This document shows positions 1-38,391 of a stretch of DNA of 38,391 nucleotides, piece by piece (within the stretch, counting starts at the first letter, position 1; each line of letters starts with the position of its first letter). The stretch spans positions 1-38,391 of the forward strand of contig JAKEFJ010000087.1 in the NCBI GenBank assembly GCA_022616665.1, written 5' to 3'. The translations under genes were made by a program, and so were the position numbers. This DNA comes from Acidobacteriota bacterium. Lineage in GTDB: Bacteria; Acidobacteriota; Polarisedimenticolia; Gp22-AA2; AA152. A model generated the notes under the pieces. It ran no database searches. It was not told the DNA's origin and saw only the letters and a program-made list of their open reading frames with translations.

Positions 1-11
1 AGATTCAAGGT

Positions 12-347
12 TTGACGCGCCCTGACGGGCGCACTACAATGCTGACCAATCCATTCGCGACCAGTGCGGCGCCGGCTCGGGGAGGAGTTGTGGATTCATG
101 TGTCATCTTCCAGACTTGGAATGATTCCGAAGCGGAGCTGGTGCGTGGAATCCTGGAGAGTTACGGAATCCCCTGCCGGATCAGGTCGGACATCACTCAC
201 CAAGTGTATCCGTTCACAGTGGATGGGCTGGGAGAGATTCGCCTGGAAATCCCTGCGGAAGCAGCCGAAGAGGCGCGGCGCATACTTCAGGAGCACCTCA
301 ATGCCGGAGCCTCCGGGAGCCTCGAATCCTTCCCAGATGATCATTGA
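12..347 (+). CDS. DUF2007-like small protein (putative signal-transducing protein)
   Basis: ORF contains 'VIFQTWNDSEAELVRGILESYGIPCRI...EIRLEIPAEAAEEARRILQEH', typical of DUF2007; the true start may be internal. Confidence 0.7.
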   Translation: MTRPDGRTTMLTNPFATSAAPARGGVVDSCVIFQTWNDSEAELVRGILESYGIPCRIRSDITHQVYPFTVDGLGEIRLEIPAEAAEEARRILQEHLNAGASGSLESFPDDH

Positions 348-386
348 AAGTGGCCATCGTTCGCCGTAAATTCAAGGCATCCTCTT

Positions 387-1502
387 TTGAGTGACCAAGT
401 TGTGGGCACTCTTCGCTCCATTGGAAGGGGGGAAGGCCGACGAAATTGCCGCAGGACCGCGGGGTTGGGAGTTCTCGCGGCACTCCTGGCGATCGCGGCT
501 ATCCCGGGTTCGCCGGGAATGGTCCGAAACCCGGCGCCTTTTCAAAAGGGGATGGTACTGGGAATTTTCTCCAAGACTGATCCGGATTATTTCCGGCAAA
601 CCCTCGGGGAGATTCAGAAGCTGGGAGTGGATTCGGTCTCCTTGATCGTTCCGAAGGTCCAGAAGGACGTCCATTCCACCGGCTTTTATGACGATCCCTG
701 GATCACGCCCACAGATGAAAGTCTGAGGCTGGCGATCCGGGAGGCCCACCGGCGAGGGATGAGAATCTTTCTCATGCCCATTGTCTATCTGGAGCATCTA
801 GGAGACGGCGAGTGGCGGGGCACCATCGAACCGGGCGATTGGGGAGCCTGGTTCGATGCCTACGAGAAAATGATCACTGGCTATGCTCGCCTGGCGTCGG
901 AAGAGCAGGTTGAATACTTCAGTGTCGGCTCGGAGCTGTGCTCCACCGAGAGGATGAAGAGCCGGTGGGAAAGGGTGATTCGCAAGGTGCGGCGTGTCTT
1001 CCCCGGCCGGATTACCTACTCGGCGAATTGGGACCATCTCGAGCCGGTCTCTTTCGGTAGCCGCCTGGATTTCCTCGGAATGAACGCCTACTATGAGGTT
1101 GGTAAGGATACGGCGTCGGAGCCCGAAGCGATGGTGGCCCGCTGGAAGGAAATTCAGAAGGGGATTCGGTCGTGGCGGAAGCTGAATGGTGACAAACCTT
1201 TGGTGATTACCGAGGTGGGGTATCCGAGTCGTACTGGCGCCGGCGTGGACCCGTGGAACTACTTCGGGGAAGGTGCTCCGGATCCCGAGGCCCAAAGAAA
1301 ATGCTACGAGGCCTTTGTCACGGCCTGGAATGGTGAGACAATGCTCTCCGGAGTTTACTTCTACCTCTGGTGGGGAGAAGGTGGGCTCCAAGATCGCGAC
1401 TACACACCCCGTGGGAAGCCGGCTCAAAAGGTCATCGAGTCCTGGTATTCGGGGGAAGGGAAAATAGGCAGGTCTTCGCGCCTGCCGGAGGTAAAGCCAT
1501 GA
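387..1502 (+). CDS. Glycoside hydrolase-like TIM-barrel protein (GH113-like), N-terminal signal/anchor segment
   Basis: Long ORF with a hydrophobic N-terminus, 'FYDDPWITPTDESLRLAIREAHRRGMRIFLMPIVYLE', 'YFSVGSELCSTE' and 'VITEVGYPSR'. Confidence 0.7.
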   Translation: MSDQVVGTLRSIGRGEGRRNCRRTAGLGVLAALLAIAAIPGSPGMVRNPAPFQKGMVLGIFSKTDPDYFRQTLGEIQKLGVDSVSLIVPKVQKDVHSTGFYDDPWITPTDESLRLAIREAHRRGMRIFLMPIVYLEHLGDGEWRGTIEPGDWGAWFDAYEKMITGYARLASEEQVEYFSVGSELCSTERMKSRWERVIRKVRRVFPGRITYSANWDHLEPVSFGSRLDFLGMNAYYEVGKDTASEPEAMVARWKEIQKGIRSWRKLNGDKPLVITEVGYPSRTGAGVDPWNYFGEGAPDPEAQRKCYEAFVTAWNGETMLSGVYFYLWWGEGGLQDRDYTPRGKPAQKVIESWYSGEGKIGRSSRLPEVKP

Positions 1503-2083
1503 GAGGGTGGATTCTTCGAGCGATGTCATTGGCGTTCATTCTGGTTGCCTCCGGAGCCGCGTCACTGGCTCAGGCGGCTCACTTGGTTACCTTTACTCGG
1601 GGACAGTCCATCGTGGTCCAGAGTATTGAAAAACGCGGCGCTTGGTACTATTTCATCCTGGACGGGGGAGGCGAAATGGGGGTCCTCGCCAGTCAGGTGG
1701 CCCGCATCGAGGAATACGAAGCACCCCCTCCTCCGGCCCTTGCATCCGCTCCACAGCAGTCGTTGCCAGCCCAAGTGCCTGGCCCGGAAACGCAAGCTTC
1801 GCCCGGCGTGAATCCCGCGGGGCCTGAATCCGGGTCCGCCGGCGCGAACCCGCAGGCTGGTGCCGTCGCGCCAGCGGACGATCCGGCTGGCAACATGATG
1901 TCGCGTGGAGGAAATGACGCGCGGTTTCGAGCCGCCAGGAGCGGCGGTCCTAGCATGCAGCAAGGAGGCGGCATGAGAAAGCCGCCTGGAATGGGAGCCG
2001 GCGTGGGTGTTGGCCGAATCGGGCCCCCCAACCAGTACAATCGCAGAACTCCACCCCCGCAGACCGGCACTCCCACTCAGTAG
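1499..2083 (+). CDS. Hypothetical secreted protein, Pro/Gly-rich C-terminus
   Basis: ATG at 1499 overlaps the upstream TGA (ATGA); signal peptide 'MRGWILRAMSLAFILVASGAASLAQA'; low-complexity tail. Confidence 0.65.
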   Translation: MRGWILRAMSLAFILVASGAASLAQAAHLVTFTRGQSIVVQSIEKRGAWYYFILDGGGEMGVLASQVARIEEYEAPPPPALASAPQQSLPAQVPGPETQASPGVNPAGPESGSAGANPQAGAVAPADDPAGNMMSRGGNDARFRAARSGGPSMQQGGGMRKPPGMGAGVGVGRIGPPNQYNRRTPPPQTGTPTQ

Positions 2084-2128
2084 CATGGGGTGCGGCGCCT
2101 TGACACCCTTTCCGGCGTCGGGGCGCGG

Positions 2129-2680
2129 ATGAGCCTCTACATCGGTCTCACCGGACCCAATGCCTCAGGCAAAGGCGAAGTGGCCCGCATTCTTGCGGAG
2201 CGCGGATTCACACTGCACTCCCTGTCCGACGTCGTGCGTGAAGAGGCCACGCGCCGCGGGCTGGACCACTCCCGGGAAAACCTCATCCTCACTGGAACAG
2301 TGCTCCGACAACAGCGCGGCGAAGGAGCGTTGGCGGAGCGGATTCTCCCGATGCTCTCCCCACGCAGCGTCATCGACTCCATTCGCAATCCCGCCGAGAT
2401 TCTCGTTCTGAGAGCACTTCCGGGCTTTCACCTGCTCGGGGTTGACGCACCCGAGGCGCTGCGATTTCAGCGCAGCCGCACGCGCGGGCGCGCCGGCGAC
2501 GGCGACAGCCTGGAGGAATTCCAGCGAAAAGAGCGATTGGAGAGATCCGACAGCGGCCCGGGGCAACAGCTGGGTGTCTGTTTTTCCATGGCGGATGTGG
2601 TGGTGAACAACGATGGGACGCTGCAAGACCTTCGCCGCCGCGTGGAGAAAGCGCTGGCCAGTCGGGGCATGGTCCTCTAG
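2129..2680 (+). CDS. P-loop nucleoside/nucleotide kinase-like protein (dephospho-CoA kinase/dCMP-kinase-like)
   Basis: 'IGLTGPNASGKGEVARILAERGFTLHSLSDVVREEA' plus 'VIDSIRNPAEI'; P-loop kinase fold pattern. Confidence 0.65.
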   Translation: MSLYIGLTGPNASGKGEVARILAERGFTLHSLSDVVREEATRRGLDHSRENLILTGTVLRQQRGEGALAERILPMLSPRSVIDSIRNPAEILVLRALPGFHLLGVDAPEALRFQRSRTRGRAGDGDSLEEFQRKERLERSDSGPGQQLGVCFSMADVVVNNDGTLQDLRRRVEKALASRGMVL

Positions 2681-2690
2681 TCCCACCCGC

Positions 2691-3359
2691 CTAGGAGGCC
2701 CGTCTTCGGCGAACAAATCCTGCCATGAGCAACATGCCCGTCAGGAATCCCCCGATGTGTGCGAAGAAGGCCACACCGGCGCCCTGGGACGCCGGGGCGG
2801 AGAGAAGCTGCATCAGGAACCAGACTCCCAGCAGCAGCAACGCGGGAATCTCGATGACCCGGACGAAGATGAAGAGGAAAACGAGGGTTTGAACGCGAGC
2901 GCCCGGGAATAGCAGGGCGTAGGCCCCGAGTATCCCCGCGATGGCGCCGGATGCTCCCACCAAAGGCGCGGTGGAATCGGGCCGGACCACTATCTGAATC
3001 GATGCGGCGGCGATGCCGCACAGCATGTAGAAAGTCAAGAATCTCACCGGTCCCATCCGATCCTCCACGTTGTCTCCAAATATCCACAGATAGAGCATGT
3101 TGCCCACCAGGTGCATGATGCCGCCGTGCAGGAACATGGAGGTGAGAAGGGTCACCCAGGGGAGTGCAGAGCCATCCGGAAAAGCCCTGACGCCCGAGAG
3201 CACCGCCGCGGGTATGGCGCCGTAGCTCAGAACGAAACGCCCCAAGGCCCTTGGAGAGAGGCTGATCTCATAAAGGAAGATGGCGACGTTCGACCCGATC
3301 AGAAGGAGCGTCACATAGGGAAAGCCGCGGCTCGGATTTTCATCCCGCAGGGGAATCAT
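2691..3359 (-). CDS. Rhomboid family intramembrane serine protease
   Basis: 'HLVGNMLYLWIFGDNVEDRMG', catalytic 'GASGAIAGILGAYALLFP', 'HIGGFLTGMLL'. Confidence 0.93.
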   Translation of the reverse strand: MIPLRDENPSRGFPYVTLLLIGSNVAIFLYEISLSPRALGRFVLSYGAIPAAVLSGVRAFPDGSALPWVTLLTSMFLHGGIMHLVGNMLYLWIFGDNVEDRMGPVRFLTFYMLCGIAAASIQIVVRPDSTAPLVGASGAIAGILGAYALLFPGARVQTLVFLFIFVRVIEIPALLLLGVWFLMQLLSAPASQGAGVAFFAHIGGFLTGMLLMAGFVRRRRAS

Positions 3360-3416
3360 GCCGGACCCTCATCCAAAAAAGGTGCGATTCTAGCATGCTT
3401 GCAGAGCGCCCATCTC

Positions 3417-3445
3417 TTGACAGCCCCCAGACGCCCGTCTATAGT
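3417..3445 (+). promoter_or_regulatory. Sigma-70-like promoter for dxs
   Basis: TTGACA (3417-3422), 17-nt spacer, TATAGT (3440-3445), about 43 bp upstream of the likely ATG at 3488. Confidence 0.7.
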
Positions 3446-3487
3446 GAAAGCCATTTTTTACCGTGGGTTGCGCACAGGGGGGAGCGG

Positions 3488-5458
3488 ATGGAAGATGCCC
3501 TGACAGGCCGGGTGGATCTGGTCCGTCCTCGCCGATCGAATGAGCCAGCCGAAGCGGCGGTCCGACCCGTCCAAGAACCCCTCCTTCCCCACATCAACTC
3601 ACCGACCGATCTCAAATCCTTGAATCTGGATCAGCTCAAGCAGCTCGCCCAGGAAGTCCGGGAGTACGTCATCGAGGTGGTCTCCCGGGTCGGAGGGCAT
3701 CTGGGTCCCAGTCTGGGGGTGGTGGAGCTCACCTTGGCCTTGCACAAGGTTTTCGAGTCGCCGAAGGACAAGATCGTCTGGGATGTGGGGCACCAGGCCT
3801 ACCCTCACAAGATCCTCACGGGCCGACGGGATCGATTCCCCACTCTCCGGCAATACCATGGCGTCAGTGGCTTCGTGAGCCCCGCCGAATCGGAGCACGA
3901 CGCCTTCGGCGTGGCACACGCCAGCACTTCCATCGCCGCCGCACTGGGGATGGCCGCCGCCAGGGACTTGAAGGGAGAGAATTTCCACGTGGTCACCGTG
4001 ACCGGAGACGGTGCCATGACCGGCGGGCTGGCCTACGAGGCCTTGAATAACGCGGGCCACTCCAAGCGCAATCTCCTGGTAATTCTCAACGACAACGAAA
4101 TGTCCATTTCGCCCAACGTGGGGGCGATTTCGCAGTACCTCACCAGCATCACCGCCAATCCCTTCTATAACCGGATCAAGGACGAAGTGAAGTCGATTCT
4201 CGAGCGGGTCCCCCTGGGGGAGCCGGTAGGGGAGCTGGCGCGGCGGGTGGAGCAGAACTTCAAGAACTTGCTGGTCCCTGGCGCGCTCTTCCAGGCTCTG
4301 GGGTTCTCCTATTACGGTCCCATCGACGGGCACGATCTGGAGGGACTGATTTCGATCCTTGGACGGCTCAAGCAGGTCCATGGTCCGATTCTCCTGCACG
4401 TCCTCACCCGCAAGGGGAAGGGGTATGGCCCGGCCGAGGGGAACGCCTGCTATTTCCACGGGGTCTCCCCGTTCGATGCTGCTACCGGCAAGGCAGCCGG
4501 GAGCGAGAAGAAAGGGCCTCCCAGCTTCAACGAGGTGTTCGCCGAAACGCTCTCGGAGCTTGCGGACAAGGACCCGAGGGTCGTGGCCATCACCGCGGCG
4601 ATGGCGGATGGAACCGGGTTGGTGCGATTTCAGGAGCGCCACCCCGGCCGCTTCTTCGACGTTGGCATCGCGGAAGCCCACGGCGTTTGCTATGCGGCGG
4701 GGCTGGCCACCCAGGGAATCAAGCCGGTGGCCGCCATCTACTCGACCTTCCTTCAGAGAGCCTACGATCAGATCATTCACGATGTGGGGGTCCAGAGCCT
4801 TCCGGTGGTTTTCTGCCTGGATCGGGCGGGTCTGGTGGGAGCCGATGGGCCGACCCACCACGGGGTGTTCGATTTCACCTACCTTCGAGCCGTCCCCAAC
4901 TTTATTGTCTCCGCTCCGAAGGACGGCGATGAGCTGAGAGACCTGCTCACCACCGCGCTGGATCAGCGGGAGCGCCCGTTCGCCATCCGCTACCCGAAAA
5001 CTCCCTGTGGCCGACTCACCCAGGGCGGCGACGGAAAGATTCTAACCATCGGATCCTGGGAGGTTCTCCGGGAAGGGGAGCAGATCTGTCTTCTGGCGGT
5101 GGGGACCATGGTGGAGGCCGCGGAAAAAGCTGCGGCGATCCTGGAGAGCTCCGGCCGCCGGGTGGGAGTCGTAAATTGCAGATTTGTGAAGCCGCTGGAT
5201 CGGCAGCTCCTGCAGGAGGTGAGAAAGCGATACGCCGTCCTCGTCACGGTGGAAGAGAACGTGATCAACGGAGGATTCGGCAGTGCTGTCAGCGAGGCCT
5301 TGGCGGAAGAGGGGAACTCGGATCTGCCCCTTTTCCATTTCGCCGTGCCGGATCGTTTCGTAACCCACGGCTCCCGAAATGAGCTCCTCGAAGAGGTGGG
5401 GCTCTCGCCGGCACGAATCGCCGCACGGGTCGGGCAGCTGCTGGGAGACCACGCTTGA
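3488..5458 (+). CDS. dxs: 1-deoxy-D-xylulose-5-phosphate synthase
   Basis: 'VGGHLGPSLGVVELTLALHKVF', 'WDVGHQAYPHKILTGR', 'VTGDGAMTGGLAYEALNNAG', 'FCLDRAGLVGADGPTHHGVFD'. Confidence 0.97.
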   Translation: MEDALTGRVDLVRPRRSNEPAEAAVRPVQEPLLPHINSPTDLKSLNLDQLKQLAQEVREYVIEVVSRVGGHLGPSLGVVELTLALHKVFESPKDKIVWDVGHQAYPHKILTGRRDRFPTLRQYHGVSGFVSPAESEHDAFGVAHASTSIAAALGMAAARDLKGENFHVVTVTGDGAMTGGLAYEALNNAGHSKRNLLVILNDNEMSISPNVGAISQYLTSITANPFYNRIKDEVKSILERVPLGEPVGELARRVEQNFKNLLVPGALFQALGFSYYGPIDGHDLEGLISILGRLKQVHGPILLHVLTRKGKGYGPAEGNACYFHGVSPFDAATGKAAGSEKKGPPSFNEVFAETLSELADKDPRVVAITAAMADGTGLVRFQERHPGRFFDVGIAEAHGVCYAAGLATQGIKPVAAIYSTFLQRAYDQIIHDVGVQSLPVVFCLDRAGLVGADGPTHHGVFDFTYLRAVPNFIVSAPKDGDELRDLLTTALDQRERPFAIRYPKTPCGRLTQGGDGKILTIGSWEVLREGEQICLLAVGTMVEAAEKAAAILESSGRRVGVVNCRFVKPLDRQLLQEVRKRYAVLVTVEENVINGGFGSAVSEALAEEGNSDLPLFHFAVPDRFVTHGSRNELLEEVGLSPARIAARVGQLLGDHA

Positions 5459-6951
5459 CCCTGCTCACCGCCCTGCGGGGCGACCTCTCCAACCAAAAAG
5501 CCGATCTGATCATCCACTTCCAGTTCGAGGGAGAATCGGCTCCCTCAACGGTTTCGCACCCGTCGCTGCGCTCGGCGCTGGCGAGCGTGTTGAAACTGGA
5601 CGGATTCGAAGGCAAATCCGATGCCGCGGTCCTCTGGCATTCCAACGGCAAGCACCCCGCGTCCCGCTACCTGGTGATGGGGCTTGGAGAAGGCAGGAAG
5701 CTCAGCCGCGAAACCCTGTGGCGCGCCTGCGCCGCAGCGGGGTTTCGGGCCACGACGCTGAAGGCGCGCACCACGGGCATGGCGTTGTCCACTGGAAATT
5801 GGCACCTCTCACCGGAAGATGCCGCTGAAATCGCGGCGGGCGGATTCCTGCATGGCTGCTATCGCTTCGACAAATACCTGAGCTCACCCAGCAGGGGGGC
5901 GGAGCCTTCGGAGCTCGTGTTGGGAATGGGCAGGACCGATCCCGCCAAGATTCGCCAGCCGCTGGAGGAGGTCCGGGTGGTGGACCGGGTCGTGCGCCTG
6001 GCTCGGGATCTGGTATCGGAACACCCGGGGCACCTGCATCCGGTGAGGATGTCGGAAGTGGCGACTTCCGAAGCGAAGAAGGCCGGCGTGAAGTGCCGAG
6101 TCATGGAGGAAGCTGAACTGGAGCGCCTTGGAATGGGAGGGATGCTGGGGGTGTCCCGAGGCTCCGAGCACCCCGCCGTGATGATTCATCTTCACCATCC
6201 GCCCCGCCCGGCGTCTCGCAAGAAGCCCAGGATCGTGCTGGTTGGCAAGGGTGTCACCTTCGATACCGGTGGGATCTCCCTCAAGCAGCCCGATGGCATG
6301 GAGGCCATGAAGGCGGACATGTCCGGAGCCGCCGCGGTGCTTGCCACCCTCCTGGCCCTGCCCGGTCTTAAGGTTGAGATGGAGGTCCACGGGCTGTTGA
6401 TGATGGTGGAGAACATGCCCGACGGGAGGGCGATTCGCCCCGGCGACATCCTGCGCATCTTCAACGGCAAGACGGTGGAGATCAAGAGCACGGACGCAGA
6501 GGGGAGGCTGATTCTGGCGGATGGGCTCTCCTGGGCCTGCAAGACCATCCGGCCCGACTATCTGGTGGACCTGGCGACTCTGACGGGGGCTTGCATGGTG
6601 GCCCTGGGACCGGGGTGCACCGGAGTGATGGGAAACAACGACGCCTTCGTCAAAAAGGTGCTGGAGGCGGCGGGGGATGCGGCAGAGCGGATGTGGCAGC
6701 TTCCGCTTCTCCCGGAATACCGGGAGCACATCCAATCGGATGTGGCCGATGTGAAAAATTCCGGCATCCGCTACGGCGGCGCCATCACCGCCGGGCTGTT
6801 CCTACAGGAATTCGTGAAGCCTTCGGTCGCCTGGGCCCACCTGGACATCGCAGGGCCCGCCTTTTTCGAGAGCGGATACGGCTACGCTCCCAAGGGCGCC
6901 ACCGGCCATGGTGTGCGCACGCTCCTGCGCCTGATTCGCGCTCTGGCCTGA
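5455..6951 (+). CDS. pepA: Leucyl aminopeptidase (M17)
   Basis: 'VGKGVTFDTGGISLKQPDGMEAMKADMSGAAAVL', 'NTDAEGRL'-type motif 'STDAEGRLILADGL'; TTG start overlaps the dxs stop. Confidence 0.95.
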   Translation: MTLLTALRGDLSNQKADLIIHFQFEGESAPSTVSHPSLRSALASVLKLDGFEGKSDAAVLWHSNGKHPASRYLVMGLGEGRKLSRETLWRACAAAGFRATTLKARTTGMALSTGNWHLSPEDAAEIAAGGFLHGCYRFDKYLSSPSRGAEPSELVLGMGRTDPAKIRQPLEEVRVVDRVVRLARDLVSEHPGHLHPVRMSEVATSEAKKAGVKCRVMEEAELERLGMGGMLGVSRGSEHPAVMIHLHHPPRPASRKKPRIVLVGKGVTFDTGGISLKQPDGMEAMKADMSGAAAVLATLLALPGLKVEMEVHGLLMMVENMPDGRAIRPGDILRIFNGKTVEIKSTDAEGRLILADGLSWACKTIRPDYLVDLATLTGACMVALGPGCTGVMGNNDAFVKKVLEAAGDAAERMWQLPLLPEYREHIQSDVADVKNSGIRYGGAITAGLFLQEFVKPSVAWAHLDIAGPAFFESGYGYAPKGATGHGVRTLLRLIRALA

Positions 6952-6959
6952 GCTCCTCC

Positions 6960-7469
6960 ATGGGCCACCGAGAGCATCGCCGCCAGGCACCCCGCCGGAT
7001 TTCAGTGGGGGTGCTCACCATCTCCGACACCCGCAGCGAGAAAACCGATCTCAGCGGCCGCCTCATCCGCCGGCGCCTGATCGACGGAGGCCACGAGGTG
7101 GCGCAATACCGCATCGTGCCCGACGATCCGGCGCGCATCCGGAGGGTGGTGCGAGAATGGAGCCGGAGCCACGCAGTGGAGGCCATGATCTTGACCGGAG
7201 GTACCGGAATTTCCCCGCGGGACGGCACCATCGAATCGGTGGAGAGGCTCTTGAGCAGGAAGCTGGAGGGATTCGGAGAGATATTCCGATTCCTGTCCTA
7301 CCGGCAGGTGGGCTCCGCGGCTTTCCTGAGCCGGGCCCTGGCCGGTGTGTGCGGCGGCAAGCCCCTCTTTTCCCTCCCCGGCTCCGAGAGAGCAGTTCGC
7401 CTGGCCATGGACCGGCTCATCCTTCCGGAGCTCGGCCACCTCATCCAGCAGTTGAGAAAATCAGAGTAG
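6960..7469 (+). CDS. MoaB/Mog-type molybdenum cofactor biosynthesis protein
   Basis: 'VGVLTISDTRSEKTDLSGRLIRRRL', 'ILTGGTGISPRDGTIE', 'LPGSERAVRLAMDRLILPELGHL'. Confidence 0.9.
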   Translation: MGHREHRRQAPRRISVGVLTISDTRSEKTDLSGRLIRRRLIDGGHEVAQYRIVPDDPARIRRVVREWSRSHAVEAMILTGGTGISPRDGTIESVERLLSRKLEGFGEIFRFLSYRQVGSAAFLSRALAGVCGGKPLFSLPGSERAVRLAMDRLILPELGHLIQQLRKSE

Positions 7470-7479
7470 GACTTGCCCC

Positions 7480-7686
7480 TCAGGCACGCAGATGGCGGGG
7501 CCCCCGGAGAATTCTCGCCGGCAGCGAAAGGACCGCGCCCAGCAGATCGAATACGGCCGTTACGGTGATACCGACCAGCCGGAAGGGTAGCAGCAGGATC
7601 CAGAGTATCGGATAGAGAATGAGGGCCAGCAGCGCCAGCGGCCAGCAGAGCACCAGAAGCAGGCACCAGAGCAGAAAAGTCATCAT
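7480..7686 (-). CDS. Small hydrophobic membrane protein
   Basis: 'MMTFLLWCLLLVLCWPLALLALILYPILWILLLPFRLVGITVTAVFDLLGAVLS'; start chosen at the internal MM of ORF 7480..7749. Confidence 0.5.
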   Translation of the reverse strand: MMTFLLWCLLLVLCWPLALLALILYPILWILLLPFRLVGITVTAVFDLLGAVLSLPARILRGPRHLRA

Positions 7687-7747
7687 TCCTGCAACCTCCC
7701 GTCCCGCCGCCAGGCGGCGCGGTATGCGAGGATGGTACAATTTTTCC

Positions 7748-9337
7748 ATGTTGAATCAAAGCATCGATGGATTCCGCGGGGAGATCCTCACGGACCCCAC
7801 GTCGCGAGAGCGCTACAGCATGGCTGAATGCATCTATCGGGTAACCCCGTGCGCCGCGGTGCTGCCCGCCTCTCGGGAGGACGTGCACGAGGCTCTGAGG
7901 CTGGCCCGGGAAACGGGGTTGCCGCTCACCGCTCGCGGGGCCGGATCGGCGGTAGCCGGGCAGAGCCTGGGGAGTGGAATCATCCTGGATTTCTCGGCCC
8001 ACATGAACCGCATTCTTGAAGTGAACATTCCAGAGCGCTGGGCCCGGGTGGAGCCAGGTGTCGTGCTGGGCGACTTGAACCGGACCCTGGCCCGGTCGGG
8101 GCTGCGGTTCGCGCCCGATCCCTCCTCGTCGGAATTCTGCACGCTGGGCGGCATGATCGCGAACAATGCCGGAGGCCCGCGAAGCGTGCGTTACGGTCCC
8201 ACCCGCGACCATGTCCTCTCCCTGACCGTGGCATTGGCCGGTGGAGAGGTGCTGGAGACGCGCCCGGTGGACCTTAAGGAGCTCTCGCAAGAGCCATCGG
8301 GGGAGCTCAGCCGGCTCTCCCGAGCGCTGTTCGACCTGGTCTCCCCCCGCCTCGAAGCAGTCCGTCGGGTCACGCCTCTGGTTCGCCGGAAAGCCTCCGG
8401 TTACGAGCTCTTGCGTTCGGTTCATCCACAGGGAGTGGACCTGACGCAGGTGCTCATCGGATCAGAGGGAACGCTGGCAGTGACCCTGGAGGCAAAGCTG
8501 AAGTTGACCCAGATTCCCGGCGCCATCGCTACGGCCCTGCTTTACTTCCGGGACCTGGAATCCTTGGGTGTCGGAGTGCTCCAGGCGCTGCGTCACGATC
8601 CCTCGGCGGTGGAAGCCCTGGATCGATCCTTCCTGGACTTGATCCGGCTCGCCGGCCAGGCGGAGGTGCGTGCGCTCCCTGACGACACCGAAGCAGTTCT
8701 GATCGTGGACTTGGAGGGTGACGACGCCGCCCAGGTTGCCGGCAAGTTGAAGCACCTGGCTGCGGATTTGGTCCGCAGCGGCCTCGCCGCCGGAATCCTC
8801 CCGGGCCTTGATCCCGCGACCCGGTCGCGAATTTGGGAAATCCGCAAGGCGGCGTCTCCCATCCTGACGGCGCGTCAGGAGCGCCTGCGCAACACCCGCT
8901 TTATCGAGGATGCCTGCGTGCCTACCGAGCGTCTGCCGGTATTCCTGCGTGAAATTCGCCGGATTCTGGCCCACCATCGGCTCCAGGCGGCGATCTTCGG
9001 ACACGCAGGGGACGCCATCCTGCACGTGAACCCGTTCCTGGACCCTGGCGATCCCGACATCGCCTTGAAAATGGAGCGCATCGCGGTGGAGTACGATGAG
9101 ATGGTGCTTTCGCTCGATGGCGCGCTTTCCGGGGAGCACGGCGATGGCAGGCTTCGCACACCTTTTCTCGGCCGGGCATTCGGAGAGGTGGCGAACCTGT
9201 TCCGCGACATTAAAGCGGCATTCGATTCCAGGGGGTTGCTCAACCCCGGGATCAAGGTCCACGATGGACGGAGCCGGATGACGGATCACCTCGATTTGGG
9301 GCCGCGTCCGTCGCGGGGCCTCCCCGCGATCGGTTAG
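7748..9337 (+). CDS. FAD-binding oxidoreductase (GlcD/lactate dehydrogenase-like)
   Basis: 'GAGSAVAGQSLGSGIILDFSAHMNRI', 'GGMIANNAGGPRSVRYGPTRDHVLSL', 'GEHGDGRLRTPFL...NPGIK'. Confidence 0.92.
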   Translation: MLNQSIDGFRGEILTDPTSRERYSMAECIYRVTPCAAVLPASREDVHEALRLARETGLPLTARGAGSAVAGQSLGSGIILDFSAHMNRILEVNIPERWARVEPGVVLGDLNRTLARSGLRFAPDPSSSEFCTLGGMIANNAGGPRSVRYGPTRDHVLSLTVALAGGEVLETRPVDLKELSQEPSGELSRLSRALFDLVSPRLEAVRRVTPLVRRKASGYELLRSVHPQGVDLTQVLIGSEGTLAVTLEAKLKLTQIPGAIATALLYFRDLESLGVGVLQALRHDPSAVEALDRSFLDLIRLAGQAEVRALPDDTEAVLIVDLEGDDAAQVAGKLKHLAADLVRSGLAAGILPGLDPATRSRIWEIRKAASPILTARQERLRNTRFIEDACVPTERLPVFLREIRRILAHHRLQAAIFGHAGDAILHVNPFLDPGDPDIALKMERIAVEYDEMVLSLDGALSGEHGDGRLRTPFLGRAFGEVANLFRDIKAAFDSRGLLNPGIKVHDGRSRMTDHLDLGPRPSRGLPAIG

Positions 9338-9346
9338 GAGACCATC

Positions 9347-9886
9347 TTGGCGCAACAGCGATTCCTGCCCACCCGACTGAACATTCACCCTTCCGCGTTC
9401 GTGGCGGAGAACTGCACGCTGCGGGGTGAGGTCCAGGTTGGAGCCCAGTCCAGCCTCTGGTTCCAGTGTGTGCTGCGCGGCGACACGGCGCCGATCCGGA
9501 TCGGTGAGCGTTCCAACATCCAGGACGGCTGCATCCTGCACACCGACTTGGACGTCCCGGTGGAAATCGGGAACGACGTGACCGTCGGACACGGCGCCAT
9601 CGTCCACGGTGCCCATGTCGGCGCTGAGACGCTCATCGCCATGCGCGCCACCGTTCTCAGTCACGCCGTGATCGGACGCCATTGCCTGGTGGGCGCCGGG
9701 GCGCTGGTTCCCGAACGGATGGTGGTTCCCGACGGCTCCCTGGTCCTGGGAGTTCCCGGGAGAATCGTTCGCCCGCTCACCGCGCAGGAAATCGAAAGAG
9801 TGCTGGAAAATGCCAGAGTCTATCTCGCCTACGCACAGGCCTACACCGAAGGCCTCGTGGGAAGGCCCTCCGGGGAGTCATCGTGA
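9347..9886 (+). CDS. Gamma-carbonic anhydrase family hexapeptide protein
   Basis: TTG start with SD 'TTAGGAG'; 'SSLWFQCVLRGDTAPIRIGERSNIQDGCILHTD', 'VTVGHGAIVHGAHVG'. Confidence 0.92.
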   Translation: MAQQRFLPTRLNIHPSAFVAENCTLRGEVQVGAQSSLWFQCVLRGDTAPIRIGERSNIQDGCILHTDLDVPVEIGNDVTVGHGAIVHGAHVGAETLIAMRATVLSHAVIGRHCLVGAGALVPERMVVPDGSLVLGVPGRIVRPLTAQEIERVLENARVYLAYAQAYTEGLVGRPSGESS

Positions 9887-10869
9887 ACCGGGACGTCGTC
9901 GAGCGCGTGCGCCAGGAACTGGATCGTTCCAGGAGGACTCTTCTCACCACCCACCAGAATCCCGACGGGGACGGGCTGGGAAGCGAGGTGGCTCTATCCG
10001 CCTATCTGAAGGGGATTGGAAAGAACACCCTGATTCTCAATCCCGACGAGGTTCCTGAGCGCTATCGCTTCCTGGATCCGGCGGGAGAGATCCGGTTCTT
10101 CGATGACGCGAGCGGGCCGGCTCTGGTGCGAGGATGCGATCTGATCATCACCCTGGACAACAGCAGCCTGCACCGGCTGGGGAAGATGGAGCAATCGGTC
10201 AGGGATTCAGGCGGCGTGACGCTTTGTGTCGATCACCACTCCACCACCGACGCTTTCTGGGGGATCAACCTCATCGATGAGAGCGCTTGCGCCACGGGAG
10301 AGATGGTGCACGATCTGATCAAGGCCCTGGGAGGCACTCTCGATACGGCGTCGGCGGTGGCGCTTTACACGGCCATGGTCACGGACACGGGGAATTTCCG
10401 CTTTTCCAAGACGAGCCCCCGATCGCACCGGATTGCCGCCGAGCTCCTTGCGAAAGGCGTCGATCCGTCGCGCGTGTACGAACAGGTCTATGAGCAACAG
10501 CCGGAAGGGTTCGTCCGGTTGATGGGGGTGGCCCTCTCCGCCTTCCGTTTGGAAGCGGGCGGCCGCCTCGGCTGGATTTCCCTGACGCGGCGCCAAATGA
10601 TCGAGTGCAGCGCCGAGCAGGCCGATACCTCGGAGATCGTCAATCACCTCTTCGCCATTCGGGGCGTGCGAGTCTGTGTTCTCTTCAAGGAGCTTCCCGA
10701 CGGCATGGTGAAAGTAAGCTTGAGGTCCAAGGGTTCCATCGATGTGCATCGGGTGGCCACCACCTACGGAGGCGGCGGGCACCAGAACGCATCCGGCGCC
10801 GTGGTGGAGGGGCCCCTGGAAGCAGCAGTCCCGCGAGTCGTAGCCGATGCCAGAGCCCTTCTCTCCTGA
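9883..10869 (+). CDS. DHH/DHHA1 phosphoesterase (NrnA-like oligoribonuclease/pAp phosphatase)
   Basis: GTG start overlaps the previous stop; 'THQNPDGDGLGSEVAL', 'CVDHHSTTD', 'VTDTGNFRF', 'GGGGHQNASGA'. Confidence 0.93.
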   Translation: MNRDVVERVRQELDRSRRTLLTTHQNPDGDGLGSEVALSAYLKGIGKNTLILNPDEVPERYRFLDPAGEIRFFDDASGPALVRGCDLIITLDNSSLHRLGKMEQSVRDSGGVTLCVDHHSTTDAFWGINLIDESACATGEMVHDLIKALGGTLDTASAVALYTAMVTDTGNFRFSKTSPRSHRIAAELLAKGVDPSRVYEQVYEQQPEGFVRLMGVALSAFRLEAGGRLGWISLTRRQMIECSAEQADTSEIVNHLFAIRGVRVCVLFKELPDGMVKVSLRSKGSIDVHRVATTYGGGGHQNASGAVVEGPLEAAVPRVVADARALLS

Positions 10870-11491
10870 GCCCCTGAGGATCCAGGTCGGGATGCTCCTG
10901 TCCGGCTGCGGTCGCTTTGACGGCACCGATGTCCAGGAGGCGGTGCTATGCGGGCTGGCGCTGGATCGCTCCGGGGCCCGGGTGGTGGCCTTGTCACCGC
11001 GCCGGCCCCAGCTCCACGTGGTGGACCACACGGTCGGGGACGAGATGGAGGCAGAGCCCCGCGACATCCACCTCGAATCCGCCCGAATTTTTCATGACAA
11101 GATCCACCCGATCCCCGAATTTCCCCTGGAGACCCTCCAGGCCATCGTGGTGCCGGGGGGATTCGGCGGGGCGAAAAACCTGATGTCCGGATTCGCGCGC
11201 CTGGGAGAGCGGCGCGAGGCGCACGCCGATGCGGCGGAGGTGGTTCGACATTTCCTCGATGCACACAAGCCGGTGGGTGTGGTGGGTATGGGCGATATCC
11301 TGGTGCGGCACCTGATGGGGGAGACGCTGGAGGACCCACGCCCGGAGAGGGATCCCGCGGCGCTCGAGGTGAATCGGGAAAAGCGCATCATCGCCACGCC
11401 GGGCTTCAAATCATTCAGGCGGGTCTCCGAGGTTGCCGTGGGAATCGACGCGATGGTTCAGGAGCTCATCCGATGGGTCGGGATGTCGTGA
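10847..11491 (+). CDS. elbB: Isoprenoid biosynthesis glyoxalase ElbB-like protein (DJ-1/PfpI superfamily)
   Basis: 'LLSGCGRFDGTDVQEAVLCGLALDRSGA', 'AIVVPGGFGGAKNLMSGFA'. Confidence 0.88.
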   Translation: MPEPFSPEPLRIQVGMLLSGCGRFDGTDVQEAVLCGLALDRSGARVVALSPRRPQLHVVDHTVGDEMEAEPRDIHLESARIFHDKIHPIPEFPLETLQAIVVPGGFGGAKNLMSGFARLGERREAHADAAEVVRHFLDAHKPVGVVGMGDILVRHLMGETLEDPRPERDPAALEVNREKRIIATPGFKSFRRVSEVAVGIDAMVQELIRWVGMS

Positions 11492-11733
11492 GGGTCAGAG
11501 TTCTCCTGTTCGCCCGGTTGAGAGAGCTCGTGGGAAGCGACGCGATGGAGTTCGACTTGATGGAGGGCGCCACCCTAGGTGAGCTCTGGGAGCGCCTGCG
11601 GGAAGGATTCCCATCGGTTCGCGCCTTCGTTCATCCACCACTCATGGCGGTCAACCAGGAATACGCCTCCCCGGACCGGGCATTGACGGGTGGGGATGAG
11701 GTGGCTTTTTTTCCGCCGGTCAGCGGCGGTTGA
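11473..11733 (+). CDS. moaD: Molybdopterin synthase sulfur carrier subunit MoaD
   Basis: Ubiquitin-like, 'LLFARLRELVGSD...VAFFPPVSGG' C-terminal GG. Confidence 0.93.
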   Translation: MGRDVVRVRVLLFARLRELVGSDAMEFDLMEGATLGELWERLREGFPSVRAFVHPPLMAVNQEYASPDRALTGGDEVAFFPPVSGG

Positions 11734-11740
11734 GGGTCGT

Positions 11741-12178
11741 ATGTTCCGGATTGTCGGAGAGGCCCTGGCCCTGGATGCGCTGGTGCTCCACGTCTCGGGG
11801 GCCGAGGTGGGCGGGGTCGCCACTTTTGTGGGCATCGTCAGGGTGGAAAACGCCGGCAAGCGAGTCGTGGCGGTGGAGTACCACGCCTATCCGGCCATGG
11901 CGGAAAAGGTGATGCGGGAGATCGGAGAGGAGCTCGAGCGCTTGTTCGGTTCCCTGCGGATCGCCATGGTCCATCGCACCGGCCGACTGTCGGTGGGAGA
12001 GGCAAGCGTCGTCATTGCGGTGGGAGCGGCCCATCGCCGGGAAGCGCTGGCAGCTGTCTCCCATGCCATCGAGCGGCTCAAGCACGACGTCCCGATCTGG
12101 AAAAAGGAATTTTACGAGGATGGGTCGGAGTGGTTAGAGCCGGCCTCGGTCGTGCCGCGTGCGGGCATCAACAAGTAA
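11741..12178 (+). CDS. moaE: Molybdopterin synthase catalytic subunit MoaE
   Basis: 'GGVATFVGIVRVENAGKRVVAVEYHAYPAMAEKVMREIGEE', 'HRTGRLSVGEASVVIAVGAAHR', 'PIWKKEFYEDGSEWL'. Confidence 0.95.
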   Translation: MFRIVGEALALDALVLHVSGAEVGGVATFVGIVRVENAGKRVVAVEYHAYPAMAEKVMREIGEELERLFGSLRIAMVHRTGRLSVGEASVVIAVGAAHRREALAAVSHAIERLKHDVPIWKKEFYEDGSEWLEPASVVPRAGINK

Positions 12179-12198
12179 GGGGGGAGCTGACGCCCCCC
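12179..12198. terminator. G6/C6 hairpin between convergent genes
   Basis: GGGGGG-AGCTGACG-CCCCCC directly after the moaE stop, in a convergent intergenic gap. Confidence 0.45.
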
Positions 12199-12223
12199 CC
12201 GGATTCTGTGTGTACCAAAGGGT

Positions 12224-12586
12224 CTATTTGCCGGCTGGCTTCGCTTCGGCCTTGGCAATGCTGGAGACCTTGATGGTCTCGCCTTCCACGGTGCCCTTTA
12301 CGGTCACCGACGCTCCAGCGAATTCCTCGGCCTTCTTCTGGTCGTCCAGCGTGTAGAACTTTGCGTTGGTGGCGTCCCAGACTCCCAACGTGGCACCCTT
12401 CTCTTTGGCGCACTTCAAGGCGCAGTCCTTGTGGCCATCCTTGGCCCCCTCGCCTTTGCAGTGACTGTCGGTGATGAAACCCGTGACCGTGGTCTCGGTC
12501 TTCTTTTCGTCGGCGGCGAAGGACGCCACATTCCCCAGCGCCAGCATCAGAACCGCAGCGGTCAGGCAAACAAAGAGCTTCTTCAT
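12224..12586 (-). CDS. Secreted small hypothetical protein (Cys-containing periplasmic, OB-like)
   Basis: Clear signal peptide 'MKKLFVCLTAAVLMLALGNVASFAA', SD AAGGGAGGTTCC, 'GFITDSHCKGEGAKDGHKDCALKCAKEKGA'. Confidence 0.75.
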   Translation of the reverse strand: MKKLFVCLTAAVLMLALGNVASFAADEKKTETTVTGFITDSHCKGEGAKDGHKDCALKCAKEKGATLGVWDATNAKFYTLDDQKKAEEFAGASVTVKGTVEGETIKVSSIAKAEAKPAGK

Positions 12587-12636
12587 GACGGAACCTCCCT
12601 TCAAGGGGAACATTCAACTTGTGACCAGGTGCGTGC

Positions 12637-12666
12637 ATTGTAAAGGGCACGGCACCTGAGAGTCAA
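12637..12666 (-). promoter_or_regulatory. Sigma-70-like promoter for the 12224..12586 gene
   Basis: Minus strand: TTGACT (complement of 12661-12666), 18-nt spacer, TACAAT (complement of 12637-12642). Confidence 0.55.
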
Positions 12667-12703
12667 ATAGTCAGCAAAACGACCAAATTGATCCCGCTTC
12701 CCC

Positions 12704-12733
12704 TTGCACGACATGAATTTGGGATGCTATACT
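12704..12733 (+). promoter_or_regulatory. Sigma-70-like promoter reading toward the rny leader
   Basis: TTGCAC (12704-12709), 18-nt spacer, TATACT (12728-12733). Confidence 0.5.
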
Positions 12734-12796
12734 TCGCTTCGCCGTGCGGGAATGAATGGTTTGCGGCACAATCAATGATGTGGGATGAGTGATTTT

Positions 12797-12971
12797 CGAT
12801 AATCGGGCGGACGGTGTGCGCATAACCCTTTGGATTTCCAACCCTTCCGCTTCGAAGCAGAGATACTCCCCCGACTTGGGGATGATTCCTCTGAACAGCC
12901 GGTCGAGCCAATGGCGAGGAATAGCCTCTTCCCTTGAGTTACGCATGACGAGGGGACCGCTCACCGACTGA
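12797..12971 (+). ncRNA. Candidate structured RNA (6S-like?) upstream of rny
   Basis: No convincing CDS; sits downstream of a sigma-70-like promoter; ends may close through TCGG/CCGA, TGCG(CA)TAAC/GTTACGCA pairings; about 175 nt. Confidence 0.25.
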
Positions 12972-13192
12972 ACCTCTCCCTTCATCCTCTCCCGCCGGCC
13001 AGGGAGGACCTGGCATGGCTTCCTCACTTTCCAGCATTCTAATTGCGTCTTACAGTCCCGCCGTTTCAGATTCCGACCTGCACACTCCCGGAAAGCTGGG
13101 GACGACCGGCCTCCGCAGCAGCGGGGACACCCAGCGCACCCTTTCCGCGTCGGATGCGCCCCATCCGCCTTTCCGTTCCACAGGTGAAATCC

Positions 13193-14761
13193 ATGGTGAC
13201 TAACTCCGCAGTCCTCCTACTCGGGGGTCTCGCCCTGATCGCCGCCGGGTTCGCTCTGGGCTGGCTGGGTAACCTCCGACTGGGAAAGAAACATTTGAAC
13301 GCCGCGCGCTCTGAAGCGCAGGAAATCGTGCGAGAGAGCCGGCGTGAATCCGACAAGCTGAAGAAGCAGGCGCTTTTGCAAGCCAGGGAAGAGTGGCAAC
13401 AGACCCGCACGCGAATGGAAGGGGACCTGAAGGGACGGGTCCGCGCCGCCCAAAAACAGCAACAGAGCCTCGAGGACAAGGAGCGCAACCTGCGCGAGAA
13501 GCTCGATGAAGCCCGCAAGCAATCCGAGCGAGCCGCCGAGAGTGAGCGGAAACTCCTAGCCGTCCAGGCGGAAGCCACGGAAAATCGGGATCGCTATCGC
13601 CGGCTTCGAGAAGAAACCAACCGCCGGCTGGAACAGCTTGCGGGGATTGGGGTGGAAGAAGCGAAGAAAATGCTCCTGAACAACCTCAAGGCCGAGACCC
13701 GATTCGAAGCGGCCCGGATGATTCGAGAAATCAAGGAAGAGGCCCAGCGCAACGCCGACGCGGAGGCGGCGAAGATCATCGCCTTGGCCATCGAGCGGCT
13801 GGCTTCCGAGGTGACGTCGGCGAAATCGGTCACCAGCATTCCCATACCCAGCGCCAAGGTGAAGGGTCGTATCATCGGTTACGAGGGGAAGAACATCCGG
13901 GCCTTTGAGAAGGCCACGAGCGTGCAGCTCCTCATGGATGAAGCTCCCGATACGCTGGTCCTCTCCTGTTTCAATCCCATCAAGCGCGAGATCGCAAGGG
14001 TCTCCCTGGAGAGACTTCTTAAGGACGGAAATATCCACCCCAGGAGAATCGAGGAAGTGGTGGAAAAATCCCGCCGAAAAGTGGAGGAATCCATCCTTCG
14101 GGCCGGTGAGGACACTGTGAGGGATTTGAACCTCAAGGGGATGCACCCGGAGATTGTGAAAACCCTGGGGCGGCTCAAATACCGCACATCGTATGGCCAG
14201 AACGTGCTGGATCACTCCATCGAAGTGGCCAAGTTGACGGCGATGATGGCCACGGAGCTGGGCCTGGACAGCTCCCTGGCCCTGCGGGCCGGCCTCCTGC
14301 ACGACATCGGCAAGGCCATCGATTTCGAGCGCGAAGGGACCCACCCTGAAATCGGTGCCGAAGTAGGGACCAAGTATGGTGAGCATGAAGTGGTGGTCAA
14401 TGCCATCGCATCGCATCACGACGACGTGGAGGTCATTTCCCCCATCTCGGTGCTGGTGGCAGCTGCCGATGCCATATCAGGCTCACGGCCGGGGGCTCGT
14501 CGCAAGACGCTGGTGGATTACGCCAAGCGCATCGAGAAGCTGGAAGGCATCGCCAACAGCTACGAAGGGGTGGAACAGTCCTACGCGATTCAGGCCGGCC
14601 GGGAGATCCGGGTCATTGCCGTGCCCGAGAAGATCGACGACGCCCAGGTATCCCTGCTGGCCAACGATTTGGCTCAGCGCATCCAGAAAGAGATGGAATA
14701 CCCGGGACGGATCAAAGTCACGGTCATCCGGGAGATGCGCGCCACGGAAGTGGCAAGGTAG
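13193..14761 (+). CDS. rny: Ribonuclease Y
   Basis: N-terminal TM, coiled coil, KH 'KGRIIGYEGKNIRAFEKATSVQLLMDEAPDTLVLSCFNPIKREIARVSLERLLKDGNIHPRRIEE', HD 'GLLHDIGKAID...ASHHDDVE'. Confidence 0.97.
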   Translation: MVTNSAVLLLGGLALIAAGFALGWLGNLRLGKKHLNAARSEAQEIVRESRRESDKLKKQALLQAREEWQQTRTRMEGDLKGRVRAAQKQQQSLEDKERNLREKLDEARKQSERAAESERKLLAVQAEATENRDRYRRLREETNRRLEQLAGIGVEEAKKMLLNNLKAETRFEAARMIREIKEEAQRNADAEAAKIIALAIERLASEVTSAKSVTSIPIPSAKVKGRIIGYEGKNIRAFEKATSVQLLMDEAPDTLVLSCFNPIKREIARVSLERLLKDGNIHPRRIEEVVEKSRRKVEESILRAGEDTVRDLNLKGMHPEIVKTLGRLKYRTSYGQNVLDHSIEVAKLTAMMATELGLDSSLALRAGLLHDIGKAIDFEREGTHPEIGAEVGTKYGEHEVVVNAIASHHDDVEVISPISVLVAAADAISGSRPGARRKTLVDYAKRIEKLEGIANSYEGVEQSYAIQAGREIRVIAVPEKIDDAQVSLLANDLAQRIQKEMEYPGRIKVTVIREMRATEVAR

Positions 14762-14768
14762 GCGGGAG

Positions 14769-15353
14769 GTGATCACCGGAGGCGCCGATCTCCACCTCCA
14801 CTCGCGGCACTCGGACGGCGCCGACGAGCCGGCCGCACTGGTGGAGGAAGCGGCGAAGGGAGGGGTGGAAGTCATCAGCCTCACCGACCACGATACTCTG
14901 AGCGGAGTTCCGGAAGCGAAGGAAGCCGGGTCAAGGCTGGGCGTTCGGGTGATCTCCGGGGTTGAGCTCAGCGCGGATTTTCGCGGGCACGAGGTCCACC
15001 TCCTGGCGTACGGCTTCGACCCCGAGGCCGAGGATCTCCGGCGCGCGCTGGAGCGGTCCCGGCATGAGCGCAAGCAGCGGGCGGAGCGCATCGTACAGCG
15101 ACTCAACCAACTGGGAATTCCCCTCAGCATGGAGAAGCTGCGAGAAACCGCGGGGGATGCGTCCCTGGGCCGGCCGCACTTGGCCGATGCTCTGCTGCGC
15201 ACGCGAGTCGTGGGCACCATTCAAGAGGCGTTTGATCGGTATCTCAACCCGGGGCGACCCGCTTTCGTCCCGCGGGAGCATCTTCCACTCCAGTCGGCCA
15301 AGAGCGCCGTCCAGGACGCCGGCGGCGTTTTGGTGCTGGCTCACCCCATTTGA
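14769..15353 (+). pseudogene. PHP-domain phosphoesterase, N-terminal part (frameshifted relative to 15350..15646)
   Basis: 'GADLHLHSRHSDGADEPAALVEEAAKGGVEVISLTDHDTLSGV...GVELSADF...GGVLVLAHPI*'; ends at the conserved AHP motif. Confidence 0.75.
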
Positions 15354-15646
15354 ATCTCTCTTCTGTTAACATTCGGGCCCGGGTGGAAGCAGGAATCGAC
15401 GGTTTGGAGACGTCTCATCCTAAGCTCAAGTCGTCGCAAAGCCGGGAGCTCGCCTCCCTGGCGCGGGAGGCGGGAATTCTGGCGACCGGCGGGTCCGATT
15501 TCCACGGCGAGCACCGGGGTCCCGTGAGAATCGGGTCGGTGAGAATTGCCGTGGAAGTCGCCAATCGAATCGAGCAGATGGCCGAGCGGAGAGCCGCAAT
15601 CCGGGGGGCGGTGAAAGAGTCCCGGGCGGGGGGAGAGAAGCCATGA
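15350..15646 (+). pseudogene. PHP-domain phosphoesterase, C-terminal part (other frame)
   Basis: 'VEAGIDGLETSHPKLKSSQSRELASLAREAGILATGGSDFHGEHR' supplies the missing C-terminal metal-binding motif SDFHG. Confidence 0.75.
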
Positions 15647-16773
15647 TCACCTCGGAGTATCTGGAACGGTCGGGACTGGGAGGAATCTCCCTCAAGGTGG
15701 AGGAGGGGCAACGGCTCAGCCGGGAAGAGGGGATTCTCCTCTACGAGCATCCGGACCTCAACGCCGTCGGCTACCTGGCGAATCGGGTGCGGGAGCGCCT
15801 GCACGGCGATGTCACCTATTACAATATCAACCAGCACATTAATCCCACCAATGTCTGCGACAAATTCTGCAAGTTTTGCGCCTTCTATCGCACCGCCAAG
15901 GACGCCGACGCTTACGCGCTCTCCTTTGAGCAGATTCAGGCCAGGGTACGGGAGAAGATCCACGAGCCCATCACCGAGATCCACATGGTGGGGGGAGTCA
16001 ACCCGGAGTTGCCGCTCGAGTACTACCTGGACATGATCCGGGCGGTGCATGAGGTGCGTCCCGACGTGCACGTGAAGGCGCTCACCATGGTGGAGGTGGC
16101 GGATTTCGCCCAGCGGACAGGCCGCAGCGTGGAAGCGATCATCAGGGATCTCAAGGATGCAGGGATTGGGTCCTTTCCGGGCGGCGGCGCCGAAGTGATG
16201 AGCGCGCGCCTGCATCGGTTGCTCTTCCCCAAGAAAATCGACTTCCACGGGTGGCTGGACTGTGCCAGGACCGCGCACCGCGTCGGGCTCAAGTCCAACG
16301 CCACCATGCTGTACGGTCATGTGGAAACCACCGAGGAAAAAGTGGACCACCTCATCCTCCTGCGGGAAGCCCAGGACGAGACCTTCGGTTTCATGACTTT
16401 CATTCCGCTCGCCTTCCACCCCGAGAACACCAAGCTGGATTACCTGAAGAAGGCCACCGCCATGGAGGACCTCCGGAACATCGCGGTAGCCCGGCTCATG
16501 CTGGACAATTTCCCGCACATCAAGGCCTTCTGGATCATGATTACCCCACGGGTAGCCCAGATCGCCCTGTCCTATGGGGCCGACGACATCGACGGGACGG
16601 TGACCACCGAGGAGATCGTCCATGCCGCCGGAGCCGAAACTTCCCAGAACCTGTCGCGACGTGACCTGGTGACCTTGATCCGTGAAGCGGGGCGCGAGCC
16701 GGTGGAGCGGGACACCCTCTACCGCCCCGTCCGGATGCAAGCCGCCACGACCGCCGCAATCCACCTTACCTGA
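15643..16773 (+). CDS. mqnE: Aminofutalosine synthase MqnE (radical SAM)
   Basis: 'HINPTNVCDKFCKFCAFYR' CxxxCxxC, 'PLEYYLDMIRAVHEVRPDVHVKALTMVEV', 'GGGAEVMSARLHRLLFPKKI', 'PVERDTLY'. Confidence 0.9.
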   Translation: MITSEYLERSGLGGISLKVEEGQRLSREEGILLYEHPDLNAVGYLANRVRERLHGDVTYYNINQHINPTNVCDKFCKFCAFYRTAKDADAYALSFEQIQARVREKIHEPITEIHMVGGVNPELPLEYYLDMIRAVHEVRPDVHVKALTMVEVADFAQRTGRSVEAIIRDLKDAGIGSFPGGGAEVMSARLHRLLFPKKIDFHGWLDCARTAHRVGLKSNATMLYGHVETTEEKVDHLILLREAQDETFGFMTFIPLAFHPENTKLDYLKKATAMEDLRNIAVARLMLDNFPHIKAFWIMITPRVAQIALSYGADDIDGTVTTEEIVHAAGAETSQNLSRRDLVTLIREAGREPVERDTLYRPVRMQAATTAAIHLT

Positions 16774-16774
16774 C

Positions 16775-17674
16775 GTGAGCCCCTCCCTCCCGGACCACGG
16801 CGGATGGGCCCCCTATGTCTGGTTGAACGGTGAGATTGTCCCGGCGGCCGAAGCCCGCGTCTCGGTGTTCGACCGTGGAATTCTTCTGGGGGACGGAGTC
16901 TACGAGACCCTGCGGGTGCACCGCTGCAAGATTTTTCGGTGGCGGGAGCACCGGGATCGGCTGCTGAACTCATTGGCCGAGTCGGGCATCGAGCCTGCTC
17001 ATTCGCCGGCTGAGCTGGAGGAGGCCATCACCACCTTGGTGAGGGCGAACCAGATGCAAGAGGCCCGGATTCGTCTCACGATCACCCGCGGCGAAGGGAA
17101 TCCGGGCTTCGACCTGATGCCGGGGAAAGGGCCCAGCACCATCGTGGCCGCCAGTGCCTGGCGGTCCATACCGGGAGCGCGTTACCGGGAAGGAGTGCGC
17201 GCCGTCATCGCATCCCGCCGGCAGACGGGCAGCGACAGCCTGGATCCGGCGCTCAAGTCCATCAGCCGAATCCATCTGGTCCTGGCGCGCCTGGAAGCGG
17301 CCCGGGAAGAGGCGCAGGAAGCGATCCTCCTGGGAAGCGATGGAAAGGTCCGGGAAGGGACGGCGAGCAACGTTTTCGTGGTAAAAGAGGGAAAGCTCAA
17401 AACGCCCTCCGCGCAATGCGGAATCCTCGCAGGGGTGACCCGGGCCGCGATCCTCGAGCTGGCTTCCCAGAGGGGGATTCCGTGCGAAGAGGCAATCCTA
17501 GCTCCCGAAGAGTTGGTGGGGGCGGATGAGGTTTTTCTCACCAATACCTCGTGGGGAGCCCTGCCGGTGGGACTTCTGGATGGGAAGCCCGTGGGCATCG
17601 GGGGCGGAGGGCCGGTGGCCCTGACTCTGGGACGGAAGCTATCGGAGCTGGTGGAAAGGGAATGCTCACCATGA
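16775..17674 (+). CDS. Class IV aminotransferase, probably aminodeoxychorismate lyase (by pabB context)
   Basis: 'VWLNGEIVPAAEARVSVFDRGILLGDGVYETLRV', 'SISRIHLVLARLEAAREEAQEAILLGSDGKVREGTASNVFVV'. Confidence 0.85.
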   Translation: MSPSLPDHGGWAPYVWLNGEIVPAAEARVSVFDRGILLGDGVYETLRVHRCKIFRWREHRDRLLNSLAESGIEPAHSPAELEEAITTLVRANQMQEARIRLTITRGEGNPGFDLMPGKGPSTIVAASAWRSIPGARYREGVRAVIASRRQTGSDSLDPALKSISRIHLVLARLEAAREEAQEAILLGSDGKVREGTASNVFVVKEGKLKTPSAQCGILAGVTRAAILELASQRGIPCEEAILAPEELVGADEVFLTNTSWGALPVGLLDGKPVGIGGGGPVALTLGRKLSELVERECSP

Positions 17675-19119
17675 GTGCCCGCTCGGGCCGGAGTGAGGCG
17701 GTCGTGGAGACGCTGGGGCATGCACGGGACCCTTGGGAGCTCTTCCATCGGGTGTCCCATGAGCCGCTTCCCGTCCTGCTCCACAGCTCCAAGAGCGATC
17801 CGGTGATGGGGCGGTGTTCGATCATCGCCTGGGATCCCTTCCTGGTCCTGCGTTACCGAAAGGGAAGAGGTGCCGTGCGATCGCGTGTCCGGGAAGCCAA
17901 TTTCGCGGGGGATCCCTTTCCGGTCCTACGCGCCGAGCTGGATCGACATTGGGTGGCTCCCGTGCCAGGGATTCCTTTCGTGGGAGGGGCCATCGGCTAT
18001 CTGGGGTATCCGCTGCGGCAATGGACCGGGGAGCGCTCCCGGCATGTCACGACACCTTCACCCCGGATGGACCTCCATCTGGCGTTTTACGATCGTGCCT
18101 ATGTGGTGGACCATGCGGCGGGATTGACCCACCTGGTCTCGACGGGAATGGCCGAGAGCAGCCCCTCCCGCCGCCTGGAAAAGCAGAAATTGGACCTGAG
18201 AAGGATGCGGGAGCCTTCCGAGGAGTGGACCGGCCGCGCTGCAGCCGGGACCGATGCAGGCAGCGGCAGCATCAAGTTCCTGATGTCCCGCGAAGCCTAT
18301 CTGCGGAAGATCCGTCAGGCGCAGGAGTATCTGCAGGCGGGCGATATCTACCAGGTCAATCTCTCTCATCGCATCGAGGTGGAAGGCGATTGGGCGGAAG
18401 CCTCCCTCTACCAGCAACTCGCGGCGACTCATCCGGGCTGCTTTTCCGCCTATCTGCCCTTCGAGGATCATGCGGTGCTTTGCGCCTCCCCCGAGCGGCT
18501 CGTAAAACTGTGGGGGAGGCGGGTCGAGACGCGCCCGATCAAGGGAACCCGAGCGCGGGGCGTGACTCCCGGCGAGGATTGCCAGGCCAGGAGCGCCTTG
18601 GCCTCGGGCGCCAAGGAGCGAGCCGAAAACGTGATGATCGTGGACTTGGCCCGCAACGACCTGGGCAGGGTGTGCGTCCCCGGATCGGTTGCCACCGAGG
18701 ATCTTTGCCGTGTGGAGACGCTCCCCACCGTGCACCACCTGGTCTCGACGGTATCCGGAATCCTGCGCGACGACTCGGACCGCGTCGACCTGGTCCAGGC
18801 GCTGTTTCCCGGGGGCTCCATGACAGGAGCCCCGAAGATTCGGGCCATGGAGATCATCGACGAGCTGGAGGGAGAAGAGCGCGGCATCTACTCCGGCTCC
18901 ATCGGCTACTTCTCTTTCGACGGAGATTTGGACCTGAACATCGTCATTCGAACCATCATCCTTGCAGGACGCACGGCGCAGCTCCAGGTGGGAGGCGCCG
19001 TCATGGCCGAGTCGGAGCCCGAGGCGGAGTACCAGGAGACCCTGGACAAGGCCCGCCCGCTCTTGGAGCTTCTGGCTGGATCCGATGGCCGCCGCCGGGA
19101 GGGAATCGAAGATGAGTGA
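17671..19119 (+). CDS. pabB: Aminodeoxychorismate synthase component I
   Basis: Chorismate-binding fold; 'ETRPIKGTRARG' (PIKGT Lys motif, PabB rather than TrpE), 'FPGGSMTGAPKIRAMEIIDELEGEERGIYSGSIGYFS'. Confidence 0.93.
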   Translation: MSARSGRSEAVVETLGHARDPWELFHRVSHEPLPVLLHSSKSDPVMGRCSIIAWDPFLVLRYRKGRGAVRSRVREANFAGDPFPVLRAELDRHWVAPVPGIPFVGGAIGYLGYPLRQWTGERSRHVTTPSPRMDLHLAFYDRAYVVDHAAGLTHLVSTGMAESSPSRRLEKQKLDLRRMREPSEEWTGRAAAGTDAGSGSIKFLMSREAYLRKIRQAQEYLQAGDIYQVNLSHRIEVEGDWAEASLYQQLAATHPGCFSAYLPFEDHAVLCASPERLVKLWGRRVETRPIKGTRARGVTPGEDCQARSALASGAKERAENVMIVDLARNDLGRVCVPGSVATEDLCRVETLPTVHHLVSTVSGILRDDSDRVDLVQALFPGGSMTGAPKIRAMEIIDELEGEERGIYSGSIGYFSFDGDLDLNIVIRTIILAGRTAQLQVGGAVMAESEPEAEYQETLDKARPLLELLAGSDGRRREGIEDE

Positions 19120-19882
19120 GCGCGAGATCAAGGGACTGCTCATCGACATCGACGGGGTCGTCTATGACGACGGGGAGGTCATCCCGGATTCCGTCTACGC
19201 CATCCGTTGGCTGCAACAGAGGAAGATCCCCTTCCGCTTTGCCACCAATGCCACCGCCAGGAGCCGGGCCTCCCTGGCCCGGCTCCTGAACGGCCTGGGA
19301 ATCGAGGTGGGGGAAGACCAGGTGATCAACACGCCCTTCGTGGCCGCCAGGGAGTTGAGAAGGCGGCCCAATACCCGCTGCATGCTCCTCGTCAAGGAGG
19401 ATGCCCGGCAGGAATTCGACGGCGTGACGGTGGTGGATAGAGACGCGGAGGTGGTCGTGGTGGGGGATCTGGCAGCCGGCTTCGACTATCACACCCTCAA
19501 TCGCGCGTTTCAGGCCGTGCTGGGAGGCGCCGAGATCCTGGCGCTCCAGAAAGACCGGTACTGGAAGGTACGGGACGAGCTGGTCCTGGACGCGGGTCCT
19601 TTCGTGGTCGCCCTGGAGTATGCGACGGGTCGGCAGGCGCGGCTGATCGGGAAGCCCTCGCAGGAGTTTTTTCGCGCCGCGCTGGATGGCTTGGGGGTCC
19701 CGGCCGAGCATGTTGCCATGGTGGGCGACGACATCGAAAACGATGTCCAGGGGGCTCAGGATGCGGGCCTGACGGGCATCCTGGTGCAGACGGGAAAGTA
19801 CCGACAGGATCTGGTGGAGCGGACCGGGATCCTTCCGGACCTGATTGTGAAAAACCTCGGCGAGCTGGTCGCCCGCTTCTGA
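19112..19882 (+). CDS. HAD-IIA family hydrolase (LHPP/NagD-like)
   Basis: 'GLLIDIDGVVYDDGEVIPDSVYAIRWLQQRKIPFRFATNAT', 'IGKPSQEFFRAALDGLGVPAEHVAMVGDDIENDVQGAQDAGL'. Confidence 0.93.
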   Translation: MSEREIKGLLIDIDGVVYDDGEVIPDSVYAIRWLQQRKIPFRFATNATARSRASLARLLNGLGIEVGEDQVINTPFVAARELRRRPNTRCMLLVKEDARQEFDGVTVVDRDAEVVVVGDLAAGFDYHTLNRAFQAVLGGAEILALQKDRYWKVRDELVLDAGPFVVALEYATGRQARLIGKPSQEFFRAALDGLGVPAEHVAMVGDDIENDVQGAQDAGLTGILVQTGKYRQDLVERTGILPDLIVKNLGELVARF

Positions 19883-20370
19883 TGGCCCCCTCCGGAACTA
19901 CCCCGGCTCCCCCCTGCCCCGAGGCGCCGTTCTGCCGGCGCAGCATCCGCTTTGGCGCAGGATTTCGCTTGCGCCGAAGTCTGGTCGTCGTGGGGTGGTT
20001 GCTGGTGCCGGGTCTGCTGCTCCTCGGCGCCAGGATGCACAACCCCATCCATTTCATCTCGGCGATTCTCCTGACGGTGGCCCTTTGGCCGGTCACCACT
20101 CGATCGGGTGAGATTCTCTGGGAAGGCCCGACAATCTCCGTGAGGCGATTCTGGCGTTTCGTTCCACTGGATGCGGATTGGGTGGAGGCGGCGGTGGTGA
20201 CCCCGCCGATCCTCAAACGGCAATCGCTGGTCCTGAAGCTCAAACGGCCCCTTCATTTATCCCGCTATGTCTATTGCCGCCTCTCCCCTGGCACGGTGTG
20301 CGATGCCTGGGCCCTGGTGCACGAGCGGGACTGGGAGCCGGGAGCAAAGCCAGGTCACGACAAGCCCTGA
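19882..20370 (+). CDS. Hypothetical membrane protein
   Basis: TGATG overlap with the upstream stop; two hydrophobic segments 'LVVVGWLLVPGLLLLGA' and 'HFISAILLTVALWPVT'. Confidence 0.6.
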   Translation: MAPSGTTPAPPCPEAPFCRRSIRFGAGFRLRRSLVVVGWLLVPGLLLLGARMHNPIHFISAILLTVALWPVTTRSGEILWEGPTISVRRFWRFVPLDADWVEAAVVTPPILKRQSLVLKLKRPLHLSRYVYCRLSPGTVCDAWALVHERDWEPGAKPGHDKP

Positions 20371-20462
20371 GGTGGTCCGATCGAGAATTCGCCGGATTCA
20401 GGCGGGGCGCCCAGGGACTCTCGAGCGGGCCTTCCCGCGAATCCCCCAACCGCGATGAGGCC

Positions 20463-21176
20463 ATGGATTCGGAAGCTCTCGTCTACTTGACCGCCGCCAG
20501 CGCCACCGCCGCGCTGCATGCCCTGATTCCGGATCACTGGCTCCCTTTCGTCCTGATGGGAAGAGCGCGGCGATGGAGCGTGGCCAAGACTCTCGCCCTG
20601 GCCTCTGCCAGCGGTGCCCTTCATGTGGTCCTGGCGGTGGCGCTCGGCCTGCTGACTTACGTTCTGGGCCGCGGAGGCGCCGAGGCGCTGGCGCATCGTG
20701 TCGGGGAAAGCCTGGAGGTTCTGTCCTCGGCGGGACTGGCCCTTTTCGGGTTCCTCGACGGGGCGGCGTCCTGGCAGCGGGAGAGGAAGCACCATCCCGC
20801 CCATTCGCACGACCATCCGGAAGCCTCCTCGGCCGATGAGGGCTCGCATCACCACGGACATCTTCTGGAGCGCTGGATCAAGGGGCGCCTAACCGGACTC
20901 TCGCTGGTCGTGGTCATCGGCGTGAGTCCGTGCGCTCTGGCATTTCCCATCTTGCTTGCGAGCGCCGCGAGCCTGGGCATCAGCGGCGTGCTGCTCGTCT
21001 CCGCCGGATTCGGACTGGCGACCACGGCGACCACCCTGGCGGTCACGCTGGTGGGATTTCTGAGCGCCCGCCGCCTGGATTTTCCGTTCATCACGCGCTA
21101 CGGAGATCTGATTAGCGGCGTACTCATCGGGTTGGTGGGCACGGCGGTGTGCTTCGGGGAGATCCTGGGGTCATGA
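20463..21176 (+). CDS. NicO/RcnA- or SafE-like metal/sulfur transporter-like membrane protein
   Basis: Six or so hydrophobic segments, His-rich loop 'HHPAHSHDHPEASSADEGSHHHGH', 'VVIGVSPCALAFPILLASAA'. Confidence 0.7.
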   Translation: MDSEALVYLTAASATAALHALIPDHWLPFVLMGRARRWSVAKTLALASASGALHVVLAVALGLLTYVLGRGGAEALAHRVGESLEVLSSAGLALFGFLDGAASWQRERKHHPAHSHDHPEASSADEGSHHHGHLLERWIKGRLTGLSLVVVIGVSPCALAFPILLASAASLGISGVLLVSAGFGLATTATTLAVTLVGFLSARRLDFPFITRYGDLISGVLIGLVGTAVCFGEILGS

Positions 21177-22039
21177 GGGGGCGGTTTCGAATCGAGTCCG
21201 CGGCGCTTCTGGTGCTTTGCTTCGGCGCCTGCGGATGGGGCCACTCGGTTCAGATGCTGCGGGATTCTCGCCCCTTCAATCGACGGCAGTCGCTGACCAT
21301 CGTGGCGCAAACTCCCGCAGGAAAGATCCGCCTCGAGCGCGGCGACACCAGGACTCTCTATGGTCTGCAGTTCAGCTACTGCCGCGACCATTTCGCCGCG
21401 GAGAGCCGATTCACGCAGGCCCAGGCGGGCGCGGCGGGAGAGGCGGGAAGTCGGCTGCGCATTGCGGCTCGGGAGATCCGGCCCGTGTCCCACCCCGAGG
21501 AAGAGCCCAATCTGATGCTGCTGCGGCTGCGGCCGGGTATCGTCCTGGATCTGCGTCTGGGGACTGGAAGCGGGGAGGTGGAAGCCGATCTCACGGCGCT
21601 GAGCGTGAGGAGGCTCGTCGTGCACGGGGGTGCGGGCCCCCTCCATCTGATTTTCAAGGCCGGAAATCCAGTGGATCTGGAGCAGATGAAGGTGGTGGCA
21701 GGGACGGGGAAGACTCGGCTCGAGGGACTGGGTTGGGGAAGCGTGAAGAGCCTGCAGTTCTATGGCGGCGCGGGAGCCGCGATCCTGGATTTCTCGGGGC
21801 CGGGACCGGAGGAAGCGGCGGCATTCGTGGATCCGGGAACCGGGAGTGTGGAAATGGTCTTTCCCAAGGATCTCGGTGTTGAAGTCTCGGGAGCGGGAGT
21901 GGATCCCGAATCTCCGCCGGAAGGATTACTCAAAGGTGCGCAGACCTGGATCAGCCCCAATCGCCAGGTGGCCCAGCGACACCTGACGCTGATCATGGAT
22001 CGAGGAAGCGAAGATCTGCTATTCCGCTGGCTGCCCTGA
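21173..22039 (+). CDS. Putative lipoprotein with toast-rack/DUF2154-like beta-helix region
   Basis: ATGA overlap; lipobox-like 'VLCFGACG'; repeated beta pattern 'VDLRLGTGSGEVEADLTALSVRRLVVHGGAGPLHLIF'-like. Confidence 0.55.
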   Translation: MRGRFRIESAALLVLCFGACGWGHSVQMLRDSRPFNRRQSLTIVAQTPAGKIRLERGDTRTLYGLQFSYCRDHFAAESRFTQAQAGAAGEAGSRLRIAAREIRPVSHPEEEPNLMLLRLRPGIVLDLRLGTGSGEVEADLTALSVRRLVVHGGAGPLHLIFKAGNPVDLEQMKVVAGTGKTRLEGLGWGSVKSLQFYGGAGAAILDFSGPGPEEAAAFVDPGTGSVEMVFPKDLGVEVSGAGVDPESPPEGLLKGAQTWISPNRQVAQRHLTLIMDRGSEDLLFRWLP

Positions 22040-22052
22040 TCGGAGGTGGATA

Positions 22053-22071
22053 GCGGCCTGCCCTAGGCCGC
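22053..22071. terminator. Bidirectional terminator-like hairpin between convergent genes
   Basis: GCGGCCT-GCCCT-AGGCCGC perfect 7-bp stem between CDS ends at 22039 (+) and 22087 (-). Confidence 0.5.
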
Positions 22072-22086
22072 GTGATTGCGGGAGCC

Positions 22087-22581
22087 TCAGCCAGGGCGGA
22101 GGGCGGGCGCGTCATCCGCCGGTACGAACAGGGGAGCCACCCCCGGAATCCTGAAGCGCTTGCGAAGCTCCGCTGCCAGCGCTTCCAGATCAGCCCGGGA
22201 AAAACCGACGCAGACGCGGACGATCGTCGCATCCGGCTCCAGCAGGAACCAGGTCGGGACGCTGGTCAGGCCGCAGGCATTGGAGACCGGATAGCCGGGC
22301 CCATCCGGAATCAGTGGAAAGGTGAGGGAGTATTGCTCCCCGAACAGCCGCGTCTCCGCGGCACTGTCCTGCGAGATTCCCCAAAACCGCAGAGGCGCCC
22401 CCTCGACGCGCTCGTACAGCCGTTGTAAATACGGGAGGATTAGCATGCAGGTGGGACAGGTGTTTTTGAAAAACGTCAGGAGCGTCGGGTCGGTTCCGGC
22501 GGCGGTGAGGGAGTAAGTAGCTGCATCGATTCCCATCAGCGTGAACGAGGGGAATCGCTCTCCGGCTTTCAAGGCGGCCAT
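22087..22581 (-). CDS. TlpA/redoxin-like thioredoxin-fold protein
   Basis: 'TLLTFFKNTCPTCMLILPYLQRLYE', 'VPTWFLLEPDATIVRVCVGFSRADLEAL'. Confidence 0.85.
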   Translation of the reverse strand: MAALKAGERFPSFTLMGIDAATYSLTAAGTDPTLLTFFKNTCPTCMLILPYLQRLYERVEGAPLRFWGISQDSAAETRLFGEQYSLTFPLIPDGPGYPVSNACGLTSVPTWFLLEPDATIVRVCVGFSRADLEALAAELRKRFRIPGVAPLFVPADDAPALRPG

Positions 22582-22648
22582 GAGACATCTTAGCGTAAAC
22601 TGAGTCGGCCTGCGCGAGCGGCGAGCGGACCTGGGGGATTGGACACGC

Positions 22649-23557
22649 ATGCACGAGCTTCTTCACGAGTCACCTGCTGGGAATCACGCGGCGGCAGCCC
22701 TGCGCAGGGATGCCCGCCGCGGGGACTGGATGGTGCTCCTCTCAGCCGTTTTCTTCTCCACCATGCCCATTTTCGGCAGGCTCGCCTACGCGGCCGGGAT
22801 AGAGATCGTGCCGCTGCTCGCCTGGCGCTTCCTGCTGGCGGTGGTGTTCCTCCTGGGAATCTCCCTTCTGTCGGGAAAGCTCAAGCCCCTGCGGCGCGGC
22901 CAGGCGGCTGGCTTCCTGGGAATGGGGGCTTGCTACCTGGTCATGTCCTTCGTCTATTTCCATGCACTCAAACTGTCGCCCGTCTCCACCCTGACGCTGT
23001 TGTTCTACACCTACCCGGCGATCGTGACGCTGCTCGCCGCAGTATTCCTGCGCGAGACGATCAGCCGCAGGAAAGGGATGGCGCTGGCGCTGGCGTTGAG
23101 CGGCTGCCTCCTGGTGCTGCGTCCCTCCGAGCTGGGTGACTGGCGCGGCGCGGTCCTGGCACTGTCCGCCTCAGTGATGTACTCGGGCTTCCTGCTGGTG
23201 GGGACGCGGCTCACCCGGAATTCGGATCCCATCCTGGCTACGACCTGGATTCTGAGCATCTCTGCCCTGGGATATGTGGGGGCCGCCCTCTATCAGGGTG
23301 CCCTGGCTCCCCCGCGCAGCCTCGCGGCGTGGGGCCCGATCGTAGGAATTGCCCTGGTGGCGACGGCTTTCTCGGATGTTTCTTTTTTCTGGGGGCTGCC
23401 GCGCACCGGAGCCAGCCGGGCCGCCATCCTCAGCACCCTTGAGCCGGTGTGCACTCTGGCGCTTTCGGCGCTTCTCCTGCAGGAAGCCATTCCTCCAGTG
23501 CGATTCCTGGGAGGGACCCTGATCTTATTCAGCGTACTGCTCATCCATTGGGATTGA
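22649..23557 (+). CDS. EamA/DMT superfamily transporter
   Basis: About 10 TM segments, 'FFSTMPIFGRLAYAAG', 'RTGASRAAILSTLEPVCTLALSALLLQEAIPPVRFLGGTLI'. Confidence 0.9.
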   Translation: MHELLHESPAGNHAAAALRRDARRGDWMVLLSAVFFSTMPIFGRLAYAAGIEIVPLLAWRFLLAVVFLLGISLLSGKLKPLRRGQAAGFLGMGACYLVMSFVYFHALKLSPVSTLTLLFYTYPAIVTLLAAVFLRETISRRKGMALALALSGCLLVLRPSELGDWRGAVLALSASVMYSGFLLVGTRLTRNSDPILATTWILSISALGYVGAALYQGALAPPRSLAAWGPIVGIALVATAFSDVSFFWGLPRTGASRAAILSTLEPVCTLALSALLLQEAIPPVRFLGGTLILFSVLLIHWD

Positions 23558-23561
23558 TTTC

Positions 23562-24584
23562 ATGAAACTCAGCAAACTCACACTGCTCTCCGCTGCGACG
23601 GCTGGTGTTCTGACCCTCTCATCCGCAGCTCCAGCCTCCGCGCAGCTCAAGCCGGAAGCGCCCCGGGTCAAGACGGTCAACATGACGGGTGATCCCAAGG
23701 CAGGAGAAAAGGTCTATCTGCAGACCTGCTGGTCGTGCCACGGACTGGCGGGCGATGGAAAGGGTCCCGCCGCCGGAGGCATGAAGCCGCCGCCCACCGA
23801 TTTCACCTCGGCCGAGGCTCTCAAACAGCGATCCGAAGGAGAGATCCTGGACGCTATCGTCAAAGGGAAACCTGGAACTGCCATGTATCCTCAGCCGCTG
23901 GATCCGCAATCCATCGTGGATGTGGCTGCCTATCTTCGAACCCTCGCCAGGACCCCGCTGCAGGAAAAGACTTTGATCGAGGCCTTGTCGCGCGGCGACA
24001 AGGAAGCGGGAAGGCTGCTGTACAGCAGTCGCTGCTGGCCCTGCCACGGGCCCACCGGACGGGGAAATGGCCCTGCTGCGCCCGCCCTGAAGCCTCCGCC
24101 GGCGGATTTCAGCGATCCCGATCGGGTCATCGCCCGCACCGGCGCGCGGCTTTACCGGGTTCTGACCGCCGGGGTTCCGGGAACGGCGATGGCGCCGCAG
24201 GATTTGACGGAGAAGGAGAAGTTCGATCTCATCGCCTACCTGCGAAGCCTGGTCCAGTACTCGGAAATCAAAAACGTCCCGGGAGACGAAACTCCGGAAG
24301 GCGATGCCAGATCGGGCAAGGAAATCTACGAAAAGCGTTGCTGGTCCTGTCACGGGAGTCGGGGCGAGGCGGACGGTCCGGCCGCCGTGGCGATGATTCC
24401 GCCCCCCACCCGTTTCGCCGACTATGAAAAGATGAAAGACCGGCCCTCGGCGGAATGGCTCAGTGCCATCCAGTCAGGGCTGGCTGGAACCGCCATGTAT
24501 CCCCAGCGCCTGACCGATCGAGAGGCGTGGGATCTGGTGGCCTATCTGCGGACCCTGGGTCGGCGAAAAAGCGAAGTCCCCTGA
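23562..24584 (+). CDS. Tri-heme c-type cytochrome with three tandem cytochrome c domains
   Basis: Signal peptide plus three CxxCH motifs (CWSCHG, CWPCHG, CWSCHG), each followed by a GTAM(Y/A)PQ axial-Met block. Confidence 0.93.
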   Translation: MKLSKLTLLSAATAGVLTLSSAAPASAQLKPEAPRVKTVNMTGDPKAGEKVYLQTCWSCHGLAGDGKGPAAGGMKPPPTDFTSAEALKQRSEGEILDAIVKGKPGTAMYPQPLDPQSIVDVAAYLRTLARTPLQEKTLIEALSRGDKEAGRLLYSSRCWPCHGPTGRGNGPAAPALKPPPADFSDPDRVIARTGARLYRVLTAGVPGTAMAPQDLTEKEKFDLIAYLRSLVQYSEIKNVPGDETPEGDARSGKEIYEKRCWSCHGSRGEADGPAAVAMIPPPTRFADYEKMKDRPSAEWLSAIQSGLAGTAMYPQRLTDREAWDLVAYLRTLGRRKSEVP

Positions 24585-24664
24585 CTCCGCAATCAGGTTG
24601 CCACACCCGGAAATTGCGCCATACACCACGACGCGGCTCGACGCCGGTGCCGGACCGCGCAGGC

Positions 24665-26914
24665 CTAGAAGTGGAACAGGTATGTGAGCTTCGCGGTGGT
24701 GTCCCGAGCGTTGATCGAAGGATCCCCCGGGTTCAGGCGCAGGTTGCGCGATTCATTGTAGACGAAGAAGAGATCCGACCCGGGGTGGTGGATCCAGTCC
24801 ACACGAAGATTCATGTCGATGTTGTCGTAGATATCGTCCACCTGGATCAGCGCCGAGCCGAACAGCTTGGGGCTGATGGCCACATTGAACCGCGTGACCC
24901 AGAGGTTGACGTCGAATTTCCCTCCGGGAAGGTCGACGTGGTCCCATTCATAGCGCGTTTCGATGGAAAAATGAGGACTGAACTTCGCGGTGAGCTCGCC
25001 GGTCACGGTGGTCCTGTGTCCTCCGTAGAAGCTCCCCGCGAGCCCCAGGAGGTTCGCCCAAACCCGCCTTCCCTGAAAGGTGTTGAGGTACAGCGAGCCC
25101 TGCTGCATCGGATAGTCGCCCGCGGGAACCGTCACATCGATGACCCCCGGGTAAAAAACGAAGTCCTCGGGAAAGCGCTCGAAGGGCTCTTCGTAGGTAG
25201 CTCCCACCAGATCCCCCGACTGGAAATTGCTCTCCACCAGGAAAAGGTTGTCGCGCGTCTGGAGCTCGCCCTCGGTGTCGGTGATGTAGAGGGGGTTGTA
25301 GCTGAAGGTATACTGGCGCACCGGCGAGCCCACCGGCCGCGGCCTCCAAGCCAGATAGCCCTCATTGAAAATCGCGTCGCGGCGGGGGACGAAGCCGATC
25401 TCCGGATCGAATCCGGGATCGATTCGCTGGTGCCTGAGGAAATACTGCCAGATGTCGCCGTCCCGGCCGGCTCGCAGGCGCCAGGCCGAGCCGGCCCTGA
25501 GCTCCGGATCGCGCGCTAGGCCGTCCGGGAGATACTGGGAGGAGCGGGAAGCCGCATAAAAGAAATCCACGTTGTAGTCCTGGTGGAAAGTGAAGTGGGC
25601 GTCCGCTCCTGCCACACGGTTTCCTCCGCCCGTTCCCTCCGCTTCCCTATCGGTGACGATCATTCCCACGGTGGACCGCTCGAGGATGTCACGCCGCACC
25701 CGGAGTACCGCGAAATTCGTGCGGGGGTCGGTCCCGTCCTGCTCTTGAACGACATCCAGGGCACCCAGGGAAGTCTTACCCATCCTCCCGGTGAGGCGGA
25801 CTCCCGCCAGCAGCTGGATGGGATCGCCCAGCGGCGAGAGCCCGATACGGCGGCTGAAAAAGACCTCCGCCTGGACGGGGGTGCCGAACTGGAACAAGCC
25901 CGCGTTCTCCAGGAAGAAATCTCGCTTTTCCGGAAAGAACAGCCCGTAGCGGGTGAGGTTGACCTGCTGCACGTCCGCCTCGACCTGCGCGAAATCGGTG
26001 TTGGCGGTCACATCCAGAGTCAGATTACTGGTCACTCCGTACTTCAATACGTCGAGGCCCACTTCGCCGTGCGTGTCGGTGTCTTCGATGGGGAGATAGC
26101 CCGACTCGTAGCGCACGAGGCCGTAGGGCTTGATTTGCAGCCTCGTGCCCGGCTGGATTTCCGACAGGCTCATCTTGCGCGCCAGGGAGAAGGAGAGGGT
26201 CCCGTGGTAGTTCCGGGGAATGTAGGGGGCGTAAGCCTCCTCGTTCTTGCGGCGGATGGCTCGGAAGAAGTTGATTCCCATCTGGTTCTCCGATCCGGGC
26301 TTGAAGCGCAGATTGAAGAAGGGAAGCCTGATCTCCGCCGTCCACCCTAGGTCGTCCACCCGGGCGGAGATTTCCCAGATTGCGTCCCAGTACTGATCGA
26401 AGATCCGCCCTTCATCGAATATCTGCGCATCGTTCTTGCACCCGGCGGGATTGGTGGAAAACCAGAAGCCGTCCCGGCCGTTGTTGGAGGAATCGATGGC
26501 GAAAGCGAATTGGTCGTCTCCCGTGATCGAATCGCTGTCGCGCCGCAGGGTCCAGGCGAGAAGCCGGGATGGGTCAGAGTCGAAGAAGCGCACTCCCAGG
26601 TAGAGATTGTCGGCATCGTAGGTGATGCGCACCTCCGTGCGCTCGGTGGGGGAAACTTTGTCCTGGGGCAGCTGCTGCACGAAATCGTCGATGACGGGGG
26701 CATCCTTCCAGGCCTCATCGTCCAGCACGCCGTCCACAGTGGGCGGAGTCGCGGTCTTCAGGGGGATGAAGAGGGGAGGGGGAGGCGGCAATGGCTCTTC
26801 GGCACGAAGGACAGACGGGAAGACGGAAATGCAACCCAGGGCGAGAAACCAGACGATCGGCGAGCCTCCCCGCCGCCATCGTGCCGGATGCGGGGGGGGA
26901 GTCATCCAAGCCAC
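24665..26914 (-). CDS. DUF5916-type outer-membrane beta-barrel with N-terminal CBM9-like domain
   Basis: 'PPTVDGVLDDEAWKDAPVIDDFVQQLPQDKVSPTERTEVRITYDADNLYLGVRFFDSDPS'; C-terminal 'KLTYLFHF' ending in Phe. Confidence 0.85.
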   Translation of the reverse strand: MAWMTPPPHPARWRRGGSPIVWFLALGCISVFPSVLRAEEPLPPPPPLFIPLKTATPPTVDGVLDDEAWKDAPVIDDFVQQLPQDKVSPTERTEVRITYDADNLYLGVRFFDSDPSRLLAWTLRRDSDSITGDDQFAFAIDSSNNGRDGFWFSTNPAGCKNDAQIFDEGRIFDQYWDAIWEISARVDDLGWTAEIRLPFFNLRFKPGSENQMGINFFRAIRRKNEEAYAPYIPRNYHGTLSFSLARKMSLSEIQPGTRLQIKPYGLVRYESGYLPIEDTDTHGEVGLDVLKYGVTSNLTLDVTANTDFAQVEADVQQVNLTRYGLFFPEKRDFFLENAGLFQFGTPVQAEVFFSRRIGLSPLGDPIQLLAGVRLTGRMGKTSLGALDVVQEQDGTDPRTNFAVLRVRRDILERSTVGMIVTDREAEGTGGGNRVAGADAHFTFHQDYNVDFFYAASRSSQYLPDGLARDPELRAGSAWRLRAGRDGDIWQYFLRHQRIDPGFDPEIGFVPRRDAIFNEGYLAWRPRPVGSPVRQYTFSYNPLYITDTEGELQTRDNLFLVESNFQSGDLVGATYEEPFERFPEDFVFYPGVIDVTVPAGDYPMQQGSLYLNTFQGRRVWANLLGLAGSFYGGHRTTVTGELTAKFSPHFSIETRYEWDHVDLPGGKFDVNLWVTRFNVAISPKLFGSALIQVDDIYDNIDMNLRVDWIHHPGSDLFFVYNESRNLRLNPGDPSINARDTTAKLTYLFHF

Positions 26915-26970
26915 GAATCAGTTCTCCGGAAAATCGGCCGGGCATTCTAGCACAGCACAGGGGGCGCTCC

Positions 26971-26999
26971 TTGACAGGGAATCGTTGTGGCGCTATCCT
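26971..26999 (+). promoter_or_regulatory. Sigma-70-like promoter of the RHH-nadA operon
   Basis: TTGACA (26971-26976), 17-nt spacer, TATCCT (26994-26999). Confidence 0.7.
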
Positions 27000-27009
27000 G
27001 TCTACCTGG

Positions 27010-27038
27010 ATTATATATAAAATATATATATATATTAT
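27010..27038 (+). promoter_or_regulatory. 29-nt uninterrupted A/T tract in the leader upstream of the SD
   Basis: ATTATATATAAAATATATATATATATTAT in a GC-rich genome, ending 5 nt before AGGAGG. Confidence 0.6.
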
Positions 27039-27055
27039 CTGTAGGAGGAGAGACG

Positions 27056-27286
27056 GTGAAAAGCGGGGGAGCCAGGAGCCGTGGCCGCGAGGGGATTGGA
27101 CGGAAAGTGCTCCGGAGCTTCACGGCCACCGCCAGAGAGATTGAAATGCTGGAAGCCATCGCCGGTTATCACGGTTTTTCCAAGAGCGCCACCCTGACGA
27201 GCCTGGTTCGAAGGGAGTTCTGGAGAATTTTCCCCCGTGGAACGAGGGGCATCCGCCCCGATCCCGGGGCCAAGATCGCGGAGTGA
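27056..27286 (+). CDS. Ribbon-helix-helix-like (Arc/CopG-type) putative regulator
   Basis: GTG start with SD TAGGAGGAG; 'LRSFTATAREIEMLEAIAGYHGFSKSATLTSLVRREFWRIF' has the beta-alpha-alpha RHH pattern; stop 3 nt before the nadA ATG. Confidence 0.6.
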   Translation: MKSGGARSRGREGIGRKVLRSFTATAREIEMLEAIAGYHGFSKSATLTSLVRREFWRIFPRGTRGIRPDPGAKIAE

Positions 27287-27289
27287 CCC

Positions 27290-28282
27290 ATGAGCACCGG
27301 AACCCTGGAGCGCATCGCCCCTCCGGCCTATGCGCAGGTCGACGAGGAGCGCGAGGTTTCCCTCAAACAGGAGATCCGCAGTCTGGCCAGCGAGCGTCAG
27401 GCGATCATCCTGGCGCACAATTACCAGCTCCCCGAAGTCCAGGATGTGGCGGATTTCGTGGGAGACTCGCTGGGGCTCGCCCTGGAGGCGCAACGAGATC
27501 CCCGCCAGACCATCGTCTTCTGCGGTGTCCATTTCATGGCCGAATCGGCCAAGATTCTCAACCCCGGCAAGCGGGTGCTCCTGCCCAGCCTGGCGGCCGG
27601 ATGCTCGCTTTCCGATTCCATCACCGCCGACTCCCTGGAGGACTGGAAGCAGCGCTATCCGGGGCGCGCGGTGGTGACTTACGTGAACTCCTCCGCCGAA
27701 GTGAAGGCCCAATCCGACATCTGCTGCACTTCGGCCAACGCCGTCTCCGTCATCCGGAGCCTGTCTCAACGGAAAATCCTCTTCACCCCGGATCGAAACC
27801 TGGGCCGCTGGGTCGCCCGCCAGGTTCCCGAGAAGGACATCGTCATCTACGATGGCTGCTGTCCCACCCATGACGTGCTGAGGGGATCGGACGTGGGCGC
27901 CGGGAAGCGCGAACGGCCAGACGCAGTGGTGATCGCCCACCCGGAATGTCGCGAGGATGTGCTGGCCCTGGCGGATGAGATCTGCTCGACCACCGGAATG
28001 CATGCCGCCGTGGCGCGCCATCCCGAGGCCAAGACCTTCCTCATCGCCACCGAATGGGGCCTGGTGCACCAGCTCAAGAAGCGCTTCCCCGACAAGACCT
28101 TCATCGTGGCCGATGGGTGCATCGGCTGCCGGCTGCACTGCCCTTACATGAAGATGAACGACCTGGAAGCGGTCCTGCGCTGTGTCCGCGAGGATCGCTT
28201 CGAGATCCGGGTCGATCCAGCAGTCGCCTCTCGTGCCCGCATCGCCCTGGAGCGCATGATGGCGGTTCCCAGGGATCGATAG
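27290..28282 (+). CDS. nadA: Quinolinate synthase A
   Basis: 'AIILAHNYQLPEVQDVADFVGDSLGLA', 'CGVHFMAESAKILNP', 'TYVNSSAEVKAQSDICCTSANA', Cys ligands. Confidence 0.97.
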   Translation: MSTGTLERIAPPAYAQVDEEREVSLKQEIRSLASERQAIILAHNYQLPEVQDVADFVGDSLGLALEAQRDPRQTIVFCGVHFMAESAKILNPGKRVLLPSLAAGCSLSDSITADSLEDWKQRYPGRAVVTYVNSSAEVKAQSDICCTSANAVSVIRSLSQRKILFTPDRNLGRWVARQVPEKDIVIYDGCCPTHDVLRGSDVGAGKRERPDAVVIAHPECREDVLALADEICSTTGMHAAVARHPEAKTFLIATEWGLVHQLKKRFPDKTFIVADGCIGCRLHCPYMKMNDLEAVLRCVREDRFEIRVDPAVASRARIALERMMAVPRDR

Positions 28283-28414
28283 AGACGCACACCCGTGCCG
28301 TTTACTGCCCTTGGAAAAAGTTTGGTGCTAGGATGCCGAGGAGCGAGTTGAGCGGCCAGTGTCGATCAACCCGCTTCGCTGACCGGTCCACAAATCCGCG
28401 CGACGTGCCTGCGA

Positions 28415-29932
28415 ATGAAGATCGGAACGAAGCTCACGCTTTTCCTGACACTCCCTCTCATCGTCCTGATGCTCGGCTTCGGGTATCTGAGCCAGCGCGC
28501 CAGCCGGGAACGCCTGCGCGCGGAGATGCTGCGCGAAGGAAGGGGAATCGCCCTGACGGCACGGGCGGCCCTGGAAGATTATCTGCGGGACCGGCAGATC
28601 GACGACATCCGGGAGCTGGCGGAAAAGATGAGCGGCTACGAACGGGTCGCGGGAATGCGTGTTTTCCGTCCCGACGGATCCCTGTTCACGCAGTCTCGGA
28701 GCTTGGAGGCGTTCCCGTTCGGACAGCATGCGGACCTGAGCCGGGTCTTGAGCGATGGCGCTCCGGTCGAAACTCGCCGGATGCTCGGGACCGAGCCCGT
28801 CGTGAGTTTTCTTTTCCTTCTCAGAGGACCGTCCGGAGAGCTCCTGGGAGCCGGCCAGGTTTATCAGCTCGAAGCCTACATCCGTGAGGAGTCCCGGGCG
28901 ACCAGGAATTTTCTTGCCGCGCTCACCCTGGTGATGATCCTGGGAGCAGGAGCGGTCGTGCTCACCGTGACTCGCCTGGGAGTGAGCCGTCCCATCGAAG
29001 AATTGATAAAGAGCTTCCGGGAAGTCGGGACGGGAGGAGCCGTCGCCCGCGTCGCCGTGCGTCGCCGGGACGAATTCGGGCGGCTCGCCGGGGAATTCAA
29101 CAACATGTGCCGGCGGCTGGAGGCGGCCCGGTATTCCCTGGAGGAGGAACAGGCCCAGCGCCGCCGCGTCGAGGATCACCTCCGAGACGTGGAGCCGCTG
29201 GCGACGCTCGGCCGTTTTTCCGCTGGACTGGCTCACGAAATTGGGACTCCCCTGAATGTCATCGGAGGACGCGCTGAATCGTTGCGGCGCAAGCTCTCCG
29301 GCAACGAGTTCGCGGACAGGAATCTGAGTATCATCGTCACCCAGATCGACCGGATCGCGCGCATCGTGCCCCGCATGCTGGATTTCGCCAAGGCCCGGGA
29401 GCCTCAGCTGGCCCCCACCCAGGTGAGTCGGTTGCTCAGGCGGGTGCTGGAGTTTCTGGCCGAGCGCTTCGAGGAGGCGGGGGTGGAGGTGCGAGCGAAT
29501 CTCCCTCTCGAATCCCCTGCGGTGCTGGTGGATTCCGACCAGATGTACGAGGTCTTCCTGAACCTGATCACGAACGCCGTCGACGCCATGCCCCAGGGAG
29601 GGATGCTCCGGGTGGAGGCCAAGGCGTGTCACGCCCTCCCTCCGGAACGCCGGATGGAGGCGGGCCCCTTCCTGGAGGTTTCGGTTGAGGACTCGGGGAC
29701 GGGAATACGCCGCGAGCACCTCGACAGAATCTTCGACCCGTTCTTCACGACCAAGGGAGTGGGCAAAGGATCGGGTTTGGGGCTCTCCGTTTCCCGGGGA
29801 ATCGTCAGGAGGCACGGGGGCTGGATTGAGGTGAAGAGCCAGGAGGGCCGCGGGACCCGGTTCACCGTCTATCTTCCGGTCCACCAAGTGGCCTCACTCC
29901 CGCTCGGGGCTGCGGAAGGAGGGGGGGCATGA
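28415..29932 (+). CDS. Sensor histidine kinase (two TM, HAMP, HisKA, HATPase; NtrB-like)
   Basis: 'KFSAGLAHEIGTPLN'-type H-box 'GRFSAGLAHEIGTPLNVIGGRAESL', 'VFLNLITNAVDAMPQGG', 'DSGTGIRREHLDRIFDPFFTTKGVGKGSGLGL'. Confidence 0.95.
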   Translation: MKIGTKLTLFLTLPLIVLMLGFGYLSQRASRERLRAEMLREGRGIALTARAALEDYLRDRQIDDIRELAEKMSGYERVAGMRVFRPDGSLFTQSRSLEAFPFGQHADLSRVLSDGAPVETRRMLGTEPVVSFLFLLRGPSGELLGAGQVYQLEAYIREESRATRNFLAALTLVMILGAGAVVLTVTRLGVSRPIEELIKSFREVGTGGAVARVAVRRRDEFGRLAGEFNNMCRRLEAARYSLEEEQAQRRRVEDHLRDVEPLATLGRFSAGLAHEIGTPLNVIGGRAESLRRKLSGNEFADRNLSIIVTQIDRIARIVPRMLDFAKAREPQLAPTQVSRLLRRVLEFLAERFEEAGVEVRANLPLESPAVLVDSDQMYEVFLNLITNAVDAMPQGGMLRVEAKACHALPPERRMEAGPFLEVSVEDSGTGIRREHLDRIFDPFFTTKGVGKGSGLGLSVSRGIVRRHGGWIEVKSQEGRGTRFTVYLPVHQVASLPLGAAEGGGA

Positions 29933-31278
29933 GCGGGATGGGCCGGATTCTGGTTGTGGAGGACGACGAGGAGATGCGCCGCCTCCTCGAGGAGGAGCTC
30001 ATCGAGGCGGGACACTCGGTGCTCACCTCGGGCACCGGCTCCAGCGCGCTGGAATGCCTGGAGCATGCCGAGGTGGATCTGGTCGTGACCGATCTGATGA
30101 TGCCGGGGCTGAACGGAGATGAGCTCCTCGCCAGGGTGCACTCCCGCAGTCCGTTTCTCCCGGTATTGATGATCACGGCCTTCGGGAGCGTCGATTCCGC
30201 CGTGGCCGCCGTGAAGGCGGGTGCTTATCACTACCTCGTCAAGCCTTTCTCCATGGAGCAGCTGCGGGTCACGGTGGAGAATGCGCTCCGGGAGAGGCGC
30301 CTCTGGGACGAGATTCGTGAGTTGCGCGAGGCGTTGGGGGAAGGCAAATCGGCGGTCGTGGCTGAGAGTTCCGCCATGAAGGAGGTGTTGGCCCTGATTC
30401 TCCGCGCCGCGGGCGCGGACACCCCCGTGCTGCTGCTCGGCGAGAGCGGCACCGGGAAGGAGATCCTGGCCCGGCTCCTGCATGCCGAGGGGAGGCGCCG
30501 CGATTGCCGTTTCATGGCGATCAATTGCTCGGCGATTCCGGAAGCGCTGCTTGAAAGCCAACTCTTCGGGCATCGCCGCGGCTCGTTCACCGACGCCAAG
30601 GAGGATCGGCGCGGCCTGTTCCAGGAGGCGGAGGGAGGAACCCTGTTCTTGGATGAGATCGGGGACATGCCGGTCTCCTTGCAGGCCAAGATCCTGCGCG
30701 TGCTCCAAGAGAAGGAGATCCATCCTGTGGGTGCGCCGGCGCCCCTCAAAGTGAATGCCCGGGTGGTGGCCGCCACGCACCGGAATCTGGAGAGCCTGAT
30801 GGAATCCGGACGGTTCCGGCAGGATCTTTACTACCGACTGAATGTCATCGCCGTGCAGGTTCCCCCCCTGAGGGAGCGGCCCGACGACATCCTGCCCCTC
30901 GCCGCTCACTTCCTGGGTAAGCACGGGCGGCGTTTGGGGCGGACAAACTGCACGCTCTCTCCAGAGGTGGTGGAGGCTCTGAGGCGATACGCCTGGCCCG
31001 GCAATGTGCGGGAACTCGAAAATGCCATTGAACGGGCTCTGGTCCTGGGGCGGGACGACGTAATCTGGCTCCACGATCTGCCTGAAACGCTCGCTGTCCC
31101 CAGGCACTCCAAGGAGCCCTTGGAAGGCCCGCGGCCCCTCGCCGAGGTGGAGCGGGAGCACATCCTCAAGACGCTAGGAGCGGTGCAGTGGAACAAGACC
31201 GCGGCAGCCCGATTGCTCGGCATGGATCGGAAGACGCTGCACCGGAAGCTCGGCGCCTACGGAATCCGGGCTCCCTAG
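29929..31278 (+). CDS. NtrC-family sigma-54-dependent response regulator
   Basis: Receiver 'VVEDDEEMRRLL...TDLMMPGLNGDE', AAA+ 'GESGTGKEILARLLH', 'GGTLFLDEIGDMP', Fis-like HTH 'WNKTAAARLLGMDRKTLHRKL'; ATGA overlap with the kinase. Confidence 0.96.
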   Translation: MSGMGRILVVEDDEEMRRLLEEELIEAGHSVLTSGTGSSALECLEHAEVDLVVTDLMMPGLNGDELLARVHSRSPFLPVLMITAFGSVDSAVAAVKAGAYHYLVKPFSMEQLRVTVENALRERRLWDEIRELREALGEGKSAVVAESSAMKEVLALILRAAGADTPVLLLGESGTGKEILARLLHAEGRRRDCRFMAINCSAIPEALLESQLFGHRRGSFTDAKEDRRGLFQEAEGGTLFLDEIGDMPVSLQAKILRVLQEKEIHPVGAPAPLKVNARVVAATHRNLESLMESGRFRQDLYYRLNVIAVQVPPLRERPDDILPLAAHFLGKHGRRLGRTNCTLSPEVVEALRRYAWPGNVRELENAIERALVLGRDDVIWLHDLPETLAVPRHSKEPLEGPRPLAEVEREHILKTLGAVQWNKTAAARLLGMDRKTLHRKLGAYGIRAP

Positions 31279-31363
31279 AATCGCCGTCCCAGAATGCCCC
31301 GCCCGGTCCCTTTTCGCCTCGCTCGGTCCAACCGGCTCTCCTCGAACAAGTTCCACGCCCTGC

Positions 31364-31380
31364 GCCGCCGCGCCGGCGGC
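31364..31380 (+). terminator. GC-rich hairpin downstream of the NtrC-family gene
   Basis: GCCGCC-GCGCC-GGCGGC perfect 6-bp stem followed by ATTTCC. Confidence 0.35.
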
Positions 31381-31468
31381 ATTTCCCCGCACCCACAGCT
31401 TTTGCCTGAGACTTGCTCCAAGCCGTCAAGTGCCTCCAGGACAGGCGCTTCACGCTATTAGAGCGATC

Positions 31469-31484
31469 TGGCATCGACCTCGCT
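31469..31484 (+). promoter_or_regulatory. Candidate sigma-54 (-24/-12) promoter
   Basis: TGGCATCGACCTCGCT: GG-N10-GC spacing with TGGCA at -24 and TCGCT at -12 (consensus TGGCACGN4TTGCW). Confidence 0.4.
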
Positions 31485-31620
31485 AGCGCACAAGGTATGA
31501 CGAACTCACTGCCTAACCTGTCGCTGTCGAATGTGAATCCCTCCGCACACGGCCGTCCCTCTGGCTCGGCATCTCGCCCGGCGGATTCGGGGCGGCACCC
31601 ATCCGAAAGGAGATCCCCCA

Positions 31621-31821
31621 ATGACCCCGTTCAGGCTTCAGGAGTTGCACGCCCTCGAGACTGGATCCAACAGCCCGGGCACCCTGCGCTCGAAGATCGG
31701 CGAGATGATTCTGAAGAGCACGGTCTGTCGCGCCAAGGTCGAGGCCATCAATCCCGACACGGGAGAGTATCGGGTCGTGCTGCAGGGTACGCTGGATCGG
31801 GAAGAGCCGCCGTGGAAATAG
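31621..31821 (+). CDS. Small conserved protein, paralog A of a two-member local family
   Basis: SD AAGGAG upstream; 'LRSKIGEMILKSTVCRAKVEAINPDTGEYRVVLQGTLDREE' matches 32598..32801; mostly synonymous divergence. Confidence 0.85.
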   Translation: MTPFRLQELHALETGSNSPGTLRSKIGEMILKSTVCRAKVEAINPDTGEYRVVLQGTLDREEPPWK

Positions 31822-32294
31822 ACGGCCCGGTTTGCCCCGCGGCGGAGACGGAACCCCGCCCGATAGCGGAAGTGGGTGAGCGGCGAGGGAGGGTGCTGGT
31901 GGTGGACGATGATCCGGACATGCTGGCGCTCCTCGAAGAGGCCCTGCGGGACGAAGGGTACCTGGTGGCCGGCGCCGCCGACACCCTCTCCGCCATGATC
32001 CACCTTCTGGGACGACCGGTCGATGTCCTGGTCCTGGACTGGAAGATGCCGGACCTGGACGGTTTCGTGCTGCTGGACAGTGTGCGGAGATCCCTGCCGA
32101 ACCTGCCGGTGATTTTCATCACCGCTCACAACCATCCCGACATCCAGCGTAAGGCCCTGGCGTACGGAGCATTCGGGTTTCTGGCCAAGCCGTTTCCGGT
32201 GAGGCTGCTTGTCGCCGAGATTCAGGGAGCGCTGATCAACCAGGCTCGGGAAAGGGCTTCCGTCGCCAGCGACGTCTCCCCGGAAGGGACCTGA
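31812..32294 (+). CDS. Stand-alone response regulator receiver protein (CheY-like)
   Basis: 'RVLVVDDDPDMLALLEEALRDEGYLV...VLVLDWKMPDLDGFVLLDSV...VIFITAHNHPD...GFLAKPF'; GTG start overlaps the end of paralog A by 10 nt. Confidence 0.88.
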   Translation: MEIDGPVCPAAETEPRPIAEVGERRGRVLVVDDDPDMLALLEEALRDEGYLVAGAADTLSAMIHLLGRPVDVLVLDWKMPDLDGFVLLDSVRRSLPNLPVIFITAHNHPDIQRKALAYGAFGFLAKPFPVRLLVAEIQGALINQARERASVASDVSPEGT

Positions 32295-32461
32295 CGCTTT
32301 TTCGGAGGAAATCATGCAAGTGCAAACACGAAACCACAAGGTCTCGGCCCACGCCGGGAAGGATCCTCGAGCGAGCACCATCCCTCGCGGGCCGGTGTTC
32401 AGCGTATTCCCCCACCCCCGACTCAAGGGCTCCCTCCGAGGCGTGGGCCCCTCTTCTTACC

Positions 32462-32507
32462 GTGCCGTTCTGATCTGCCGCACCCGTGGCGGGAACAGGA
32501 ACGGCAC
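32462..32507 (+). promoter_or_regulatory. Leader stem-loop upstream of paralog B
   Basis: Perfect 9-bp inverted repeat GTGCCGTTC (32462-32470) / GAACGGCAC (32499-32507) with inner CCGC/GCGG pairing. Confidence 0.55.
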
Positions 32508-32597
32508 TTCTCGATAGCGGAGGACCCCCAAGGGTCACCCGAAGTCCACCCACCGCCGGCCACGCCCCGGCTCATCCCAGGAAGGGAGGTGATGAAA

Positions 32598-32801
32598 ATG
32601 TCCAAGATCCACGTCCACAACCTGCGCTCCCTCGAGAATTCTCCCACATCGCCTGCGAGACTTCGAACCAAGATTGGTGAAGTCATCCTTCACAGCGCGA
32701 TCGCGCGCGCCAAAGTGGAGGCCCTCAACCCCGAGACCGGCGAGTACCGCGTCGTGCTCCAGGGAACCCTGGATCGAGACGAATTCGAATTCGAGAGCTG
32801 A
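32598..32801 (+). CDS. Small conserved protein, paralog B
   Basis: SD GGGAGGTG; 'LRTKIGEVILHSAIARAKVEALNPETGEYRVVLQGTLDRDE'. Confidence 0.87.
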   Translation: MSKIHVHNLRSLENSPTSPARLRTKIGEVILHSAIARAKVEALNPETGEYRVVLQGTLDRDEFEFES

Positions 32802-32810
32802 GAGTTTTCT

Positions 32811-33638
32811 ATGCATAGAAGAGCTTCGGGTGAGCCTGGGGGGTCCTCCCGCAAGGGTCGGACCCCCTCGGCGAGTGCCATGGGGATGCCGGAAGTCAGC
32901 ATCTCGGAAATCCAGCACGGAACGCTTCCCCTAGCCAGTCGGCTCAATCCCAGATTTGCTCCGGACACTCCGTTGCTCCTGGCCACTCTCAAGATTCGCT
33001 GGGCCCCGAGGAATCCCCAGAGAGCCATCGCCGACCTCGAGAAGCGTCTCCTGGCGTTCTCCCCCGGATTCCGCCATCACGAGTGCCGCGGCATGGGGAT
33101 GTACCACGTTTTCTCGCACGCCGGCGGGAATGGCAAATCCCACGCTGGAGGCGAGGAGAGGGCCGCTTCGTCCGGGAAGCTGGAGGGATTCGACGCGGCT
33201 TTGGCACTTGCCCATCTCCTGGAGCATGCGGTCATCGATTTCCTGAGCGAGGTCACCGGTGAGATGACATGCAGTGGAATCACCGGAGCGCACCGAAGCG
33301 TCTCCCATCGGTACGATCTGTTGGTGGAATGCCGGGAACTCGAAATCGGGTGCTGCTGTCTGGCCTTGGCCCTCGGCTGGATCCAGGGTCTGTTTCGAGG
33401 GCATCCGATGGGATCGGCCGAGAAGGATGTACTCTCGCTGCTGCGATGGATGCACCGCCGCGCGTCCCCACCTGTGTTCGCGAGTCGAGTGGCAGGGGTT
33501 CTGGGGTGGAGCGAGGACCGGGCGGAAAGAGCCCTGGCGGCGCTGCAGCAGACGGGCTATCTGGAATCCACGGCGTACGCGATGAACCTCAGCGGACTGC
33601 CTGCCTACCGCCCACGCCGGCTGTCGCAGGGAGCTTGA
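32811..33638 (+). CDS. Free-standing protein resembling the cyanophycin synthetase N-terminal domain, with a putative C-terminal winged-helix segment
   Basis: 'LAHLLEHAVIDFLSEVTGEMT...HRYDLLVECRELEIGCCCLALALGWIQGLF' parallels the CphA-N pattern 'HIVEHVALELQELAGM...YQVVIEYLNEEAGRYAGRAAVRL'; the real start may be 32880 or later. Confidence 0.6.
   Translation: MHRRASGEPGGSSRKGRTPSASAMGMPEVSISEIQHGTLPLASRLNPRFAPDTPLLLATLKIRWAPRNPQRAIADLEKRLLAFSPGFRHHECRGMGMYHVFSHAGGNGKSHAGGEERAASSGKLEGFDAALALAHLLEHAVIDFLSEVTGEMTCSGITGAHRSVSHRYDLLVECRELEIGCCCLALALGWIQGLFRGHPMGSAEKDVLSLLRWMHRRASPPVFASRVAGVLGWSEDRAERALAALQQTGYLESTAYAMNLSGLPAYRPRRLSQGA
32839..32867 (+). other. Hairpin with GCAA (GNRA) tetraloop downstream of paralog B
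   Basis: GGGGGTCC-T-CCC-GCAA-GGG-TC-GGACCCCC. Confidence 0.6.
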
Positions 33639-33642
33639 ATCC

Positions 33643-34107
33643 CTAGGCCAGCTTTTTCAGCTCTTCCAGGATGATCTGATTGTCCGGCTGCTTTCGGAGC
33701 TCGTTGACGGTGCTGAGCCGGATGGTCCCCTGCTTGTCGATGAGAAAAAGCGCCCGCTCGGGAAAACCTTCCTCGCGCAGCACTCCGTATTTCCTCGCCA
33801 CCTCGCCATGGGGATAAAAATCGCTGAGCACGGGAATGTTGACGCCCCCCATGGAGTCCACCCAGGCCTTATGGGCCGCGCCATGGCCGATCCCGATGGC
33901 GAGCACCTGGCAGTCGGCGGCCTCGAATTTCGCCAAATCGTCCCGGTAGGAGGGAATCTGACAGGAGCAGACCGGCGTGAAGGCGAGGGGGAAGAAAGCC
34001 AGGAGAACGTTCTTCTCGCCGCGAAATTGGGAGAGGGCAAACTCCGCCCCATCGAAATTCTTGAGCTTGAAATCGGGAGCGGGAGTGCCGGGAGCGAGTG
34101 CAGACAT
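33643..34107 (-). CDS. Peroxiredoxin (AhpC/TSA, Bcp/AhpE-like)
   Basis: 'APDFKLKNFDGAEFALSQFRGEKNVLLAFFPLAFTPVCSCQIPSYRDDLAKFEAADCQVLAI'. Confidence 0.92.
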   Translation of the reverse strand: MSALAPGTPAPDFKLKNFDGAEFALSQFRGEKNVLLAFFPLAFTPVCSCQIPSYRDDLAKFEAADCQVLAIGIGHGAAHKAWVDSMGGVNIPVLSDFYPHGEVARKYGVLREEGFPERALFLIDKQGTIRLSTVNELRKQPDNQIILEELKKLA

Positions 34108-34254
34108 GGCCGATTCTCCAGAGAGCTTCGCTGAACGAAACAAATTGATGATACAGGTAGAGCCGGCATTATACCCGAAGCCCTCCGCCCCCAGGAGCCG
34201 ACAGATTGATCCAGCCCGGAGCCACCGATTCGGCGCCGCACCACTTTTTGTGAC

Positions 34255-35106
34255 TTAGGGAACGGGGATCTCGTCCTGAATGGTCAGGGCGTAGCGCAGC
34301 GCCTCCAGGGCACCTTCCTCATGGAAAAGATCGTGGAGAAAGGCGTCCAGCTTCGGGTCAGGCCCGTGGGGAAGCTGGACTCGAAGGGAGAACTCCGCGC
34401 CCCGCCCAAGCCCCAGCTTGCGTTGATGCAGGCACACGTACGGAAAGCTCCCGCGCTCCAGGTGGTCCTCCAGGAGCGTGCGCAAAGCGGCGCGGAAGAT
34501 TTCATAGGAGATCGTCCCCGGCGTGCCGGGCTTCTCGAAATAGAGCACGGCCCACTGGCAGGGTCCGCTGCGTCGCTCGCCCATCTCCATCACTCGGTTT
34601 CGCAGCATGAACCCGGCGCCGGAGATGGCCCGAATCTGCTTCCCGTGTACCCCCCGGTCAATCCCCACCATGTCGCGAACGGCGATCTCGATGAAATCCA
34701 GCGAGGGGCTCCCCCACAGGTAGAACTCAGACTCCTGCAGGACACCGGGTTTGCCGGGATCAAAGCCGAGTCCCTCCAGGTACTTTTTCCCTTCTGGCAG
34801 GTGCCTCAGGAGGGACGGGCCCCCCAGGTCGGGGAAGAGAAACCGATACTGACGGGAGTCGAAGGGTGGATAGCGCCGGGGATCGGCCTGCGGACGGAAA
34901 GAGTCACCGGGGAAGGTCGAGACGGCTTCGTGCTCGGCGAGGGCCTCGGACAATCGATGGGTCTCCTGGCGGATGCGCGAATGCAAGGCCAGGAGATTCT
35001 GCGTGTACTCGGCTTCGCCCAGGTCTGGCCACGCCTGGCTCAAGATGCTGTAAATCTGAACCGGCGGGTGATGCAGGCGCCGGATGGCCTCCCTCAGATC
35101 GCTCAT
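34255..35106 (-). CDS. Hypothetical protein of unknown function
   Basis: Long ORF coupled to queG by an ATGA overlap; no motif recognised. Confidence 0.65.
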   Translation of the reverse strand: MSDLREAIRRLHHPPVQIYSILSQAWPDLGEAEYTQNLLALHSRIRQETHRLSEALAEHEAVSTFPGDSFRPQADPRRYPPFDSRQYRFLFPDLGGPSLLRHLPEGKKYLEGLGFDPGKPGVLQESEFYLWGSPSLDFIEIAVRDMVGIDRGVHGKQIRAISGAGFMLRNRVMEMGERRSGPCQWAVLYFEKPGTPGTISYEIFRAALRTLLEDHLERGSFPYVCLHQRKLGLGRGAEFSLRVQLPHGPDPKLDAFLHDLFHEEGALEALRYALTIQDEIPVP

Positions 35107-36158
35107 CCCGGAGGCCCGGTGGACACCTGCGCTGCGGAGCTGCTTTCGGCGCCCAGGCGGCGAAGCGCCCATTGCACGTGCTCTTGGATGAGCGGGTCCG
35201 GGATTGCCAGTGCGTCCCGCAGCGGCTCCACGGCCCTGGGATCGCCGGAATTGCCCAGGGCTACGGCGACGTTTCGCACCAAGCGTCTCCAGCCAGTCCG
35301 GCGCAATGGAGTGCCCGCGAAACGGAGATGAAACTCCTCCCGGCTCATCCGCAGCAGCTCAGCGAGAACGGGGGCATCGCCGCCGGCTTCGAATTCCTTG
35401 TCCCCCTGGACCATGCCTTGGTTCCAGGGACAAACCTCCTGGCACACATCGCAACCGAACACCCAGTTTCCCATCCCGGCACGCAGCTCCTCGGGAATCA
35501 CCCCGCGATGCTCGATGGTGAGATAGGAAATGCACTTGCGCGAATCGAGGACATACGGCTCGGAGAAAGCCTGGGTGGGGCATGCCTCCAGGCAGCGTGT
35601 GCAGCTGCCGCACCGATCGGTCACGGTAGCCGAGTCTGGCTCCAGCTCCAGATCGATCAGCAGCTCGCCTAGAAAGAACCAGGATCCCGACTCGGGGTCG
35701 ATGAGGTTGGTGTGTTTCCCCTGCCATCCCAGGCCGGCGGAAGCGGCCCAGGGCTTTTCCAGGACGGCGCCGGTGTCCACTACCGGTGAAGACCGAGCCC
35801 CCGGTGAAATCTCCGCGAGAAACTCTCCCAGTCGTCCCAGCCGTCGCTTCATCACCTCGTGATAGTCCTTTCCACGCGCGTAGCGGGAGATGCGGGCGTT
35901 CTGGGGAAGAGAATTCTCAGGCTCGAGGGAGGCATAGGGGAGCGCCGCTACAAGAATGGTCCGGGCCCAGGGGGCCAGGCTGGTGGGATCGGCGCGTTCC
36001 TGCGTACGGCGATGCAGCCAGGCCATGTCCCCCGCATAGTCCAGGTCCAGCCACAGCCTCAATCGCTCACCTGCCGGATGCGCGGCGGGGGATGCGAACC
36101 CGATCCGGGCAAAGCCCAGCCGCAGGGCTTCGTGGCGCAGGCGCTCTTTGAGGTGCAT
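35103..36158 (-). CDS. queG: Epoxyqueuosine reductase QueG
   Basis: 'DRCGSCTRCLEACPTQAF', 'CDVCQEVCPWNQ', 'RKCISYLTIEHRG', C-terminal HEAT-like repeats. Confidence 0.96.
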   Translation of the reverse strand: MHLKERLRHEALRLGFARIGFASPAAHPAGERLRLWLDLDYAGDMAWLHRRTQERADPTSLAPWARTILVAALPYASLEPENSLPQNARISRYARGKDYHEVMKRRLGRLGEFLAEISPGARSSPVVDTGAVLEKPWAASAGLGWQGKHTNLIDPESGSWFFLGELLIDLELEPDSATVTDRCGSCTRCLEACPTQAFSEPYVLDSRKCISYLTIEHRGVIPEELRAGMGNWVFGCDVCQEVCPWNQGMVQGDKEFEAGGDAPVLAELLRMSREEFHLRFAGTPLRRTGWRRLVRNVAVALGNSGDPRAVEPLRDALAIPDPLIQEHVQWALRRLGAESSSAAQVSTGPPG

Positions 36159-36199
36159 GGGATGGACTCCGGCCCCGGATGATACCACTCCCGGATGAG

Positions 36200-36796
36200 T
36201 CAGGTCTTACGGCGGGAGTGCCGAGGTCTCCTGGAATCTGCGAGCGGCGGCAAGGACGAGGGTGTCACGGGCAGCCAAATCGCGGTATGCGGGAGCCACA
36301 CATCTTCCGAGAGTCGCTCCACGATAATCAGGCGATCCGCCAGCCAGCGTTTCTCTCGAGCTTCGGTGAACAGCCGGCGCGACAGAGCCAAGGCTCGCAG
36401 GAGGCGCCTGGAGTCGAGTTTTTGCCCCAGGGTCAGATGGGGAACGTAGGGGAAGACCTCCTCCCCCTTCAAGGTTCCTCGGGAGAGGCGTCGGTGCAGT
36501 CGCTCCAGCTCGTCCCTGCCGGCTCTCAGGCTGGCGAAGACCACGGGCATGACCGGGCGAAACGTCCGGATGGCCCCCAGGGAAATCGGAAATGAGCGGG
36601 ATCTCAGGGCGGCTCGAGCCACCGCCTCGACCACTTCGCGACGGGAGAGGTGGACCTCCCGAGGTGGAAGCACCGTCACGTGCGGTCCGATGCGCTGGAA
36701 GTTGGGATCGTAGGGGCGGCGAATCCGATCGGCAAGACGGGAGAGCCGTTCCGGCACCGGCAACACGATGCCCACGATCCTGCCGCGACGGGTCAC
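36200..36796 (-). CDS. 2'-5' RNA ligase family protein (2H phosphoesterase)
   Basis: Two HxT motifs 'GPHVTVLPP' and 'PHLTLGQKL'. Confidence 0.85.
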   Translation of the reverse strand: MTRRGRIVGIVLPVPERLSRLADRIRRPYDPNFQRIGPHVTVLPPREVHLSRREVVEAVARAALRSRSFPISLGAIRTFRPVMPVVFASLRAGRDELERLHRRLSRGTLKGEEVFPYVPHLTLGQKLDSRRLLRALALSRRLFTEAREKRWLADRLIIVERLSEDVWLPHTAIWLPVTPSSLPPLADSRRPRHSRRKT

Positions 36797-38013
36797 GCTT
36801 CCATCTCTCCCGGGATCCGGACGGCGTAGCCCAAGCTCCGGAGTCGCTCGACGATCATTCTTCCGTGGCCGGGGTCGCGGGTTTCCAGCAGGATTTCCAG
36901 CTCAGTGCCTTCCAGCGGCAACTGCCATCCCGCCCGGTAATGCTTCACGTCCAGGACGTTGGCGCCCGACTCCGCCAGAATCAGGAGGACTTTTGCCAGC
37001 TGGCCCGGCTTGTCCACGATCTCCACGCGCAACAGAATGAGACGGCCCTCGTGGGTCAATCCGCGCTCCAGCATACGGATGAAGAAATTGGTGTCGATGT
37101 TGCCTCCCGAGAGCACCACCGAGATCACGCCGGTCATCCGCGGAATCTTATCGGAAAGCAGGGCCGCGACTCCCACGGCTCCCGCCGCCTCCACCACGAG
37201 CTTCGACTTCTCCATGAGCACCACGATGGCGCGGCTGATCTCTTCGTCGTCCACCAGAACCATCTCGTCGAGGTGATCGCGGAGAATCTCGAAAGGGGCA
37301 TCTCCCACGCGTCCCACGCGGATTCCATCGGCGATGGTGCGGGGCTGCGCCACGCTGACTGGGTGACCGGCTTCCAGGGCACGAACCATCGAGGGACATC
37401 CCGATGCCTGCACGCCAACGACGCGCATGCCGGGCTTTTGCGATTTGACGGCGAGGGCGACTCCGGCTGCGAGCCCGCCGCCCCCCACCGGAACCACGAC
37501 CATGCCGCAATCGGGGAGATCGTGCAGGATCTCGATTCCCACCGTCCCCTGACCGGCGATGATCTTGGGATCGTCGTAGCCATGAATGAATGTGAGGCCG
37601 TGTCTGTCGCTCTCCTCGCGCGCCACCCAGAGCGCTTCGTCCAGGCTGGACCCCTGCAAGATCACAGTCGGGCCGAACGAGCGGGTCCTCTCCACTTTGT
37701 TGAGCGGGGTTTCTTCCGGCATCACGATGGTGGCCCTCAGGCCCAGAAGCTGGGCCGCCAAGGCCACTCCCTGAGCATGATTTCCCGCGGATGCGGCCAC
37801 CACGCCCGCCGCTTTCTCCTGAGGGGTGAGCCCCACCATCCGATTGCATGCGCCGCGCAGCTTAAAAGAGCCGGTGCGCTGGAGATTCTCCGGCTTGAGA
37901 TGGACCTGGCGATCCACCAGCTGGCTGAGAGTGTAGGAGTAAATATGAGGCGTGGGGCGGACGAAATTCTCCACCACCAGCGCCGCTTCCTGAATGTCGT
38001 TCAGGCCGATCAT
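36793..38013 (-). CDS. Threonine ammonia-lyase with C-terminal ACT domain
   Basis: 'LKPENLQRTGSFKLRGACNRM', 'AASAGNHAQGVALAAQLLG', 'VPVGGGGLAAGVALAVK', ACT 'LILLRVEIVDKPGQLAKVLLILAESGANVLDVKHYRA'. Confidence 0.96.
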   Translation of the reverse strand: MIGLNDIQEAALVVENFVRPTPHIYSYTLSQLVDRQVHLKPENLQRTGSFKLRGACNRMVGLTPQEKAAGVVAASAGNHAQGVALAAQLLGLRATIVMPEETPLNKVERTRSFGPTVILQGSSLDEALWVAREESDRHGLTFIHGYDDPKIIAGQGTVGIEILHDLPDCGMVVVPVGGGGLAAGVALAVKSQKPGMRVVGVQASGCPSMVRALEAGHPVSVAQPRTIADGIRVGRVGDAPFEILRDHLDEMVLVDDEEISRAIVVLMEKSKLVVEAAGAVGVAALLSDKIPRMTGVISVVLSGGNIDTNFFIRMLERGLTHEGRLILLRVEIVDKPGQLAKVLLILAESGANVLDVKHYRAGWQLPLEGTELEILLETRDPGHGRMIVERLRSLGYAVRIPGEMEA

Positions 38014-38104
38014 GATCCCCCGATGCCGAGAAGGACGCAGAGTATAGCGAAAGGAAGAACCGCCGGTCGAACGACCGGCGTTCAACGGGACGGGAGGCCG
38101 ACGC

Positions 38105-38130
38105 CCGGCAGCCCTTTGGAGGGCTGCCGG
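38105..38130. repeat. Perfect inverted repeat (hairpin)
   Basis: CCGGCAGCCCT-TTGG-AGGGCTGCCGG, 11-bp stem. Confidence 0.7.
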
Positions 38131-38236
38131 CTCAGGGGCACCATGCAGATCAGGAGGCCCGCTAAAGCGCCGCAGAGGTGGGCGACCGGAACCGGTCCAA
38201 CTGTGGGAAGGGGATCCAGAGCTCCTGCCTCGGGCT

Positions 38237-38391
38237 TCATGTGAGGCGGGACAAGTCCCCCGGAACGTCGTAGTCCTCCAGCACCGCGGGGTCATCGCAG
38301 GGAAGCTCCAGGCGATTCTGCGCGGCGTGGACCACAAAGCGAGCGCCCTGGTCCAGAGGGGCGCTGAGCAGGTCGGGGAAGAGGGAAGCAG
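38237..38391 (-). CDS. MobA/MocA-like nucleotidyltransferase, C-terminal fragment cut by the window edge
   Basis: Manual minus-strand translation '...LFPDLLSAPLDQGARFVVHAAQNRLELPCDDPAVLEDYDVPGDLSRLT*' matches the typical C-terminus 'LFP..LL.L..DQGAR.ll......v.e.pvdDpgvl.DiDtPeDl'. Confidence 0.6.
   Translation of the reverse strand, partial: ASLFPDLLSAPLDQGARFVVHAAQNRLELPCDDPAVLEDYDVPGDLSRLT

Follow-up and report, generated by a model that had tools for sequence, protein, structure and literature searches.

M16-type peptidases bind their substrates as added β-strands. In ImmA/IrrE-type pairs, a metallopeptidase-like domain is joined to an HTH domain and a small partner is encoded alongside. 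A further metallopeptidase-like domain is found at the N-terminus of cyanophycin synthetase CphA1. In SuCphA1 its zinc is bound by C59, H79 and H83, with E82 acting as general base; when H57, C59, H79 or E82 is mutated, the domain forms primers less well or not at all (PMC9262961). Primer-dependent members of the CphA1 family that do not have this activity lose residues of the metallopeptidase-like site (PMC9262961).

The window, that is, the whole analysed stretch of 38,391 nucleotides from an Acidobacteriota bacterium, encodes a protein related to this domain, named here c1, next to several tiny genes. The relevant features are as follows.

28415..29932, + strand: sensor histidine kinase, a neighbour in this lineage only (NCBIfam AtoS/ZraS-type matches)
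29929..31278, + strand: NtrC-type sigma-54 response regulator, a lineage-specific neighbour (PF00158, PF00072, PF02954)
31621..31821, + strand: small protein A of the SM family, 66 aa (open reading frame with SD; profile E=7.6e-29; family alignment; codon analysis)
31812..32294, + strand: stand-alone response-regulator receiver (PF00072, E=5e-27)
32314..32517, + strand: T protein, 67 aa, with the motif SSYRAVLICR near the C-terminus and a variable N-terminus (SD-like cggagg; recurring motif)
32598..32801, + strand: small protein B of the SM family, 67 aa (open reading frame with SD GGAGGT; profile E=2.8e-30; family alignment; codon analysis)
32811..33638, + strand: c1, a free-standing protein resembling the cyanophycin synthetase N domain, with a predicted C-terminal winged helix (profile, PF18921, AF2/Foldseek)

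The c1 gene starts 9 nt past B. Its product, taken as a single sequence, gives weak matches to cyanophycin synthetase, PF18921 scoring 18.6 bits against a gathering score of 27. Across the family, whose members are about 205–330 aa long, PF18921 is matched by 27 of 27 (best E=1.6e-11), and the family profile matches the PDB chain of CphA1 (7wac) with E=6.7e-7. The AF2 model of c1 (pLDDT 85, pTM 0.82) has CphA1 structures as its best Foldseek matches, with prob 1.0. These profile and model comparisons firmly establish that c1 is homologous to the N domain of cyanophycin synthetase and stands alone. The preliminary description had overlooked this homology, together with the small gene between A and B. 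PF18921 and HTH-type matches are the only ones to stand out among the domain matches of c1; ATP-grasp and Mur-ligase domains are absent, and no c1 member matches the M16 families in Pfam.

The invariant columns of c1 are P85, H90, C92, H135, E138, H139, S155, T158 and D169. The metal site HxC...HxxEH is complete and invariant in 27 diverse members, and H90, C92, H135, E138 and H139 correspond to SuCphA1 H57, C59, H79, E82 and H83. The C-terminal part is modelled as helices and strands that match MarR, CodY and Z-alpha folds in Foldseek; the sequence matches are weak, the HTH_24 match of one member having E=1.8e-5. This predicted winged helix is present in most c1 proteins but missing in some Zixibacteria members, of which L055 and L058 end before it, so DNA binding would not be universal for c1.

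A and B belong to a family of 66–74 aa, SM, with the core NPETGEYR[VI]VLQGTLD. They had been described from the letters alone as translated and conserved, with 13 identical, 17 synonymous and 8 non-synonymous codons counted by hand over the 38 codons from KIGE, and the codon analysis returns exactly these figures. The Nei-Gojobori values are dN 0.14, dS 1.38 and ratio 0.10 for this core, and dN 0.36, dS 1.36 and ratio 0.26 for the whole length. The remaining two frames contain stops and show no synonymous excess. In eight SM orthologue pairs from other genomes, closer than A and B are to each other, dN/dS is 0.03–0.15. Together with homologues in at least four phyla, the codon pattern confirms A and B, as far as sequence can, as real tiny genes under strong purifying selection. 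For B, an in-frame ATG is also found at 32592; the family alignment and a GGAGGT at 32585..32590 speak for 32598 as the start.

A is an extra SM copy: it follows the NtrC-like regulator and precedes the stand-alone receiver, whose likely GTG start at 31812 would overlap the end of A (GTGGAAATAG). The window's genome (2.8 Mb in 274 contigs) has a third SM copy on a different contig (G000:C94:1667-1873). In a tree built on 62 columns, with weakly resolved forks, A is nearest to L038 and L040 inside a weakly supported group, and B is nearest to L036/L035/L025/L024; A and B do not come out of this tree as the products of a recent local duplication. Most loci carry two to four SM copies in tandem, and the first and second copies tend toward separate groups within each lineage. 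The SM copies therefore appear to have diverged early in each lineage and to have kept separate identities.

About 80 SM homologues were gathered. Within the window's own phylum, Acidobacteriota, the profile finds members in 14 of 297 genomes. Across 85,462 species genomes, a scan located 33 real SM loci, all in metagenome-assembled genomes (MAGs), from Acidobacteria (many labelled ‘gp22’), Eisenbacteria, Latescibacterota, Zixibacteria, two unclassified bacteria and one ‘Planctomycetota’ MAG. This last locus (L040) comes from the sample set KW1-S15, shared with the Acidobacteria MAG L038, and may reflect a binning error. Two other matches from the scan were rejected, as neither has c1 or an SM-like open reading frame: one in Saccharospirillum (L068) and one in Riflebacteria (L069), the latter a longer unrelated protein that shares NPETGEYRV. 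No SM relatives were found in viral contigs.

Among 52 aligned SM members, M1, E13, S18, S33, T47-G-E-Y50, L54 and G56 are invariant, and no signal sequence is evident by eye. The AF2 model (pLDDT 68, moderate) consists of two helices and a β-hairpin ending in the GEYR[VI]VLQG strand. Foldseek gives no match to this model below E=0.7 and no known polymerising protein among the folds. As the preliminary description had supposed, no known family is matched: A and B have zero matches in Pfam, NCBIfam, PHROGs and PADLOC, and the profile search produced no accepted PDB match. A designed β-propeller with a nominal E=3.6e-8 was rejected as a turn-motif coincidence, the match being built from a single SVEAYDPETDEWRLV turn repeated six times, with an i-E of 250 for each copy alone. 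The idea that SM is a miniature of the helix-hairpin of c1, plausible by eye, was also rejected, Hhalign profile-profile comparison giving no SM/c1 homology. SM is best described, on sequence grounds, as a new protein family, so far met in uncultured bacteria only.

At nearly every SM locus c1 is an adjacent gene: a strong c1 match is present at 43 loci and a contig-end c1 fragment at two more, the exceptions being L025 and L037. SM genes with no c1 nearby are those of L025, G427 and one distant locus in G314. c1 lies 3′ of SM in Acidobacteria and Eisenbacteria and 5′ in Zixibacteria, and the linkage holds despite this change of order. SM and full-length c1 occur in the same 14 of 14 carriers among the 297 Acidobacteriota genomes and in the same 7 of 7 among 47 genomes of the Eisenbacteria group. 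In 134 Zixibacteria genomes, 22 have SM, 24 have c1 and 20 have both (20 of 26 carriers). The hypergeometric probabilities of co-occurrence, which are not corrected for phylogeny, are 3e-24, 2e-8 and 7e-18, respectively. The remaining matches to the c1 profile in Acidobacteriota are mostly frames of ~870–1000 codons, the size of CphA1.

Where the SM genes are lost, c1 either retains T or has decayed. Four Zixibacteria genomes (G405–G408, loci L099–L102) have an intact c1 and no SM; in three of them a 52-aa T gene ending in QKYKTVFNCSYSE.QE, with a clear YK.VFxC, directly follows c1, and the fourth has a weaker 56-aa version (YKNIFKCSYC). In four others (G305–G308, loci L103–L106), also with no SM, c1 is reduced to shortened remnants that have lost HxC and, in most, HxxEH. 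The remnants in L105 and L106 are followed by an M16 peptidase gene, like the one after the intact module of L063. One module of the Eisenbacteria group, L118 (G458:C289), looks decayed: SM1 has an in-frame TAG, the second SM reads TGQYRVVLRG, and c1 is without the CSGxTC cysteines. A 1036-aa open frame in the same genome, G458, was rejected as a fusion, being a GC-rich long frame in which the c1 frame has 312 codons. SM, T and c1 are very probably functionally coupled.

T proteins, of which the window's member sits between A and B, are about 40–190 aa long and have a variable, low-complexity body with a C-terminal YRxVLxC. The motif recurs at this position in 34 of 42 loci and in 0 of 42 on the antisense strand, with 0.15 expected from shuffles. 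Outside the motif T is weakly constrained (dN/dS 0.17–0.62 where measurable). The YR[VI]VL strand is common to T and SM, a resemblance that is short.

A further component, W, seen in 24 of 42 loci (antisense, 0 of 42), is marked by SFW[RKST]FG, or a sequence very like it, that lies close to the C-terminus or forms it. T is unseen in 8 of the 42 and W in 18, some of these loci being cut by contig ends. The W body is a helix-hairpin-helix (HHH; PF14520) in Acidobacteria and in L051, and is Lys/Arg-rich in most Zixibacteria. The following W proteins carry the strict C-terminal SFW[RKST]FG / CWWFG tag.

L022:549-1349, W protein
L028:8873-9319, W protein
L051:5480-5740, W protein
L066:6306-6500, W protein

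No W is present at the window locus; at L022, the second module in this genome, a W with the C-terminal end SFWKFGC is encoded. Another SFWRFG-like DNA match in this genome (C136) has no such open reading frame and was taken as chance. Long TRKTTRKPVTRK-type, histone-H1-like repetitive proteins are encoded directly 3′ of the SM gene or genes in the Zixibacteria loci L054 (about 6280–6700) and L109:3048-4067.

The surroundings of the module differ. The window shares with L023/L024/L035 a histidine kinase and an NtrC-type regulator, plus a receiver, ahead of the module. Many other Acidobacteria have a MinD-like ATPase, a ParA-like ATPase and an HHH/W protein in that place; one genome of the Eisenbacteria group has a MinD-like gene at the module, and in Zixibacteria the surrounding genes are unrelated. 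With flanking genes that change by lineage, the core of the module is therefore c1, T and SM. The 5′ stretch of several loci (L028:6451-8870, L031–L034, L047, L119:6988-8665) contains, by eye, a possible PD-(D/E)xK/NucS-like protein, as well as one MinD-like and one ParA-like ATPase; the MinD-like protein begins with an RRLGRGL segment reminiscent of ParB. Ordinary neighbours recognised by eye in the window are quinolinate synthase (nadA, 27290..28282), a peroxiredoxin (33643..34143, − strand), epoxyqueuosine reductase (queG, 35103..36188, − strand) and threonine dehydratase (36793..38337, − strand). The neighbourhood comparison reveals no conserved modification enzyme or exporter beside the module, and A, B, T, c1 and the W and T of L028 match no PADLOC anti-phage model.

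The conservation of SM and c1 as a module is well supported, and the sequence comparisons suggest that c1 may cleave its small neighbours. The reading preferred here, held at a little under even chances, is that the SM and T proteins are bound, and probably cleaved, by c1. In this reading c1 would be a peptidase of the inverted-motif, zinc-dependent type, or a derivative of one that binds peptides, with a groove in which the YR[VI]VLx[G/C] segment shared by SM and T would be added as a β-strand, in the manner of M16 substrates. It would most likely clip SM and T, freeing their variable tails or turning over a complex, and the SM copies would be its substrates or regulatory partners. Two roles had been proposed for A and B in the preliminary description. 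The anti-sigma or adaptor role finds no support, with no sigma factor in the conserved neighbourhood and no anti-sigma match in Pfam or NCBIfam. The other role, that of precursor-like substrates whose tails vary, has become the likelier of the two, since a metallopeptidase-like protein is the constant neighbour; but the whole 60-residue body of SM, and not merely a leader, is conserved. Since this conservation extends beyond the needs of a peptidase substrate, a stable SM/c1 complex is also possible.

A complex of SM, T and c1 might act on the chromosome or nucleoid, because c1 with its predicted winged helix and W with its HHH or basic body look nucleic-acid-binding and MinD/ParA genes flank many copies. 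The module in the window may in addition be wired to an NtrBC-type two-component system. The complete proposal would be a new system, in which a CphA1-N-type zinc peptidase with a DNA-binding domain processes two to four SM proteins and T through a common β-strand tag, together with the SFWRFG-tagged W, in nucleoid organisation or gene control; stated in full it is tentative and more doubtful than its central step.

c1 could instead be a transcription factor, with a peptidase-like domain that senses the YR[VI]VL strand by binding it, without cutting, and with SM and T as co-regulators. The predicted C-terminal winged helix, the apparent co-transcription of the small proteins with c1 and the two-component regulators 5′ of the module in the window would all fit. 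Pure binding, however, has no need of metal ligands and a general base, all of which are invariant in c1 and are among the residues lost by the inactive, primer-dependent CphA1 members (PMC9262961), and c1 of L055 and L058 stops before the winged helix; such a role seems rather unlikely. Strong SD sequences at many SM copies and the presence of two to four SM genes per locus would suit SM proteins as structural subunits that assemble into a filament, a shell or a body associated with the nucleoid. T and W, variable apart from a brief conserved tag at the C-terminus, would then be clients docked by these tags, c1 a processing or assembly factor, and the adjoining MinD- and ParA-type ATPases would position the assembly. 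These ATPases are missing from the Zixibacteria and window contexts, however, and the SM fold matches no known polymerising protein, which leaves this arrangement clearly unlikely.

A peptide-product system of the RiPP-like kind, with SM and/or T as precursors and c1 as the maturation protease, is suggested by the several small, variable-tailed genes that adjoin a peptidase-like gene. It is improbable, given that the module has no conserved modification enzyme or exporter, that T varies at its N-terminus and that SM is conserved over 60 residues. The homology of c1 to the CphA1 N domain, finally, raises the prospect that cyanophycin, or a poly-amide like it, is still the substrate of c1, with granule-associated small proteins. 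No CphA1-sized match is found in the window's genome or in the 14 Acidobacteriota genomes with SM (MAGs, some of them incomplete), and S155 and D169, invariant in c1, differ from CphA1, so that this prospect is very slight.

The module ties hypothetical tiny open reading frames of uncultured phyla to a recognisable enzyme core, giving a peptidase-partner system that is directly testable. Every carrier found is a metagenome-assembled genome, and most genes of the module are too short for routine annotation. The metallopeptidase-like domain only recently found inside cyanophycin synthetase has a free-standing, active-site-complete family with partners of its own; the CphA1 N-type domain therefore has a biology outside cyanophycin.

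No account of a free-standing CphA N domain was found in the searched literature, and no described system of c1/SM/T/W make-up in the libraries or that literature. In c1 the known domain has a new branch that stands alone; SM, T and W have no earlier description, and the module as a whole matches no known kind. Like ImmA/IrrE-type pairs, c1 joins a metallopeptidase-like domain to a predicted HTH and has small partner genes adjacent, which is an analogy only: the fold differs, the motif is HxxEH as opposed to HExxH, and the partner proteins are unrelated. With the M16 peptidases (inverzincins such as pitrilysin, insulin-degrading enzyme and PqqF-like enzymes) c1 shares HxxEH. Unlike in M16, its third ligand, by homology to CphA1, is an upstream invariant Cys and not a downstream Glu, the domain has about 160 residues, and the Pfam M16 families show no sequence match. 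The closest likeness is to the CphA1 N domain (PF18921), over which the c1 core aligns with the same fold and the same HxC...HxxEH(xxxE/D) site. Unlike cyanophycin synthetase, c1 stands alone, with no ATP-grasp or Mur-ligase domains, and usually carries a predicted winged helix; unlike CphA1, it adjoins SM, T and W, mostly in genomes with no detected CphA1, and has its own invariant Ser155 and Asp169.
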